Assembly: GCF_018141425.1 (NCBI RefSeq)
Contig: NZ_CP058561.1
Span: 3,658,001 to 3,722,000 of the forward strand
Source of the DNA: Vallitalea guaymasensis
Lineage (GTDB): Bacteria; Bacillota; Clostridia; Lachnospirales; Vallitaleaceae
Length of the DNA stretch: 64,000 bases
Direction: 5' to 3'
The notes beneath the pieces were generated by a model. The model searched no databases. It saw nothing but the letters and a program-made list of their open reading frames with translations, and was not told the DNA's origin. Both the position numbers and the translations under genes were made by a program. Positions 1 to 64,000 of this stretch are shown here, piece by piece; within the stretch, counting starts at the first letter, position 1, and the number at the start of each line of letters is the position of its first letter.

Positions 1-1
1 A

Positions 2-1888
2 ATTAAAGCCTTGGATTACTTTGTAATCAAGAATGTTTTACCATATGATGTACAGTTGGTTAATGCAATTTCAATACTAGATTCAGTTAAAGGATTATAC
101 CCATTTTCTATAAAAAATCCCTATGATAATGTGATTAAGAAATTAGGTAAATTATGCGAGAATCTTGACATCAAATTAGAGCAGATTGATATTGATGACA
201 AACAAATTAATTGCGCTCTTGACGTAGAACCTGTAGTAGAAGATTTGAGTAATGAGTTATCAGAACTTATGAAGCAAAAAGAAGATATTAGTAATAAGAT
301 AAAAATAAATAAGAGGATAAGGAAACAGATTATTCCAATTAAAAACGTAGATATTGAGATTAATAAACTATTTGAGTTTGAGTTTATGAAATTCAGGTTT
401 GGTAAAATGCCAAAAGATAGTTTCAAAAAACTAAATGACTATGTTGAAGATCTGGAAGTAATAGTATTCAAAGTATTCGAGGAAGATGACCACGTATTCT
501 TACTGTACTTCATGCCTAAGATAGTACAAGAAAGCATTGATAGTCTCTTTGCATCGTTATACTTTGAAAGAATAAGGATTTCTGGTGAAGTAAAAGGACA
601 TCCAAAAGAAGTAATCAAGAGTATAGATGATACTTTGGCAAAGTTATCAGATGAAGAAAAAGAAATTGACAAGAAGATAGATAACTTCTACAAAGAAAAT
701 TATCATAAGATCACTGATATCTATAATATCATCAACCAGTTGGATCAGGTGTTTGATGTAAGGAGACATGTAGTCCATTCAAAGGATGCGTTTTATCTTA
801 CTGGCTGGGTTCCTCAGAGTCAGCTGGATGATTTTATGGGAAAGATTAAAGAAGATGATGACATAACGTGTATTGTTGAAGAGGATGAAGCAGTCAAGAA
901 AACAAAACCGCCAACAAAACTAAGAAATAATAAGTTCTTTAAACCATTTGAGTCATTAGTCAAGATGTATGGTACACCATCTTACAATGAACTTGACCCT
1001 ACACCTTTTGTAGCTATAACATACCTACTAATGTTTGGTATGATGTTTGGAGATATGGGACAGGGTTTAGTCATAGCATTGTTAGGTTATTATGTTTATA
1101 AGAAAAAAGGAAACGCCTTAGGGAAGATTGGTATATATGCAGGTATAGCTTCAGCGATATTCGGTCTCTTCTATGGTTCCATATTTGGTAATGAAGAGCT
1201 TCTAAGAGAGATATTTGGATTCATACCAATGATTAATCCTATGGAAAATAAACAATTAGTATTAATAATTGCTGTTGGATTTGGTGTTTTATTATTAATA
1301 ATGGCAATGGTTCTAAATATATGGAATGCAGTTAAAAAGAAAAAGATGGGACAGTTGCTTTTTGATAGGAATGGAATAACAGGTTTGATTTTCTATCTTG
1401 CACTTATTTATTTAATTCTATCAAAAGTATTGATAAGTGATTATAAGATTGCAGCATGGCAGATTCTATTATTGATTGTGGTACCATTGATATTAATCTT
1501 TTTATCACATCCGTTAGGAAACTTGATAGAGAAAAAGAAACATATATTACCTGAGGATAAAGGCGGATATTTTATTGAAGCCATATTTGAACTTATTGAA
1601 ACATTACTTGCCATCTTAAGTAATACCATATCATTTATAAGAGTTGGTGCTTTCGCACTTAATCATGTTGGTTTCTTTTTAGCTTTCCATATGATGGCAG
1701 ATATGGTGGGTGGTACAGGAAGTATATTTGTAATGATTTTCGGTAATATATTGATTATCTGTCTGGAAGGTTTGATAGTAGGTATTCAAGGATTAAGATT
1801 GGAGTACTACGAATTATTTAGTAGATTCTTTAGTGGTGAAGGCATAAGCTTTAATCCATTCAAGATAAAAGATAAACAAGCAACTTAA
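2..1888 (+). CDS. atpI: V-type ATP synthase subunit I, 5'-truncated by window start
   Basis: This is the membrane stator subunit (a/I) of a V/A-type ATPase, which forms the half-channels that carry H+ or Na+ to the rotor ring. The reading frame is open to the window edge and the conserved N-terminal start region is missing, so the true start lies upstream; a TTG at 11 is only the first in-window candidate. The first ~330 visible residues are charged and coiled-coil rich (cytoplasmic arm). From about residue 335 there are roughly seven membrane segments. The motif SFIRVGAFALNH near residue 540 carries the essential Arg expected in the penultimate helix. It leads the operon I-K-F-E-A-B-D. Subunit C is not seen downstream and may lie just upstream. 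Confidence 0.95.
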   Translation: MKALDYFVIKNVLPYDVQLVNAISILDSVKGLYPFSIKNPYDNVIKKLGKLCENLDIKLEQIDIDDKQINCALDVEPVVEDLSNELSELMKQKEDISNKIKINKRIRKQIIPIKNVDIEINKLFEFEFMKFRFGKMPKDSFKKLNDYVEDLEVIVFKVFEEDDHVFLLYFMPKIVQESIDSLFASLYFERIRISGEVKGHPKEVIKSIDDTLAKLSDEEKEIDKKIDNFYKENYHKITDIYNIINQLDQVFDVRRHVVHSKDAFYLTGWVPQSQLDDFMGKIKEDDDITCIVEEDEAVKKTKPPTKLRNNKFFKPFESLVKMYGTPSYNELDPTPFVAITYLLMFGMMFGDMGQGLVIALLGYYVYKKKGNALGKIGIYAGIASAIFGLFYGSIFGNEELLREIFGFIPMINPMENKQLVLIIAVGFGVLLLIMAMVLNIWNAVKKKKMGQLLFDRNGITGLIFYLALIYLILSKVLISDYKIAAWQILLLIVVPLILIFLSHPLGNLIEKKKHILPEDKGGYFIEAIFELIETLLAILSNTISFIRVGAFALNHVGFFLAFHMMADMVGGTGSIFVMIFGNILIICLEGLIVGIQGLRLEYYELFSRFFSGEGISFNPFKIKDKQAT

Positions 1889-2017
1889 TATATAATGTGT
1901 AATGTATTACATAGATATTGGTTGCAAAGAGTTGTAGATAAAATTATTATAAATAGAATGAAGCCGCGTAATGATAGGTAAAATGTGGCTTATGGGAAAA
2001 TCAAGGAGGAAAATATA

Positions 2018-2443
2018 ATGGATATAGTAATGAGTTTAGCACTTTTATTAGTGGTTGTTACAGTGGGTACTGGAGTATATGCAATAAAAAAAGGTATTGA
2101 TGGAAGTAAAGCCAAAACGATTTTAGGAATAAATGTTTTGAGTTTCTTTGGGATTTTAATAGTTGCTACTGTTGTTTTGTTAACAGGTGGAACTACAGCT
2201 TTAGCAGCAGAAACTGCGGAAAAAGCAGCTGCTAGTGCAGAAGGTATGAGATATATAGCAGCAGCATTATCTACTGGTTTGGCTGCTATTGGTTCAGGAA
2301 TTGCAGTTGCCGTATCTGGTTCAGCAGCTATAGGTGCTATTAGTGAGGATTCAAAATTATTAGGTAAAACAGTTATCTTTGTTGGTCTTGCTGAAGGTAT
2401 TGCTATCTATGGACTTATCATATCTATATTGATTTTAGGTTAA
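2018..2443 (+). CDS. atpK: V-type ATP synthase subunit K (rotor proteolipid)
   Basis: This 141-residue membrane protein is the c-ring subunit. An in-frame GTG lies at 1985, but AAGGAGG at about 2003-2009 sits correctly for the ATG at 2018. Four hydrophobic segments are visible. The C-terminal pair is the canonical glycine-rich hairpin (LSTGLAAIGSGIAVAVSG, then ISEDSKLLGK, then GLAEGIAIYGL) with a single ion-binding Glu in GLAEG. The first two segments (about residues 4-22 and 33-55) are not glycine-rich and lack a second carboxylate. The protein therefore looks like a single functional hairpin with an N-terminal two-helix extension, not the double-hairpin 16-kDa type. It lies 24 bp upstream of subunit F. 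Confidence 0.93.
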   Translation: MDIVMSLALLLVVVTVGTGVYAIKKGIDGSKAKTILGINVLSFFGILIVATVVLLTGGTTALAAETAEKAAASAEGMRYIAAALSTGLAAIGSGIAVAVSGSAAIGAISEDSKLLGKTVIFVGLAEGIAIYGLIISILILG

Positions 2444-2467
2444 AAAGCAAACGGAGGTAGATTAGCT

Positions 2468-2776
2468 ATGAAAATGTACCTTATAAGTGATAACGTTGAT
2501 ACGAAAACAGGTATGAGATTAGCAGGTGTTGAAGGTGTAGTTGTCCATGAAATGGAAGAAATAAGAAATGCCCTTGATGAAGCTCTAAAAGATAGGGATA
2601 TAGGCATAATATTAATCACAGAAAAACTAGGGAAACTAATTGCAGATAAGATAAAAGACATAAAACTTAATTATCACACACCTTTGATTGTAGAGATTCC
2701 TGATAGACATGGTACAGGAAGAACACCTGATTCAATTACAAAATATGTCAGAGAAGCTATTGGATTAAAGATATAA
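2468..2776 (+). CDS. atpF: V-type ATP synthase subunit F
   Basis: This 102-residue soluble subunit of the central stalk has the short Rossmann-like fold typical of the F family. Visible hallmarks are the N-terminal MKMYLISDNVDTKTGMRLAG stretch, the mid-protein IGIILITEKL strand, and the C-terminal IVEIPDRHGTG. The length is normal for the family. ACGGAGG at about 2451 sets the ATG start. It lies between K and E in the ATPase operon and is expected to be co-translated with them. Confidence 0.93.
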   Translation: MKMYLISDNVDTKTGMRLAGVEGVVVHEMEEIRNALDEALKDRDIGIILITEKLGKLIADKIKDIKLNYHTPLIVEIPDRHGTGRTPDSITKYVREAIGLKI

Positions 2777-2827
2777 TACAAGATATTTGTTTTCGTCTAA
2801 TACTGTTAAAAAGGAAGAAGGGTAATT

Positions 2828-3424
2828 ATGCGAATTGTTGAAGAAAAGATAGATAAGTTTGCTCATGATATCATGACAGATGTTAGTAATCAAAGAAAAG
2901 AAATAATGGAGCAAACAGAAAAAGAACTTGAAGCAATATATGAAGAAAAAGAGCTTGCATATCTATCCAAAGCTTATGAAATAATTCAAAGTGGATTAAA
3001 AAGTATACAAAAAGAGAAAAATGAAATAATCTCAAGATCTATTATGGATAGCAAACGAGAAATATTAAAAGCTAGAGAAGAAATTATAAAAGGTACTTTT
3101 CTGGATGCTCAAAAAGAATTAGAAGCGTTTACCCAGAAAAAAGAATATCAAGAGTATCTTATAAACATGATAAAAGAAGATATAGCTAAAATAGGAGATG
3201 GGGAAATATTAATCTATATTGCCCATACCGATGAAAAGTATCTTAACAGGCTAAATAAAGAATTTGATAATAAGATTGTTCTTGAAGACAAGAATAAAAA
3301 AATGATTGGTGGATGTAAGATATTTAACAAGACTAAAAATATATACTTAGATGATTCATTTTACAGTAAATTATACGAGCAGAAAGAAACATTTTTGCAT
3401 AATTGTAATCTTGAAATCGAGTAA
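2828..3424 (+). CDS. atpE: V-type ATP synthase subunit E
   Basis: This 198-residue peripheral-stalk subunit consists of a long charged N-terminal helix (about residues 1-105, rich in Glu, Lys and Gln with heptad spacing), followed by a small alpha/beta C-terminal domain that contacts the A3B3 head. The sequence is diverged, so the call rests on architecture, length and position between F and A. The ATG start is supported by AAGGAAGAAGGG just upstream. The stop lies 13 bp before the TTG start of subunit A. The separate subunit C gene often placed beside E in clostridial operons is absent here. Confidence 0.85.
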   Translation: MRIVEEKIDKFAHDIMTDVSNQRKEIMEQTEKELEAIYEEKELAYLSKAYEIIQSGLKSIQKEKNEIISRSIMDSKREILKAREEIIKGTFLDAQKELEAFTQKKEYQEYLINMIKEDIAKIGDGEILIYIAHTDEKYLNRLNKEFDNKIVLEDKNKKMIGGCKIFNKTKNIYLDDSFYSKLYEQKETFLHNCNLEIE

Positions 3425-3437
3425 AGAAGGTGGCACA

Positions 3438-5225
3438 TTGAACAAAGATGATATGATTGTTGGTGTAAATGGACCTGTTGTAACCGTAAGAGGCAGCAGT
3501 AAATTTAAGATGTTGGAAATGGTTTTAGTTGGAAATGCCAAGTTGATAGGTGAAGTCATCAGTATAGAGAATGAAGATATAATTGTACAGGTCTATGAAT
3601 CAACTACTGGAATTAAAGTAGGAGAACCTGTAATATCAACAGGTGAACCCTTGTCACTTCAATTAGGACCTGGTATTATAGGTGGAGTTTTTGACGGTAT
3701 TCAACGTCCTTTGAAAAAGATGGAGGAGATTTCTGGTTCTTTTATAAGCCGAGGACTTGATATAGAATCTCTTAACACTGAAAAAGAGTGGGTAGTTGAA
3801 GTTGTTGTAAAAAAAGGTGATAACATTAAAGGCGGAGATGTTATAGCTGAGATTAAGGAAACAGATCTGGTTATACATAAAGTTATGATGCACCCATATA
3901 TGTCGGGAGTAGTAGAATATGCAGCTCCTAATGGAAGATACAAAGTCCATGATACTATTGTTAAGATTAAGACAGAGCAAGATGAAATAAAAGAATTGGA
4001 CTTAATACAAAAATGGCCAGTAAGAATGGCAAGACCTTTTAAGAACAGGAGAAGACTTACAATACCTCTTGTTACGGGACAAAGAGTTATTGATACGTTA
4101 TTCCCAATTGCAAAAGGTGGTACAGCCTCTATTCCAGGTGGATTCGGTACTGGAAAGACAATGACCCAACATCAGTTAGCAAAATGGAGTGATGCTGATA
4201 TCATTGTATATATTGGTTGTGGAGAAAGAGGAAATGAGATAACAGAGGTTTTAGAAGATTTTCCAAAGCTGATAGACCCAAAATCAGGTAAGTCACTTAT
4301 GGATAGAACCATATTGATAGCGAATACTTCAAACATGCCCGTTGCGGCAAGAGAAGCTTCCATATATACAGGAATAACTTTAGCTGAGTACTATAGGGAT
4401 ATGGGTTATCATGTAGCCATAATGGCGGATTCAACCTCTAGATGGGCTGAGGCACTTAGGGAAATATCTGGTAGACTTGAAGAAATGCCAGCAGAAGAAG
4501 GTTTCCCTGCTTACTTACCATCAAGATTATCACAATTCTATGAGAGAGCAGGATATGTGGATAATCTTAATGACAGTGAAGGGTCAGTAAGTATAATCGG
4601 TGCTGTTTCACCACAAGGGGGAGATTTCTCAGAACCTGTTACCCAGAATACTAAGAGGTTTGTTAGATGTTTCTGGGCTCTTGACAGGCAATTAGCTTAT
4701 TCAAGGCACTATCCAGCTATACACTGGCTTAATAGTTATAGCGAATATATAGACGACTTGGAAAATTGGTATGAAACTAAAGTAGCTGATGATTTCTTTG
4801 AATTGAGAACTAAGATAGTGAGTTTACTTCAAGCAGAAAGCAAATTAATGGAAATTGTTAAATTAATCGGAGCGGATATCTTACCTGAAGATCAAAAATT
4901 AACTCTTGAGATATCAAAAGTGATTAGATTAGGATTCTTACAACAGAATGCATTCAATGATATTGATACTTATGTACCTATGAAAAAACAATATAAGATG
5001 ATGGAAATCATTCTATATCTACAAGATAAATCAAAAGAGTTGGTTAATGGGGGCATACCAATGTCCCAGCTTAGAAAAACAGGTATATATGATGAAATGA
5101 TCAAGATGAAATATAATGTAAGTAATAACAATCTAAAAGAATTTGATTTACTGAAAGAAAAAGTTGATAATTTCTATGATGAAGTAAAGGAAAGTTATAA
5201 GAGTTTCGAAAGGAAGAAGCTATGA
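3438..5225 (+). CDS. atpA: V-type ATP synthase catalytic subunit A
   Basis: This is the nucleotide-hydrolysing or synthesising head subunit, 595 residues, the usual family length. An upstream in-frame ATG at 3351 lies inside the E gene and is not used. The TTG at 3438 follows AAGAAGG by seven bases and gives the N-terminus [16 protein letters not shown], as in the family. Visible motifs are the N-terminal beta-barrel, the A-type bulge insert (about residues 110-200), Walker A GGFGTGKT near residue 235, and the GERGNEITE catalytic loop. The stop overlaps the start of subunit B by four bases (ATGA), indicating translational coupling. Confidence 0.97.
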
Positions 5226-6616
5226 GTATAGAATATTTAGGATTAAAACAAGTAACTGGTTCCCTTGTAGTTCTTAGGGGTGTAAAAGATGTATCATATG
5301 AAGAAATGGTTGATATAAAACTTGAAAATGGAGAAGAACGAGTAGGCAGGGTCATAGAAATAAAAGATGATATAGCTGTTATTCAAGTTTTTGAAGGAAC
5401 TACAGGTATATCAAGCGCTAATACAAGGACAAGTTTCAGGGGTAAAGCTCTTGAAATGCCTTTATCAAAAGAAATATTAGGTAGAACATTAGATGGACTT
5501 GGAAGACCAATTGATGGGCTAGGTGATATAATACCTGATGTTAGCAAAGATATTAATGGAAGCCCTATCAATCCAATATCAAGAGAATATCCAAGAAACT
5601 ATATTCAAACAGGTATTTCGGCAATAGATGGACTTACTACTCTGATAAGAGGTCAGAAATTACCTGTATTCTCAGGAAATGGTCTGCCTCATGATGCTCT
5701 AGCTGTTCAGATAGTTAAACAAGCTAGACTTACAGGTAATGATGATGAAAATAACTTTGCTGTTGTTTTTGGAGCAATGGGTGTAAAAAATGATGTTGCA
5801 GAGTATTTCAGAAGAAGTTTTGAAGAAAGTGGTGTATTACAGAAAGTTGTAATGTTCCTTAATCGTGCTAATGACCCAGTTGTAGAAAGAATTGTTACTC
5901 CAAGATGTGCTTTAACGACTGCTGAGTATTTGGCATTTGAACATAATATGCATGTACTTGTCATACTGACTGATATGACTTCGTATTGTGAAGCACTTAG
6001 AGAAATATCCTCATCCAAAGGAGAGATTCCTAGTAGAAAAGGTTTCCCAGGTTATATGTACAGTGACCTTGCTTCTTTGTATGAAAGAGCAGGAATGTTA
6101 AGAGATAGATCAGGTTCAATCACACAGATTCCTATATTGACTATGCCTAATGATGATATAACCCATCCTATACCTGACTTAACTGGATATATTACAGAGG
6201 GACAGATTGTTCTTGATAGGTCATTGCATCAAAAAGGAATCTATCCACCAATAATAGTAATACCTTCATTGTCTAGACTTATGAAGGACGGTATTGGTGA
6301 AGGATTCACCAGAGAAGATCACCCTCAGATAGCCAATCAATTATTTGCCTCTTATGCTCATGTTCAAGAAGTAAAAGCTCTGGCATCAGTAATTGGTGAA
6401 GATGAGTTATCTGATATAGATAAAAAATATATGGAATTCGGTAAGGTATTTGAAGAATTATTCGTATCACAGGCTAGAGATGAGAACCGTTTCATGGATG
6501 CAACCCTTGATCTAGGCTGGAGACTTCTTGGTATATTGCCAAGAGAAGAGCTTGACAGAGTTGATGAAGAAGTATTGGATAAATATTATAAACCTTATTA
6601 TGAGGAAGCGAATTAG
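5222..6616 (+). CDS. atpB: V-type ATP synthase subunit B
   Basis: This is the non-catalytic partner of subunit A in the A3B3 hexamer, 464 residues. In place of a Walker A it has the typical degenerate loop [15 protein letters not shown]. The arginine-finger region and the sequence [18 protein letters not shown] are conserved as in V/A-type B subunits. The ATG overlaps the TGA of subunit A and is preceded by AAGGAAG. It is 42 bp upstream of subunit D. Confidence 0.97.
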
Positions 6617-6658
6617 ATTACTCATATTAGCTAAACTCAGTAAAGGAAAGTGATTGAT

Positions 6659-7267
6659 ATGGATACAACATTATTTCCTACTAAAGGTAATTTGATTGTA
6701 GCAAAAAACACTCTTAGGTTGTCTAAGCAGGGTTATGAGTTATTAGATAAAAAAAGGAATATACTGGTAAGAGAAATGATGCTCCTCATTGATAAGGCTG
6801 AAGAAATTCAATCTCACATTGATTCAACTTTTACGGAGGCATATGAAGCCCTGCAAAATGCTAATATGTCTATAGGTATTAGTACTGTTGAGCAGATAGG
6901 TACTGCTGTAGAAGAAGAAAAGAATATTGAAATAAAAACAAGGAGTATCATGGGTGTAGAGATACCTATAATTAGTATACCTGAGGAAGAAATACATCCC
7001 CAGTATGGCTTTGCCAGAACAACGTTATCTCTTGACGAAGCATTCAGTAAGTTCTATAAAGTTAAGCAGTTGACAGTAGTTATGGCAGAAGTAGAAAACG
7101 CAATCTACAGACTTGCTATTAATATCAAAAGGACTCAGAAAAGAGCTAATGCTCTTAAAAACATAATGATTCCAAGATACACTGATTTAACAAAACATAT
7201 ACAAAATGCCTTGGAAGAAAAAGAACGAGAAGAATTTACTAGATTAAAGATGATAAAGAAGAATTGA
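6659..7267 (+). CDS. atpD: V-type ATP synthase subunit D
   Basis: This 202-residue central rotor shaft subunit is a long antiparallel coiled coil. The N-terminus (LFPTKGNLIVAKNTLRLSKQ) and the C-terminal helix ending near RRANALKNIMIPRYTDL-type sequence (here KRANALKNIMIPRYTD) are family hallmarks. A GTG at 6650 is also in frame, but the near-consensus AAAGGAAAGTGAT at 6642-6654 places the start at the ATG at 6659. This is the last gene of the operon and is followed by a clear intrinsic terminator. Confidence 0.94.
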   Translation: MDTTLFPTKGNLIVAKNTLRLSKQGYELLDKKRNILVREMMLLIDKAEEIQSHIDSTFTEAYEALQNANMSIGISTVEQIGTAVEEEKNIEIKTRSIMGVEIPIISIPEEEIHPQYGFARTTLSLDEAFSKFYKVKQLTVVMAEVENAIYRLAINIKRTQKRANALKNIMIPRYTDLTKHIQNALEEKEREEFTRLKMIKKN

Positions 7268-7268
7268 T

Positions 7269-7314
7269 AAAAAATCTCTTGTTGGTTATGAAAAGCCAGA
7301 CAAGAGATTTTTTA
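7269..7314 (+). terminator. Intrinsic terminator of the V-ATPase operon
   Basis: An 11-bp stem (AAATCTCTTGT paired with ACAAGAGATTT) encloses a 17-nt loop and runs into a T-rich tail, a few bases after the subunit D stop. Confidence 0.85.
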
Positions 7315-7340
7315 TTATACCTACTGTAGTAGTTGGGGGA

Positions 7341-7470
7341 TATGGGCATACGGTCAGGGAGTAAAGGGGTATGTTTCGCCGGCACGTTAAACGTCCATGT
7401 TTAAATTGCCGGGTTCGCCGTCCATGGCTCACTACTTCACATACCCCTTTACTCCCTTCGGTAAGGGCAT
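7341..7470. repeat. Branched palindromic element, copy A
   Basis: A perfect 19-bp inverted repeat (7356-7374 with 7439-7457), with weaker pairing beyond it on both sides, encloses about 64 bases. Inside are a smaller hairpin (CCGGCA with TGCCGG, then TTAAA with TTTAA, loop around GTCC) and a single-stranded core at 7411-7438 beginning GGGTTCGCCGTCCATGG and ending CTCACTACTTC. The same core recurs in copies B (inverted) and C, although the outer stems differ completely. It lies between a terminator and addA. No coding capacity is supported. Function is unknown: it may be a non-autonomous mobile element or a structured RNA. Confidence 0.75.
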
Positions 7471-7540
7471 ATGAATGCTAGTGGGTAGAAATATTAAGTT
7501 GGTAAATATACGATACTGAAACACCAAGAGCCTAGTAAAT

Positions 7541-7717
7541 GCAATGTCTTTAATCTTTCAACGAAAACAAAAAGGTAAGGTATTCTAGGTGTTACGTCAA
7601 GTGAACCATGGACGGTGAACGCCTTTCCTTTAATCAGGACGATTAACGGAAAGGAAAAGTAACACCTAGAATACCTTACCAAAGCCACGAGCCATAAGGA
7701 AAGATTAAAGATATTGC
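7541..7717. repeat. Branched palindromic element, copy B (inverted relative to A)
   Basis: A perfect 22-bp inverted repeat (7574-7595 with 7659-7680) is flanked by an outer pair of 18 bases with one mismatch (7541-7558 with 7700-7717). An inner hairpin (about 7622-7655) pairs TTCC/TTAATC with GATTAA/GGAA. Read on the minus strand, the segment at 7596-7625 gives GCGTTCACCGTCCATGG followed by TTCACTTGAC, clearly related to the core of copy A. Copies A and B therefore stand head to head within 400 bp. Confidence 0.72.
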
Positions 7718-7761
7718 CTTTACGGAAGCATCCCACTATATTAAACATAAAACTCTAGCTA

Positions 7762-7790
7762 TTGCCCTAATTATACATATAGACTATAAT
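7762..7790 (+). promoter_or_regulatory. Probable sigma-A promoter for addA
   Basis: TTGCCC (7762-7767) and TATAAT (7785-7790) are separated by 17 bases, immediately after palindromic element B and 37 bases before the addA start. Confidence 0.6.
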
Positions 7791-7827
7791 AAAAAAAGAA
7801 TACGATTATAGTTTAGGAGAAATGCTC

Positions 7828-10800
7828 ATGTCAGGTGTAAAATGGACGTTAGAACAGCAAAGTGTTATTGATACAAGGAATCGGAATTTATTAGTTTCTG
7901 CAGCAGCTGGTTCAGGAAAGACAGCTGTACTTGTTGAACGTATTATTAAAATGATTGTTGATGGGGAAAAGCCTGTTGATATTGATAAACTTCTGGTTGT
8001 AACCTTTACTAATGCAGCTGCTTCAGAGATGAGGGAGAGAATATCAGATGCATTGGAGAAGAAGATAGATGAAAATCCTGAGAATAAATATTTACATAAA
8101 CAGCTATCGTTATTACCTAATTCCAATATAATGACTATACATGCTTTTTGTCTTAATGTAATCAAGAATAATTTTCATCTTATTAACTTGGACCCTTCCT
8201 TTAGAGTAGCAGATGAGACAGAATTGACACTTCTTAAAAGTGATACTATAAAAGAATTGTTGGAAGAGAAATATCAATTAGAGGATAATGGGGATTTCAT
8301 TGATTTAATTGAGAGTTATACTTCGGGGAAATCAGATGATAGGATAGAGGAATTAATCTTGGAGTTACATAGATTTGCTATGAGTAATCCTTGGCCTGAG
8401 ATATGGTTGGATGAAATGTCAGAGCAACTCAATTTAGAGGGGATAGATAATATTGATGATTCTCAGTGGGCTTTGATGATTAAGCAGGTTCTAAAAGATG
8501 AGATCCCCATGTACATAAAGATTTTGGAAGAATGTAAGAGTATATGTAATAGTGATAATGGACCGATAGGATATTTGGATGCTATATTATTGGATTTAAA
8601 GAATTTGGTTGGAATCAATGATATCTTGGATACCTCTTTGGAAAATATTTCCCAAGAAATAATTAAGGTTGGTTTTGGTGCTATTGGAAGATGTAAAAAA
8701 GGTGTGGACAAGGTACTACAAGAGAGAATAAAAGGTATTAGAGATGATGTTAAGGAAAATTACAATAAAATAAAATCGGAGTTCTTTTTCAAGAGTGGGG
8801 ATAGTATTATGGATGATATAAATAATACATATCCAGTAATAAAGACACTGTGTAATCTTGTGAAAGAATTCATAGAAAAGTATCAGGATGCAAAAGCTGA
8901 AAAGAATATAATTGACTTTAATGATATAGAACACTTAGCGTTGAACATTTTGATAGGGGAAGATGAAGAAGGTAAAAAAACGCCATCTAATGCGGCGATA
9001 GAATTACAAGACAAGTTTACTGAGATACTTATAGATGAATATCAAGACAGTAACTTGGTACAGGAAACCATATTGACAAGTGTATCAAAAGTATTGAGTA
9101 ATGAACCTAATATGTTTATGGTAGGTGATGTGAAACAAAGTATCTACAAGTTTCGATTAGCTAAGCCAGAGTTGTTTATGGAAAAATACAAGAAATATTC
9201 TATAGAAGAAAGCTTATATCAAAAAATTGATCTGCATAAGAATTTTCGTAGCAGGAAAAGTGTCATAGATTGTACTAACTATCTATTCAGTCAAATCATG
9301 TCCAATCAATATGGGGATGTAATCTATGATGATACAGCTGCTTTGTACCTTGGGGCTAATTATGAAGAGTTTATGGATGGTGAAACAGCAGGACCTTCAG
9401 AAGTTATTTTTATAGATAAAAAAGATATTTATAGTGAAGAAAATAATGAAGGGGAAGAATTAGAAGCAAAAGTTATTGCGGAAAGAATAAAAGAGCTTGT
9501 TAATCCATCTAACCCATATTATGTATATGATAAAAAGCTGGGTAAATATAGACCAGCTATGTATAAGGATATAGTTATATTAATGAGAAGTACCAGTACT
9601 AGAGCAGATGGATTTGTTACTGAGTTAATCAATTATGATGTACCAGCTTATACAGATGCTACTTCTGGGTATTTTGATACTATTGAGGTTAAGACAGTAC
9701 TTTCATTATTGAAGATAATAGATAATCCTAGACAAGATATTCCATTGATATCTGTGTTAAGATCACCTATTGTTGGACTAAAAGCTGATGAATTAGTACG
9801 AATCAAGGCAGCTTTACCAGAAGGTGAGTATTATGATGCATATGAGCAATATATCCTTGGGACAATTAATGAAGATGAGCTTAGTGTAAAATTAAATCGT
9901 TTCAATGAGTTATTGAATGATTGGAGGGAAAAAGCTGTCTATATGCCTCTTAACGACTTGATTCTTGATATTTATGATAGGTCACATTACTATAACTATG
10001 TATCAGTAATGACTGGAGGAAGACAGAGAAGGGCTAATCTGGATTTGCTTATTGATAAAGCCATAAAATATGAATCAACCAGTTATAAAGGATTATTCAA
10101 CTTCATTAGATATTTGGAGAAAATACATAAGTATTCAATTGACATGGGAGAAGCTACTGTATTTGGAGAGAGTGAAAACCTAGTTAGGATTATGAGTATA
10201 CACAAGAGTAAGGGACTTGAGTTTCCTATAGTTTTTATTGCTGGGATAGGTAGACAGTTCAATATGCAAGACCTTAATAAACATATACTTCTACATCAAG
10301 ACTTGGGTCTTGGACCAAAATATGTGAATTATGAGTTGCGATATGAAGTTAAAACATTACCAAAAGCTATAATAAGCAGGAAAATAAAGAATGAAAATAT
10401 ATCGGAGGAACTGAGAATATTATATGTTGCTCTAACTAGGGCAAGAGAAAAATTAATTCTAGTAGGTAGTTGTAAGGATTTATGTAAAAAAGTAGAAAAA
10501 TTATCTAGATACTTATTTTTCCCAGATAGATTGTTGATACCACAGGTAATAGCCAGTGGACATTCATACATGGATTTTATTATACCAGCCTTATTAAGAC
10601 ATAGGGAGGGTGAAATAATGAGAAACTTACTAGATAATCCTTCTATATGTTCACCTGAGGAGTTATGGGAGCACGAAGCCTCATGGGACATAAAGATAGT
10701 AACAATAGATGATATCATTAGTAGAGAAGAAGACGTTAAAGATGCAAAAAATGAAACCTATGAAAATCTATTGAATTGGGACTGTGAAAAAAGTTATAGT

Positions 10801-11514
10801 GAGTATCCTAGAGACTATTTTGATTGTAGTCTGAATTGGACATACCCTCATGGGGATGCAGTATTAAAGCCAATAAAAATATCTGTTTCGGAAATCAAAA
10901 AACAGAGTATGCCAGATGAATTAATAGAACATGAAGAAATGTTTAATGATTTTGAGCCATATAAGCCAAGATTCATGGAAGAAAAACTAAGCCTTACTTC
11001 CAGTGAAAAGGGAACAGCATTCCATAAAGTAATGCAGCATATAGATTTTAATGAGTTACATAACTACGATTACATAGTTGATTACTTAGACAGCTTGCAG
11101 CAAGGAGAAATATTAACTGAAAAAGAAAAGAGAAGTATACGTATTAAGTCTATTCTAAGATTCAGTAAGAGCAATCTTTTACAGAGAATTATTAATGCAG
11201 AAGGCAATGGTAGATTAAAAAGAGAGGTTCCTTTTGTATTGGGTGTACCATTGAAAGATATCTATAATGACTGCAATATAGATGAAAAAGCTTTGGTGCA
11301 AGGGGTTATTGATTGTTATTTTATTGAAGATGATAAAATCGTGTTAGTAGATTATAAAACTGATTATATACAACCACATGAACAAGAGGTTCTAGTAAAA
11401 CGATATAAAAAACAGATGGAATTATATTCCATAGCCCTTGAAAATATCATGGGAATGAAAGTAAGTGAAAAGATACTATATGCTTTTAGTGTTGGAAAAG
11501 AGATAAGTATATAA
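7828..11514 (+). CDS. addA: ATP-dependent helicase/nuclease subunit A (AddA)
   Basis: This is the helicase-nuclease subunit of the AddAB complex, which resects double-strand breaks for RecA-dependent repair. At about 1228 residues it has normal family length. The ATG at 7828 is chosen over the in-frame ATG at 7822 because TTTAGGAG ends eight bases before it. Visible motifs are Walker A AAAGSGKT near residue 28, the UvrD-type Walker B ILIDEYQDS near residue 400, HKSKGLEFP near residue 795, YVALTRARE near residue 870, and a C-terminal RecB-family nuclease with GTAFH, GVIDCYF and LVDYKTD followed by KKQMELYSIAL. All nuclease residues look intact. The usual upstream partner addB is absent; V-ATPase genes precede it. 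Confidence 0.96.
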   Translation: MSGVKWTLEQQSVIDTRNRNLLVSAAAGSGKTAVLVERIIKMIVDGEKPVDIDKLLVVTFTNAAASEMRERISDALEKKIDENPENKYLHKQLSLLPNSNIMTIHAFCLNVIKNNFHLINLDPSFRVADETELTLLKSDTIKELLEEKYQLEDNGDFIDLIESYTSGKSDDRIEELILELHRFAMSNPWPEIWLDEMSEQLNLEGIDNIDDSQWALMIKQVLKDEIPMYIKILEECKSICNSDNGPIGYLDAILLDLKNLVGINDILDTSLENISQEIIKVGFGAIGRCKKGVDKVLQERIKGIRDDVKENYNKIKSEFFFKSGDSIMDDINNTYPVIKTLCNLVKEFIEKYQDAKAEKNIIDFNDIEHLALNILIGEDEEGKKTPSNAAIELQDKFTEILIDEYQDSNLVQETILTSVSKVLSNEPNMFMVGDVKQSIYKFRLAKPELFMEKYKKYSIEESLYQKIDLHKNFRSRKSVIDCTNYLFSQIMSNQYGDVIYDDTAALYLGANYEEFMDGETAGPSEVIFIDKKDIYSEENNEGEELEAKVIAERIKELVNPSNPYYVYDKKLGKYRPAMYKDIVILMRSTSTRADGFVTELINYDVPAYTDATSGYFDTIEVKTVLSLLKIIDNPRQDIPLISVLRSPIVGLKADELVRIKAALPEGEYYDAYEQYILGTINEDELSVKLNRFNELLNDWREKAVYMPLNDLILDIYDRSHYYNYVSVMTGGRQRRANLDLLIDKAIKYESTSYKGLFNFIRYLEKIHKYSIDMGEATVFGESENLVRIMSIHKSKGLEFPIVFIAGIGRQFNMQDLNKHILLHQDLGLGPKYVNYELRYEVKTLPKAIISRKIKNENISEELRILYVALTRAREKLILVGSCKDLCKKVEKLSRYLFFPDRLLIPQVIASGHSYMDFIIPALLRHREGEIMRNLLDNPSICSPEELWEHEASWDIKIVTIDDIISREEDVKDAKNETYENLLNWDCEKSYSEYPRDYFDCSLNWTYPHGDAVLKPIKISVSEIKKQSMPDELIEHEEMFNDFEPYKPRFMEEKLSLTSSEKGTAFHKVMQHIDFNELHNYDYIVDYLDSLQQGEILTEKEKRSIRIKSILRFSKSNLLQRIINAEGNGRLKREVPFVLGVPLKDIYNDCNIDEKALVQGVIDCYFIEDDKIVLVDYKTDYIQPHEQEVLVKRYKKQMELYSIALENIMGMKVSEKILYAFSVGKEISI

Positions 11515-11598
11515 AAGTTATGAATTAAGAAGATTTCAGTAATAATGTATAAAATATCCAATATAACCCCATAATTGAAATAGAAAGGGTGGTTATAT

Positions 11599-11793
11599 AT
11601 GGCAAAGAATAATAATAAAGATGAAAAAGAGAAAAAAGTTCTTACCGAAAATGAGAAATTAAAGTATGAAATCGCCGAAGAATTAGGTTTACTAGATAAA
11701 GTAAGTGCTGGTGGGTGGAAATCCTTAACTGCCAAAGAAACAGGTAGAATCGGAGGATTAATGACTAAACGTAAGCGAAGTGTTAAAAAATAG
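11599..11793 (+). CDS. Small acid-soluble spore protein, alpha/beta type
   Basis: This 64-residue basic protein matches the short form of alpha/beta-type SASPs, which coat and protect DNA in dormant spores. The two family blocks are present: LKYEIAEELGL (helix with the GPR-cleavage-like acidic site) and the C-terminal GRIGGLMTKRKR DNA-binding segment. The N-terminus is a lysine-rich tail. AAAGGGTGG supports the ATG. It is monocistronic and followed by a strong terminator. Expression is expected in the forespore under sigma-G; no promoter was confidently read. Confidence 0.85.
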   Translation: MAKNNNKDEKEKKVLTENEKLKYEIAEELGLLDKVSAGGWKSLTAKETGRIGGLMTKRKRSVKK

Positions 11794-11812
11794 ATTAGAT
11801 TTAAATCAGGTT

Positions 11813-11852
11813 AAAATAACCTTGCTCAGTACTGGGAGCGAGGTTATTTTAT
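11813..11852. terminator. Bidirectional intrinsic terminator
   Basis: A 15-bp stem (AAAATAACCTTGCTC with GAGCGAGGTTATTTT, one mismatch) has A- and T-runs on its two sides. It serves the SASP gene on the plus strand and the convergent AraC gene on the minus strand. Confidence 0.85.
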
Positions 11853-11865
11853 ATTGTGTTTATTA

Positions 11866-12741
11866 TCATTCTTTTATAACATTTTTTCGTCTGTTTGATG
11901 GGGAAGTGTCTTTTATATTTTTATAGATACGACTGAAATAACTGGTATCATGAAAACCAACTGAATATGCTATCTCACTGATAGATAGGTCAGAGTTGAT
12001 TAATAGATTATCAGCTTCTTGTATTCGTATAGAGTTAATATAATGAGTTACAGTATGTCCAGTCATCTTTTTGAACATTCGGCAAAAATGATATTTACTC
12101 ATATGTGCTTGTTCACTCATATGGTCTAGGGTCAAAGCGTTGGTATAATTGTTTTCTATATATTTTAAGATTCTATTGAATCTATCTATGTTCTGAGTAC
12201 GATATTTTACTTGATTATCTGTAAGGACGGTATTAATGTAACGGCGCATCAATATAACGATAAGTTTGTATAATGAAGCTTTTATACATAATTCAAATCC
12301 CACCTGACGGTTGGTATATTCATCATTGATTGATTCTATGCATTGCTGTACAGATTCATCATTGACTATTAAATTCTTAAATAATATTCTATTCTCTATT
12401 ATTGGATTAATATACTTAGAATCACAGAGGTCTATTAGTCTGCTGTTGAGTATATGGGGGTCTAATATAATACAATAATATCGAAAATCCTCAGTTAGAT
12501 TCTGTCCAAAGTGGATTTCATTGCAATTTACTACTACAAGGTCTTTTTCATTAACTATAAAAGACTTATCGTTACATTTAAATAAAGCAGAGCCTTCAAT
12601 TATATATAGGAGTTCCATTTCCCTATGCCAATGAGCATAAACAGCAGTAGAATTAATACCTATGGAATGATTTTTCATTAATTTCATACAAAAATCAGGA
12701 TTAGGCATAGTCATTTTTTCACGCAGTACAGATTTATCCAT
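11866..12741 (-). CDS. AraC-family transcriptional regulator with N-terminal cupin
   Basis: This 291-residue regulator has an N-terminal sugar-sensing cupin half (AHWHREMELLYIIEG, residues about 35-110) and a C-terminal pair of AraC helix-turn-helix motifs (about residues 188-288, with LDHMSEQAHMSKYHFCRMFK and ISEIAYSVGFHDTSYFSRIY). It is transcribed away from the oxidoreductase/isomerase operon that starts 178 bp away. Divergent arrangement suggests that it activates that operon in response to a sugar or polyol; this is inference. CTACCTTTCTT upstream on the plus strand reads as an AAGAAAGGTAG ribosome site. Confidence 0.9.
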   Translation of the reverse strand: MDKSVLREKMTMPNPDFCMKLMKNHSIGINSTAVYAHWHREMELLYIIEGSALFKCNDKSFIVNEKDLVVVNCNEIHFGQNLTEDFRYYCIILDPHILNSRLIDLCDSKYINPIIENRILFKNLIVNDESVQQCIESINDEYTNRQVGFELCIKASLYKLIVILMRRYINTVLTDNQVKYRTQNIDRFNRILKYIENNYTNALTLDHMSEQAHMSKYHFCRMFKKMTGHTVTHYINSIRIQEADNLLINSDLSISEIAYSVGFHDTSYFSRIYKNIKDTSPSNRRKNVIKE

Positions 12742-12919
12742 TATATTAACTACCTTTCTTGAATTATCTTTTCTATCTAAATGTGAGCAATATAGTTATA
12801 GTTTTGAGCAATAGAATTAATGTGGATTTCTCATATATGTAATATAATAAACTACAAAATAGTAAATGTAAACACTATATAAGTTGATTAAATAATAATA
12901 ATTATGAGGTGATTGAAAG

Positions 12920-13984
12920 ATGGATAAAGTGAAAGTGGGTATTATAGGAGCAGGGAATATTAGTGAATTACACGTACAAGGTTACAAAAAACTTCCACAT
13001 GTAGAATTAGTGGCTGTATGTGATTTGGACAAAGAAAAAGCAGAGGAGTATGCAGCTAAACATGATATACCAAACATATTTACAGATTATAATGAAATGT
13101 TGAAGATGAAAGACCTAGATGCTGTCAGTGTAACTACTTGGAACAATTCTCATGCACCTATCAGTATTGCAGCTATGAAAGCAGGAAAAGATGTTTTATG
13201 TGAAAAGCCTTTAGCAATGAATGCTGATGAAGCTCAAAAGATGGTTGATACTTCAAAAGAAACAAATAAATTATTGATGGTTGGTTTTGTTAGAAGGTTT
13301 GAGAAGAATGCTAATTACATAAAAGAAACAATAGAAAATGATGAGTTAGGAAATGTGTATTATGCCAAGACAGGATATATGAGAAAATGGGGAAATCCAG
13401 GAGGATGGTTCTGTGATAAAAAACGTTCTGGTGGAGGACCTGTAATAGATTTGGGAGTTCATGTTATTGATTTAATCAGTTATCTAACAGGTAAACCAAA
13501 AGCTGTATCAGTAATGGCATCAACTTTTGAACATCTAGGACTAAAACCATATATTAAAGGTATTAGCAAATATAATGCAAAAGATTATGATAAAGATAAT
13601 CCATTCTGTGATGTGGAAGATTCAGCAACAGCATTAATCAAATACGATAATGGTATGACTCTAAGTATTGAAACAAGTTGGGTTTTACATACAAAAGAAG
13701 ATAATAATTATTTGATGTTATATGGAGATAAGGCTGGAGTCAAAATGGAGCCTGAACTTGAATTCTATAAAGAGCACAACGATTATTTTGTTGAAGAAAG
13801 ACCAATAGTAAAGGAAGAAACAGATAAGTTTTCAGCAATATTCCAAAGGGAAACAGCACATTTTATAGATTGTATAGTTAATAATACAGAATGTAGAAAC
13901 CCAGGAGAAGATGGTGTAGCTATAATGAAAATATTAGATGCCATTTATGAATCTGCCAAGTCAGGACATGAGGTAATATTATAA
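12920..13984 (+). CDS. Gfo/Idh/MocA-family NAD(P)-dependent oxidoreductase
   Basis: This 354-residue two-domain sugar or polyol dehydrogenase has an N-terminal Rossmann fold with GIIGAGNISELH (residues 8-19) and the CEKPLAMN motif near residue 95 that holds the catalytic-region Lys. The second domain follows with DLGVHVIDLISYL, which includes the His of the family active site. It is the first gene of a three-gene operon with two TIM-barrel isomerase/epimerase-like proteins, a common arrangement for inositol-like or rare-sugar catabolism. The exact substrate cannot be read from sequence. GAGGTGAT precedes the ATG. Confidence 0.9.
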   Translation: MDKVKVGIIGAGNISELHVQGYKKLPHVELVAVCDLDKEKAEEYAAKHDIPNIFTDYNEMLKMKDLDAVSVTTWNNSHAPISIAAMKAGKDVLCEKPLAMNADEAQKMVDTSKETNKLLMVGFVRRFEKNANYIKETIENDELGNVYYAKTGYMRKWGNPGGWFCDKKRSGGGPVIDLGVHVIDLISYLTGKPKAVSVMASTFEHLGLKPYIKGISKYNAKDYDKDNPFCDVEDSATALIKYDNGMTLSIETSWVLHTKEDNNYLMLYGDKAGVKMEPELEFYKEHNDYFVEERPIVKEETDKFSAIFQRETAHFIDCIVNNTECRNPGEDGVAIMKILDAIYESAKSGHEVIL

Positions 13985-14004
13985 AATAATAGGAGGTTAT
14001 AAGT

Positions 14005-14865
14005 ATGTCAGAGAAAAACAAGATAGGTGTTATTGTTGACTCATTCAGAGTCGGTGTAAAAGAAGGTATCAAAAAAGCTAAGGAAGTAGGGGCTAGTGGA
14101 ATACAAATATATTCTGTAAAAGGTGAAATGTCTCCTGATAATCTTAGCAAACAAGCTAGAAGAGAATTACTTGATTATATAAAATCCAATGGACTTACTG
14201 TTTCTGCTTTATGTGGAGATTTAGGCGGACATGGTTTTACTATAAAAGAGGATAATAAGAAAAAGATAGAAATGTCCAAGAGAATAATGGATTTAGCAAA
14301 AGATTTGGAAACAGATATTGTTACAACACATATCGGTGTAGTTCCAGAGGATAAGAATCACGATAGATTCAAGATTATGCAGGAAGCCTGTGAAGAGTTA
14401 GGGAATTATGGGGATCAGGTAGGGGCGTATTTTGCAATAGAAACTGGACCAGAGAGAGCAATTACTCTTAAGAACTTTTTAGATAGTTTAGATAGCAGAG
14501 GGGTAAGAGTAAATTATGATCCTGCTAATCTAGTAATGGTTACAGGTGATGACCCTGTACAAGGAGTATATACATTAAAGGATTATATTGTTCATACTCA
14601 TGCAAAAGATGGTATTATGGTGAAAGAATCCAACCCAGAATACATATATGATTGTTTTGCTAAAGGTATTCCAGAAGGATTTCATTGTGATGATTATTTC
14701 TTAGAAAAACCATTAGGAAGTGGAAACGTAGATTTTGATAAGTATATAAAAGCTTTATGGGATATAGGCTATAATGGATTTTTGACCATTGAAAGAGAAG
14801 TTGGTGCAAATCCAGAGAAAGATATACGTGAAGCAGTAGAATTTTTACAAAAAATAATAGGTTAG
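14005..14865 (+). CDS. Sugar phosphate isomerase/epimerase-like TIM-barrel protein
   Basis: This 286-residue protein is of the xylose-isomerase-like TIM-barrel superfamily (AP endonuclease 2 fold). Candidate metal ligands are Glu in YFAIETGPE, Asp in RVNYDPANL, His in HTHAKDG, and Glu in FLTIEREVG. It begins 20 bp after the oxidoreductase with AGGAGG just upstream of the ATG, and lies 9 bp before a second member of the superfamily. It probably interconverts keto and aldo forms or epimers of the sugar handled by the neighbouring dehydrogenase; the specific reaction is not known. Confidence 0.88.
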   Translation: MSEKNKIGVIVDSFRVGVKEGIKKAKEVGASGIQIYSVKGEMSPDNLSKQARRELLDYIKSNGLTVSALCGDLGGHGFTIKEDNKKKIEMSKRIMDLAKDLETDIVTTHIGVVPEDKNHDRFKIMQEACEELGNYGDQVGAYFAIETGPERAITLKNFLDSLDSRGVRVNYDPANLVMVTGDDPVQGVYTLKDYIVHTHAKDGIMVKESNPEYIYDCFAKGIPEGFHCDDYFLEKPLGSGNVDFDKYIKALWDIGYNGFLTIEREVGANPEKDIREAVEFLQKIIG

Positions 14866-14874
14866 GATGATTAT

Positions 14875-15747
14875 ATGAAACTTGGAGTTAGTTCTTATAG
14901 CTTTTTAAGGTTAGTACAAGAAGGAAAAATGAAACAGATTGATGTAATCAAGAAAGCTAAAGAAATGGGTTTTGATGCAGTGGAATTCATTAATTTCATT
15001 CTTGAAGATGGTGAAACTGATGAATCATTCGCTAAACGTGCTTATGAAGAAAGTAAAAAGGTTGGTATAGATATTGAGAGTTATACTATAAGTTCAGATT
15101 TCATTAATGGTAGTAATGGTGATTTGGAGGCAGAGATTGAAAGGGTAAAAAGAGAAGTTGACATTGCAAATATACTTGGTGCAAAGTCAATGAGACATGA
15201 TGCTACGATAGGGTTTACAGACGATTATACAGGGCAAAGATCTTTTGAACATGCTCTTCCAATACTAATCAGAGGCTACAGAGAAGTGACTGAATATGCT
15301 ATGAAATATGGCATAAAAACAATGGTTGAGAATCATGGTTTCTTTTGTCAAGACAGTTCTCGTGTAGAGAAATTGGTAAATGGAGTTAATCACCCTAATT
15401 TTGGAGTTCTTATTGATATGGGGAATTTTGTTTGTGTTGATGAACAGCCTGAGAAGGCTTTAGGTGTACTTATGCCATATGCTTTCCATGTACATGCAAA
15501 AGATTTTCATATCAAATCAGGTATGTTGCCTGACCCTGGAAGAGGATGGTTTCAATCAAGAGGTGGTAATTATTTGAGAGGTTCAATTATAGGTCATGGG
15601 GATGTACCTATCTTACAGTGTCTTAGGATAATGAAAAAATATAATTATGATGGGGTTCTATCCATTGAATTTGAAGGGCTTGAAGATCCTTTAACAGGTA
15701 TTGAAGTAGGATTGGAGAATTTACGTAAATATATTGAAATGGCTTAG
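14875..15747 (+). CDS. Second sugar phosphate isomerase/epimerase-like TIM-barrel protein
   Basis: This 290-residue paralogue of the same superfamily is only distantly similar to the preceding gene, so the two probably carry out different steps. Visible barrel motifs are KLGVSSYSFLRL at the N-terminus, VEFINF, MVENHGFF, IDMGNF, HVHAKDFH and LSIEFEG, which supply the Glu/Asp/His/Glu metal site. It ends the operon and is followed by an intrinsic terminator. The start ATG follows AGGATGAT only a few bases after the previous stop. Confidence 0.88.
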   Translation: MKLGVSSYSFLRLVQEGKMKQIDVIKKAKEMGFDAVEFINFILEDGETDESFAKRAYEESKKVGIDIESYTISSDFINGSNGDLEAEIERVKREVDIANILGAKSMRHDATIGFTDDYTGQRSFEHALPILIRGYREVTEYAMKYGIKTMVENHGFFCQDSSRVEKLVNGVNHPNFGVLIDMGNFVCVDEQPEKALGVLMPYAFHVHAKDFHIKSGMLPDPGRGWFQSRGGNYLRGSIIGHGDVPILQCLRIMKKYNYDGVLSIEFEGLEDPLTGIEVGLENLRKYIEMA

Positions 15748-15767
15748 TTATATATTTTTTAGTGCAT

Positions 15768-15806
15768 AAAAATCAGCAAGGTAATCAATTCTTGCTGGTT
15801 TTTTCT
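15768..15806 (+). terminator. Intrinsic terminator of the isomerase operon
   Basis: AATCAGCAAG pairs with CTTGCTGGTT (one G-T pair), followed by a run of T. Confidence 0.8.
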
Positions 15807-15887
15807 TTGGCAATTTCAAATCACATTTTTATTTGAAATGTATCGCAAGTATGTCAGAAAAAGAGTTTTGTTCGGACTTGGTTTTTG

Positions 15888-16056
15888 CAAAATAGTATAT
15901 GTATATGTTACGCCAGCTACTTGCTCGTCCTGAGCTCAACAAATAACAATGGACATCGAGACCATTATTATTTCTGACAGTCCAGTAGGGCTGTCAGATT
16001 AAATGCTGGGTTCGGCGTCCTGCCTCACTACTCCACATATACATATACTATTTTGC
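15888..16056. repeat. Branched palindromic element, copy C
   Basis: A perfect 21-bp inverted repeat, extending to 22 (15888-15908 with 16035-16055), encloses about 126 bases. Inside are at least three smaller hairpins: GCTC-GTCCT-GAGC (about 15923-15935), AATAACAATGG with CCATTATTATT (about 15942-15972), and CTGACAG with CTGTCAG (about 15974-15997). The segment at 16008-16034 reads GGGTTCGGCGTCC then TGCCTCACTACTCC, matching the core of copy A in the same position just before the right outer arm. The outer arm sequence is unrelated to those of A and B. The rest of the 15.8-16.2 kb gap is AT-rich without a gene. Confidence 0.75.
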
Positions 16057-16184
16057 TTTTTAATCCCTTGTATATAATCACAAAAATCTTTTTCTTCTAA
16101 GTACATAACTGTTGTCTATTTTGGATTTATTTATATATAAACTCAAAATTAAATATAATAAGGAAAAAACATATTTAATCAATC

Positions 16185-16213
16185 TTGACTTATTATGATA
16201 CGTTAATTATAAT
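16185..16213 (+). promoter_or_regulatory. Probable sigma-A promoter for the methyltransferase-hslO genes
   Basis: TTGACT (16185-16190) and TATAAT (16208-16213) have a 17-base spacer and lie 46 bases before the start codon. Confidence 0.7.
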
Positions 16214-16259
16214 GAAAAAAGCATGAAAAGAAATTTATCTTCAATGGGAAGGTGCTAAA

Positions 16260-17018
16260 ATGTCTAGTTATAATTCATTTGCAATGGTTTATGATAAGTT
16301 TATGAATAATGTACCCTATAAGGAATGGGTGGATTATATATTGAGTATTATTGATAAATACTATTATAAAAAGCCAAGACTGATGTTGGATTTGGGATGT
16401 GGTACAGGTAATATCACGGAGTTATTAGCTGATAAGGGTATAGATATGATAGGTGTGGATAATTCAAGTGATATGTTATTCGTTGCTAAAGAGAAGGCAA
16501 GGATTAATAATAGAGATATATTATATCTATTACAGGATATGAGAGAATTTGAGTTATATGGTACAGTAGATTGTATAGTGAGTATCTGCGATAGTATGAA
16601 TTACATTTTGGAGGAAGATGATTTATTACAAGTTTTTAGGCTGGTAAATAATTATTTGGATCCAAGAGGTTTGTTTATTTTTGATTTGAACACTTACTAT
16701 AAGTACAATAATATTTTAGGTGATAACACTTTTTCTGAAACGAATGAAGATAGTGCTTACATTTGGGATAATTATTACTATGAAGAAGAAAAAATCAATG
16801 AGTATGATTTGACTTTATTTATAAAAGATGAAAATAATCTTTACCGTAGATATACTGAAACCCACTATCAAAAAATGTATGATTTAAATAGAATCAAACA
16901 GTTAATAATAGAAGCAGGACTAGAATATATAGATTGCTTTGAAGCATTTTCTTTTGAATCACCTGCTGAGACTAGTGAAAGAGTATATTTTATAGCTAGA
17001 GAAAAAGGAAAACAATGA
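16260..17018 (+). CDS. Class I SAM-dependent methyltransferase
   Basis: This 252-residue cytosolic methyltransferase has the Rossmann-like SAM-binding motif MLDLGCGTGNITELLADKG near residues 42-60, an acidic motif II (DMIGVDNS), and motif post-I DMREF around residue 95. It resembles the small-molecule methyltransferases found beside hslO in clostridia. The substrate is unknown. GGGAAGGTG precedes the ATG and the gene runs 13 bp ahead of hslO, forming a probable two-gene operon. Confidence 0.85.
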   Translation: MSSYNSFAMVYDKFMNNVPYKEWVDYILSIIDKYYYKKPRLMLDLGCGTGNITELLADKGIDMIGVDNSSDMLFVAKEKARINNRDILYLLQDMREFELYGTVDCIVSICDSMNYILEEDDLLQVFRLVNNYLDPRGLFIFDLNTYYKYNNILGDNTFSETNEDSAYIWDNYYYEEEKINEYDLTLFIKDENNLYRRYTETHYQKMYDLNRIKQLIIEAGLEYIDCFEAFSFESPAETSERVYFIAREKGKQ

Positions 17019-17031
17019 AAAGGAGCTAAAT

Positions 17032-17916
17032 ATGAAAGATTATATTGTTAGAGCTACAGCTTGTAATAATCAGATAAGAGCATTTGCAGCTACAACTACA
17101 AATATGGTTGGTGAAGCTAGAGAAAAACATAATACATCACCGGTTGTTTCTGCTGCATTAGGAAGATTGATGACAGCGGCTTCAATGATGGGAAGTATGT
17201 TAAAAAACGAAAAAGACCTAATTACTCTTCAAATTCGTGGAGATGGACCAATAAAAGGTCTAGTAGTAACAGCTGATGCTAAAGCTAATGTTAAAGGGTA
17301 TCCATATGTACCAATAGTTGATTTACCACTTAAGGAAAATGGTAAGCTGGATGTATCAGGTGGACTTGGAAACGGTATTATGAATATTATAAAAGATATT
17401 GGATTAAAAGATCCATATGTTGGACAAACACATCTAGTATCAGGAGAAATTGCAGAAGATTTGACTTATTATTTCGCAACTTCTGAACAAGTACCTTCAG
17501 CTGTTGGGCTTGGGGTATTAGTGGATAGAGATTATTCAATTAAGCACAGTGGAGGATTCATCATACAATTGCTTCCAGGTGCAGATGAAGAAGTAATAAT
17601 CAAGTTGGAAGAAAGATTGAAGGTATTACCATCTATTACTAATCTTATGAGTGAAGGAAAAACTCCGGAAGAAGTACTTGATATGTTATTGGAAGGTATG
17701 GAACCTCAGATTCTTGAGAAAATACCAACTAAGTTCCAGTGTAACTGTACAAAGGAAAGAGTTGAGAAAGCTCTTATTAGTATTGGAAAGAAAGATATTA
17801 AGGAAATGATAGATGAGGGTGAAACTATAGAGTTAAATTGTCATTTCTGTAATAAAAAATATTATTTTACTGTTGATGAGTTACAGGAAATAATTTCATA
17901 TGCACAAGGGGAGTAA
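17032..17916 (+). CDS. hslO: Redox-regulated chaperonin Hsp33
   Basis: This 294-residue holdase chaperone is activated by oxidation. The four zinc cysteines are intact in the C-terminal switch: FQCNCTKER (CxC, about residue 238) and NCHFCNKKY (CxxC, about residue 272). The N-terminal domain has the family start KDYIVRATACNNQIRAFA. In an anaerobe it would protect proteins during oxygen exposure. AAAGGAGC precedes the ATG. Confidence 0.96.
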   Translation: MKDYIVRATACNNQIRAFAATTTNMVGEAREKHNTSPVVSAALGRLMTAASMMGSMLKNEKDLITLQIRGDGPIKGLVVTADAKANVKGYPYVPIVDLPLKENGKLDVSGGLGNGIMNIIKDIGLKDPYVGQTHLVSGEIAEDLTYYFATSEQVPSAVGLGVLVDRDYSIKHSGGFIIQLLPGADEEVIIKLEERLKVLPSITNLMSEGKTPEEVLDMLLEGMEPQILEKIPTKFQCNCTKERVEKALISIGKKDIKEMIDEGETIELNCHFCNKKYYFTVDELQEIISYAQGE

Positions 17917-18003
17917 AAGAGGATAAATAATTAATTAAAGATGGTTAATCAAACATTTTACTCGCATAAATGTTTAATTGAACATCTAGGATGGGAGAAT
18001 ATA

Positions 18004-18753
18004 ATGGGATTATTAGCTATTTTATCGCTTGTAATAGGAGGTTTTAGTATCCTATACTTCTTATTTCTAACGATATTGAATGCAGGCGCAGGTTTTTCAT
18101 TTTTTTGGATTCTACTAAGTGTAATGGCTTTTTGTATGTTTTTTATATTTAGGAACTATGAAGGTGTCAAAGAACATGTGCCGAAGTTAATTAGGTACGT
18201 AGTATTTTTGTTGATAATTATTGTTATAATGATTTTTATTGTTGTCCAATCTTTTATAATAAAAGATAGTATCAAGCGTGATAATTATGATTCAACGGAT
18301 TATGTTATTGTTCTCGGTGCAAGAGTCAAGGGGACTACTATTTCATTAACATTGTCACATAGGCTTGAGATAGCATATAAATATCTTATAGACAATACAA
18401 CAAGTAAGGCAATCTTAGCTGGTGGGAAGGGACCAGGAGAAGATATATCAGAAGCTGAAGCTATGAAGAGATATCTATTGAATAAAGGTATAAATGAAGA
18501 TAGATTGATTATGGAAAATAAATCAACCAGTACTCAGGAGAATATAAGAAACAGCTTTGAATTGATAAATGCATATAATGAAGCTCCTTCAGTGACAATA
18601 ATAACAAGTGATTTTCATGTATATAGAGCTAAGAAGATTGCTGAAAAATATTGTCAGGATATTCAGGGAATACCGTCAAGAACACATCCACCATTGATTG
18701 TACATTATTATGTTAGAGAGTTCTTTGCTGTATTGAAAGATACTATATTCTAG
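18004..18753 (+). CDS. YdcF/SanA-like DUF218 membrane protein
   Basis: This protein of about 249 residues has three N-terminal membrane segments (residues about 2-22, 28-50 and 62-85) followed by a DUF218 domain. An in-frame ATG at 17941 lacks a ribosome site, whereas GGGAGA ends five bases before the ATG at 18004. Domain motifs include YVIVLGARVKG, AILAGGKGPGEDISEAEAM, STSTQENIRNS and ITSDFHVYRAKKIAEK. The family is linked to cell-envelope functions, but the reaction is not established. It follows hslO by 87 bp and may be co-transcribed. Confidence 0.82.
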   Translation: MGLLAILSLVIGGFSILYFLFLTILNAGAGFSFFWILLSVMAFCMFFIFRNYEGVKEHVPKLIRYVVFLLIIIVIMIFIVVQSFIIKDSIKRDNYDSTDYVIVLGARVKGTTISLTLSHRLEIAYKYLIDNTTSKAILAGGKGPGEDISEAEAMKRYLLNKGINEDRLIMENKSTSTQENIRNSFELINAYNEAPSVTIITSDFHVYRAKKIAEKYCQDIQGIPSRTHPPLIVHYYVREFFAVLKDTIF

Positions 18754-18827
18754 ATAGGTGTATCTCAAAATATAGTAATTATAAAATGATATATTATTTT
18801 TATGTAAACGATATGCTATTTTTTATA

Positions 18828-18855
18828 TTGACAAACCAATAGCTAATGTTATAAT
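18828..18855 (+). promoter_or_regulatory. Promoter of the T-box/hemerythrin/thrS operon
   Basis: TTGACA (18828-18833) and TATAAT (18850-18855) with a 16-base spacer lie just upstream of the T-box leader. Confidence 0.75.
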
Positions 18856-18879
18856 TATATCATTAGATAAGTTAAACAC

Positions 18880-19106
18880 TGTGAAGAGACCAGTAGAATG
18901 TGAAAGTAAACAGAGAGGAAGTTGGTTGCTGAGAGACTTTCATATGGAAGCATTTGAAGACTACCTCTGAGTGGCTCTAATAAAGTCCGTTGATTACGTT
19001 ATAATCTTATTGAGTGGTTTCTCGAAACAATAAGGGTGGAACCGCGGGAATTGTATATAATCTCGTCCCTTACTACGGTACTCGTAGTAAGGAGACGAGT
19101 TTTTTG
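18880..19106 (+). promoter_or_regulatory. T-box leader (tRNA-sensing riboswitch), probably threonine-specific
   Basis: The stem I base pairs AGAGACCA (about 18893) with TGGCTCT, with an AGTA element just inside. The hallmark T-box sequence AAGGGTGGAACCGCGGG lies at 19032-19048. An intrinsic terminator follows (CTCGTCC and ACTACG paired with CGTAGT and GGAGACGAG, 19062-19100) with a T-run. When uncharged tRNA binds, the antiterminator forms and downstream genes are read. ACT followed by a purine in the 3' side of stem I (about 18960) is a plausible threonine specifier codon, but I could not fold it rigorously. The first gene behind it is a hemerythrin, then two thrS genes. Confidence 0.88.
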
Positions 19107-19170
19107 TGCCGTAATATTAAGACAGCGCAGTTTTATTTGACATAATAAAATTAATGGAGGTGTGTTATTA

Positions 19171-19575
19171 ATGCTTGAATGGAAAAAAGAATATAATCTA
19201 GGAATTGAAGAAATTGATAATCAGCATAAGCATTTATTTGAGATTGCAGCAAGAGTTGGTGAACTGACGCAGGACATTGGTGAAGGTATTGATTGTTATG
19301 ATGATTTTATGAGTATATTGAATGAATTAGTAGATTATACCATTTACCATTTTGATTATGAAGAAGCATATATGCAGAAAAATAATTTTGACAATGACGA
19401 GTTCTTAGTACACCAAGTTGAACACAAGATGTTTGTTAAGAAATTAGAGAAGTTCCAAGAAACTGATTTTGATGAAAATCAATATGAAAGCATTAATAAT
19501 ATGCTTACTTTCTTAGTGGATTGGATAGTACATCATATTATTGATGTAGACTCAAAATATGTTAAGGTAAGTTAG
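19171..19575 (+). CDS. Bacteriohemerythrin
   Basis: This 134-residue four-helix di-iron protein binds O2 or stores iron. The full ligand set is visible: His19 (DNQHKHLF), His60 and Glu64 (YHFDYEE), His81 and His85 (HQVEHKMF), and His122 and Asp127 (VHHIIDVDSKY). TGGAGG ends ten bases before the ATG at 19171; a GTG at 19162 is too close to it. Unusually, it stands between a T-box leader and thrS, with only 14 bp to the thrS start and no visible terminator, so it should be transcribed with the threonyl-tRNA synthetases. Confidence 0.93.
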   Translation: MLEWKKEYNLGIEEIDNQHKHLFEIAARVGELTQDIGEGIDCYDDFMSILNELVDYTIYHFDYEEAYMQKNNFDNDEFLVHQVEHKMFVKKLEKFQETDFDENQYESINNMLTFLVDWIVHHIIDVDSKYVKVS

Positions 19576-19589
19576 AGAGGAGGGAAATT

Positions 19590-21545
19590 ATGATTATTAC
19601 TTTAAAAGATGGTTCAAAAAAAGAATATGAAAGTAGCATGTCAGTTATTGATATAGCTAATGATATTAGTGCAGGACTTGCAAGAATGGCATGTGCAGGA
19701 GAAGTGGATGGAGAGGTTGTTGACCTTAGACATGTAGTTGATAAAGATGTAACACTTAACATTCTTACATTCAATGATGATTTAGGTAAAGATGCTTTTA
19801 GACATACAACAGCTCATATCCTATCACAAGCGGTTAAGAGACTTTTTCCAGAAATTAAACTAGCTATAGGTCCATCAATAGAAAATGGATACTATTATGA
19901 TTTTGATAAGGAAACACCTTTTACCAATGAAGACATGGAAGCGATTGAAAAAGAAATGAAGAAAATCGTTAAAGAGAATCTCAAGATTACACGATTTGAA
20001 CTTCCAAGAGATGAAGCCATTAAGTTAATGGAAGAAAAAGGTGAGGATTACAAAGTAGAGCTTATCAGGGATTTAGATGAAGACGCTATCATATCTTTCT
20101 ATGAGCAAGGGGAATTTGTTGACCTATGTGCCGGTCCACATCTTATGACAACAAAACCAGTAAAAGCTTTTAAATTATTATCGGTAGCAGGAGCTTACTG
20201 GCGTGGAGATGAAAAAAACAAAATGTTATCAAGAATCTATGGTACCGCATTTACTAAAAAAGCGGAGCTAGATGAACATGTTCAAAAATTAGAGGAAGCC
20301 AAGAAAAGAGATCATAATAAGTTAGGAAGAGAATTAGAGTATTTTACAACTTCTGATGTAGTTGGGCAAGGTCTACCATTAATCATGCCAAAGGGAGCAA
20401 AAGTAATACAGACACTTCAAAGATTTGTTGAAGATGAAGAAGAAAGCAGAGGCTATCAGTTCACGAAAACACCTTTAATGGCTAAAAGTGACCTTTACAA
20501 AATATCTGGTCACTGGGATCATTATAAGGATGGTATGTTCGTTCTTGGAGATGAAGATAAAGATGAGGAAGTATTTGCCCTTCGACCTATGACATGTCCT
20601 TTCCAATATATGATCTATAAAGCTAAACAACGAAGTTATAGAGATTTACCAGTGAGATATTCTGAAACATCAACATTATTTAGAAATGAATCTTCTGGTG
20701 AGATGCATGGTTTGATTCGAGTAAGACAGTTTACACTTGCTGATGCACACATTATATGTACTCCAGAACAAGTGAAACAAGAATTCAAAGATGTAGTTGA
20801 CTTAGTAAAATATATGATGACAGCTATCGGTATTCAGGATGATGTTTGGTATAGATTCTCTAAATGGGATGAAAATAAGACCGACAAATACATCAACGAT
20901 CCAGAAGCATGGGAATATACTCAAAATATGATGAGAAAAATTCTCAATGAAATTGGGTTAGATTATCATGAAGCAGATGGGGAAGCAGCTTTCTATGGAC
21001 CTAAATTAGATGTTCAATTTAAAAATGTTCATGGTAAAGAAGATACTTTATTTACAATACAGATTGATTTTGCTTTAGCAGAAAGATTCCAAATGACTTA
21101 TGTGGATAAAGATAATGAAAAGCAACATCCATATATCATCCATAGAAGTTCTATAGGGTGTTATGAAAGAACTCTTGCAATGCTTATTGAAAAATATGCA
21201 GGAGCTATGCCTACTTGGATTGCACCAGTTCAAGCAAAGGTACTTCCTATTTCAGAGAAATACCAAGACTATGCTAATGAAGTAGTAGCTGGATTAAAAG
21301 CTAAAGGTGTTCGTGTAGAGCTTGATGACCGAGCAGAGAAAATCGGTTATAAGATTCGTGAAGGAAGAATGGAAAGAGTTCCATACCTTCTTATCGTAGG
21401 ACAGCAAGAAGCTGAAGAGAAACTTGTAGCTGTTAGAAGTCGAGTAAATGGTGATGAAGGCGGTATACCACTTGATGACTTTATAGCAAGGATTAAAGAA
21501 GAGATTGATAATAAAGAAATTATTGTTGCTGAGGAAAGTAAATAA
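19590..21545 (+). CDS. thrS: Threonyl-tRNA synthetase, copy 1 (divergent catalytic core)
   Basis: This 651-residue ThrRS contains a TGS domain (1-62), the editing domain with HTTAHILSQ and CAGPH intact, a class II catalytic core, and the C-terminal anticodon domain. The N-terminal ~235 residues are almost identical to copy 2, also at DNA level, but the core from about residue 240 to 535 differs strongly: MTCPFQYMIYKAKQRSYRDL replaces the usual MNCPGG-type sequence. The zinc ligands Cys (MTCPF), His (GEMHGLIRVR) and His (IIHRSS) and the motif 2 and 3 arginines remain, so it is probably active. It may supply resistance to a ThrRS inhibitor or different kinetics; this is inference. AGAGAGGAGGG precedes the ATG. 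Confidence 0.94.
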   Translation: MIITLKDGSKKEYESSMSVIDIANDISAGLARMACAGEVDGEVVDLRHVVDKDVTLNILTFNDDLGKDAFRHTTAHILSQAVKRLFPEIKLAIGPSIENGYYYDFDKETPFTNEDMEAIEKEMKKIVKENLKITRFELPRDEAIKLMEEKGEDYKVELIRDLDEDAIISFYEQGEFVDLCAGPHLMTTKPVKAFKLLSVAGAYWRGDEKNKMLSRIYGTAFTKKAELDEHVQKLEEAKKRDHNKLGRELEYFTTSDVVGQGLPLIMPKGAKVIQTLQRFVEDEEESRGYQFTKTPLMAKSDLYKISGHWDHYKDGMFVLGDEDKDEEVFALRPMTCPFQYMIYKAKQRSYRDLPVRYSETSTLFRNESSGEMHGLIRVRQFTLADAHIICTPEQVKQEFKDVVDLVKYMMTAIGIQDDVWYRFSKWDENKTDKYINDPEAWEYTQNMMRKILNEIGLDYHEADGEAAFYGPKLDVQFKNVHGKEDTLFTIQIDFALAERFQMTYVDKDNEKQHPYIIHRSSIGCYERTLAMLIEKYAGAMPTWIAPVQAKVLPISEKYQDYANEVVAGLKAKGVRVELDDRAEKIGYKIREGRMERVPYLLIVGQQEAEEKLVAVRSRVNGDEGGIPLDDFIARIKEEIDNKEIIVAEESK

Positions 21546-21643
21546 ACAATAGATAATACGATGACGAGACAAGTAAAATCATTACTGGCAATATTTTAAT
21601 TAAATAATGATTATGTACTATATAAGAAGAGAGGATAATAATT

Positions 21644-23566
21644 ATGATTATTACTTTAAAAGATGGTTCAAAAAAAGAATATGAAAGCAGCATGTCAGTT
21701 ATTGATATAGCTAATGATATTAGTGCAGGACTTGCAAGAATGGCATGTGCAGGAGAAGTGGATGGAGAGGTTGTTGATCTTAGACATGTAGTTGATAAAG
21801 ATGTAACACTTAACATTCTTACATTCAATGATGATTCAGGTAAAGGTGCTTTTAGACATACAACAGCTCATATCCTGTCACAAGCGGTTAAGAGACTATT
21901 TCCAGAAGTAAAACTAGCTATAGGTCCATCAATAGAAAATGGATACTATTATGATTTTGATAAGGAAACACCTTTTACTAATGAAGACTTGGAAGCAATT
22001 GAAAAAGAAATGAAGAAAATCGTAAAAGAGAATCTTCAAATCAAGAGATTTGAATTACCTAGAGATGAAGCTATCAGTTTCATGAAAGAAAAAGGCGAAG
22101 ACTACAAAGTAGAACTTATTGAAGATTTGGGTAAGGATGAGGTAATTTCATTCTATGAGCAAGGGGAATTCGTTGACCTATGTGCTGGACCTCACCTTAT
22201 GACTACTAAATCAGTAAAAGCTTTTAAATTATTATCTGTGGCAGGAGCTTACTGGCGTGGTGATGAAAAGAACAAGATGTTATCAAGAATATACGGAACA
22301 TCTTTTACTAAAAAAGCTGAACTTGATGCTTACATTCAAAAATTAGAAGAAGCCAAGAAAAGAGATCATAGAAAATTAGGAAAAGAGCTTGAACTATTTG
22401 CAATGTTTGATGAAGGACCAGGTTTCCCATTCTTCTTACCAAAAGGAATGGTGCTTAGAAATACATTGATTGACTATTGGAGAGAAGTTCATAATAGAGC
22501 CAACTACCAAGAAATAGCTACACCAATCATATTGAACAAAGAATTATGGTTACGTTCTGGACATTGGGATCATTATAGAGAAAATATGTATACTACAGTT
22601 ATTGATGAACTTGATTATGCTGTAAAACCTATGAACTGTCCAGGGGGTATGTTAGTATACAAAAACAAAATGCACTCTTACAGAGATCTACCACTACGTG
22701 TTGGTGAATTAGGTCTTGTTCACAGACATGAAATGTCAGGTGCCCTACATGGACTTATGCGTGTTAGAAACTTTACACAAGATGATGCTCATATCTTCAT
22801 GTTACCTGAACAGATCAAAGACGAGATTGTTGGAGTTATCAACTTGATAGATGAAGTATACAAAGTATTCGGTTTCAAATATCATATGGAGTTATCTACT
22901 AGACCAGAAGACAGTATGGGTAGTGATGAAGATTGGGATATGGCTACTGAGGCATTAAGACAGGCGCTTGATGAAAATGGTCTTGATTATGTGGTTAATG
23001 AAGGTGATGGTGCATTCTATGGTCCTAAGATCGACTTCCATCTAGAAGACTGCTTAGGAAGAACATGGCAATGTGGAACAATTCAACTTGACTTCCAATT
23101 ACCTGAGAGATTTGAACTTGAATATACTGGAAAAGATGGAGAAAAACATCGTCCTGTAATGATTCACAGAGTAGTATTTGGTAGTATTGAAAGATTTATT
23201 GGTATCTTAATCGAGCATTTTGCAGGGGCATTCCCAGCATGGCTTGCACCAGTTCAAGTAAAAGTTCTACCAATATCTGATAAATATAATGATTATGCAA
23301 CTAAAGTTGTAGATGGATTAAAAGCAAAAGGCATCAGAGTGGAATTTGATGACAGAGCTGAGAAAATAGGATACAAGATCAGAGAAGGAAGAATGGAAAG
23401 AGTTCCTTATCTTCTAATTGTTGGTCAAAAAGAGCAAGATGAGAATAAAGTAGCAGTAAGAAGTAGAGCCAAAGGTGACGAAGGAGCTATTTCACTTGAT
23501 GAATTCATTGCAAGACTTGAAAAAGAAATTGAAAGTAAAGAAATTATAGAAGCAGAAGAGAAATAG
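21644..23566 (+). CDS. thrS: Threonyl-tRNA synthetase, copy 2 (standard Firmicutes type)
   Basis: This 640-residue ThrRS has the same order of domains: TGS, editing (HTTAHILSQ, CAGPH), catalytic core and anticodon-binding. The core is of the usual bacterial type, with MNCPGGMLVYKNK, HRHEMSGALHGLMRVRNFTQ and MIHRVVFGSIERF supplying zinc ligands and motif 2/3 arginines. It lies 98 bp after copy 1 with its own GAGAGGATA ribosome site and no terminator between, so both should be under the upstream T-box. The first ~700 bp nearly duplicate those of copy 1. Confidence 0.96.
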   Translation: MIITLKDGSKKEYESSMSVIDIANDISAGLARMACAGEVDGEVVDLRHVVDKDVTLNILTFNDDSGKGAFRHTTAHILSQAVKRLFPEVKLAIGPSIENGYYYDFDKETPFTNEDLEAIEKEMKKIVKENLQIKRFELPRDEAISFMKEKGEDYKVELIEDLGKDEVISFYEQGEFVDLCAGPHLMTTKSVKAFKLLSVAGAYWRGDEKNKMLSRIYGTSFTKKAELDAYIQKLEEAKKRDHRKLGKELELFAMFDEGPGFPFFLPKGMVLRNTLIDYWREVHNRANYQEIATPIILNKELWLRSGHWDHYRENMYTTVIDELDYAVKPMNCPGGMLVYKNKMHSYRDLPLRVGELGLVHRHEMSGALHGLMRVRNFTQDDAHIFMLPEQIKDEIVGVINLIDEVYKVFGFKYHMELSTRPEDSMGSDEDWDMATEALRQALDENGLDYVVNEGDGAFYGPKIDFHLEDCLGRTWQCGTIQLDFQLPERFELEYTGKDGEKHRPVMIHRVVFGSIERFIGILIEHFAGAFPAWLAPVQVKVLPISDKYNDYATKVVDGLKAKGIRVEFDDRAEKIGYKIREGRMERVPYLLIVGQKEQDENKVAVRSRAKGDEGAISLDEFIARLEKEIESKEIIEAEEK

Positions 23567-23582
23567 GTAGTATCATGACTAA

Positions 23583-23625
23583 TAAAAAGCACAGCACTTA
23601 TTTATTTTAAGTAATGTGCTTTTTG
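23583..23625 (+). terminator. Intrinsic terminator after the thrS pair
   Basis: AAAAAGCACA pairs with TGTGCTTTTT, with an inner ACTT/AAGT pairing and a T-run at the 3' side. Confidence 0.8.
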
Positions 23626-23692
23626 TATTTAATTATATTAATTGGTGATTCAATAGATAGATTAAGTAATTATAAAAAGATATAAAAAACTA

Positions 23693-23721
23693 TTGACAGA
23701 GATACATTGAACCTGTATAAT
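23693..23721 (+). promoter_or_regulatory. Consensus sigma-A promoter of the infC operon
   Basis: Perfect TTGACA (23693-23698) and TATAAT (23716-23721) are separated by exactly 17 bases. Confidence 0.9.
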
Positions 23722-23727
23722 TAATAA

Positions 23728-23860
23728 GAAGTAAAATAAGTAGAAGTATCCACTTCTCACCTTAGGGTAATAAAGCTACTAGGGTAAAATACGTAAAAGA
23801 TGGATGAATTCATTGTTTATGTAATGTATATGAGTGGGTATTTTAATACGCGCTTTTTTT
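23728..23860 (+). promoter_or_regulatory. infC-rpmI-rplT leader, L20-type attenuator
   Basis: This is a structured 5' leader of about 190 bases between the promoter and infC. It ends in a terminator-like hairpin (AGTGGGTATT with AATACGCGCT, one mismatch) followed by seven T at about 23831-23857. Firmicutes infC operons are known to be autoregulated by ribosomal protein L20 through such a leader; position and terminator fit, but I did not verify the L20 binding fold. Confidence 0.7.
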
Positions 23861-23914
23861 ATTGTATAAAGATAAAGGCGAACTGTAAATAAAAAATTTT
23901 GGAGGTGTCCTACT

Positions 23915-24421
23915 ATTAGCGAATTAATGATTAATGAGCAAATTCGAGACAGAGAAGTACGTTTAATCGATGATCAAGGTAACCAACTGGGTATTATGTC
24001 TGCAAGAGATGCTCAAAGGCTTGCAAGAGAAAGAAACTTAGATTTAGTTAAGATTTCCCCAAAGGCAAAGCCACCAGTATGTAAGATAATTGATTATGGA
24101 AAATTTAGATATGAACAAGCTAAACGTGACAAGGAAGCTAAGAAGAAACAGAACATCATTAGTGTAAAAGAAGTTCGTTTGTCTCCTAATATCGAGCAAC
24201 ATGATATTAATACAAAGATGAAACATGCGAAAAAATTCTTGAATAATGGAGATAAAGTTAAAGTTTCCGTACGTTTTAGAGGTAGAGAATTAGCTCATAC
24301 TGCAATAGGTAGAGAAATCTTACTTAAGTTTGCAGAAAGTCTAGTAGACATTGCGGATATTGAGAAGTATCCAAAAATGGAAGGTAGAAGCATGGTAATG
24401 TTTATGGCGAAGAAAAGATAA
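23915..24421 (+). CDS. infC: Translation initiation factor IF-3
   Basis: This 168-residue IF-3 keeps 30S subunits apart from 50S and checks the start codon. The ATT at 23915 is chosen as the start: GGAGGTG at 23901 is nine bases away, while the first in-frame ATG (23927) is 21 bases away. An ATT start is the known autoregulatory device of infC in B. subtilis and E. coli. The N-domain begins SELMINEQIRDREVRLID, the C-domain contains VKEVRLSPNIEQHD and ends MVMFMAKKR. The gene is 27 bp upstream of rpmI. Confidence 0.96.
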   Translation: MSELMINEQIRDREVRLIDDQGNQLGIMSARDAQRLARERNLDLVKISPKAKPPVCKIIDYGKFRYEQAKRDKEAKKKQNIISVKEVRLSPNIEQHDINTKMKHAKKFLNNGDKVKVSVRFRGRELAHTAIGREILLKFAESLVDIADIEKYPKMEGRSMVMFMAKKR

Positions 24422-24448
24422 ATACGGTATTATAAGGAGGAAATTATT

Positions 24449-24646
24449 ATGCCTAAAATGAAAACACATCGTGGCGCTGCTAAGCGTTTCAAGAAAACTG
24501 GAACAGGTAAATTAAAAAGAAATAAAGCATTTAAAAGACATATTCTAACTAAGAAAACAGCTAAGAAAAAGAGAACTCTTAGACATGCTACTATGATGGA
24601 TAAGTCTAACGAAAAAGTAATGAAGAAGTTATTACCATACGTTTAA
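24449..24646 (+). CDS. rpmI: Ribosomal protein L35
   Basis: This 65-residue, very basic ribosomal protein has the family signature [20 protein letters not shown] at its N-terminus. AAGGAGGA precedes the ATG. It is the middle gene of infC-rpmI-rplT. Confidence 0.97.
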
Positions 24647-24675
24647 ATATATAAACCGAACAGGAGGGAAAAATC

Positions 24676-25032
24676 ATGGCAAGAATCAAGGGTGCTTTAC
24701 ACACACGTAAGAGACGTAAAAGAGTATTAAAGTTAGCTAAAGGATATAGAGGAGCAAAATCTAAACAATTCAGAACTGCTAAACAAGCGGTAATGAAATC
24801 AGGTGTTTATTCATATACAGGAAGAAAACTTAAGAAAAGAGATTTCAGAAGACTTTGGATTGCAAGAATTAATGCTGCAACTAGAGTTCATGGATTATCA
24901 TATAGCAAATTCATGTATGGTCTTAAGTTAGCAGATGTTAATGTTAACAGAAAAATGTTAGCTGAAATGGCAGTTAACGATTCTGAAGGTTTCGCTAGTT
25001 TAGTAGAAACTGCAAAATCAAAAATTCAATAA
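24676..25032 (+). CDS. rplT: Ribosomal protein L20
   Basis: This 118-residue basic protein has the L20 signatures [18 protein letters not shown] and [20 protein letters not shown]. It is needed for early 50S assembly and in Firmicutes also represses its own operon through the leader. CAGGAGGG precedes the ATG, and a terminator follows 14 bp after the stop. Confidence 0.97.
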
Positions 25033-25046
25033 GAAATTCTTATATT

Positions 25047-25074
25047 AAAACTCTCTAGCATAGAGGGTTTTTTA
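25047..25074 (+). terminator. Intrinsic terminator of infC-rpmI-rplT
   Basis: AAACTCTCTA and TAGAGGGTTT pair around a three-base loop, followed by T5. Confidence 0.85.
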
Positions 25075-25359
25075 TATTCCATAAAATAGATATGTTTTTG
25101 TATTATAAAATAAATAATACATTAATCATATCTATTTTTAATTAAGCAATAACGTTAAATGACTTTAATAATAGTTGGAAAAACGTAGTATTTTGTAATA
25201 AAAACAAATATAAAGACTAATTTTAGTTAATTTTAATTAGATAAAAACTTAGTTTTTAAAGGATTCAGTAACTATACTTATTATTTTGTCACAATATGTT
25301 GTAATAAAACTGCCTCTATGTTAAAATAATGTTTAGATTAAAACACAAGAGGTGAGAGG
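25075..25359. other. AT-rich intergenic region
   Basis: Together with the terminator this is a 327-bp gap. Apart from the promoter at its right end I see no gene, repeat or structured element. Confidence 0.6.
25299..25327 (+). promoter_or_regulatory. Possible promoter for the VanY-type peptidase
   Basis: TTGTAA (25299-25304) and TAAAAT (25322-25327) have a 17-base spacer and lie 32 bases before the start. Confidence 0.5.
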
Positions 25360-26583
25360 ATGTATAAAAAAGTTGGTAAAATAGTTTTGATTGTAGGGGC
25401 TCTGTGTTTGGTGTTTATTCTAGCGATAGGTTTTATAAAAGATAGAAAAGATACAAACGAAGTAACTGCACAGGGAAATGCGGTTGAAACTGAAAAAGAT
25501 AATAAGGAACAAGAAAATGATTCCAAAGAAGAAGATAATGGTATAAAAGAATTACGATTATCTGAAGAAAATTTGCTATTAAAAATTGGTGATAAATATA
25601 GTGTTGAAGTTGAAGGATTATTAGCAGATGGAAGCTTAATAGATTTGACTGATGATAGTAAGTTACTAAGTCATTCAAATAATGAAGAGAAGATATCTAT
25701 TGAAAATGGAGAAATAGTTGTTTTAGACAGTGCAGAAGCAGATGATGAAGCAACAATAACATATGTATATGAAAATATATCAGCTACAATTAATGTAAAA
25801 GTTGAAGCAGCTGAAGAACCAAAAAAAGAAGAGCCAAAGGAAGAGCCTAAAGAGGAACCAAAGGAAGAACCAAAAGAAGAGCCAAAAGAAGAACCAAAAG
25901 AAGAACCAAAGGAAGAAAACAATCAATCAGACCAAAATAATAATTACAATAGTAACGATAAGACAGTTATGATTGATGAAGATGGAAAACAAGTGGTAAC
26001 AAATCCAAAAGATATTCACGTATTGGTTAATAAACAAAGAAATCTACCAAGCAATTATGTACCTGATGATTTAATTAAACCAGATATAAAGTTCTCATTT
26101 ACTCATGAAGATCCTAAAAGATATTTGAGAGAAGAAGCTGCACATGCATTGGAAAGACTTGTAGCACAAGCAAAAGAAGAAGGTATAGAGATTGTTGGAG
26201 TTTCTGGATATCGTTCATATAAGAGACAAGAAACAATATTTAATTATAACGTGAATAAAAGAGGATACGAAGCTGCTAACAAAGTAAGTGCAAAACCTGG
26301 ACAAAGTGAACATCAAACTGGTTTAGCTATTGATGTATCATGTGCAGGAGTTAACTATAAACTACAAGAAAGACTTGGAGAATTAAAAGAAGGAAAATGG
26401 TTAGCAGAAAATGCTCATAAATTTGGTTTTATTATTCGTTATGAATTAGGAAAAGAAGACATAACAGGATATCAGTATGAACCATGGCATATCCGTTATC
26501 TAGGTGAAGACCTTGCAACAGATGTTTATGAAAAAGGTCTTACTTATGAAGAATACTTTGAACAATATATGTTAAATGAGTAG
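25360..26583 (+). CDS. Membrane-anchored D-alanyl-D-alanine carboxypeptidase (VanY/M15B family)
   Basis: This 407-residue envelope protein has an N-terminal membrane anchor (about residues 7-25), a charged linker, a small Ig-like beta domain (about 60-150), a low-complexity EEPK repeat spacer (about 152-187), and a C-terminal VanY zinc peptidase. The zinc site is intact: His and Asp in SEHQTGLAIDVS, then Glu and His in YEPWHIRYLG. SGYRSYKRQ is also conserved. It should trim D-Ala from peptidoglycan stem peptides outside the cell, with the repeat acting as a spacer through the wall. AGAGGTGAGAGG precedes the ATG. Confidence 0.93.
   Translation: MYKKVGKIVLIVGALCLVFILAIGFIKDRKDTNEVTAQGNAVETEKDNKEQENDSKEEDNGIKELRLSEENLLLKIGDKYSVEVEGLLADGSLIDLTDDSKLLSHSNNEEKISIENGEIVVLDSAEADDEATITYVYENISATINVKVEAAEEPKKEEPKEEPKEEPKEEPKEEPKEEPKEEPKEENNQSDQNNNYNSNDKTVMIDEDGKQVVTNPKDIHVLVNKQRNLPSNYVPDDLIKPDIKFSFTHEDPKRYLREEAAHALERLVAQAKEEGIEIVGVSGYRSYKRQETIFNYNVNKRGYEAANKVSAKPGQSEHQTGLAIDVSCAGVNYKLQERLGELKEGKWLAENAHKFGFIIRYELGKEDITGYQYEPWHIRYLGEDLATDVYEKGLTYEEYFEQYMLNE
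25813..25917 (+). repeat. In-gene tandem repeat coding for EEPK units
   Basis: About seven 12-bp units (GAAGAACCAAAA-like) encode EEPK repeats, the spacer of the VanY-type protein. Such repeats vary in copy number by slippage without breaking the frame. Confidence 0.9.
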
Positions 26584-26608
26584 CCCCTAAGATTTAGGGG
26601 CTTTTTTT
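26583..26608 (+). terminator. Intrinsic terminator of the VanY-type gene
   Basis: GCCCCTAA and TTAGGGGC pair around a three-base loop followed by T7, directly at the stop codon. Confidence 0.9.
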
Positions 26609-26652
26609 GTATACTTTTACACATATGAAGATGAAATTTTGGCAATAAAAAA

Positions 26653-26724
26653 AGCGCGAGACGGGATTCGAACCCGCGACCCTCGCCTTGGCAAGGCGAT
26701 GCTCTACCACTGAGCCACTCACGC
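26653..26724 (-). tRNA. tRNA-Gly (GCC)
   Basis: The minus-strand cloverleaf starts GCGTGAG and pairs with CTCGCGC. The anticodon loop TGCCAAG gives anticodon GCC and the T-arm has GGGTTCGAATCCC. The discriminator is T(U), as usual for tRNA-Gly. CCA is not encoded. Confidence 0.95.
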
Positions 26725-26961
26725 ATATTACTAAATATATAATTATGATTTAACGCAAGATATATTGTATCAGAAATTTAATAAATGTCAATAGTTTTTA
26801 AGTAGATTTATCTAGATATTATGATAGAATTATTATATGATATATTATTTATTAATGTGACTAACAAATGCATAAGTAAACAATTATTATACATTTAGAG
26901 TTATTTAAGAGGTGAGTATATTATAAGAGGTTATAATAGTTATAGAAAGGAAGGGTGCACG

Positions 26962-27690
26962 GTGAAAGGTAGTAAAAAACCAATCGTATGTCTTGACGCA
27001 GGTCACGGATTCTATTCGTGTGATAAAACAACACCTGAGTTTGAAGATGGAAGTACTACACATGAAGCAGAACAGAATTATCCCATAATGTATAGAGTAG
27101 CTAAATACCTAGAATTCAACGGAATGAAAGTTATTTTGACCAATGATAATATTTATAAGGATAAAAGTGTAAAAGATAGGGTAGAAGTATGTAATGAAAG
27201 TAATGCTGATATAATGATATCTATACGTAAAAATGGTATAAATCGTAAGTGGCAAAGTTATGCAAAAGGAATAGAAACATACTGTTATAAATTTGGTGGT
27301 GAAGGGGAAAAATTAGCAAGAAGAATACATAATAATCTAATTAATGATACCAAGTTGTATAATAGAGGTGTTAAAGAAGGAAATTGGGATGTAATACAAA
27401 TGACAAAAGTTCCTGCCGTATTATTAGAGCTAGGATTCATGGATTATCTGGAAGAAGCTAAACACATGAAAGATAGATTATGGCATGATAAATATGCGAA
27501 AGCGATAACAAAAGGTATTTGTGAATACTTTGAAATGGAAATAACAGAATTTCCATATCTATCAATAAATGAATTAGAATATTATAAAGAGCAGATTATA
27601 GAGTTAGAAGATAAAATTGCTAGACTGCAGAAAGAGTTATTGGACAAAGACATGAGAAAAGATGATACAAACATAAATCATAGAGGATAA
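26962..27690 (+). CDS. N-acetylmuramoyl-L-alanine amidase-like protein lacking one zinc His
   Basis: This 242-residue protein has an amidase_3 fold without a signal peptide. Present are the first zinc His in CLDAGHGF (His15), a Glu in THEAEQNY (Glu37) and the catalytic Glu in AVLLELGFM (Glu156). The canonical SIHxN ligand motif is replaced by SIRKNG, so the last zinc His is Arg89. Residues 195-235 form a charged coiled coil, unusual for the family. It may be an inactive, regulatory or altered-site homologue. The GTG start follows GAAAGGAAGG by eight bases. It is followed 17 bp later by a PRPP-synthetase-like gene. Confidence 0.8.
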   Translation: MKGSKKPIVCLDAGHGFYSCDKTTPEFEDGSTTHEAEQNYPIMYRVAKYLEFNGMKVILTNDNIYKDKSVKDRVEVCNESNADIMISIRKNGINRKWQSYAKGIETYCYKFGGEGEKLARRIHNNLINDTKLYNRGVKEGNWDVIQMTKVPAVLLELGFMDYLEEAKHMKDRLWHDKYAKAITKGICEYFEMEITEFPYLSINELEYYKEQIIELEDKIARLQKELLDKDMRKDDTNINHRG

Positions 27691-27707
27691 TGATAAGGAG
27701 TGGTGAA

Positions 27708-28688
27708 ATGAATACAGAAAGTGAAATAAAAGTATTTGCAGGAAGTACTGGTAAAGATTTTGCTGAAAAAATATGTATTTATCTAAAATCACAGTTAGGA
27801 AAATCAAGAGTCATAACATTCAGTGAGGGTAACATATATGTGAAAGTTGAGGAAACTGTTAGGGATAAAGATGTATATCTAGTACAGTCCATTGGATTAC
27901 GTCCTAATGATGAATTTACAGAAATTTTATTCTGGATAGATGCATTCAAAAGGGCAAGCGCTAATTCTGTAACAGTCATCATGCCTTACTTTTCTTATGC
28001 AAAAGGAGATAAAAAAGATGAACCAAGAGTATCCATACGTGGTAGAGTATGTACAGAATGCATTGAATTGGCGGGAGCAGATAGAGTTGTAACCATGGAT
28101 CTTCACAGTCCACAGATCCAGGGATTTTTTAAGAAACCAGTTGACCATCTATTCGCTTTGCCCATATTGTGTGAATACATTAATTCCTTAAAAATTGACG
28201 ATTTAGTAGTGGTATCACCGGATTCAGGTTTTGCAAAAGAAGCTAGGAAATTTGCTAGGTACCTGAAGTTACCAGTAGCTATTGGAGATAAAGAAAGAGA
28301 AGGACATGACGAGAATGCTAAGATAATTGAAATAGTAGGTAATGTGAAGGATAAAAACGCACTGATAGTTGATGATTTTAGTATTTCTGGAGGAACATTG
28401 ATAGATCTTGCTAATGAGTTGAAGAAACGTGGTGTAAATAGAATATTTGCATGTTTATCTCATGTGCTGTTGAATAAAGATGGAGTTACAAAGCTCGAAA
28501 ATAGTCCAATAGAGAAGCTTATTTCAACTGATTCAGTATATAACCCATATGTAATGGACAGCAAAAAAGTAAAGGTAATTTCTGTTGCACCTTTATTTGC
28601 TGAGACTATAAGCAGAATACACAAAAGAGAATCAGTCAGTCCTCTGTTCAATAAAGTTCCAAAAGAAGTTTTACAGATTGAAGAATAA
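27708..28688 (+). CDS. Divergent ribose-phosphate pyrophosphokinase-like protein
   Basis: This 326-residue protein has the two-domain PRPP synthetase fold. The flexible-loop region holds K and R in GDKEREGHD; the signature MDLHSPQIQGFF and the PRPP-binding loop ALIVDDFSISGGTL (instead of the usual VDDIIDTAGT) are recognisable. FAGSTGKDFAEKI at the N-terminus matches the family start. The AAGGAG at 27695 selects the ATG at 27708, not the one at 27690. Because the PRPP loop and surroundings deviate, it may be a second, specialised Prs and not the housekeeping enzyme. It probably belongs to the same operon as the amidase-like gene. Confidence 0.8.
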   Translation: MNTESEIKVFAGSTGKDFAEKICIYLKSQLGKSRVITFSEGNIYVKVEETVRDKDVYLVQSIGLRPNDEFTEILFWIDAFKRASANSVTVIMPYFSYAKGDKKDEPRVSIRGRVCTECIELAGADRVVTMDLHSPQIQGFFKKPVDHLFALPILCEYINSLKIDDLVVVSPDSGFAKEARKFARYLKLPVAIGDKEREGHDENAKIIEIVGNVKDKNALIVDDFSISGGTLIDLANELKKRGVNRIFACLSHVLLNKDGVTKLENSPIEKLISTDSVYNPYVMDSKKVKVISVAPLFAETISRIHKRESVSPLFNKVPKEVLQIEE

Positions 28689-28745
28689 TACAAATATAGC
28701 TAGTTAATGGACATTAGACTTTTTAATAGATAGGAAGTGAGTAAT

Positions 28746-29498
28746 ATGCTGGAAAAAGGTTTTTATCAATTTATTCGTAAGATAAAGTTAGAACGTGATG
28801 GTATTAATCCCAAGGAATATCCATATTGTTTGAAAGCTGTACGTGAATTGAATGAATTAGAGTTGCATCCCAATGTTACATACATTATTGGAGAAAATGG
28901 GAGCGGGAAATCAACCCTATTAGAAGCAATTGCTGTGGCATTTGGGTTTAATCCTGAAGGTGGCAGTAAAAACTTTAATTTTAGTACAGAAGAAACACAT
29001 TCGGTTTTATCAGAATCTCTACGTCTTACTAAAGGGGTTAAAAAACCAAGTGATGGTTATTTTCTAAGAGCAGAAAGTTTTTATAATGTAGCTTCTAATA
29101 TTGAGCAGTTAGATAGAGAAGGAGGATTTGGTCCGCCTATAATAGAATCCTATGGAGGCATATCTTTACATGAACAATCTCATGGTGAGTCATTTATGTC
29201 ATTACTTACTTACAGGTTTGGAGGTAAAGGATTATATATATTAGATGAGCCAGAAGCAGCTTTGTCACCAACAAGGCAGCTAGCATTATTAAGAAAGTTA
29301 CATGAGTTGGTTATGGACGATTCACAGTTCATTATAGCGACCCACTCACCAATCATAATGAGTTATCCCAATTCAACCATCTATAGCTTAGATGATGATT
29401 ATAAAAAGATTGAGTATCAAGAAACGGAGCATTATAGAGTTATGAAGGATTTTATAAATAATCCTGTAGGAATGTTAAGATATATTATGAAAGACTGA
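28746..29498 (+). CDS. ABC-type AAA family ATPase
   Basis: This soluble ATPase of about 250 residues is of the RecF/SMC-like, transport-unrelated kind. Walker A is IIGENGSGKST near residue 50, a signature-like HGESFMSLL lies near residue 155, Walker B is LYILDEPEAALSP near residue 170, and the switch is IATHSPIIMS. There is no membrane segment and no coiled-coil insert. ATPases of this form occur alone or in defence or repair modules; no partner is evident here. ATG at 28746 is favoured by AGGAAG eight bases before it over the GTG at 28737. Confidence 0.85.
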   Translation: MLEKGFYQFIRKIKLERDGINPKEYPYCLKAVRELNELELHPNVTYIIGENGSGKSTLLEAIAVAFGFNPEGGSKNFNFSTEETHSVLSESLRLTKGVKKPSDGYFLRAESFYNVASNIEQLDREGGFGPPIIESYGGISLHEQSHGESFMSLLTYRFGGKGLYILDEPEAALSPTRQLALLRKLHELVMDDSQFIIATHSPIIMSYPNSTIYSLDDDYKKIEYQETEHYRVMKDFINNPVGMLRYIMKD

Positions 29499-29528
29499 CA
29501 TTAGTTAGTATATAAGGGAGAAAATATT

Positions 29529-30218
29529 ATGATGATATATGGAATTTTGTTATTAATTATTATTTTAACTTTCATACAATATTATATTGAATGGGAATAT
29601 AGATCAACCAATAGAAAATTATTCAAAATACTATTTTACTGTATTTATTTTATTGATTATATTTTGCTTATTATAATCAGCTATTTTATTACAGATGCAG
29701 TCACAGATTTTTTAATAATTACCGGTTCGTTTCTATTAACTCATGTTATGTTTATAGCTATATCTAGAGAGTGGTTTAAATCAAGATTATTTGTCAGGAT
29801 GATAATGATGATTATCATTCCCATGATTGCTCTTTTGATGCTAATTCAAATTAGTAAATTTGTATTAATCTATAATGTGGGTATTGTTTTCATAGCTATA
29901 GCAATTATGTCCAATTGTAAACGAAGGTCTAATATTAAACGTAATTTTATAGAATTTGCAGTATTTGCACTAAGCTTTATATCTTGTTTCATACTATTAG
30001 AAAAGAATGGTATGGAAGAAATCTATAACAAACCTCAAGTTCAAACGATTAATAAAATGGTTGATGTGTTAGAAATAGATGATACCAATATTATGAGAAT
30101 TGGTAAAGATGGAGGATTACGAGGAGAATTAATTGATATTGACATTCAGACAACGAAAGGTTATTACATAGTTTATTATAAAGATGGTAAAATTATAAGA
30201 TATGAAAAATTACATTAA
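29529..30218 (+). CDS. Polytopic membrane protein of unknown function
   Basis: I do not recognise this 229-residue protein. About six hydrophobic segments cover residues 1-155, and the last 75 residues form a soluble tail rich in Asp, Ile and Lys (VDVLEIDDTNIMRIGKDGG then a beta-like IDIQTTKGYYIVYYKDG). It starts 30 bp after the ATPase with AAGGGAG upstream and could be co-transcribed with it. It is followed by a weak terminator. Confidence 0.6.
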   Translation: MMIYGILLLIIILTFIQYYIEWEYRSTNRKLFKILFYCIYFIDYILLIIISYFITDAVTDFLIITGSFLLTHVMFIAISREWFKSRLFVRMIMMIIIPMIALLMLIQISKFVLIYNVGIVFIAIAIMSNCKRRSNIKRNFIEFAVFALSFISCFILLEKNGMEEIYNKPQVQTINKMVDVLEIDDTNIMRIGKDGGLRGELIDIDIQTTKGYYIVYYKDGKIIRYEKLH

Positions 30219-30237
30219 GATAGAGTTTTAATAGTTT

Positions 30238-30276
30238 GGTAAGGACTTACTTCTTTTTTTGAGGTAAGTTCTTTGC
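30238..30276 (+). terminator. Weak intrinsic terminator
   Basis: AAGGACTTAC pairs with GTAAGTTCTT. The loop contains T7 and the T-run after the stem is short. Confidence 0.5.
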
Positions 30277-30342
30277 TTTTGCTTATTTCTAAATTATTTG
30301 TTAATATTAAGTTATAAATATGTCGGGAATAAGAGGTGGAAA

Positions 30343-30972
30343 ATGAAAAAGTTAAGTTTAATTATAGTATTAAGTATTTTTTTATTAACAAGTTGTAATA
30401 GTAAAACTAATGATGATATTACTAATAGGGATACCAACAATAACAACAAGGTTCTAACTGGTGAAGAGATTGGTGACAAAGGGAAAATTAAAGATATCAA
30501 TAGTAATAATCAGTATAAGGTTAAAAAATATAAAAGTTATGAAAACAATGATGGAATATTCAAAGTAATTCTATTTATAGAAGATATGGTTTATACTCCT
30601 AAAAAGCATATAGATATATTTTCTACAGTAGAGTATGTTGGCGATAGTGAAGAAATAACAATTTGGCATGGTACTCCATATTTTAACTATACTATTTTTG
30701 ATGGTGAGGATTATTATAATAAAGGTATGACATTAGATGTTTTAAAATGTACAGTGTTAAAAAAGGGGGAAATATATACGATTCCATTTGTTAAATCAGG
30801 TGGTTGGTCTAATGATGATAAAGATGCTAAATATTGGAAATCATATTACAAGGATAAAGAACTTAAGTTACCTACAGGAGAATATGAATTAGCTGCATAT
30901 TGTGACTTTCGATTATCAGAAGATGACTTAAGTTATGAAAATAAGGTTGAAATAGTATTTGAAGTAGAGTAA
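30343..30972 (+). CDS. Lipoprotein of unknown function
   Basis: This is a 209-residue exported protein. The ATG at 30343 follows AGAGGTGG, giving a short signal peptide with lipobox LLTSC (Cys at about residue 19) and then an Asn/Asp-rich linker. The remainder is beta-rich (VKKYKSYENNDGIFKVILFI; TYPFVKSGGW-like segments), and no domain is recognised. It is monocistronic. Confidence 0.65.
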   Translation: MKKLSLIIVLSIFLLTSCNSKTNDDITNRDTNNNNKVLTGEEIGDKGKIKDINSNNQYKVKKYKSYENNDGIFKVILFIEDMVYTPKKHIDIFSTVEYVGDSEEITIWHGTPYFNYTIFDGEDYYNKGMTLDVLKCTVLKKGEIYTIPFVKSGGWSNDDKDAKYWKSYYKDKELKLPTGEYELAAYCDFRLSEDDLSYENKVEIVFEVE

Positions 30973-31149
30973 CTAATATGTTTTAATATACATTATTAAA
31001 AATATAAAGTAGTAGTACAAGCTGCTTAGAGGATAGCGTGTCTTTTTTTGCGATATTTTTATTAGGTTGAATACTAGGAATTTACAATATTTTCTAATTA
31101 TATGTGATAGTATATATAATGTATTAATCATTTATAGGAGGAGGTTCAA

Positions 31150-31479
31150 ATGAAAAAACAATTATTAATATTATCATTAGTAATTGGCATGATATTAACA
31201 TTTAATACTGCTACTTATGCGAAAACCACTGTTAATGTAGATAATCAGATTGAGAGCGTAAATTTACAAAGTGGTCTTCCTGCACCTGGATATATAAGAG
31301 GAGTTAATGTACTGTTTAAATCATCAGCAAATACATCTTCTGCAACATTAGGTGTTTTCGAATTTGGTGAAGAAGTTGTAGTAAATTATTTTGCTGGAAA
31401 TTGGGCTAGTGTATATAGAATTGAGACAGGTCAATATGGATATGTTAATAGAAGATATATATCCTTTGGAGCAGTTTAA
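31150..31479 (+). CDS. Small secreted SH3-like (SH3b) domain protein
   Basis: This 109-residue protein has a signal peptide (cleavage probably after TYA, about residue 24) and one bacterial SH3-like domain: GVNVLFKSSANTSSATLGVF, then GEEVVVNYFAGNWASVY and YGYVNRRYISF. Such domains bind cell-wall peptides; there is no catalytic partner domain. AGGAGGA precedes the ATG. Confidence 0.75.
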   Translation: MKKQLLILSLVIGMILTFNTATYAKTTVNVDNQIESVNLQSGLPAPGYIRGVNVLFKSSANTSSATLGVFEFGEEVVVNYFAGNWASVYRIETGQYGYVNRRYISFGAV

Positions 31480-31501
31480 AATTAACAGATTATATATCAT
31501 A

Positions 31502-31536
31502 AGCCTACATCCATTCAGGGATGTAGGCTATATTTT
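31502..31536 (+). terminator. Intrinsic terminator of the SH3b gene
   Basis: AGCCTACATCC pairs perfectly with GGATGTAGGCT around a six-base loop, followed by a weak T-rich tract. Confidence 0.75.
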
Positions 31537-31610
31537 ATGAATAAAATATCATTTATATAATGATAACATATATGCCTATCTTATCTAATGGGTTGAAGCA
31601 TTATGTAGCT

Positions 31611-31640
31611 AAAAAAGAGTAGGTTATAATTACCTACTTT
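31611..31640 (-). terminator. Intrinsic terminator of the XRE regulator
   Basis: On the minus strand AGTAGGT and ACCTACT pair around a seven-base loop, followed by CTTTTTT. Confidence 0.7.
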
Positions 31641-31959
31641 TTTCAAGTTTTTGTTTTGTTAATAATTTGGTTGTTTCTCCGACTATTTCGATTTTGTTAT
31701 CATAGTTTAGTTGCCTGAACGTTTCTAACAGTTGTTTTTCTAGTGTATCCTTATATTCTCTGGTTCCGAATATTAGATAATCAATAGTTGTATTAAGTTC
31801 TTTTGCTATATTTGATAAAGTGTCTTGCTTAGGTAAAGTTTTACCATTTATAATATTATATATAGTTCCTTTTGATACTCCTATTTTTTTAGCCAATTCA
31901 GGTGCTTTTATACCTTTTACTTCAAGTAATTCAGTTAATCTTTCTCCTATTGTGTTCAA
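31630..31959 (-). CDS. XRE/Cro-CI family helix-turn-helix regulator
   Basis: This 109-residue DNA-binding protein has an N-terminal HTH (LAKKIGVSKGTIYNIINGKT, about residues 20-40) and a short C-terminal tail. The TTG start follows AAAGGAG by nine bases. It resembles small phage-type or element-borne repressors, and it faces a ~440-bp region without a clear gene. It may regulate that side or itself. Confidence 0.82.
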   Translation of the reverse strand: MNTIGERLTELLEVKGIKAPELAKKIGVSKGTIYNIINGKTLPKQDTLSNIAKELNTTIDYLIFGTREYKDTLEKQLLETFRQLNYDNKIEIVGETTKLLTKQKLEKSR

Positions 31960-32402
31960 TGAATTTAACTCCTTTGCATAAAAGTTTAATGCATTATAAA
32001 AAATACTTGACTAATCCAATCGAATATACTATAATATATTTAAGGTTTAATAGATTGAACTAATCTCTGGAATTAGTATAGTTTATTATTTTATTATAGC
32101 ATATCTAAATATTTTAGTAAAACAATTCTAACCCTGTCACATCTAAAATTAATTATGTTGATAAAAAAATAGTAATGATAGATAGTTAAATAGAAACTAT
32201 CAAGGAGAACAAGTTAATACAATATAGTATGAATAAAATTAAAATTTGCATAGACCTTAAGCAAGCTGCAATTGACCTGCTGTGTTTACAAAAAATTATA
32301 GACTAATTATTATTAATCCAACTCAAGCTGAGATAGAAGAAATTTTAAACAATTATAATGTAATATATGAAATTTTCTAATTACAAAGGAGTGTTATAAA
32401 TT
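31960..32402. other. Gene-poor intergenic region with possible small-ORF remnant
   Basis: AT-rich. It contains the upstream region of the XRE gene with an imperfect inverted repeat around 32055-32080 (TTGAACTAATC and GGAATTAGT). A short reading frame at 32229-32306 (25 codons, no close ribosome site) is followed in another frame by NPTQAEIEEILNNYN ending near 32380. The two could be pieces of one frameshifted small gene, but the support is weak. Confidence 0.35.
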
Positions 32403-32609
32403 ATGGAAGAGGGTTCAATTGAAGAATTAGAAGCTATATGCCATTTTATTGATAGTTGCTATTATTTCATTAAAAAAATTAAAGTATACATAGATAGTAC
32501 TTTTTTTACTCCGGAAGCTAGAAATGAACTTATATTTACCATAAAGTTATTGAAGAATTTGATGATTAGATGTACTAATATAATTCTAGCAGGTATTAGT
32601 TTTGATTAA
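32403..32609 (+). CDS. Small hypothetical protein
   Basis: This is a 68-residue protein that I do not recognise. It begins EEGSIEELEAICHFIDS and is predicted mainly helical, with a hydrophobic stretch near the C-terminus (LIFTIKLLKNLMIRCTNIIL). AAAGGAG precedes the ATG by ten bases, which supports real translation. It is followed by a strong terminator. Confidence 0.5.
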   Translation: MEEGSIEELEAICHFIDSCYYFIKKIKVYIDSTFFTPEARNELIFTIKLLKNLMIRCTNIILAGISFD

Positions 32610-32642
32610 ATGAGTTGTTGGCAGCTATAAAACATATATTAA

Positions 32643-32673
32643 GGCTAGGGTTATCCCCTAGCCTGATCTTTTT
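32643..32673. terminator. Intrinsic terminator between convergent small genes
   Basis: GGCTAGGG pairs with CCCTAGCC around a five-base loop followed by a T-rich tract. It overlaps the 3' end of the minus-strand gene. Confidence 0.75.
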
Positions 32674-32941
32674 GGTTGTTTGTATCATATGTAAGTAAGC
32701 TAAGTTTTTGATTGATTTGTTTCACATTAATTAGTAATTCAGCAAATGCAATAAATAATATACCTAGCATAATTCCTATACCTACTATATATAATCCATG
32801 TAATATCTTTGTATCTTCTGATACTAGTCCATTAAAAGCAATATATGATTTAATAGCTATTAGAACGGACAATGCCATAACAGTTATTCCAACGACGTAA
32901 AGTATAAATGGTGTACTACTCTTATTTTTCAACCTAATCAC
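32651..32941 (-). CDS. Small two-helix membrane protein of unknown function
   Basis: This 96-residue protein has hydrophobic segments at about residues 11-29 and 46-70 and a polar helical C-terminus (LINVKQINQKLSLLTYD). The GTG at 32941 is used here, but AAAGGTCGTGAT overlaps it, and a TTG three codons inside (32932) is better spaced and may be the true start. It is unrecognised. It runs in the same direction as the next upstream gene, with a 55-bp gap. Confidence 0.55.
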   Translation of the reverse strand: MIRLKNKSSTPFILYVVGITVMALSVLIAIKSYIAFNGLVSEDTKILHGLYIVGIGIMLGILFIAFAELLINVKQINQKLSLLTYDTNNQKDQARG

Positions 32942-32996
32942 GACCTTTATTTTCTTTTGTTATTCTTGGAATTCAATATGTTTTAAATATATAAGT

Positions 32997-33686
32997 TTAA
33001 TTTATCCACATGTGTATTTTATTATCATCCTCATAATGTGCAATACCATATTCATCTAATGTTGATAATATATTCTTATCATAATTTTTAGTTAAACTAA
33101 TATAATCATTAATTAATTCTTTGAATTCCTTAGAATTTATATAATTTGTACTATTTAAGGCTATTTTATGAATTGACTTTGAATTATCTATTAGAGCTAT
33201 AATATTGGCTTTTATATCATCTGCATTTTCATAACCAGTTATATCCATTTCATTAAGGGAGATTAAGTTGGTTTTAATGGTTTCTTTGTCCAATGTATTT
33301 ATATTTTCTATAATATAATTATTATAATCTATTATGTTGTAAAAATAGTCTCCTAAATCACGTATATCATCTAGTACATTAGTTTTTATAGAATTATTGG
33401 ATATACTAAATGAATTTGGTATTGTTGGCAAATTAGCTGATATAGCGAAGTTATTATAGGAACTAATTATGAAGGAAAGTATAAATGTGCCTCTCAAAAG
33501 AAATATTAGTACTGTAGCTATGGAACTAATAGTTATTATCCTACGTTTATATTTCTTTTTGCTATAGTATCCATTTATATAGTCTTTTTCTATGAAACTT
33601 GTAAAGCCTGTAGTATTAGTACTGTTTTCCTTATCCAAAGTTTTCATTTGTTTTCTAAATTCAATTTGTGTTTTAGTTCTTTTCAC
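32997..33686 (-). CDS. Single-span membrane protein with extracytoplasmic domain
   Basis: This 229-residue protein has a basic cytoplasmic N-terminus (about residues 1-50, with KKKYKRR before the membrane), one membrane helix (about 52-76) and a ~150-residue outside domain rich in Asn, Ile and Asp. The domain is predicted mainly helical and unrecognised. The topology is that of an anti-sigma or signal-transducing protein, but no partner is proven. The GTG start has no strong ribosome site. Confidence 0.55.
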   Translation of the reverse strand: MKRTKTQIEFRKQMKTLDKENSTNTTGFTSFIEKDYINGYYSKKKYKRRIITISSIATVLIFLLRGTFILSFIISSYNNFAISANLPTIPNSFSISNNSIKTNVLDDIRDLGDYFYNIIDYNNYIIENINTLDKETIKTNLISLNEMDITGYENADDIKANIIALIDNSKSIHKIALNSTNYINSKEFKELINDYISLTKNYDKNILSTLDEYGIAHYEDDNKIHMWIN

Positions 33687-34173
33687 TATTATTTAATATC
33701 CCATTTATAATATATTTTTGAAATATTAAATCGTTTATTAGATTAAGTTCTTTTCACCTTATAGTTCGTGTCGCTTATATTTGTTGAGATATTTAATATG
33801 ATATTTATATGTAATATATGTATAATAGATTCTCTACAGTGTCTCAATAATTTATCAGTAGTGTTCAATTTTGTCCTCCTTCCTTAAATCAATATTTTTG
33901 TATTTCTAAGAAACGAGTTAATTTTCGATATTTATTATAACATATTTATTGGATTATCAAAATAGTTTTATAATTGATAGTAGATGACATTCTACTTCTA
34001 TACGCATTATGATGATATAGACTAGTCATTTGAGTATTGTAATGGTAGAAAAGATGACATTCATTAGAGATTTAATAATTAGTCTTGATTAAAGACTTGT
34101 TTAGTAAAGATGAAAAGATTCAGGAACTTAATAATAAGCTGATGAATATAAAATAGAAAAGGATGATTAATTA
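33687..34173. other. Gene-poor AT-rich region upstream of the holin remnant
   Basis: No confident gene. A 41-codon minus-strand frame at 33743-33868 has an excellent AAGGAAGGAGG site and a TTG start. Its N-terminus (NTTDKLLRHCRESIIHI) faintly recalls the start of an ECF sigma factor, but it stops early. Just before the holin a plus-strand fragment ends FSKDEKIQELNNKLMNIK, consistent with a decayed small phage lysis gene. Confidence 0.4.
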
Positions 34174-34467
34174 ATGGATTGGAATATCATAGTTGAATTT
34201 ATTAGACCAGAATTACTTATATTAATAGCTATATGTTTTTGTATGGGGGTATTCCTTAAACAGATACCTTAAGTACCAGATTGGACTATTCCGTTGGTAC
34301 TTTTGTTTTTTACTTGTATAATATCTATTCTATACATCGGAATAGCATTTAAAGAAGGATTTAATGCTAATAAATACTTAATGGGATTTATATATGGATT
34401 GCTTTCGCCAGCAGTAGCTGTATATGGAAATCAAGTTATTAAGCAAATCAAAAAGAATAAGACATAA
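34174..34467 (+). pseudogene. Broken phage holin gene (in-frame TAA)
   Basis: The reading frame MDWNIIVEFIRPELLILIAI resumes after one in-frame TAA (34270-34272) as VPDWTIPLVLLFFTCIISI and continues to KQIKKNKT at 34467, 98 codons in all. Three membrane segments, a short loop and a lysine-rich tail match small phage holins that begin with a similar DWN...FIRPELL sequence. A single stop in otherwise well-kept coding sequence suggests recent inactivation. It is a relic of a prophage or phage-derived lysis cassette; no other phage structural gene is seen nearby. Confidence 0.75.
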
Positions 34468-34808
34468 TGATTGGTATAAAGATTTTCATAACTAAGAGAA
34501 AGTTCATGTTTTATGTGTGGTATTGTTATGTGAAAAATATTCACAAATCATACTATTAGTATAATTGAATATGAAGGGAAATATAACTAATAAATACATA
34601 ATAAATATGTTGAAAAATAACAAATTTAAATCTATTTGTAACCTTTTTCAATAAATTGACCTTATATAAATGGGGAGGTATAATATTAAATCCTTTTTTT
34701 AAAATAATCACGAAAATTGATAAAATATATTGAAAAATAATTATTTACCAGATATATTAATAATATCAAAATTGATAAATAATAGTATAGAAAGAGGAGA
34801 AAAAATTA
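34468..34808. other. Intergenic region, no gene seen
   Basis: About 340 bp of very AT-rich sequence. I see no gene, stable hairpin or clear promoter apart from the AGAGGAG ribosome site at its right end. Confidence 0.5.
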
Positions 34809-35720
34809 ATGGAAAAATTAATGAAAACTGCAATAATAATTACTATGGTATTTACTATGTTTGTAACTACTGTTGAAGCTAAGGGATTAAACAGAGATCA
34901 AGCTATAAATGTATTAGTTAATGCTGGTTGGACACTTGAAGATATTAATGATTTATTAACTGAAGATGCATTATTAGAATTTGCTAATGCTAAAATAGCG
35001 GGGTCATCTGTGAAATATTTTAAAGTAACAGATAATGAAGTTGTAGAAGTGTCAAAAAAACAAGCTATGACCAAGGTAGAAGAAAATAAGAAAAAAGAAT
35101 TGCTAAATACTATAATGCGCAATTCAATAACTACAGATTCACTAGGTGACATATATAAAGATGATCAAACAACTACAGATGGATATATGTCATACTATGT
35201 ACAAGCATATGATCTTGGTGGGGGAGAATATATGCTTTCGGCAAGATGTGAGTGGTTAATTAATCCCAAAAACAGAAAAACAGATGTGTTTGGTCTAGGA
35301 CATGATGCTCATTTAACTCAAGAAAGTTCATATACACCGTATTATGTATATAAGGCTGATGTTACAGAACATGATATGGTTACTAAACAATATGAATATT
35401 CAACAGAAACACCAGCTTCTATAGCAAAAGATCCAGGAGGAACAGTAATAACCCAAGATTTAAAGGCAGATTATAAGTGGGAGGCAACGGGTTATTATAA
35501 AAAATACAAAAATCATCGTCAATATTTACAATATAAGGTTACAGTAAATGACTCAGGTGTTTCTGATGTATCAATCTATGCGGAATATTTACATCAACAG
35601 AGTACTTACAGCATATCTCCTAGTGTTTCCTATCCAGTAGGTGGTAGTATTTCGGTAACAATGTCTAGTTTTTTTAAAAGAATGTCACCGAATCCATACT
35701 TATCATTTAAAGTGAAATAA
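34809..35720 (+). CDS. Secreted protein of unknown function
   Basis: This 303-residue protein has a signal peptide (hydrophobic residues 6-22, cleavage probably after VEA). The mature N-terminus is helical and acidic (RDQAINVLVNAGWTLEDIND), followed by a lysine-rich segment and a beta-rich C-terminal half with many Tyr and Ser. No enzymatic motif or anchor is seen, so it is probably released or wall-associated. GAAAGAGGAG precedes the ATG. A separate membrane-anchored gene follows 118 bp downstream. Confidence 0.65.
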   Translation: MEKLMKTAIIITMVFTMFVTTVEAKGLNRDQAINVLVNAGWTLEDINDLLTEDALLEFANAKIAGSSVKYFKVTDNEVVEVSKKQAMTKVEENKKKELLNTIMRNSITTDSLGDIYKDDQTTTDGYMSYYVQAYDLGGGEYMLSARCEWLINPKNRKTDVFGLGHDAHLTQESSYTPYYVYKADVTEHDMVTKQYEYSTETPASIAKDPGGTVITQDLKADYKWEATGYYKKYKNHRQYLQYKVTVNDSGVSDVSIYAEYLHQQSTYSISPSVSYPVGGSISVTMSSFFKRMSPNPYLSFKVK

Positions 35721-35838
35721 GTAATTAAATATTATATTAATGAAACAAGTAATTTAGTAGAGTTATAAGTCTTATGATATGAATAGATAAAGTTTTTTTA
35801 ATTATTGTAAATATGCTACAGTGAAGGAGGGTAATAAA

Positions 35839-36294
35839 TTGAAAAAAAATATTTTACTTGTAATTTTATTAATTTGTATTGCAGGACTTGGAACTATGTA
35901 TTACAATAAAGTAGATAACTATAAGTATTTACAATCATCAATTGATCAACGGTTTCAACAGCAAATGGGTCTATTAATTTCAGCTCTAAATAATCTGAAC
36001 AATGAAACTATTGAAGCAAATGAAGAATATAAACAAGTACTATATAGCTTAACCTATTTAAGAAATATGATGGCATTAACAACTTATAATAAAAAGAACA
36101 AAAAACTAGAAGAAGCAATTAATTATTTATATGATTATGAAGATAAAGATTTGTTGATACAATCAGAACTAGTAAATCCAGATAATTTGGAGCTAAAACA
36201 AATTCTTGGACATTTTCATATGGATTTAAACTCAGAAAAAAATGCCACACTTTTAATTAATTTTCTAAAAAAAGACAAAAAAAATATCCATTAG
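35839..36294 (+). CDS. Membrane-anchored hypothetical protein
   Basis: This protein of about 151 residues has an N-terminal membrane anchor (residues 4-22, ILLVILLICIAGLGTMYY) and a helical, Gln/Asn/Lys-rich outer domain. The TTG at 35839 follows GAAGGAGGG by seven bases; the upstream GTG at 35821 lies before that site. It is unrecognised. A terminator follows. Confidence 0.55.
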   Translation: MKKNILLVILLICIAGLGTMYYNKVDNYKYLQSSIDQRFQQQMGLLISALNNLNNETIEANEEYKQVLYSLTYLRNMMALTTYNKKNKKLEEAINYLYDYEDKDLLIQSELVNPDNLELKQILGHFHMDLNSEKNATLLINFLKKDKKNIH

Positions 36295-36341
36295 GTGTGT
36301 ATAAGTATGGTTTTACTTATGTAACAAACAATGTATAATGT

Positions 36342-36376
36342 AGACCTACTTCCTTATTGAGGTAGGTCTTTTTTGA
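36342..36376 (+). terminator. Intrinsic terminator
   Basis: AGACCTAC pairs with GTAGGTCT, followed by T6. Confidence 0.8.
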
Positions 36377-36467
36377 TTACTTATTATTAAATTATTCGTT
36401 AATATTAATAGGTATTTATCTGTTACTAAAGTTAGAATTTAGAGTATTTAAAATAAGGTGAATAAAT

Positions 36468-36674
36468 ATGAACAACTCTTTAAAAAATAAATTGAGTAAT
36501 TTATTATTAATTGTATACTTTTTAATTATTATTGTAATGGCAATATTACATATGCCTACTGTTAGGAACTACAGAAAAAATAATATTTTATCAGTAATAA
36601 TTATGGCAGTTACTATTAAAACGGTTGTTATTATATTATATTGGTTTACAATTATGCCAAGATATATTAATTAA
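36468..36674 (+). CDS. Small two-helix membrane protein
   Basis: A 68-residue protein with hydrophobic segments at about 11-28 and 42-60. The ribosome site is weak (AATAAGGTG) and I do not recognise it. It belongs to the run of small membrane proteins in this AT-rich stretch. Confidence 0.4.
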   Translation: MNNSLKNKLSNLLLIVYFLIIIVMAILHMPTVRNYRKNNILSVIIMAVTIKTVVIILYWFTIMPRYIN

Positions 36675-36903
36675 GCTAACTAAATACATATCATACGATT
36701 GCTTGTAGGTATATTATTAGTTATCATAGATTTATATCAATAGCAATTATATTAAGAAAAGATTATCATGTTTGGTATTAGTTTTTTAATGATTAATATT
36801 TACTAAATGTCAACTTACTATATAGATTCTTATATGAATGATATTATTAAAAAAAAAATAAGTTAAAGATTCAAATTAATCTTGATTGATTTTGGAGGTA
36901 TTT

Positions 36904-37170
36904 ATGAAAAAAGTTGTTTTTGGGGGAATATTGATACTAGCTGGAGTAATGCTTTTAGGAATTGTTTATATTCCAACTTCTATACAATGTATGAATTTAA
37001 ATGGTTGGACAACTCCTACTGGAAAATTTATGTATGCTATGCAAGAATTAGGTAGTACATTTCCTTATTATCTGAGTATTATTCTTTTAATAGTAGGTAT
37101 AATAATAGGCTTAATTGGATGCTTTGAGAATACAATTAGGAAATTAATAAAAAACCATAATAAGGATTAA
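36904..37170 (+). CDS. Small two-helix membrane protein
   Basis: An 88-residue protein with membrane segments at about residues 3-22 and 53-75 and a basic C-terminus (IRKLIKNHNKD). TTTTGGAGG five bases before the ATG at 36904 marks that start. The function is unknown. Confidence 0.55.
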   Translation: MKKVVFGGILILAGVMLLGIVYIPTSIQCMNLNGWTTPTGKFMYAMQELGSTFPYYLSIILLIVGIIIGLIGCFENTIRKLIKNHNKD

Positions 37171-37353
37171 AGTATTGTTTAGTAGAGTAGTCTATAACGA
37201 AAATAATTTTTGCTATAATACTCGAAAAGTTAAAATTAAACACTATCTTTAGTAAAAAACATTTGGAATATTTTTGCCGACAATACTGTGCATGAAAAGT
37301 CGAGTTAATAACTAATAATAATGTTACTCTTTTATTGAAAGGAGGTTAAGTGA

Positions 37354-38235
37354 ATGAAATGGCTAGAAAAAATGAATAATGCAATAGACTATATTGAAGA
37401 CAATATTACTAGTGATATCGATTATATTCATTTAGCTAGAACTACTGGCTGTTCTGTATATCATTTTCAAAGGATGTTTTCCTTTATTTTAGATATTCCA
37501 CTTTCTGAATATATCAGAAGAAGAAGGCTTACACTAGCAGCCTATGAACTGGAGAATAGTCATATGAAAATTATTGATATTGCTCTAAAATATGGTTATG
37601 AATCTCCAGATTCATTTACACGTGCTTTTCATAAAATGCATGGAGTTACACCTTCGGTAGCACGTAAAAAAGGTGTACAATTAAAAGCCTACTCTCGCTT
37701 ATCCTTTCATATTTCAATAAAAGGAGATGTAGCAATGAAGTTCAGAATCGAAGAAAAAAAAGAGTGTGAAATATTTGGTAAAAGTATTACAATTGGAATG
37801 AAACAGGATTCATATGAGATAATTCCAAAGTTCTGGAAAGATTTATTACAAGATGGGACATATGAAAAAATATGTAAGATAGCTGGGATTACACCTTTTG
37901 GTGACAAGCATTTAAATGCAGCCATTTATGATTTTACTAATGACGGATCTTATAAAAATAAGTATATCATTTATACTACTAAACCAAGTAATACCAAAAT
38001 ACCAAATGGCTTAGATATTGTAACAATACCAAAGGCTAAATGGATTATTTTTTCAGACACGTATAAATCGGTAGAGGAGACAAAAGATATAGTTCAGAAA
38101 CTGTGGAAAAGAATTTTTACAGAATGGCTTCCAACAACAGAATATGAAATCGTTAATGCACCACAATTAGAGGTTTACCCAGATAATAGTAACACAGTAG
38201 AAGTATGGATACCAATAAGGACTATTAATCTATAA
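37354..38235 (+). CDS. AraC-type regulator with GyrI-like effector-binding domain
   Basis: This 293-residue regulator has an N-terminal AraC/MarA-like double HTH (about residues 8-108: IDYIHLARTTGCSVYHFQRM and IIDIALKYGYESPDSFTRAF) followed by a GyrI-like/Rob-type effector domain (about 125-293). Such proteins sense hydrophobic or cationic drugs and activate efflux or detoxification genes. It has a strong AAAGGAGG before the ATG. No drug pump is adjacent, so its target is elsewhere. Confidence 0.9.
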   Translation: MKWLEKMNNAIDYIEDNITSDIDYIHLARTTGCSVYHFQRMFSFILDIPLSEYIRRRRLTLAAYELENSHMKIIDIALKYGYESPDSFTRAFHKMHGVTPSVARKKGVQLKAYSRLSFHISIKGDVAMKFRIEEKKECEIFGKSITIGMKQDSYEIIPKFWKDLLQDGTYEKICKIAGITPFGDKHLNAAIYDFTNDGSYKNKYIIYTTKPSNTKIPNGLDIVTIPKAKWIIFSDTYKSVEETKDIVQKLWKRIFTEWLPTTEYEIVNAPQLEVYPDNSNTVEVWIPIRTINL

Positions 38236-38358
38236 AGAACTAAAGCACTGTTTAGTAGGCACACTAATTCTAAATCAAAAAATTTATATTTTAATGTAAA
38301 ATATTAACAGGCGTTTTTTTGCCTTAAGCGTACTAGACCAAATAAAAAGTAATCAAAA

Positions 38359-38392
38359 AAAGGTTATATCATAATGATATAGCCTTTATAAA
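38359..38392 (+). terminator. Intrinsic terminator (hairpin with weak T-tract)
   Basis: AAAGGTTATATCA pairs with TGATATAGCCTTT around a short loop. The stronger T-run is on the minus strand, so it probably also ends the tRNA transcript. Confidence 0.65.
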
Positions 38393-38409
38393 TGCGATAA
38401 AATCGTTGA

Positions 38410-38494
38410 TGCAGTTGGGGGGACTCGAACCCCCAAGTCCTTATCGGACACTAGATCCTTAGTCTAGCGCGTATGCCAATTCCGCCACAACTGC
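38410..38494 (-). tRNA. tRNA-Leu (anticodon reads AAG)
   Basis: An 85-nt class II tRNA on the minus strand with acceptor GCAGTTG/CAACTGC and discriminator A. The anticodon stem CTAGA/TCTAG leaves the loop CTAAGGA, giving anticodon AAG. A long variable arm is present, as expected for Leu. An A34 anticodon for Leu implies A-to-I editing or unmodified A34 reading of CUN codons. Confidence 0.88.
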
Positions 38495-38513
38495 TAATTT
38501 TAGATGAAAAAAA

Positions 38514-38587
38514 TGAGCCACCCGGGACTCGAACCCGGGACACCTGGATTAAAAGTCCAGTGCTCTAGCCGACTGAGCTAGTGGCCC
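38514..38587 (-). tRNA. tRNA-Lys (TTT)
   Basis: A 74-nt minus-strand cloverleaf with acceptor GGGCCAC/GTGGCTC, anticodon loop CTTTTAA and T-arm GGGTTCGAGTCCC. Discriminator A. Confidence 0.95.
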
Positions 38588-38634
38588 ATAGTGTAAATAA
38601 TATGTTTGTATAATGCTCATTATTTTTTAATGAG

Positions 38635-38708
38635 CGTGCCTGCAGGGATTCGAACCCCGGACACGTGGCTTAGAAGGCCACTGCTCTATCCTACTGAGCT
38701 ACAGGCAC
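38635..38708 (-). tRNA. tRNA-Arg (TCT)
   Basis: A minus-strand tRNA with acceptor GTGCCTG/CAGGCAC, anticodon loop CTTCTAA and T-arm GGGGTTCGAATCCC. Discriminator G. Confidence 0.94.
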
Positions 38709-38714
38709 ATACAA

Positions 38715-38789
38715 TCGGGGTGACAGGATTCGAACCTGCGGCCTCTTGAACCCAAATCAAGCGCTCTAGCCAAGCTGAGCCACACCCCG
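38715..38789 (-). tRNA. tRNA-Pro (TGG)
   Basis: A minus-strand tRNA with acceptor CGGGGTG/CACCCCG, anticodon loop TTTGGGT and T-arm AGGTTCGAATCCT. Discriminator A. Confidence 0.94.
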
Positions 38790-38837
38790 TTTTGAAATCA
38801 GATCGCAAAACGATTTAAAACTATTATTTAAAAGCAA

Positions 38838-38909
<72 letters not shown>

Positions 38910-39300
38910 ACAGCAAAATGAATTATATAGTAATTTCATCAAAATGTCAATACTTTTTTTGAAAAAAATTTTCAGTGGTGTACAAACCCAGTAAAAATCA
39001 GTGTTACAAGGTAGAAGGTTAAATACTCTGAAATGATTTATTTGCGTGAATTAAAAGTCATTCGTAGAAACATATAATAATCTTGAATAATTTTATAAAA
39101 AATGATAAAATTAATAGGACGACATACGGACAACTATATGACCTGACGTTAGAACATCGTCAACATATATTATCTTAATAGGAGGTGTAATATAAATTCA
39201 CGTTTATAGATACATATAAAATATATATTGTTTATTAGTGGTTTTACTGGTATTCCTGTGTTAAAATAAAACTAAGTAATTGATACGGGAGGAATTATGG
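38910..39300. other. Intergenic region between tRNA cluster and sugar kinase
   Basis: This AT-rich gap of 391 bp contains a possible plus-strand promoter (TTGAAT at 39083, TAAAAT at 39106, 17-base spacer). About 39113-39170 is a GC-richer leader segment with a weak GACG/CGTC pairing. An orphan AGGAGGTG at 39180 has no ATG behind it. No riboswitch family is recognised. Confidence 0.4.
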
Positions 39301-40830
39301 ATGGGAAAATATGTACTTGCAATTGATTGTGGTACACAGAGTTTAAGGGGATTAATCTTTGATAAGAACGGAAAATTACTGGTAAAAGTAAAAAGAGAAT
39401 TTAACCCTTATTACTCAGTTGAGCCTGGTTGGGCTGAACAAGATCCAAATGTTTATTGGAATAGTTTATGTGAGGTTTGTAGACAGATCAAAGAAGATGA
39501 GAAAGATGTCTTCAATGAAATTGACAGAGTAGTTGTAACTACACAAAGAGATTCATGTGTTCTACTTGGTAAAAATGGTGAAATCATAAGACCTGCTATT
39601 CTATGGATGGACCAGAGGAAGATTGAAAAGCCAAGAGATATGACTCTATATCATAAGTTAACTATAACGACTGTAGGTATGATGACAACAGCTAAGAATT
39701 TTAGTCTTAACTGTAATGCTCATTGGATACAAGATTATGAACCAGAGAATTGGAAGAAAACTCATAAATATTTACAAATATCAGGATTCTTAAACTATAA
39801 ATTAACCCATGAATTCAAAGACAGTATTGCTTCTCAGATTGGACATATTCCTTTTAATTATAAACACTTTAGGTGGGAAGGTAAACGAGGTCAAAAAAGT
39901 CAAATATTCCATATTGAAAGAGAAAAACTGTGTGACTTGGTAGCACCAGGAGGTGTAATTGGCTATGTAGTAGATGAAGCTACTAATGAGACTGGATTGA
40001 AAAAAGGTATTCCAGTTATAGCAGGAGGTTCCGACAAAGGCTGTGAAACATTAGGTGTCGGGTGTTTTGATAACTATACCGCCAGCATTTCATTAGGTTC
40101 CAACGCATCTATACAAACCACTTCTAGAAAATATTACGAAGCGCTGAGATTTATTTGTCCATTCCCAGCGGTGATACCAAAAGCTTATAATCCAGAAATA
40201 CAAATATATAGAGGATATTGGATGATTTCTTGGTTCAAGAAGGAGTTTGCTCAAAAAGAAGTCACACAAGCAAAAGAATTGAATATAGCTCCAGAAGAAT
40301 TGCTTAATAAAAGATTGAATGATATACCGCCAGGTTGTGATGGATTGGTATTCCAGCCTTATTGGGGGGCAGGAGCCAAGAGACCGGAAGGTAAAGGAGC
40401 AATAATAGGTTTTGATGATTATCATACAAGAATACATATATATAGGGCAATCATAGAAGGTATAGGTTTCGGATTATTTGAAGGTTTACAATATATACAG
40501 AAAAAATCTAAGATAAATATACAAAAGATTATGGTATCTGGAGGGGGTTCTCAGAGTGATGCTATATGTCAAATAACAGCAGATTTATTTAATAAACCTG
40601 TTTACAGGGTTCAGACTTACGAGACGTCTGGATTAGGTGCTGCCATTGTAGGATATGTATCAAAAGGTGAATACAATTCATTTGATGAAGCAGTTAAGAA
40701 CATGGTTCATCTAAAAGATGAATTTTTACCAAACCCTGCAAATGTTCAAGTATATAAGAATATATACGACAACATTTATTCTAAGGTATATAACAAATTG
40801 AAACCCTTATATAAACAGATGCAAAAATAA
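39301..40830 (+). CDS. FGGY-family carbohydrate kinase
   Basis: This 509-residue sugar or polyol kinase has the ASKHA fold. Motifs are the N-terminal phosphate loop LAIDCGTQSLRG, the substrate loop WMDQRK near residue 100, the GGSDKGCETLG hinge near residue 240, the ATP-site SISLGSNAS, and the C-terminal VSGGGSQSDAICQ. The GGGAGG at 39287 favours the ATG at 39301 over the TTG at 39280. It lies 73 bp upstream of an alkyl-DHAP-synthase-like FAD enzyme, so its substrate may be a polyol or keto-sugar; this is not determinable from sequence. Confidence 0.9.
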   Translation: MGKYVLAIDCGTQSLRGLIFDKNGKLLVKVKREFNPYYSVEPGWAEQDPNVYWNSLCEVCRQIKEDEKDVFNEIDRVVVTTQRDSCVLLGKNGEIIRPAILWMDQRKIEKPRDMTLYHKLTITTVGMMTTAKNFSLNCNAHWIQDYEPENWKKTHKYLQISGFLNYKLTHEFKDSIASQIGHIPFNYKHFRWEGKRGQKSQIFHIEREKLCDLVAPGGVIGYVVDEATNETGLKKGIPVIAGGSDKGCETLGVGCFDNYTASISLGSNASIQTTSRKYYEALRFICPFPAVIPKAYNPEIQIYRGYWMISWFKKEFAQKEVTQAKELNIAPEELLNKRLNDIPPGCDGLVFQPYWGAGAKRPEGKGAIIGFDDYHTRIHIYRAIIEGIGFGLFEGLQYIQKKSKINIQKIMVSGGGSQSDAICQITADLFNKPVYRVQTYETSGLGAAIVGYVSKGEYNSFDEAVKNMVHLKDEFLPNPANVQVYKNIYDNIYSKVYNKLKPLYKQMQK

Positions 40831-40903
40831 ACTAGAATGCAATCACTTGAAACTATATGAATGATATTACAGCTTAGAGCTTAATATCCAAAGGAGGAAT
40901 TTG

Positions 40904-42619
40904 ATGTCAAATTATAAAGGATTCATGCCAGAATGGGAACATGAAGCTCCACCGGAAAGAAGTTTCAGATCTATACTAAAATGGGGTAATCCTACAGAAT
41001 ATAAATGCCCTAATGAAAGATTGTACAAAGTTATAAAAGATACTTTTGGACTGGATGATGAATATTTTAAAACAAAACAAGGTGAAGGATTAGATAAAGT
41101 TGATATGGAGGTTCCAGTCAATCTATCAGAAGAACAAATACAAAAGTTCAGAGAGATTGTTGGAAATGATAATGTCAAATTGGATACATATACAAGATTA
41201 AGGGTTTCCTATGGAAATACCATGATAGACCTTATGAGACTAAGGAATAAAATTGTTGAAAACTTACCGGATATAGTTTTATATCCAAGCAATAAATCAC
41301 AGATAGAAGATATAGTCAGCTACTGTTCAAGTGAAAAAATTCCAATCTACTGTAAAGCTGGAGGTTCAACTGTAACAAGAGGTATGGAAGCTATGAAAGG
41401 TGGAGTCAGCCTTGATTTAGCTGTTAATTTTAATAAGGTTGTATCTTTCAATGAAAAGAATCAAACTATCACAGTAGAATCAGGAATGCAAGGACCAGAA
41501 TTAGAAAGAGTACTTAATAATGCAAAAGACACTTTAGGAGCTAAGGGAAGTTATACTTGTGGACATTTCCCACAGTCTTTTGAGTATTCTGGTGTAGGTG
41601 GTTGGGTTGTAACCAGAGGAGCTGGTCAAAACTCTAGCTACTATGGAAAGATAGAAGATATCGTTATATGTCAAGAATATGCAACACCAGTAGGTATAAT
41701 AAAAACAGAAGAGTATCCAGCAATGGCAACAGGACCTTCAATAGATCAGATTATGATTGGTAGTGAAGGAGCATTTGGTGTTCTCACTCATGTAACATTG
41801 AGAGTATTCAAATACATGCCTGAAAATAGAATCAGATTCAGCTATATATTCCCAAGCTGGGAAAACGCTCAAGCTGCTGCTAGAGAGATAACTCAAGGTG
41901 AATTCGGAATGCCTTCTGTATTTAGATTATCAGACCCAGAAGAAACCAGTCTAATGTTAAAATTATATAATGTCGAGGGAACTAAGCTTGATTCCATCAT
42001 GAAGAGAAAAGGTTTCAAACAAATGGAACGATGTCTTTTCCTAGGATTCACTGATGGAGAAATCGGATTCTGTAAGAATATGAAGAAAAAGCTTCACAAG
42101 ATATGTAAAAAATATGGAGCCATGTATTTGACAGGATATCCAACTAAGCAGTGGGAAAAAGGTAGATTTAGAGACCCATATATGAGAGATGCCTTAGGAG
42201 ATTTCGGTATTGTCATTGATACAATGGAATGTTCAGTAACATGGGATACAATGAGTGAAGTTCATAGAGGGCTAAGAGAATATTGTAAAGCAAGACCAGA
42301 AACTATCTGTCTTACTCACATGTCTCATGTGTACCCACAAGGTGCTAACTTGTATTTCATATTCATAGCTAGGATGGAAATGGATGAATATGTAGAATAC
42401 CAAGCAGGAATCCTTGATAACTATGTAAAATATGGAGCAGCTATCAGTCACCATCATGGTATTGGTAAATCATTTGGTCCTTGGTTGGAACACTCAATAG
42501 GGGAAAATTGTTATGATATAATAAAAACCCTAAAAAAACACTTTGACCCTGACAATATAATGAATCCAGGAGGAACCCTTGGATTAGATGTAGAAAGAAG
42601 ACTATTGAAATATAAGTGA
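40904..42619 (+). CDS. FAD-linked oxidase resembling alkylglycerone-phosphate synthase
   Basis: This 571-residue flavoprotein has a PCMH-type FAD domain (about residues 100-290) and a C-terminal cap domain. Similarity to AGPS is strong around residues 215-255 (FPQSFEYSGVGGWVVTRGAG, then YGKIEDIV) and at MATGPSIDQIMIGSEGAFG. The C-terminal HHHGIGKSFGPW keeps the active-site histidine triplet. Human AGPS makes the ether bond of plasmalogens, but other family members oxidise hydroxy acids or sugar phosphates. AAGGAGG precedes the ATG at 40904. It probably shares an operon with the upstream kinase. Confidence 0.85.
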   Translation: MSNYKGFMPEWEHEAPPERSFRSILKWGNPTEYKCPNERLYKVIKDTFGLDDEYFKTKQGEGLDKVDMEVPVNLSEEQIQKFREIVGNDNVKLDTYTRLRVSYGNTMIDLMRLRNKIVENLPDIVLYPSNKSQIEDIVSYCSSEKIPIYCKAGGSTVTRGMEAMKGGVSLDLAVNFNKVVSFNEKNQTITVESGMQGPELERVLNNAKDTLGAKGSYTCGHFPQSFEYSGVGGWVVTRGAGQNSSYYGKIEDIVICQEYATPVGIIKTEEYPAMATGPSIDQIMIGSEGAFGVLTHVTLRVFKYMPENRIRFSYIFPSWENAQAAAREITQGEFGMPSVFRLSDPEETSLMLKLYNVEGTKLDSIMKRKGFKQMERCLFLGFTDGEIGFCKNMKKKLHKICKKYGAMYLTGYPTKQWEKGRFRDPYMRDALGDFGIVIDTMECSVTWDTMSEVHRGLREYCKARPETICLTHMSHVYPQGANLYFIFIARMEMDEYVEYQAGILDNYVKYGAAISHHHGIGKSFGPWLEHSIGENCYDIIKTLKKHFDPDNIMNPGGTLGLDVERRLLKYK

Positions 42620-42620
42620 T

Positions 42621-42694
42621 ATAATAGGGACTGTATTGTAATGAGTTTTTTTAGCTTATGGCTATATCCACATTATGATACAGTCCCTTATTAG
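42621..42694. terminator. Long hairpin between convergent genes
   Basis: The 22-base arms (42622-42643 with 42672-42693, several mismatches) contain TAATAGGGACTGTAT and ATACAGTCCCTTATTA. The T7 lies within the loop side and the right arm overlaps the stop of the mntP-like gene. It probably terminates both convergent transcripts, although its GGGACTGT core also resembles REP-like repeats. Confidence 0.6.
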
Positions 42695-43254
42695 CTATTT
42701 ATAAGATGAGTTATAAGAATTTTCAATCCTATCATAATAAGAATTATACCTCCTAAAATATTGACACATGATTGCAGTTTAGTACTTTTACTAAGACTCT
42801 TTCCGATAAATACTCCCATTACAGATGCAAAATATGTAATTTGTCCAATCAGACATACAGCTATCAGTATATTTGCATTCAACAATGAAAAAGTAACTCC
42901 AGTTGCAAGAGCATCAATGCTTGTTGCCAAAGACAAAGTCAGTAAAACCTTCAAGCTGTCAATGGATAATGCATTCAATGAAGGATTCTTGGATTCTTTT
43001 ATAAAATTGATACCTATAGCAGATAACAATAAAAATGCTATCCAGTGGTCTATAGGGTCGATTACTCTTCTAAGTGAACAACCTAAAGCCCATCCTATTC
43101 CTGCCATCCCTCCCTGAAATAATCCAAAGGACAAACCTGCTTTTACAGCAGTCAGATTATAATCATTATCACTTGCGATACCCAGGGTAATAGATACTGC
43201 AAAAGCATCCATAGAAAGACTTAGTGCAACTAAAACAATAGAATATATACTCAA
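42691..43254 (-). CDS. mntP: Manganese efflux pump MntP
   Basis: This 187-residue membrane protein has six helices built as two repeats. The acidic ion-binding motifs SLSMDAFAVSITLG (first repeat) and ATSIDALATGVTFSLL (second repeat) are both intact, as in DUF204/MntP. A TTG at 43272 is in frame, but AAAGGA lies nine bases before the TTG at 43254, giving SIYSIVLVALSLSMDAF as start and the standard length. It exports Mn2+ and in many bacteria is controlled by a Mn-sensing riboswitch; none was recognised in the short upstream gap. Confidence 0.92.
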   Translation of the reverse strand: MSIYSIVLVALSLSMDAFAVSITLGIASDNDYNLTAVKAGLSFGLFQGGMAGIGWALGCSLRRVIDPIDHWIAFLLLSAIGINFIKESKNPSLNALSIDSLKVLLTLSLATSIDALATGVTFSLLNANILIAVCLIGQITYFASVMGVFIGKSLSKSTKLQSCVNILGGIILIMIGLKILITHLINS

Positions 43255-43360
43255 TAGAATACGTCCTTTCAACTATTTTTCTAAAAGTTACCTAGTCATT
43301 TAATATATAATACATCATAAGAAATTATATGCTAATATTCTAATAAAACTTTCATAAAAA

Positions 43361-43389
43361 TTGATACTGAATAATAGATGTGTTATAAT
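43361..43389 (+). promoter_or_regulatory. Sigma-A promoter of the ABC exporter
   Basis: TTGATA (43361-43366) and TATAAT (43384-43389) have a 17-base spacer. A small hairpin (AGCAGAA/TTCTGCT) follows in the leader. Confidence 0.75.
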
Positions 43390-43451
43390 AGAAAACTACA
43401 TGAGTTCTAGCAGAAATTCTGCTATGTAAATTTGATGTAAGAGGTGATACT

Positions 43452-45203
43452 TTGAAAAAAGACAATAAGATGTTGAAGAGATTTATTAGCTACTATAAAC
43501 CACACAAAAAATTATTCATAATTGACATGATATGTGCTTTTTTGATAGCATCAATAGATTTATCAGTTCCAATGTTATCTAGGTATGCATTGAACGACCT
43601 ACTACCCAAGAACCAGTTTAGAACCTTCTTCTTATTTATATTAATGTTATTAGGACTTTATTTGATAAGATCGGTTTTTCAGTATATCGTGGATTTCTGG
43701 GGACATATTCTAGGTGTAAGAATGGAATATGATATGAGAAGAGACTTATTCAAACATCTTCAATCATTATCTTTTAGATTCTATGATAAGACAAGAACCG
43801 GACATATAATGTCTAGAATGGTTAATGATCTGAATGAGATAACTGAGCTTGCGCACCATGGACCTGAAGACCTTTTCTTATCACTTATTATGTTAATTGG
43901 AGCTTTTTTTGCCATGTTATTCATGGAATGGAGATTAGCTCTTGCCGTATACATATTCATTCCTTTCCTTGTATGGTTTGCTATTAAGCAAAGAACAAAA
44001 ATGTCAAGAGGATTCAAGAATGTCAAGAAAAAGATTGCTAATGTGAATGCTCAATTAGAAAGTAGTATTTCAGGAATAAGAGTGTCCAAATCATTTGCTA
44101 ATGAAGAACATGAGATGGAAAAATTCACTTTCGGTAATAAAGAATTTAGAGCTTCCAAAGACGTCGCTTATAAAAATATGGCTATATTCAGTGTAGGTAT
44201 GGGATTCATAACTAAGATTCTTAATCTGGTAGTTATAGGGTTCGGAGGTTTCCTTATCATGAAGGGAACTATGGATATAATGGATTTATTAGCCTTCATA
44301 ATGTATGTTAATGCATTTTTACAGCCTATCAGAAGGTTATCCAACTTTGTTCAGCAGTTTGAATCTGGTATGACTGGATTTGAAAGATTTACTGAACTAA
44401 TGGAAATAGAACCATTGATAAAAGACAAGTTGGGTGCTGTAGATTTAAAGAATGTTACAGGTAATATAGATTTCAATAACGTAACCTTTTCCTATAATGA
44501 CCATGAAAAAGTGCTTAACAATATAAATCTTAATATCAATGCAGGTAGGACATTGGCGTTGGTAGGTCCTTCAGGCGGAGGTAAGACAACGTTATGCCAC
44601 TTGATTCCACGATTCTATGAGGTAGATGAAGGAATGATTACTATTGATGGTAAGAATATAAAAGATATCAAAGTAAAGTCACTAAGAAGTAATATAGGCT
44701 TAGTATCTCAAGATGTATTTCTGTTTGCTGGAACTATCAAAGATAATATCATGTATGGAGATATAAGTGCTTCAGAAGAGAGACTTATTGAAGCTGCTAA
44801 AAATGCTGAGATACATGACTTCATCATGGGACTTCCAGATGGTTATGATACTAATGTAGGAGAAAGAGGTATAAGACTATCAGGAGGACAAAAACAAAGA
44901 ATAAGTATAGCTAGAGTATTCCTCAAGAATCCTCCTATACTAATATTGGATGAAGCAACGTCAGCTCTTGATAACGAAACAGAGATAAAAATCCAACGTG
45001 CACTTGAAAAACTGTCAAAAGGAAGAACATCTCTCGTTATTGCACATAGATTATCTACAATAAAGAATGCTGATGAGATTGTGGTTATAACTGAAGAAGG
45101 TATCAAAGAAAAAGGTACCCATGAACAACTGCTTGCCAGTGAAGGTATATATGAAAAATTGTATAAAGCACAATTCAAAGGTTATATACCTGATCAAATC
45201 TAA
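43452..45203 (+). CDS. ABC transporter, fused membrane and ATPase domains
   Basis: This 583-residue half-exporter has six membrane helices (about residues 20-310) and a C-terminal nucleotide-binding domain. Walker A GPSGGGKTTL is near residue 375, the signature LSGGQKQRI near 475, Walker B ILILDEATSALD near 497 and the switch IAHRLST near 530. It belongs to the MsbA/LmrA-type multidrug or lipid exporters and is expected to act as a homodimer. The TTG start follows AAGAGGTGATAC. It is monocistronic, so the cargo is unknown. Confidence 0.92.
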   Translation: MKKDNKMLKRFISYYKPHKKLFIIDMICAFLIASIDLSVPMLSRYALNDLLPKNQFRTFFLFILMLLGLYLIRSVFQYIVDFWGHILGVRMEYDMRRDLFKHLQSLSFRFYDKTRTGHIMSRMVNDLNEITELAHHGPEDLFLSLIMLIGAFFAMLFMEWRLALAVYIFIPFLVWFAIKQRTKMSRGFKNVKKKIANVNAQLESSISGIRVSKSFANEEHEMEKFTFGNKEFRASKDVAYKNMAIFSVGMGFITKILNLVVIGFGGFLIMKGTMDIMDLLAFIMYVNAFLQPIRRLSNFVQQFESGMTGFERFTELMEIEPLIKDKLGAVDLKNVTGNIDFNNVTFSYNDHEKVLNNINLNINAGRTLALVGPSGGGKTTLCHLIPRFYEVDEGMITIDGKNIKDIKVKSLRSNIGLVSQDVFLFAGTIKDNIMYGDISASEERLIEAAKNAEIHDFIMGLPDGYDTNVGERGIRLSGGQKQRISIARVFLKNPPILILDEATSALDNETEIKIQRALEKLSKGRTSLVIAHRLSTIKNADEIVVITEEGIKEKGTHEQLLASEGIYEKLYKAQFKGYIPDQI

Positions 45204-45230
45204 GGTAATGTGTATGTAAATATATGATAT

Positions 45231-45266
45231 AAAAAAAGGGGATGGCTGTCTGGTCATACCCCTTTA
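45231..45266. terminator. Terminator between convergent ABC and MFS genes
   Basis: AAAGGGG pairs with CCCCTTT around a 17-base loop, with an A-run on one side that reads as a T-run for the minus strand. The stop of the MFS gene overlaps the right arm. Confidence 0.6.
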
Positions 45267-46514
45267 ACTTGCTTTACATATTCTAGAATCATCATCTTCG
45301 TCATCTATCATATCGTTTCTTATTATACGAATAGTACTTAGTCCCGATATCGCTGTTATGACACCTATAAAAATACAAATATGACCTGTTTCATAATGTT
45401 CTAAGGCAATACCTCCAAGATAATATCCTAATGGGACTGTGACTGAACATAATATTCCCATAACACTTGATACTCTACCAAGAATATTATTAGGAACTAA
45501 AGTCTGGACCACTGTACCTAATGAAACATTGACAATTCCAAAAGAACATCCTAACAGGAGCAGAGATATTATACCAGTATATATATTACTTATGAATGCA
45601 AATGGTATCAAAAATAATCCTTCACATGTCAATCCTATGAACATTAGTTTATAATTACCTATCTTCTTACTTATCTTGGGTATTATGAAAGACATCATTA
45701 GTCCACCAACAGACATAGCAGCTAGAAGTGTACCATATACGTCACTGCCAGAATTAAGATCTTTTTTTGCAACTACAGCGATAATCAATGACAAAGGTGC
45801 GAATAAAAAGTTTATGATTACACCTCCAACGATAATCACATGGAGTAGGTCTTTATTTTTTATTGTATAACTTATGCCTTCTTGGAAATCGCTTAGTAAT
45901 GTTGATTCTTGTACCTCAGACATATCCAGGCGAGGGATTTTTATAAAACTCTCAGAAAAACTAGATAACAGGAATGAAATACTATTAAGTAAAAATAATC
46001 CTGGAATTCCTATAAGAATAACTAATACACCACCTAAAGCAGGACCAAGTATGGAAGAACTATATCTTAATATTTGTGATAGTGAATTAGCCTTGACCAA
46101 GTGTTCTTTTTTTACAATAGATGGAATAGATGCTCCTATAGCAGGGGAAAAGAACGCGCTAGTCGCTGACATAAAAGCAGATATCATATATAAAGTCCAT
46201 AATTCCAGATTGCCAGAGTAGCACAGTATGGCAATTATCCCTACAAGTAATCCATTGATCAAATCGGATATGACAATTATTTTTTTCCTATCTGCTCTAT
46301 CAGCTAATGGACCGGTGAATGGACTTAATAACACTTTTGGTGCTACAGTAAATACCATTGTAATACCTGCTTTTCCGGGAGAGCCAGTAATTTCAAGTAC
46401 ATACCACATAACTGCCAGTGAATGAAAATTACTGCCTAAAACTGAAACTAATTGTCCTAACCATAATAATACGAAATTCTTATTTCTGAATATGCTATCT
46501 TCTTTTAACATCAT
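45264..46514 (-). CDS. MFS transporter (drug-efflux type)
   Basis: This 416-residue protein has about 12 hydrophobic segments. The N-terminus FRNKNFVLLWLGQLVSVLGS and the cytoplasmic loop GPLADRADRKKIIVISDLING are characteristic of MFS proteins related to macrolide-type efflux pumps (Mef/Tet families). It is convergent with the ABC exporter. AAGGATGG precedes two adjacent ATG codons, either of which could start. The substrate is unknown. Confidence 0.9.
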   Translation of the reverse strand: MMLKEDSIFRNKNFVLLWLGQLVSVLGSNFHSLAVMWYVLEITGSPGKAGITMVFTVAPKVLLSPFTGPLADRADRKKIIVISDLINGLLVGIIAILCYSGNLELWTLYMISAFMSATSAFFSPAIGASIPSIVKKEHLVKANSLSQILRYSSSILGPALGGVLVILIGIPGLFLLNSISFLLSSFSESFIKIPRLDMSEVQESTLLSDFQEGISYTIKNKDLLHVIIVGGVIINFLFAPLSLIIAVVAKKDLNSGSDVYGTLLAAMSVGGLMMSFIIPKISKKIGNYKLMFIGLTCEGLFLIPFAFISNIYTGIISLLLLGCSFGIVNVSLGTVVQTLVPNNILGRVSSVMGILCSVTVPLGYYLGGIALEHYETGHICIFIGVITAISGLSTIRIIRNDMIDDEDDDSRICKAS

Positions 46515-46780
46515 ATAACCATCCTTTTCTATTTATTGACTTACATATATATAACGTAAATAGATAAAAAAGTGTCCAATAATTATTAAATAAAATACAT
46601 TTATTATTATATACCATATTGTCATGAATGGTATAATGAAATAACATATATTATTAATGATGAAAATAAAATTATAAAAATATTTATTTTATTAGGACAC
46701 TTCCAAGGAGTTATTCGTTGTATAGATGTAAGAGGTGCTAGCACACAATTAACATAGATTTACTCAGGAGTTGAAATTAT

Positions 46781-47245
46781 ATGATTTATAATGTATATGA
46801 ACAATATCATAAGGAATTCATTAGATATGCAAAGAGCCTTGTCAAAAGAAAAGAAGACGCTTTTGATATTGTCCAAGATGCTTATGTTAAAGCACTTGAA
46901 CGAGAAGAAATGTTTGATAACATGAATGATTATGAGATAAAAGGCTGGTTTTTCAGGGTTATCAAAAATACTTTCATAGATAATTTCAGGAAAAACAAGA
47001 AAATAGTTTTTTGTGAAGATGAGAGTATTATAACTAGGGAGATAAATATGGAAACAGATATATACTTTAATGATATGATTGATATATTACCTGAGTATCT
47101 AAAAGAATTGATCAAGTTGAAATATATTGATGGTCTTAATAGCAGACAAATAGGTGAATTACAGAAGGTATCACCTTCTACAGTACGTAATAGATTGAGT
47201 TTAGCTATTAACAAATTAAGAGATGGAGGTTATGTAAATGGGTAA
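46781..47245 (+). CDS. ECF-like sigma-70 family RNA polymerase sigma factor
   Basis: This 154-residue protein contains region 2 (AFDIVQDAYVKALE; IKGWFFRVIKNTFIDNFRK) and region 4 (LPEYLKELIKLKYIDGLNSRQIGE then VSPSTVRNRLSLAINKLR). CAGGAG precedes the ATG. It overlaps the start of the next gene by eight bases, so the two are translationally coupled. Usually such a partner is an anti-sigma factor, but the protein encoded next has no membrane segment and no zinc-binding anti-sigma motif. Confidence 0.92.
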   Translation: MIYNVYEQYHKEFIRYAKSLVKRKEDAFDIVQDAYVKALEREEMFDNMNDYEIKGWFFRVIKNTFIDNFRKNKKIVFCEDESIITREINMETDIYFNDMIDILPEYLKELIKLKYIDGLNSRQIGELQKVSPSTVRNRLSLAINKLRDGGYVNG

Positions 47246-48422
47246 AGTCGTAAATATTTGTTTATTAGATGCAAGAAAGGCAACTGAGAAGTCACTTAGT
47301 AACATTACAGAATTAGAGAATATAGGAAGTCTTATTTATAGTGATACAACAGCTTCACTAATTAGTAGCATAAAAAAAATTAACATAGGCAGTATGGTTA
47401 AGATTGATGAGAATGAGAGTATAGACTATATGACAGAAAATGGTAAAGCTGTTATTGATGAGGCTCTATTAGAAGAAGTTGATAATAAACTTTTTGTTCT
47501 AGTAAATGGTGTTTGTGAGATTAAAGAAATGCCTAAAGAACTTTTCAAGGAAAAAATACATTCTATGACAGTTAATGGTTTGGTTATTTGTCCAGAATCA
47601 TTAAAATCCGTTGTAAGCATCAAATCCAAGATTAATGGATTGACTATAGCTCTAAAAGAAGGTTATCGTTTTATAGATGATACAGTTCTACTTAATGAAA
47701 CATTTATAGTAAAACAAGTTAATGCTAAGTTGACAATAGAAAAACTAGTAGCAATAGATAAGATAGATGAAGATAGTTTCAATGAAAGTATTGAGCATAT
47801 TCAGATTCTTGATGAATTGGTTATAACTAAAGGAAATCTAAGAATATTAAGAAAAACTATTGATAATCTTGAAGAAGTAGAGCTTACTATTGTACCAGAT
47901 AATAGTGTATTCAAAGAAGGTACAGTTGAAATTAATTCAGCTACTATAAAATTCTATGATGGAGAATCTTTAGTGGTGGATGGCAAACTAGTAATCAAAG
48001 ATGTTGCACCAGAAGAATTAAGGAAACATATTACATCCATTTACTCAGATAAAGTTTTCTGTGATGAAGAATTATCCCAGACAGTTAAAGAATTATGTAA
48101 TAATAGCAATGTGAGGATAATGAACAATAATGATATACACAATAATGGAAAACTGGTCATTGACAAAAATTATCTACTAGGATTAGAAGGTAAAGTAGCC
48201 ATAGATAATAATGGGAAACTAGTAATTGACGAATCAGTAACTTTGGAAACAGCAAAAGATAAGATTAAAAGTATTACCAATAAAGGATTATTAAAAGCTG
48301 ATACATCAGTTTTAAGTGGTATACCTATCATCAACCATGGAAAATTGAGCCCTATAAATAATACAGATAAAAAACAAGAAAATAATATCATATATGAGAA
48401 TATGCTAGTTCTTGAATTATAG
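47238..48422 (+). CDS. Unknown cytoplasmic repeat protein coupled to the sigma factor
   Basis: This 394-residue protein is unrecognised and is built from about five to six diverged repeats of ~65-75 residues. Each has a helical stretch then a short strand such as IHSMTVNGLVICPESL, IEHIQILDELVIT, ITSIYSDKVFCDEEL or IKSITNKGLLKAD; GKLVIDESV-type strands recur. There is no signal peptide, membrane helix or Cys/His cluster. GGAGG at 47226 and the overlapping ATG suggest it is made in a fixed ratio with the sigma factor. It may be a regulator of it or a structural target; this is inference. Confidence 0.7.
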   Translation: MGKVVNICLLDARKATEKSLSNITELENIGSLIYSDTTASLISSIKKINIGSMVKIDENESIDYMTENGKAVIDEALLEEVDNKLFVLVNGVCEIKEMPKELFKEKIHSMTVNGLVICPESLKSVVSIKSKINGLTIALKEGYRFIDDTVLLNETFIVKQVNAKLTIEKLVAIDKIDEDSFNESIEHIQILDELVITKGNLRILRKTIDNLEEVELTIVPDNSVFKEGTVEINSATIKFYDGESLVVDGKLVIKDVAPEELRKHITSIYSDKVFCDEELSQTVKELCNNSNVRIMNNNDIHNNGKLVIDKNYLLGLEGKVAIDNNGKLVIDESVTLETAKDKIKSITNKGLLKADTSVLSGIPIINHGKLSPINNTDKKQENNIIYENMLVLEL

Positions 48423-48468
48423 ATTAATGACTATAGATTAATAATGCCAACCAATTAATACTTTATAT

Positions 48469-48511
48469 AAAAGCTGTAAATCCATATATTAGATGGACTT
48501 ACAGCTTTTTA
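48469..48511. terminator. Intrinsic terminator, bidirectional
   Basis: AAAAGCTGTAA and TTACAGCTTTT form the base of a 17-bp stem with one mismatch around a short loop. It lies between the convergent repeat protein and oxidoreductase genes. Confidence 0.85.
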
Positions 48512-48551
48512 AATGTATCTAGGTTCAACATAATAATAATGTCTTTTGAAA

Positions 48552-49817
48552 TTATGATTTTAGGACTTGTTGAGTGAATTCATCTATTGTGATGACTTTG
48601 TCAGTAAGTCTTGATTCTTCTGCTGCAAAAGCCATCACATGACTTTGGACAGATATACTTGCTTCAGTTTTACCTTTTAATTTTCCATCGGCTTCTACAA
48701 GTTTTACGAAATCTTCCATTATACCTAGGTCTCCGCCACCGTGACCACCTGCATCTTTTTCTATATTGATGGTTTCTATTTCTTCAGAAGGGAAGTGTCT
48801 GATTTCAATTTTATCATAATCAAAATCACCTGTTATTTCACCATGAGTACCCATTATTTTTATATGACGTCCACCATCTTTACAAAATGCAGTCATAGTC
48901 AAGTGAGCAGTTACATTATTATCAAATATCATATTAACTACTTGATGGTCTACTACATCATTATCACATTTGAATACGCATCGTCCGTAAGGACCCTCTT
49001 CTAAAGCTTTCTTACGAGCTTCATAGCTAGTATCTGCACTTATGACTGATGTAGGCCATTCTACATTGTCGCCAAGGTATATCTTTACTGCATTGTAAGG
49101 GCATGTATCCCCTGCTGGACATCCTTCTATACAACGGTCAGGTGAACCTTCAGGTGCACTTTTCTCTTTGAAATAATCAAGAGAACCGAAAGAGGATATT
49201 TTTTTGCAATTATTACCTACCAGCCATAATAGAATATCCATATCATGACAACATTTTTGAAGAATCATAGGGCTTTCTCGTTTTGAATTACCCCAATTAC
49301 CTCTAACAAAACTATGGGACTGGTGAATACGTCCAACATATTCATTATGATTGATAGTTACAATATCACCAATGACTTTTGAATCAAGTAATTCCTTAAG
49401 CTTGGAGAAAAATTTTGTGAAGCGTAGAACATGGCATACAGAGAAAACTTTATGAGAATATTTCTTAGCAAGCTCTCCTAATAGGACACATTCTTTTACA
49501 TTGTTTGATAATGGTTTTTCCAGTAAGATATGATAATCTTTTTCAAGGGCTAATTTTGCAGGTTCATAGTGAATGTTATCTAGTGTACAGATCAATGCTG
49601 CATCAGCTAACTTAGGTTTTGCAAGAAGATCTTCCCATGTAGTAAAAGCCATTTCCATTGGTATATCATGTGCTTTGATGAATTGTTCACGTTTCTTATC
49701 ATCAGGTTCTGCTACTGCAACGAATTTTATTTCTTCTGGATGTTTCAATGCATATGAAGCAAGAGCGTCTTTTCCCCTGTCACCTGCTCCAATAAGTATT
49801 GCTGTTACTGGTTTCAT
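48552..49817 (-). CDS. Gfo/Idh/MocA-family oxidoreductase with a cysteine-rich insert
   Basis: This 421-residue dehydrogenase starts at the ATG at 49817, preceded by AAGGAGAGG (an in-frame TTG at 49838 lies upstream). The N-terminal Rossmann domain has ILIGAGDRGKDALAS and HILLEKPLSNN. The second domain carries DMDILLWLVGN. An unusual insert near residues 220-290 contains CIEGCPAGDTCPYNA and later GRCVFKCDND, six cysteines that could bind zinc or an Fe-S centre. Its substrate is probably a sugar. It is not part of the adjacent sugar-uptake operon but stands beside its AraC regulator, with which it shares direction. Confidence 0.85.
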   Translation of the reverse strand: MKPVTAILIGAGDRGKDALASYALKHPEEIKFVAVAEPDDKKREQFIKAHDIPMEMAFTTWEDLLAKPKLADAALICTLDNIHYEPAKLALEKDYHILLEKPLSNNVKECVLLGELAKKYSHKVFSVCHVLRFTKFFSKLKELLDSKVIGDIVTINHNEYVGRIHQSHSFVRGNWGNSKRESPMILQKCCHDMDILLWLVGNNCKKISSFGSLDYFKEKSAPEGSPDRCIEGCPAGDTCPYNAVKIYLGDNVEWPTSVISADTSYEARKKALEEGPYGRCVFKCDNDVVDHQVVNMIFDNNVTAHLTMTAFCKDGGRHIKIMGTHGEITGDFDYDKIEIRHFPSEEIETINIEKDAGGHGGGDLGIMEDFVKLVEADGKLKGKTEASISVQSHVMAFAAEESRLTDKVITIDEFTQQVLKS

Positions 49818-50001
49818 TAATAATCCTCTCCTTTTCAACTTTATAATGACTAAACATATGGATAGTTGCTAAGTATCTAGCAATAATTTATCAGTTCTTA
49901 TTTTGTATTATAATCTTTAGTTTCTTATGAGTCTTTATTAATTCAGTCATGAATTTTATCAATTTGGACTTAGAAAATATATCTAGAGAATATTGGTTAA
50001 T

Positions 50002-50028
50002 AAAAAAAGATACCCTCTTGGATATCTT
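50002..50028 (-). terminator. Intrinsic terminator of the AraC regulator
   Basis: On the minus strand AAGATATCC and GGGTATCTT form a short stem followed by T7. Confidence 0.65.
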
Positions 50029-50038
50029 ATATATAATA

Positions 50039-50875
50039 CTAGAAATGAACTAATGATTTAGCGTATTCAGTTGGTGTCATACCTACACAATCCTTGAATT
50101 GTTTGGAAAAATAGTGGATGGAAGTATAATTCATCTGTTCCGCTATTTCAGTAAAGGTCAATGAGGATTCTCTTATAAGCTGTTTAGCATTCTCAATCCT
50201 TAATGTACGATAATATTTCATAATGGAAACAGAGTAGTTCTTTTTAAATAATTCCTTTAGATATGTAGCACTTAAACTCATATGTGAAACGATATCTTTT
50301 AGACAAATATTATCATTTACTTTTTCTTTTAGGAAATCTTCTATAGTTACAGCTATATCTTTTTCCATCCTTTTTTTCGTTACAATGGATTCTTTTAATT
50401 TCTGGACATTTTGATTACGTATGCAGTGAATGAAAAATTGCTCCATATATAGTTTCAATAACTGATTAGAGCCAAATGGAGAATCAGCTTTCAATTGTTG
50501 ATCTTGCAGACATCTTCTAGCTTCTCTAATAAAATTTTGCAATATACTTTTTTGTTCAACATCCAGCTTGATGATTTTATTCTCAAAAAACTTCATAGCT
50601 TCTGAATGACAACCAAAGGAGAAAACAATAACATTAGGAGCTATTTCACCATTAGCCCATAGAGAGTGGAATTCATTAGGTTTATGAAAGATCATTTGAC
50701 CATTGTTAAGAACATAATGTCTTGTATCTGCCATAACTTCCAGTACGCCTTTATCTACATAAACAGCTTCCCAAAAATCATGTCTCTCTCCTCGAAAAAC
50801 ATAGTTTTTAGCAAATTCAAAGTAAAAAAAGGTATATAATTTATCGATTTTAATACTTTCTTCTAGTAAGAGCAT
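50039..50875 (-). CDS. AraC-family transcriptional regulator
   Basis: This 278-residue regulator has an N-terminal cupin (about 35-105, VRGERHDFWEAVYVDKG-like sequence here FRGERHDFWEAVYVDKG, and HKPNEFHSLWANG) and two C-terminal HTH motifs (about 175-275: LKDIVSHMSLSATYLKELFK and FTEIAEQMNYTSIHYFSKQF). It is divergent from the ABC sugar operon that begins 430 bp away and could regulate it alongside LacI, or the neighbouring oxidoreductase. AAGGAGG precedes the ATG. Confidence 0.9.
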   Translation of the reverse strand: MLLLEESIKIDKLYTFFYFEFAKNYVFRGERHDFWEAVYVDKGVLEVMADTRHYVLNNGQMIFHKPNEFHSLWANGEIAPNVIVFSFGCHSEAMKFFENKIIKLDVEQKSILQNFIREARRCLQDQQLKADSPFGSNQLLKLYMEQFFIHCIRNQNVQKLKESIVTKKRMEKDIAVTIEDFLKEKVNDNICLKDIVSHMSLSATYLKELFKKNYSVSIMKYYRTLRIENAKQLIRESSLTFTEIAEQMNYTSIHYFSKQFKDCVGMTPTEYAKSLVHF

Positions 50876-51124
50876 AATGAAACCTCCTTTTCAAGATATA
50901 TTTATAAATCATAAAAGTTTTCTTAGTATGATATCAATACTTAGAAAACATTACTTTTTTATAAAATGTACTATAAATAATATATCACATAATACATGAG
51001 AAAATAAATATTTTTATGTGTGAAAAAAAGGAAAAAATGTGTATTGAAGTAGAGGTTTTGTGACATTAGCACATGTAGTCAATATTTTTTTATCATAAAT
51101 CAATCATAATAAATAAAAAAACAT

Positions 51125-51153
51125 TTGACAAAAATTCAAATGCCTATTATAAT
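51125..51153 (+). promoter_or_regulatory. Consensus promoter of the sugar-uptake operon
   Basis: TTGACA (51125-51130) and TATAAT (51148-51153) with a 17-base spacer, a full sigma-A consensus. Confidence 0.9.
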
Positions 51154-51184
51154 GAAATCAGGTATTAAATATGTACCAAAAAAC

Positions 51185-51200
51185 TTGTAATCGATTACAA
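51185..51200. promoter_or_regulatory. LacI-family operator O1
   Basis: The perfect 16-bp palindrome TTGTAATCGATTACAA, with a central CG as typical of LacI-family sites, lies just downstream of the promoter, where a bound repressor would block transcription. Confidence 0.85.
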
Positions 51201-51247
51201 AAATGCAAGACATAAATTTTTTTCAAGTTTTATATTTTTATCTAATC

Positions 51248-51263
51248 TTGTAATCGATTACAA
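51248..51263. promoter_or_regulatory. LacI-family operator O2
   Basis: An exact second copy of TTGTAATCGATTACAA, 63 bp from O1 centre to centre, about six helical turns. This is suited to DNA looping by a repressor tetramer or to cooperative roadblock. Confidence 0.85.
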
Positions 51264-51302
51264 AGACATAATAATAAAAACATCAATTAGGAGGGTTTTG
51301 AA

Positions 51303-52628
51303 ATGAAAAAATTTCTAATAGTATTATCAATTGTAACTCTTTTGGTTTCATCATTAGCAGGATGTGGCAATACTGATAATAAGAAAGAAGAACAAAGCAA
51401 TTCAGATAATGAATCAAATGGGCAAGTTGAAACTAATGATAACCAGGACGAAGAAATTACACTATCTTTTTGGTATAAAGATGTAGGAGTAAAAGAAGAA
51501 ATCTATAAAGAGGCAGTTGCACGTTTTGAAAATAAATACCCTAATGTAACAGTTAAAACTTTTCAAGCAAGAAGTTCTGCTTATAAGCAGAAGCTACCAA
51601 TAGCTTTATCTGGAAATGATGCACCTGATGTTTTCTTTACTTGGGGCGGAGGATGGCTTAAAAGATTTGCCGATGAAGGTCACGTGTTGGAAATTACTGA
51701 TAAACTTGACACAAGTCGTTTCAAAGATTTAGCCATGGTAAATTGTGTTAATGATGACAAAGTTTTTGGAGCACCATTAGGTATTGATATTGGAGTTGTA
51801 TTCTATAACAAAGAGATTTTTGAAAAACATAATCTACAAGTACCTAAAACTTATGAAGAGTTGAAAAGTGTTATGAGTACTTTGAGAGAAAACGAAGTTA
51901 TTCCTTTTGTACTTGCTAATCAGCCTAAGTGGCCAGGTTCTTTCTGGTACATGTATCTAGTAGATCGTTTAGGTGGAGAAGAAGCTTTTGATAAAGCTTT
52001 CAAACGTGATGGAGGTAGTTTCAATAGCCAACCATTTGTTGAAGCAGGTGAATATATTCAGGACTTAGTTGATGCAAAAGCTTTTAATGATGGATATAAT
52101 GGATTACCATATGATGCAGGTACAGCTAGACAATTACTCTATACTGATAGAGCGGCTATGATGTTGCTTTCTAATACATTCATTAATTTAGTTAGAAAAG
52201 AAGCACCAGATTATGAAGAAAAAGTAGGAATGTTTCCATTCCCAACTATGCCAAATGGAAAAGGTGACGAGAATAACCTAGTAGGTATTGCTGCACCAGT
52301 TTGGTCAATATCTTCAGGTTGTGAGCATCCTGATTTAGCATTAGAACTAATAAACGAATTAACAAGTGTAGAAACTGCTACAGAGTATTCTAATAGAACA
52401 GGATCACAGACAGCTATCAAAGACATAAAAACAGAAGACCCTGTTGTTCAACAATTAATGGATATGTTGAATAATGCTAATAATCTACAAATGGTATATG
52501 ACCAGACATTAGTACCAGAATTGGCACAAAAACATTTGGAAACAACACAAGAGGTATTTGGTTTTATGAAGACTCCTCAAGAAGCAGCAGATGAAGTTGA
52601 GGAATTAGCAAAGAAATTATTAGATTAG
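51303..52628 (+). CDS. Sugar ABC transporter substrate-binding lipoprotein
   Basis: This 441-residue lipoprotein has a signal peptide ending in lipobox LAGC (Cys about residue 21), an acidic linker (NKKEEQSNSDNESNGQ) and a family 1 extracellular solute-binding fold (LSFWYKDVGVKEEIYKEAV; ALSGNDAPDVFFTWGGGW). It captures an oligosaccharide or glycoside and delivers it to the two permeases downstream. AGGAGGG precedes the ATG. It is the first gene behind the double operator. No ATPase gene is in the cluster, as usual where a shared MsmK-type ATPase serves several importers. Confidence 0.93.
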   Translation: MKKFLIVLSIVTLLVSSLAGCGNTDNKKEEQSNSDNESNGQVETNDNQDEEITLSFWYKDVGVKEEIYKEAVARFENKYPNVTVKTFQARSSAYKQKLPIALSGNDAPDVFFTWGGGWLKRFADEGHVLEITDKLDTSRFKDLAMVNCVNDDKVFGAPLGIDIGVVFYNKEIFEKHNLQVPKTYEELKSVMSTLRENEVIPFVLANQPKWPGSFWYMYLVDRLGGEEAFDKAFKRDGGSFNSQPFVEAGEYIQDLVDAKAFNDGYNGLPYDAGTARQLLYTDRAAMMLLSNTFINLVRKEAPDYEEKVGMFPFPTMPNGKGDENNLVGIAAPVWSISSGCEHPDLALELINELTSVETATEYSNRTGSQTAIKDIKTEDPVVQQLMDMLNNANNLQMVYDQTLVPELAQKHLETTQEVFGFMKTPQEAADEVEELAKKLLD

Positions 52629-52703
52629 AAATTAAAATTTGAAAGTGTATATAATAAAATGGTCGGGGTCAATCCTCGACCAAAAAGTTTGAAAGGAGAC
52701 TAT

Positions 52704-53588
52704 ATGAAAAAATTCAAGAATAGCAAAATAACTCTTTTTATTGTTTTTTTGTTACCAACATGTTTAGTTTTTTCTACGTTTATTTTATATCCCATATTTT
52801 CTACATTCATTAATAGTTTCTTTGACTGGTCAGGATTGAGTGCTAATAAAACATTTATTGGATTAACTAATTATATAAATCTATTTCAAGATTCTTCATT
52901 TAAAGCAACTCTTGTGAATAACTTATATGTAATTATAACTTCAGTACTATTTCAAATTCCTTTAGGATTAGTACTAGCATTGGTGATTGTTAAAAATAAT
53001 GTAAGAAACAAATTATTGAGTATCATTTATTTCTTGCCATATTTATTGTCAACAATGGCTGTAGGTTTAGTATGGACATTGTTCTATGACCCATATTTCG
53101 GAGTAGTGAACAATGCATTAAAATGGATTGGAGTCGAGAATTGGCAGATTACTTGGCTTGCTGACCCTAAGACAGCACTTATTGCAGTACTTATCGTTGT
53201 CGTATGGTTTTATGCACCTTTCTATATGGTCATTTTAAGAGCTGCATTAGTAGGGGTACCAAAATCTCTTTATGAAGCGGCAGATATTGATGGTGCTTCC
53301 AAGACTCAGCAATTCTTTAAGATAACATTACCTACAATAAAGCCTACATTGGTTACTTCATCCATTCTATCAATTGTAGGGTCATTAAAATCCTTTGATA
53401 TTTTCTATATCATGACAAATGGTGGACCTGGTACGTCAACAGAACTTGTTGGTACTTATATGTATAAACAAGCATTTGTAAATTATAAAATGGGTTATGC
53501 AAGTTCAATAGCATTTGTAATGTTTTTAATTACTTTGTTGGTAAGTGTATTTGTTAAAACATTTAATAGAAGAAGGGGGCAAGCGTAG
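52704..53588 (+). CDS. Sugar ABC transporter permease (MalF-like)
   Basis: This 294-residue inner-membrane permease has six helices. The EAA loop that contacts the ATPase is LYEAADIDGASKTQQFFKITLP near residue 195. An in-frame ATG at 52659 is upstream, but AAAGGAG is correctly spaced for the ATG at 52704. Its stop lies 2 bp before the start of the second permease. Confidence 0.93.
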   Translation: MKKFKNSKITLFIVFLLPTCLVFSTFILYPIFSTFINSFFDWSGLSANKTFIGLTNYINLFQDSSFKATLVNNLYVIITSVLFQIPLGLVLALVIVKNNVRNKLLSIIYFLPYLLSTMAVGLVWTLFYDPYFGVVNNALKWIGVENWQITWLADPKTALIAVLIVVVWFYAPFYMVILRAALVGVPKSLYEAADIDGASKTQQFFKITLPTIKPTLVTSSILSIVGSLKSFDIFYIMTNGGPGTSTELVGTYMYKQAFVNYKMGYASSIAFVMFLITLLVSVFVKTFNRRRGQA

Positions 53589-53590
53589 GT

Positions 53591-54409
53591 ATGAAAACTA
53601 TTAATAAATTATTAAATAATAGTATAGCATTCTTGCTAGCAATAGTTATGGGCTATCCTCTTTTGTATGTAGTTAGTACTTCATTGAAGCCACTGAATGA
53701 TTATTTTACAGAACCTGTAAAACTTTTTAGTGCACTTAGTTTAGAAAATTATAAGTACGTTATTGATATGGGGTTTCATGTTTTCTTTAAAAACAGCTTA
53801 TTGATTACTTTTTTCAGTGTAATAGTCACTGTATTATTAGCAACTATGGCTAGCTATGCATTAGTCAAGTTGGACTTTAAGTTCAATAAGATTTTGAGCC
53901 TTTTGTTTATAGCGGGTATGATGATACCAGTTCATGCAACATTAATCCCTATTTTTAACCTAGAAAAGAATATTTATATATATAATAGATTAATTGGAGT
54001 GGCTTTACCTTTGATTGCTTTTTCTTTACCTATTTCAATATTTATTGTTAGTCAATTCATGAGAGATATACCTAATGAATTAGTAGAAGCAGCCAAGATG
54101 GATGGAGCCAGTGAATATCAAACATTCTGGGGAATCTTTTTTCCACTTTTGAAACCTGCAATATCTACTATCGTAATTTATACTGGAGTTAAGATCTGGA
54201 ATGAATTCATCTTTTCATTAGTATTATTGAATGATGTAGAGAAATACACCATTCCTTTAGGATTGCAACAGTTCTATGGAGAATTCTCTGTTAATGTACC
54301 AGCTTTGTTAGCAGCAATTTTTACTGCTACTATTCCAGTTATTTCAATTTTCCTTATTTTACAAGATAAATTTGTTAAGAGTCTGACTGGGGGAGCAGTG
54401 AAAGGTTAG
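53591..54409 (+). CDS. Sugar ABC transporter permease (MalG-like)
   Basis: This 272-residue protein has six membrane helices and the EAA loop LVEAAKMDGASEYQTFWGIFF near residues 157-177. It is the second half of the permease heterodimer, immediately after the first permease with GGGGG-rich sequence serving as ribosome site. A 29-bp gap leads to the GH1 gene. Confidence 0.93.
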   Translation: MKTINKLLNNSIAFLLAIVMGYPLLYVVSTSLKPLNDYFTEPVKLFSALSLENYKYVIDMGFHVFFKNSLLITFFSVIVTVLLATMASYALVKLDFKFNKILSLLFIAGMMIPVHATLIPIFNLEKNIYIYNRLIGVALPLIAFSLPISIFIVSQFMRDIPNELVEAAKMDGASEYQTFWGIFFPLLKPAISTIVIYTGVKIWNEFIFSLVLLNDVEKYTIPLGLQQFYGEFSVNVPALLAAIFTATIPVISIFLILQDKFVKSLTGGAVKG

Positions 54410-54438
54410 AAACATTGAAAAAGTAGAGGTGATATAAA

Positions 54439-55779
54439 ATGATAAGTGAAATGACAGATGATTTTAAGTGGGGAATATCAACGTCTGCTTACCAAATAGA
54501 AGGAGGATACCAAGAAGATGGTAAAGGTCAGTCTATTTGGGACGTTTTTACAGAAAACAAAGATAACATTGTTGATGGAAGTGACGGAAAAGTCGCGTGT
54601 AATCATTATGAATTATACAAGGATGATATTGACCTGATTGCAAATCTAGGTATCAAATATTATAGATTCAGTATTGCGTGGACAAGAATATTCCCTAACA
54701 ATTCCTATGAGATAAATGAAAAGGGTATAGAGTTCTATATTGATTTAATTAAGTATATGATTCAAAAAGGAATTGAACCTTTGGTATGTCTACATCATTG
54801 GGATTTACCTTATTATCTGTATGAGCAAGGTGGATGGTTGAATAGAGAATGTGTAGAGGCATTTGAAAAATATGCTGAAACAGTATTTATTCGTTTGGGT
54901 AAATATGTTAAACACTGGACTACATTCAATCAACCTTATTCTATTGCATATGGTGGTTATGTTACTGGGAAAAGGGCACCTGGAAAACAAGATATACCAT
55001 CTGCATTTAAAGTAATACATAATGTTTTGCTTGCACATGGTAAAGCTGTAGGTAAGTTCAGAGAATTGAATATTGAGGGTAAAATAGGTATAATATTAAA
55101 TTTGATGCCTGTACATTGTCTAAGTGAAGAAGATGAAGATGTTAGACAATTGGAAGATGAATTCAGAAATAAATGGTTCTTGGATGCAGTATTCATGGGT
55201 ACTTATCCAAAAATGTCCAGGACCTTTCTTGAAAAAGAATATAATATGGATTTCAATGAATTGATGCAAGCAGAGGATATGAAGGTTATATCTGAGAGAT
55301 TGGATTTTATCGGTGTAAATTATTATACTAGAAAGATTGTTAGATATAATGAAGAGTGTTTATTTAATGTTGAATATATAGATGGAAGTAATGATTCAAC
55401 AGATGATTTTCGTGAGATATACCCTAATGGATTAAAAGAAGCTCTAGGATTCATAAGAAAATACGATCCCCAATTGGATATATATATAACTGAAAATGGT
55501 GCTGATTATAGAGGCGATAAAGTTGAAGATATATTGAATGATGAAAAAAGAATAGAATTCTTGGACTGTCATTTTAATACGATCAAGGAATTAATTCATG
55601 ATGGATTTCCTATTAAAGGGTACTATCTGTGGACACTATTTGATAATTTTGAATGGGAAAATGGATATGTTGGAAAATATGGTATAGTCTATGTGAATAG
55701 AGATACTCAAGAGAGAATTGTGAAAAATAGTGGAAAATGGTATACTGGATATATAAATGAAAATAAAAGGTTTTGGTGA
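54439..55779 (+). CDS. GH1 glycosidase with Gln at the acid/base position
   Basis: This 446-residue cytoplasmic (beta/alpha)8 glycosidase of family GH1 should hydrolyse the imported glycoside. Family motifs are FKWGISTSAYQIEGG at the N-terminus, LHHWDLPYYLY near residue 119, the nucleophile Glu352 in YITENGADY, and the C-terminal LFDNFEWENGY. At the acid/base position the usual TFNEP is TTFNQP, so Glu is replaced by Gln165 (codon CAA at 54931). Plant myrosinases share that substitution. The enzyme could act on thioglycosides or on substrates with good leaving groups. It overlaps no neighbour and ends 3 bp before lacI. Confidence 0.93.
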   Translation: MISEMTDDFKWGISTSAYQIEGGYQEDGKGQSIWDVFTENKDNIVDGSDGKVACNHYELYKDDIDLIANLGIKYYRFSIAWTRIFPNNSYEINEKGIEFYIDLIKYMIQKGIEPLVCLHHWDLPYYLYEQGGWLNRECVEAFEKYAETVFIRLGKYVKHWTTFNQPYSIAYGGYVTGKRAPGKQDIPSAFKVIHNVLLAHGKAVGKFRELNIEGKIGIILNLMPVHCLSEEDEDVRQLEDEFRNKWFLDAVFMGTYPKMSRTFLEKEYNMDFNELMQAEDMKVISERLDFIGVNYYTRKIVRYNEECLFNVEYIDGSNDSTDDFREIYPNGLKEALGFIRKYDPQLDIYITENGADYRGDKVEDILNDEKRIEFLDCHFNTIKELIHDGFPIKGYYLWTLFDNFEWENGYVGKYGIVYVNRDTQERIVKNSGKWYTGYINENKRFW

Positions 55780-55782
55780 TTT

Positions 55783-56775
55783 ATGGAAAAGAAAAATGTC
55801 AAAGAAATTGCAAAACTCGCTGGTGTATCCACAGCAACAATATCAAGAGTAATAAACAATAACCCAAATGTTAAGGAGTCTACTAGACAACATGTCCTAG
55901 AGATTGTTAACAAATATGGCTTTAAACCAGATAGATTAGCTAAGAATCTGAGAACTAAAAAGAGCTATACTTTACTAGTATTGATTCCAACTGTGGAGAA
56001 TCCATATTTTGCTGAGATTATACGTGGAATTAATGAAAAGGTATACAATACTAAGTACGAGGTTATTATTGGAACTGTGGAGCATAAACGTAATTCAATG
56101 GAGATTTTCTTGGATTTGCTTAAGACCAATCAAATAGATGGTGCCATATTCGTTTCATCAAGTATTGATAAATCACAATTGATAAACATAAAAGATAAGA
56201 AAAATATCGTGCTTTGTAATGAATATATTGAAGGAATGGATATTTCCTATGTCTGCATAAATAATCTATTAGCTTCATATGAAGCTACAAAGAAACTTAT
56301 AGAATCAGGATGTAAGAATCTATGTTATCTTGCAGGACGTAAGAAATCAATTTCCAGTGAAAAGAGGAAATTGGGTTTTCAGAAGTGCTTAGATGAATAT
56401 GATATTACAAGTTCAGCCGAACATGTGATATATGGTCCCAACTCTATAGAATCAGGGTATGAATCTATGAAGAAGATCCATGACAGCAATATAAAATTTG
56501 ATGGTATACTTGTTAATTCAGATTTAAAGGCTGCAGGGGTAATACAATATCTAAAACAGAAAGATTTTAAAATTGGAGAAGACGTAAAATTAATTTGTTT
56601 TGATGGTACTTTTGTTTCAGAGATTATAACACCTAAGATTACAACTATTAATCAACCAGGTTACATTATCGGACAGAAAAGTTTGGAACTGTTAGTGAAT
56701 CAACTTGAAGATTCAGAGTGTGATTTTCAATCAATAATCGTGGAACATGAAATTAAAAAGGGCGAAACTTTATAA
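55783..56775 (+). CDS. LacI-family transcriptional repressor
   Basis: This 330-residue regulator has an N-terminal HTH (VKEIAKLAGVSTATISRVIN, residues 5-24), a hinge helix region near residue 50 and a periplasmic-binding-protein-like sugar-sensing domain (ILVLIPTVENPYFAEIIRG-like sequence beginning at about residue 63). It lies 3 bp after the glycosidase as last gene of the uptake operon. The double palindrome at the operon head is the expected binding site, giving negative feedback on its own synthesis. Confidence 0.93.
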   Translation: MEKKNVKEIAKLAGVSTATISRVINNNPNVKESTRQHVLEIVNKYGFKPDRLAKNLRTKKSYTLLVLIPTVENPYFAEIIRGINEKVYNTKYEVIIGTVEHKRNSMEIFLDLLKTNQIDGAIFVSSSIDKSQLINIKDKKNIVLCNEYIEGMDISYVCINNLLASYEATKKLIESGCKNLCYLAGRKKSISSEKRKLGFQKCLDEYDITSSAEHVIYGPNSIESGYESMKKIHDSNIKFDGILVNSDLKAAGVIQYLKQKDFKIGEDVKLICFDGTFVSEIITPKITTINQPGYIIGQKSLELLVNQLEDSECDFQSIIVEHEIKKGETL

Positions 56776-56803
56776 ATATAGATATAACAACGAGAAGGAA
56801 TCA

Positions 56804-56844
56804 AAAAAAGCTGTAACTCATATCATATGGAGTTTACAGCTTTT
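56804..56844. terminator. Intrinsic terminator between convergent lacI and lysA
   Basis: AAAAGCTGTAA and TTACAGCTTTT form a long stem, extended by ACTC/GAGT, with T- and A-runs on the two sides. Confidence 0.85.
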
Positions 56845-56858
56845 ATTATTATAATATT

Positions 56859-58112
56859 TTATTCAAAGTTTCTCACTAGATCTTCAAAAGTATCTCTGCG
56901 ACGGATTAGCTTTGCATTACCCTCTGAAGTTATAAGTACCTCAGCAGGACGAAGTCTATTGTTGTAGTTGGATGCCATGCAATATCCATAAGCTCCTGCA
57001 TCTAAAACATTAATTATATCGCCTTCAAAAATCTCAGGTAGTTCACGTTGTTTAGCTATGATATCTCCACTTTCGCAGATATTACCCACAATGTTTACTG
57101 TTTCTGATTTTGTTGATGGGACATTGGATTCTCTGAATATCTCTATGTCGTGGTGAGAATCATACATAACTGGTCTTTTAAGTACATTGAATCCTAAGTC
57201 TGTCCCTACATACTTCATTCCATAATTATTTTTGATAGAATAAACTGTACCCAATAGATTACCACATTCAGCAGCAATATAACGTCCAGGTTCTACTTTG
57301 AAAGTTATTTGTTTGCCATACTTATCAGCAAAATCAAAGAATACTTTGTCTAACTTTTTACCTAAGTCTTGTAGATCTAATCTCTTTTGACCAGCTAGTT
57401 TTTGGTAAGGGATACCGAATCCACCACCCAAATCTACAAATTCAAGATTATCAAATTTTTCAGCTATGTCCAAAACAGATTTAACACCCTCGACATATTT
57501 GTCACCTTCCATGAATAATGAACCGATATGCTGATTAATACCTACTAGGTTAAGTTTATATTTGGATATAATCTCTTTTACTTCTGGGATGAAATTAGGG
57601 TCTACACCGAACTTGGTTTTCTTTCCACCTGTAATAACTTTTTCATGATGTCCTGCACCGACACCAGAATTGAATCTTATACATACTCTTCCGCCTTCAT
57701 TTATTTGACCGTATGATTCTAGTTGTGAAACTGAATCGACACTTACTAGAATATCCCTATCTATTGCAAATTGCATTTCTTCTTTTGATACATTATTACT
57801 AATGTACAATATCTGTTCTGGCTTGAATCCAGCTTTTAATTCAACAAAGATTTCCCCTGGGGACATTGCGTCAGCGTTAAGACCTTCTTCACGAGCAATT
57901 TGTAATAAAGTTAGATTGCCATTAGCTTTTACAGAATAATTTACAGAGAAATTAGGATATGTTATAAGATTTTTCAGCTCTCTACATCTTTCTCTCATTA
58001 CATTTTCATTATACACATATAGTGGACTACCATATTCTTTTATTAATTCCACTGGGGTAGTATTACCAAAAAAATTAGTTTCATCTGATACTTTGTTATA
58101 TGTTGTTAGCAT
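56859..58112 (-). CDS. lysA: Diaminopimelate decarboxylase
   Basis: This 417-residue PLP enzyme makes lysine from meso-diaminopimelate. The PLP Lys is in NYSVKANG (about residue 62), with the Gly-rich DLGGGFGIPY phosphate loop near 228 and the CESGDIIAK motif of the partner active site near 345. The length fits the family. It stands alone, away from other lysine genes, preceded by AAGGAGC on the minus strand. A TrmB-type regulator is transcribed in the same direction 53 bp upstream. Confidence 0.95.
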   Translation of the reverse strand: MLTTYNKVSDETNFFGNTTPVELIKEYGSPLYVYNENVMRERCRELKNLITYPNFSVNYSVKANGNLTLLQIAREEGLNADAMSPGEIFVELKAGFKPEQILYISNNVSKEEMQFAIDRDILVSVDSVSQLESYGQINEGGRVCIRFNSGVGAGHHEKVITGGKKTKFGVDPNFIPEVKEIISKYKLNLVGINQHIGSLFMEGDKYVEGVKSVLDIAEKFDNLEFVDLGGGFGIPYQKLAGQKRLDLQDLGKKLDKVFFDFADKYGKQITFKVEPGRYIAAECGNLLGTVYSIKNNYGMKYVGTDLGFNVLKRPVMYDSHHDIEIFRESNVPSTKSETVNIVGNICESGDIIAKQRELPEIFEGDIINVLDAGAYGYCMASNYNNRLRPAEVLITSEGNAKLIRRRDTFEDLVRNFE

Positions 58113-58165
58113 ACCTGTTGCTCCTTTCTAAGAAATATATTGTAATAATCTAGTTTAATTATTTT

Positions 58166-58858
58166 TTAATCAGATATATTGTTTTTTATATCTATTAAAT
58201 GAATTTCATTAATTATTGCTTCTCTAATAAGTCGCACTAAAGTAGTATTACGAGAGTAGAGTGCTTGATTCAATGTTCCTGTAATGACTTCTTCAGTATC
58301 TATAATAAGCTTAAAAGATTCATAGTTAAATGATTTATAAAATTTGTTATGATTGAACTTTGGAACTTCTGGTGATAGGATCACTATTTTCTTATCATTA
58401 TTATAAGCTTCTATTATCTCATCTGAAAATATATCCAGAATTTTTTTATCAGCACAAAAATATAATCTGAACTTAGACTGAGTAATCATATTTTTTATTT
58501 TATTAATTATATTTTTAGTGTCTACAATAGTAATATATGGATTATTAGTAACTAGGTTGAATTCTAAGTTATCTCTAATAACTTGTATATTTTCATCAAA
58601 ATCTCTTGTAGCATTCATAATCAGTTCGTCTTTAGAGATAGCAATGTATTTTGCAGAAGTACCTTCTATTATATGAGCACTACCTTTGTCAACTAGACTT
58701 GATAGTGCAGCGTAGGCATTAGAACGTGATATACCAGATATTTTTGCTGCTTCGTAGCCAGATAATTCTCCATGCTTACACAAGGTAATGTATATAATTG
58801 ATTCCTGCTGAGTAAAGCCAATGCTTTTTAATGCATCAATCAAATTCATATCTTTCAC
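58166..58858 (-). CDS. TrmB-family transcriptional regulator
   Basis: This 230-residue protein has an N-terminal winged HTH of the TrmB type (LKSIGFTQQESIIYITLCKHG and YEAAKISGISRSNAYAALSS) and a C-terminal half resembling the TrmB sensor region. TrmB proteins often control sugar uptake or central metabolism. It lies between lysA and the carbohydrate-binding protein cluster and could regulate either; no operator was identified. GAGGTGAAAG precedes the ATG. Confidence 0.85.
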   Translation of the reverse strand: MKDMNLIDALKSIGFTQQESIIYITLCKHGELSGYEAAKISGISRSNAYAALSSLVDKGSAHIIEGTSAKYIAISKDELIMNATRDFDENIQVIRDNLEFNLVTNNPYITIVDTKNIINKIKNMITQSKFRLYFCADKKILDIFSDEIIEAYNNDKKIVILSPEVPKFNHNKFYKSFNYESFKLIIDTEEVITGTLNQALYSRNTTLVRLIREAIINEIHLIDIKNNISD

Positions 58859-58915
58859 CTCATTAGTATTCCTTTATAGAACTACTATAAAGCATGTATC
58901 TATAATTGTCAAGAA

Positions 58916-58956
58916 AAAAACTAAGGGCTTTGCTTCTAAACAAAACTCTTAGTTAA
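58916..58956. terminator. Intrinsic terminator of the CBM21-like gene cluster
   Basis: AACTAAGGGCTTTG pairs with CAAAACTCTTAGTT with two mismatches and is flanked by an A-run that reads as T-run on the minus strand, 60 bp past the last CBM21-like gene. Confidence 0.7.
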
Positions 58957-59015
58957 ATGTATAATATATAAATTCATATTAATATTGGAAATGGGTATTA
59001 ATTACGTTAGTAATT

Positions 59016-59801
59016 CTATTTTGGGAAACTATAATTTGAACCAAAATTATTATCCCAATAAGTTACACCATTAACAGTATAGCTTATTGCAAACTCACAA
59101 TCATTATCCCACTGATAGTTGTTTCCACCAGTATAAAATGACCATAATTCTGTATTATTATCGTAAGAACGAGTATAGCTAGCATCAACTTCACTATAAG
59201 TTTTCCAATTATCTAGAGTGTATCGTACTTTTACGTTTTTGTCATAGCCTAGATTTTTTAAGTAAATGGAACCACTTAAGAAATTATCATTACGGTTACA
59301 TTCATTTAATAAAACAACACTTTTTGATAAAGTGCAAGGTGCATTATAGATCATTGTAGTTTCTTGAAGTAGATAATTATCTCCATTGTTATTATCCCAA
59401 TATGTATTACCATTAACCTCATATTTTAGAGCAAATCTACAATTATGGTAGGTATGATGTTGAGGGGCATAAATTTTATGAGGTGTTGAAAAGCTCCATA
59501 CTTCAGAGCCGTCTTTTAATGTTTTGAGATAAGATGCAGATTGGTCTAACCAGTTGGAACCGTCATAAGTATAATGTACTGTAATATTTTTATCAGCACT
59601 TAAGTTTTTGACATTGATATATCCAGTTGCATAATAATCTAATTGGCTGCCACATTGACCAACAGTTGTTGTTACCAATTTTGCTGAATACAGTTGTATA
59701 TTAGGAGTTGTCTGTGCTGAGATACTTAATCCACTGACATTGAGCATTAATACAAAACAAATTACAAAAGTTACTAAATTTCTAAAACATTTCTTTTTCA
59801 T
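59016..59801 (-). CDS. Secreted protein with two CBM21-like domains, paralogue 1
   Basis: This 261-residue exported protein has a signal peptide (MKKKCFRN then a hydrophobic stretch, cleavage near SAQ) followed by two ~105-residue modules. Module 1 ends EVNGNTYWDNNNGDNY and module 2 ends TVNGVTYWDNNFGSNY. Upstream of each lies VHYTYDGSNWLDQ- or VRYTLDNWKTYSEVDASY-like sequence. This order of KNL..K.V.VRYT.D.W..Y.DV.A.Y, W.F and YWDNN.G.NY is that of CBM21, known in glycogen-targeting subunits and some amylases. There is no catalytic domain or wall anchor. It is the distal gene of a pair, 38 bp after the next. Confidence 0.85.
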   Translation of the reverse strand: MKKKCFRNLVTFVICFVLMLNVSGLSISAQTTPNIQLYSAKLVTTTVGQCGSQLDYYATGYINVKNLSADKNITVHYTYDGSNWLDQSASYLKTLKDGSEVWSFSTPHKIYAPQHHTYHNCRFALKYEVNGNTYWDNNNGDNYLLQETTMIYNAPCTLSKSVVLLNECNRNDNFLSGSIYLKNLGYDKNVKVRYTLDNWKTYSEVDASYTRSYDNNTELWSFYTGGNNYQWDNDCEFAISYTVNGVTYWDNNFGSNYSFPK

Positions 59802-59839
59802 TAGAATTCCTCCTTGAGTTTATAGATTAACAGTTATTT

Positions 59840-60595
59840 TTATTCATAGAATCCTGTAAGGCTGTAGTTGTCACCAAAATTGTTATCCCAATAAGTTTGA
59901 CCATTAACAGTATAGCTTATAGCATATTCTCCTTCTTCATAGTAATAACATGGTATGAAGAATTCCCATGATTCTATATTGTTGCCAACATCTTTTCTGT
60001 AAGTGGCATCCACAGATTTTTGTGTTTTCCAACCGTCTTTTGTATAGAAGACTTTTACATCTTTAGCATAATCCAGATCTTTCAAGAACATGAATCCTTG
60101 TACTCCATAACGATAATTATGTCTACCAGTATCTAACATAACTATGCTTTTTGATAATGCATAAGGAGTATTGCTATCTGAGTAACTATATTCAACATAA
60201 TAGTTTTCTCCATTGTTATTGTCCCAATATGTATTACCATCAACTTCATATTTTATTGCAAATGTACAATTATTAGATTTATCCTTTGGTATATTTATAT
60301 CAAAAGACCAAACTTCATCTTCTGGTGATAGATTCTTTAAATATTCAGCTTTTTGCTCAAGCCAAGTAGTGCCATCATATGTATAATGTAAAGTAACGTT
60401 TTTATCATAGTTCAAGTTTTTAACATGTATATAACCTTTTGCAGTATAATCACTGTTAAATCCTTTTTGCATTATCTTAGCAGAATACAGCTCTACATTA
60501 GGCGTCTGTGCTAAAATACTAAAGCTATTTACACTAAGGGTCAAAATAAAACAAATCATTAAAGTTACTGAGTTTCTAAAATACTTTCTTTTCAT
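59840..60595 (-). CDS. Secreted protein with two CBM21-like domains, paralogue 2
   Basis: The 251-residue paralogue has a signal peptide (MKRKYFRNSVTLMICFIL), module 1 ending EVDGNTYWDNNNGENY and module 2 ending TVNGQTYWDNNFGDNY. Its first module lacks the aromatic-rich TPxxxxxxHxYNC loop of the other copies (here shortened to NIPKDKSNNCTF), so ligand preference may differ. It is preceded by AGGAGGAATTTAA-type ribosome site and by a full consensus promoter at 60627-60655 on the minus strand, and reads through into paralogue 1. Confidence 0.85.
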   Translation of the reverse strand: MKRKYFRNSVTLMICFILTLSVNSFSILAQTPNVELYSAKIMQKGFNSDYTAKGYIHVKNLNYDKNVTLHYTYDGTTWLEQKAEYLKNLSPEDEVWSFDINIPKDKSNNCTFAIKYEVDGNTYWDNNNGENYYVEYSYSDSNTPYALSKSIVMLDTGRHNYRYGVQGFMFLKDLDYAKDVKVFYTKDGWKTQKSVDATYRKDVGNNIESWEFFIPCYYYEEGEYAISYTVNGQTYWDNNFGDNYSLTGFYE

Positions 60596-60626
60596 TTAAA
60601 TTCCTCCTTTATTTTTTATAAAATAC

Positions 60627-60655
60627 ATTATATTACGATAATTTATATATGTCAA
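60627..60655 (-). promoter_or_regulatory. Consensus promoter for CBM21-like paralogues 2 and 1
   Basis: On the minus strand TTGACA (60655-60650) and TATAAT (60632-60627) have a 17-base spacer. Confidence 0.85.
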
Positions 60656-60907
60656 ACAATAAACTGAATATTTATTTTGTTTAAAATATTGTTAGAATAT
60701 AACGAAATATTAATTTATATATAAGATATATTGTATACAATATCAAATAATAGTATAAGATAAGTAGTTTTTGGAAATAAAATTGTAAGATATTATAAAT
60801 AACCAATAAAAATAAATTAAATTATTAGTTAATTTAAAAATATAAGTGAATAAAAATTCATAAGAAGGTATAATAAATTGTTTTGAAAGGTGATTAAGGA
60901 AATAACT
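60656..60907. other. Intergenic region between CBM21-like genes
   Basis: This is part of the 492-bp gap between paralogues 2 and 3. It is extremely AT-rich with no gene; the hairpin repeat at 60908-61012 occupies the rest. Confidence 0.5.
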
Positions 60908-61012
60908 AAGGGACAGCCTCCTAATATATTTCACTGTGATACTTACTAGAGTCGATATTTTGGTTTATCGGTAAACTAGACAGTGAAAAAATATATTAGG
61001 AGACTGCCCCTT
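60908..61012. repeat. MITE- or REP-like imperfect palindrome
   Basis: Arms of ~30-33 bases (60908-60937 with 60980-61012, a few mismatches and a small bulge) run AAGGGACAGCCTCC inward to CACTGT, and back from ACAGTG to GGAGACTGCCCCTT. The inner 42 bases contain a small CGATA/ATCG hairpin. GGGACAG-type palindromes are typical of REP-like or miniature transposable repeats in Firmicutes. No transposase is nearby and no target duplication could be proven. Confidence 0.65.
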
Positions 61013-61087
61013 AATGCATATTTTAGATATTAAGATTTATTAGCATAAACGAACTTATTACTTGTGAGTACTAGCTAATGATAATCA

Positions 61088-61894
61088 TTAGGGAAGATTA
61101 GGGTCCTGTGTAGGTGAGAAACTGTAATTATCACCAAAATTATTATCCCAATAAGTTACACCATTTACTGTATAACTCACAGCATATTCTCCACCACAAC
61201 TCCAAGGAATAGTACTTCCGTCATTGATTGTATTGAATAACCATAATTCTACATTATTACCTAGATTACAATTATATGAAGCATCAACATCATGATAAGT
61301 TTGCCAATTGTCTGTAGTATAACGCACTTTTACTACCTTATCATAAGCCAGGTTTTTCATAAAAATAGAACCATAGATAGAATTATAAGAACGACCTGTT
61401 TTATCTAACATAACAACACTCTTGGATAGTGCATATGGTGAGTTAAAACTTGTGCTGCTGCATTGAAGAAAATAATCATTTCCGTTATTATTATCCCAAT
61501 AGGTGTTACCATTAACTTCGTATTTTATGGCAAATCTACAATTGTATGTGTATTGATGAGCTGGTGTGTATGATTCATGTGGTGTAGTGAAAGACCATAC
61601 CTCTGATCCATCTGATAATGTCTTATAGTAGGATGCAGATTGATCATACCAATTATAGCCATCATATGTATAGTGTATTGTAACATTTTTGTTGATATTC
61701 AAGTTTTTAACATATATGTATCCACTTGCGTAGTAACCTGTCATGCGACCAGTATCAGCATAGGTCGTTTCCATTTTTGCAGAATAAAGTTCTACATTTG
61801 GAGTTTGAGCTAGAATACTAGAACCGTTGATATTGAGAATTAACATAAAACAAAAAATAAAAGCTACTAGATTTCTAAATAATTTTTTCTTCAT
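61088..61894 (-). CDS. Secreted protein with two CBM21-like domains, paralogue 3
   Basis: A 268-residue paralogue with a signal peptide (MKKKLFRNLVAFIFCFML, cleavage near LAQT). Module 1 ends EVNGNTYWDNNNGNDY; module 2 has VRYTTDNWQTYHDVDASY and ends TVNGVTYWDNNFGDNY. The short C-terminal tail is SFSPTQDPNLP. The region VKNLNINKNVTIHYTYDGYN matches the beta-strands before the first binding face. AGGAGGATTTATTA on the minus strand is the ribosome site. No strong promoter was read just upstream, so it may be transcribed from the next gene. Confidence 0.85.
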   Translation of the reverse strand: MKKKLFRNLVAFIFCFMLILNINGSSILAQTPNVELYSAKMETTYADTGRMTGYYASGYIYVKNLNINKNVTIHYTYDGYNWYDQSASYYKTLSDGSEVWSFTTPHESYTPAHQYTYNCRFAIKYEVNGNTYWDNNNGNDYFLQCSSTSFNSPYALSKSVVMLDKTGRSYNSIYGSIFMKNLAYDKVVKVRYTTDNWQTYHDVDASYNCNLGNNVELWLFNTINDGSTIPWSCGGEYAVSYTVNGVTYWDNNFGDNYSFSPTQDPNLP

Positions 61895-62013
61895 TAATAA
61901 ATCCTCCTATTTTTTAAAAATATATAATTTCTCTTTCAGATTAATATATGTATCAACATAAGAAGTTATTAAATAATGTTAAAAATAATTATGAACAATA
62001 ATATTCCATCATA

Positions 62014-62832
62014 TTAGTTAGAAGAATCTGGTGATGGTGAAAAACTATAATTATCGCCAAAGTTATTATCCCAATAAGTTACACCATCAACAGTATAACC
62101 GATAGCATATTCTCCACTAGAATTAACAGGGAAAGGACTATTATCATGCATAGTATCAAATGACCATAATTCTATATCATTATCATATTTCCAGTTATAA
62201 TGAGCGTTAAGATCATGATAAGTCGCCCAATTATCTGTAGTATAACGTACTATAACTTTCTTGTCGTAAGCTAAATTTTTTAAGAAAATGAAGCCCCATA
62301 AAGAATGTGGAGTAGATATATCCTTGTCTAACATAACAACACTTTTGGATAATACAAAAGGAGCATCGTAAATCATAGTAGTATCTTGAAGAAAATAATT
62401 GTCTCCATTATTATTATCCCAGTATGTATTACCATCAACCTCATATTTTACAGCAAATTTACAATTATATTCAACTTGATGTGTTGGTGTATAAGATTGT
62501 TCAGGTGTTTTGAAAGTCCATACTTCAGATCCGTCCTCTAATGTTTTTTGATAAGAAGCAGGCTGATCCAACCAGTTGGTATCGTCATATGTATAGTGTA
62601 TTGTCACATTTTTGTTAGCGCCTAAATCCTTGATATAGATTTTACCAGTTGAATAATAACCTACCATGTTACCGATATTACCGTATGTTGGTAATATTTT
62701 TGCGGAATACAGTTGTACATTTGTTGTCTCAGCTAATGTTGTTTGAGCTGAAATACTAAAACAACTAATGTTAAGTGCTAAAACAAAACAAATCATAAAA
62801 GTTACTAAATTTCTAAAATACTTTCTTTTCAT
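62014..62832 (-). CDS. Secreted protein with two CBM21-like domains, paralogue 4
   Basis: A 272-residue paralogue. The ATG at 62832 is used because AAGGAGGAATTATT precedes it; a longer in-frame start lies at 62895 on the promoter itself and is not credible. Signal peptide MKRKYFRNLVTFMICFVLAL; module 1 ends EVDGNTYWDNNNGDNY; module 2 has VRYTTDNWATYHDLNAHY and ends TVDGVTYWDNNFGDNY, then a SPSPDSSN tail. It is closest to paralogue 3 in layout. Confidence 0.85.
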   Translation of the reverse strand: MKRKYFRNLVTFMICFVLALNISCFSISAQTTLAETTNVQLYSAKILPTYGNIGNMVGYYSTGKIYIKDLGANKNVTIHYTYDDTNWLDQPASYQKTLEDGSEVWTFKTPEQSYTPTHQVEYNCKFAVKYEVDGNTYWDNNNGDNYFLQDTTMIYDAPFVLSKSVVMLDKDISTPHSLWGFIFLKNLAYDKKVIVRYTTDNWATYHDLNAHYNWKYDNDIELWSFDTMHDNSPFPVNSSGEYAIGYTVDGVTYWDNNFGDNYSFSPSPDSSN

Positions 62833-62866
62833 AATAATTCCTCCTTTATATTTTTTTGTAAAATAT

Positions 62867-62895
62867 ATTATAATAGTATTATAAATCCATGTCAA
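62867..62895 (-). promoter_or_regulatory. Consensus promoter for CBM21-like paralogue 4
   Basis: On the minus strand TTGACA (62895-62890) and TATAAT (62872-62867) have a 17-base spacer. Confidence 0.85.
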
Positions 62896-62945
62896 ATAAT
62901 GTATAGAATATTATTTAATAATAAAATATTATAATATTAAAGAAA

Positions 62946-62993
62946 AGTAGTGAATAAATTATATGTCAATAACTTGATAATTTATTCACTACT
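62946..62993 (-). terminator. Intrinsic terminator of CBM21-like paralogue 5
   Basis: A perfect 17-bp stem (AGTAGTGAATAAATTAT with ATAATTTATTCACTACT) with a 14-base loop, followed on the minus strand by TTTTCTTT, about 100 bp after the paralogue 5 stop. Confidence 0.75.
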
Positions 62994-63089
62994 AGTATTC
63001 CTATACATATAAATCAATGAAATGAGTATACAATTCATTTGATTTTAATAAATAATAATGTTATACAATATAAAAATAGTACATTAGAT

Positions 63090-63875
63090 TTAATTGATAT
63101 TATATAATCTATAATTTAGTTCGAAATTATTGTCCCAATAGGTAACACCATTAACAGCGTAACCAATACAGAATTCAAAATCTCCTTCTACATCAATTAT
63201 AGTTGTCCAATTTTCAATGCCATTAGCATTTGTATTTTTATAAGAAGCTAAACTCTCTTTATAACTTTGCCAGTTATCATTAGAATATCGTACTTTTACG
63301 GTTTTATCATAGCCTAGATTCTTTAAACATATGTTTAATGAATGTTTATTTCCACTAAGACACCAAATATTATCTAATGTTAAAACACTTTTAGATAATA
63401 CGATAGGTGAATAATATGAATCTTTACCTCTTTCAATAAAATAATCATTCCCATTATTATTATCCCAATATGTATTACCGCCTACTTCATATTTTACAGC
63501 AAACTTGCAGTTGCATTTAGTATATCTGCAACCCATAAAACGTTGGTTAGGTGTTCTGTATCTCCAGACTTCTGAGCCATCGGATAAGGTTTTAACATAT
63601 ACTGCTGGTTGATCATACCAATCATTACCGTTATAAGTATAGTGTACTGAAACATTTTTACTTACCCCTAAATCCTTGATATAAATGATTCCAGTTGAAT
63701 AATAGACATTACCAATCATCATATCACCGCTAACGGAACCTGTCTCTAATTTTGCTGAGTACAACTGTACATTATCATTGGTCGTTTGAGCTGAAATACT
63801 AAGGCTTCCAACATTAAATGCCAAAATAAAACAAATCATACAAGTTAATAAGTTTCTAAAATACTTTCTTTTCAT
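63090..63875 (-). CDS. Secreted protein with two CBM21-like domains, paralogue 5
   Basis: A 261-residue paralogue and the most diverged of the five. The ATG at 63875 follows AGGAGGAATTAAT; the upstream in-frame start at 63920 lies in the promoter. Signal peptide MKRKYFRNLLTCMICFILAF; module 1 ends EVGGNTYWDNNNGNDY. Module 2 has VRYSNDNWQSYKESLASY and ends AVNGVTYWDNNFELNYRLY, so the last Gly of the WDNNxG motif is Glu. Extra cysteines (GCRYTKCNC) are present in the module 1 loop. Confidence 0.85.
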   Translation of the reverse strand: MKRKYFRNLLTCMICFILAFNVGSLSISAQTTNDNVQLYSAKLETGSVSGDMMIGNVYYSTGIIYIKDLGVSKNVSVHYTYNGNDWYDQPAVYVKTLSDGSEVWRYRTPNQRFMGCRYTKCNCKFAVKYEVGGNTYWDNNNGNDYFIERGKDSYYSPIVLSKSVLTLDNIWCLSGNKHSLNICLKNLGYDKTVKVRYSNDNWQSYKESLASYKNTNANGIENWTTIIDVEGDFEFCIGYAVNGVTYWDNNFELNYRLYNIN

Positions 63876-63908
63876 ATTAATTCCTCCTATTATTCTTTGA
63901 TATATGAT

Positions 63909-63936
63909 AGTATACGCCAATATTTTTAAATGTCAA
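63909..63936 (-). promoter_or_regulatory. Probable promoter for CBM21-like paralogue 5
   Basis: On the minus strand TTGACA (63936-63931) and TATACT (63914-63909) have a 16-base spacer. Confidence 0.7.
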
Positions 63937-64000
63937 TAAACAATTTGAATATTTAATTAATTTATAAAATTAAAATTAATGGTTAAGATAATAAACAAAA

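Follow-up and report, generated by a model that had tools for sequence, protein, structure and literature searches.

CBM21 carbohydrate-binding domains are known mainly from fungal amylases and from animal glycogen-targeting proteins. Non-catalytic, exported proteins that carry several starch modules are known as the Bacteroides SusE and SusF proteins and the Sas proteins of R. bromii, and these are either anchored at the cell surface or attached to an amylosome by docking.

The ligand contacts of two CBM21 domains have been published. Those of RoSBD are W47, Y83, Y94, N96, and N101 in site I and Y32 and F58 in site II (PMC3398936), and those of PTG are W193, W246, N248, and N253 in site I and F180 and Y203 in site II (PMC9582199). 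RoSBD alone disrupts and unwinds amylose helices, and the polyN clamp of the YxDNNN loop has been presented as a special feature of mucoralean domains (PMC3398936). Vallitalea guaymasensis grows on starch (PMC6163223), and CBM21 transcripts not assigned to an organism are increased in the colon of pigs fed raw potato starch (PMC8254964).

Five adjacent genes encode exported pairs of CBM21 modules

The window, which is the whole 64,000-nucleotide stretch of V. guaymasensis DNA analyzed here, contains five adjacent paralogs on the minus strand (59016-63875), each encoding a Sec signal peptide followed by two CBM21 modules. These genes and the promoter-like sites before three of them are listed below, with the gene lengths and coordinates counted from ATG starts.

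63909-63936, minus strand: promoter-like site, TTGACA-16-TATACT (11/12), 33 bp before the gene 1 ATG
63090-63875, minus strand: gene 1, 261 aa from the ATG; signal peptide, module 1 at residues ~30-149, module 2 at ~150-259
62867-62895, minus strand: promoter-like site, TTGACA-17-TATAAT (perfect), 34 bp before the gene 2 ATG
62014-62832, minus strand: gene 2, 272 aa from the ATG; signal peptide, module 1 at residues ~30-150, module 2 at ~151-266
61088-61894, minus strand: gene 3, 268 aa; signal peptide, module 1 at residues ~30-145, module 2 at ~146-261; the copy used for the structural model
60627-60655, minus strand: promoter-like site, TTGACA-17-TATAAT (perfect), 31 bp before the gene 4 ATG
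59840-60595, minus strand: gene 4, 251 aa; signal peptide, module 1 at residues ~30-136, module 2 at ~137-248
59016-59801, minus strand: gene 5, 261 aa; signal peptide, module 1 at residues ~30-147, module 2 at ~148-261

For gene 2, the TTG at 62895 given in the list of open reading frames is not the likely start. Gene 5 starts 38 bp behind gene 4, and the two are probably co-transcribed. The five signal peptides have a Sec-type cleavage site at residue 29 (SISA or SILA followed by Q), leaving acidic mature proteins of 222-243 residues and 26-28 kDa with a pI of 4.5-5.7. Pairwise identity among the proteins is 46-64%, with gene 1 the most divergent of the copies, and dN/dS ratios of ~0.2-0.4, well below 1, indicate purifying selection.

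When the array proteins were scanned against Pfam, CBM_21 was matched twice in each (E values of 1e-26 to 2e-38). The PF03370 profile scored 94-131 bits per protein and 47-82 bits per single module, so that all ten modules exceed the cut-off of 28.9. The CBM53 profile matches the same stretches much more weakly, and nothing but CBM_21 and the related CBM53 was found above cut-off, with no catalytic, anchor, or dockerin domain. The proteins have short C-terminal tails; they lack the catalytic domain in the same chain that defines an auxiliary module of a glycoside hydrolase, as well as the lipobox, LPXTG, SLH, or dockerin of a cell-surface starch-binding protein. These results bear out the description in an earlier note on this DNA, made from the letters alone, of five adjacent minus-strand paralogs with signal peptides, each made of two CBM21 modules and free of enzyme, anchor, or other domains.

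Perfect sigma-A promoters lie 31-37 bp before the ATG of two array genes and of a further two-module gene at 0.956 Mb of the genome. Such perfect sites number 86 in the whole genome, and the probability that three would fall on this gene set by chance is ~1e-3. An AGGAGG precedes most of the genes, and strong expression of these genes would be expected. The strong promoters, the size and acidity of the mature products, and the dN/dS ratios all suggest functional proteins that are exported and well expressed.

Between genes 3 and 4 is a long, near-perfect hairpin (60900-61020, minus strand; -52.4 kcal/mol, z -9.8). A mobile-element origin of this 100-nt palindrome was considered and rejected, as it is present in a single copy in the genome and has no Rfam match. 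Upstream of the array, at 51303-56775, are genes for a sugar ABC transporter, a GH1 β-glucosidase, and a LacI regulator, with no indication that this cluster is connected to the CBM21 genes.

The modules are predicted to have a CBM21 fold

An AlphaFold model of the gene 3 protein, built on an alignment of 29 relatives, consists of a signal helix followed by two β-rich domains (pLDDT 84, pTM 0.76). In a Foldseek search with this model, the best nine PDB matches were all CBM21 domains, with PTG in complex with β-cyclodextrin first and PPP1R3B, RoSBD, and PPP1R3A among the others. The TM scores to the target were 0.50-0.77 for these nine, the PPP1R3-type matches had Foldseek E values of 1e-6, and the match to RoSBD had 34% identity. 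Mammalian glycogen-targeting CBM21 domains also ranked best in a profile search (E ~1e-21). The predicted structure contains the immunoglobulin-like β-sandwich of solved CBM21 domains. The earlier note had recognized CBM21 from motifs and proposed a profile search and structure prediction; both comparisons, together with the binding-site residues described below, agree with that identity.

The two modules retain different sets of ligand-site residues

The published ligand contacts of RoSBD (PMC3398936) and PTG (PMC9582199) were mapped onto 53 two-module proteins, the majority of them from Vallitalea and from gut or rumen Lachnospiraceae and Ruminococcus. Each of the two site-I Trp positions holds Trp in 104 of the 106 modules, the Asn of the WDNN loop (RoSBD N96 position) is nearly invariant, and RoSBD position 101 is Asn or Asp in most modules. 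The position of the site-I Y83 is mostly Ala in the family, and the PPP1R3 domains in the comparison have Ala or Cys there.

Most copies of module 2 retain the Arg, Trp, Tyr, Trp, Asn, and Asn of PTG site I and the Asn, Tyr/Phe, Lys, Tyr, and Glu/Asp of PTG site II, and both sets are near-complete in the array, where the site-II Tyr/Lys/Tyr/Glu is present in all five module 2s. In several Vallitalea module 2 copies outside the array, either the site-II Tyr or the Tyr of the clamp has been lost. In module 1, His replaces the Arg in 51 of 53 proteins, and the site-II position of Y32 is aromatic in only 9 of 53, whereas 51 of 53 have Tyr or Phe at that of F58. RoSBD position 98 is Asn in 45 of 53 module 1s, giving a DNNN loop as in RoSBD, and Phe in 45 of 53 module 2s.

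By these residues the two modules have specialized: module 2 retains those of both known glucan sites, whereas module 1 retains those of site I, has the NNN loop, and usually lacks the key site-II aromatic. The earlier note had reported a constant difference between YWDNNNG at the end of module 1 and YWDNNFG at the end of module 2. The first motif is present in all five array proteins, as is YWDNNF in module 2, but the sequence continues as YWDNNFEL rather than YWDNNFG in gene 1 (63090). The NNNG/NNFG contrast thus belongs to a set of several ligand-site differences that consistently separate the modules.

Distribution and history of the family

The genome (5.63 Mb, one contig) contains ten two-module CBM21 genes: five in the array, two at 1.148-1.149 Mb, where a one-module gene adjoins them, and singles at 0.956, 1.440, and 4.491 Mb; the earlier note had seen only the five of the array. 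The family occurs in five of six genus genomes but is much rarer in wider samples: it was present in 2 of 391 genomes drawn from the class and in 7 of 392 drawn from the order (V. guaymasensis included). The relatives that are named in their records come from Vallitalea MAGs, from Lachnospiraceae and Ruminococcus of the gut or rumen, and from other Clostridia.

All but one of the 53 proteins in the comparison set are 223-293 aa long with no further domain in the chain, and C-terminal tails are 2-11 residues in 51 of the 53. LPXTG occurs in none, and a lipobox in one alone (L034:23-844), from a contig labeled as a Deltaproteobacteria MAG, which is either an anchored version or a binning error. 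The protein with further domains (L082:8165-9979, genome G204) has a CBM20 and a PF00756 esterase with the two-module CBM21 pair, and its gene adjoins an NRPS-like gene.

In a tree of the 106 modules, a single branch splits first from second modules (99/94 support, 100% of bootstrap trees); the tree rests on few columns, and its finer forks are unsure. This clean split shows that the module duplication was single and older than these families. It extends the claim of the earlier note that the modules duplicated before the genes did, as the duplication also predates the split of the Vallitaleaceae, Lachnospiraceae, and Oscillospiraceae copies.

The array is flanked by an AAA-ATPase gene on one side and trmB-lysA on the other, and the same site has three copies in genome G001 and one in G005. 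Gene 4 has an ortholog in G001 (L075:8653), and gene 2 has orthologs in both G001 (L075:9498) and G005 (L029:10001). In all, three array copies have G001 orthologs in the same order, although for the most divergent copy the assignment is based on module 2 only. These same-order orthologs and the 46-64% identity among copies exclude a recent amplification. An operon with the downstream TrmB regulator and lysA was rejected because trmB has its own 11/12 promoter; since the number of CBM21 copies next to trmB-lysA is one, three, or five, depending on which of three genomes is considered, the pair is a marker of the site, not a functional partner. Tandem arrays occur elsewhere, with six copies in L046 and three each in L035, L037, and L049.

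Amylases and α-glucan genes

The V. guaymasensis genome encodes exported GH13 enzymes of 829 aa and 749 aa, the latter with a CBM20. One of these, an amylase with a Big_5 domain, has a separate exported one-module CBM53/CBM21 protein encoded 53 bp upstream of it (L028:7759-10684); this pair lies behind phage-tail-like genes and is conserved in G001 (L079). At five loci (L036, L039, L042, L077, and L080), a relative is encoded no more than ~6 kb from a GH13 gene or a gene for glycogen synthesis. Most family loci have no α-glucan gene nearby, and there is no conserved operon with amylases. The neighborhood survey that the earlier note had proposed thus recovered the family and its tandem arrays in relatives but no conserved amylase neighborhood, of which there are scattered cases only.

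Genomes G004 and G005, 94-99% complete drafts that contain two-module genes, were searched for GH13, GH14, and GH57, and no exported GH13 and no GH14 was found. As candidates for a hidden exported amylase, GH14 was absent from the genus genomes searched, and the weak partial GH57 matches, mostly in frames of ~840-1070 aa, were judged not real. Conversely, an exported GH13 but no CBM21 is present in G003, a draft in the same range of completeness. Within the genus, the family thus does not follow secreted amylases, and from G004 and G005 on the one hand and G003 on the other, we conclude that a private partner amylase is not required. A gene for a GlgB-like branching enzyme is present in all six genus genomes.

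Discussion

We favor, with moderate confidence, the explanation that these proteins are an exported, unanchored two-module CBM21 family that binds α-1,4-glucan through unlike modules, most likely making chains available outside the cell. Module 2 would grip α-glucan with a site I that forms a Trp and Asn tray and a site II that clamps with two Tyr, and module 1 with site I and the NNN loop, its key site-II aromatic being mostly missing. With these sites, one molecule could bind a single glucan chain or two, at some three points of contact. The most likely extracellular role is to coat, tether, or loosen starch, glycogen, or a similar polymer, so that its chains would become available to amylases, either the cell's own or a neighbor's. 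We infer the binding itself, its bivalency, and its ligand; the reading with the best support is extracellular binding of α-1,4-glucan, a well-supported inference, and bivalent binding would follow well from residue conservation. Growth of V. guaymasensis on starch and the pig-colon transcripts also favor this explanation. Against it stand the absence of a conserved operon with amylases, the mismatch between the family and exported GH13 enzymes in G003, G004, and G005, and the Ala that mostly occupies the Y83 position of site I. The least certain part is that the benefit lies in starch or glycogen use rather than in adhesion or a matrix.

Alternatively, the free modules could serve the cell's own secreted amylases, binding and unwinding amylose, as proposed for RoSBD, for a separate GH13. 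The appeal of this role is that RoSBD by itself unwinds amylose (PMC3398936), that starch supports the growth of V. guaymasensis, and that the CBM53/CBM21 protein precedes an exported amylase in a pair kept in G001; the genome's exported GH13 enzymes and the five loci near GH13 or glycogen synthesis genes are also in its favor. We nevertheless consider it somewhat unlikely, as no exported amylases were found in G004 and G005 in the searches for GH13, GH14, and GH57 and most loci have no α-glucan gene nearby. The modules could instead cross-link the cell's own or foreign α-glucan into a coat or biofilm, or keep cells near granules; the earlier note had likewise suggested cross-linking, a scavenging coat, or a matrix component. 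The pairing of modules that differ in their sites, the absence of an enzyme, the repeated tandem multiplication, the GlgB-like gene throughout the genus genomes, and the independence from exported amylases would all suit such a matrix or adhesion protein, but 52 of the 53 proteins have no cell anchor and there is no evidence that these species export α-glucan, and we hold this to be possible rather than probable.

A shift of the modules to another polysaccharide or to a protein, with only the CBM21 fold retained, is improbable. Although site II is mostly lost in module 1, and the site-II or clamp Tyr in several non-array Vallitalea module 2s, the site-I Trp, Trp, and Asn hardly vary in either module, and the module 2s of the array and of gut relatives keep site II. 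A broader proposal, in which families of bivalent CBM21 proteins with two functionally unlike modules form a released enzyme-free system that unwinds or cross-links extracellular starch or glycogen in an expansin-like or matrix role, tandem-multiplied in several clostridial lineages and independent of the producer's amylases, we regard as quite doubtful. Under the favored explanation of extracellular α-glucan binding, an ancient, conserved, exported enzyme-free pair in gut and marine Clostridia would represent a separate use of the CBM21 fold, and the family makes it testable whether binding modules alone can assist bacteria in using starch and glycogen or in holding on to them.

A literature search with little coverage of subscription journals returned no description of exported, anchorless, enzyme-free two-module CBM21 proteins. 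The module family is already known, and databases probably label such proteins as carbohydrate-binding, but the exported, anchorless, enzyme-free pair derived from one ancient duplication appears to be undescribed. The best sequence and fold matches are PPP1R3C/PTG, PPP1R3B, and PPP1R3A, and module 2 shares nearly all of their site I and site II residues. Those subunits, however, are intracellular and have one module and a PP1-binding segment, whereas the array proteins are exported, paired, and without that segment. Like SusE/SusF and the Sas proteins, the array proteins are exported, multi-module, and non-catalytic, but they have no anchor or dockerin, and the starch modules of those systems belong to other families. 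With RoSBD they share the fold and the site-I Trp, and module 1 has the YxDNNN loop; RoSBD, in contrast, is attached to a glucoamylase, whereas the array proteins have two modules and no enzyme and are missing the second polyN loop. The G204 protein has the same CBM21 pair, in the same module order on the tree, but there it is fused to an esterase and a CBM20.
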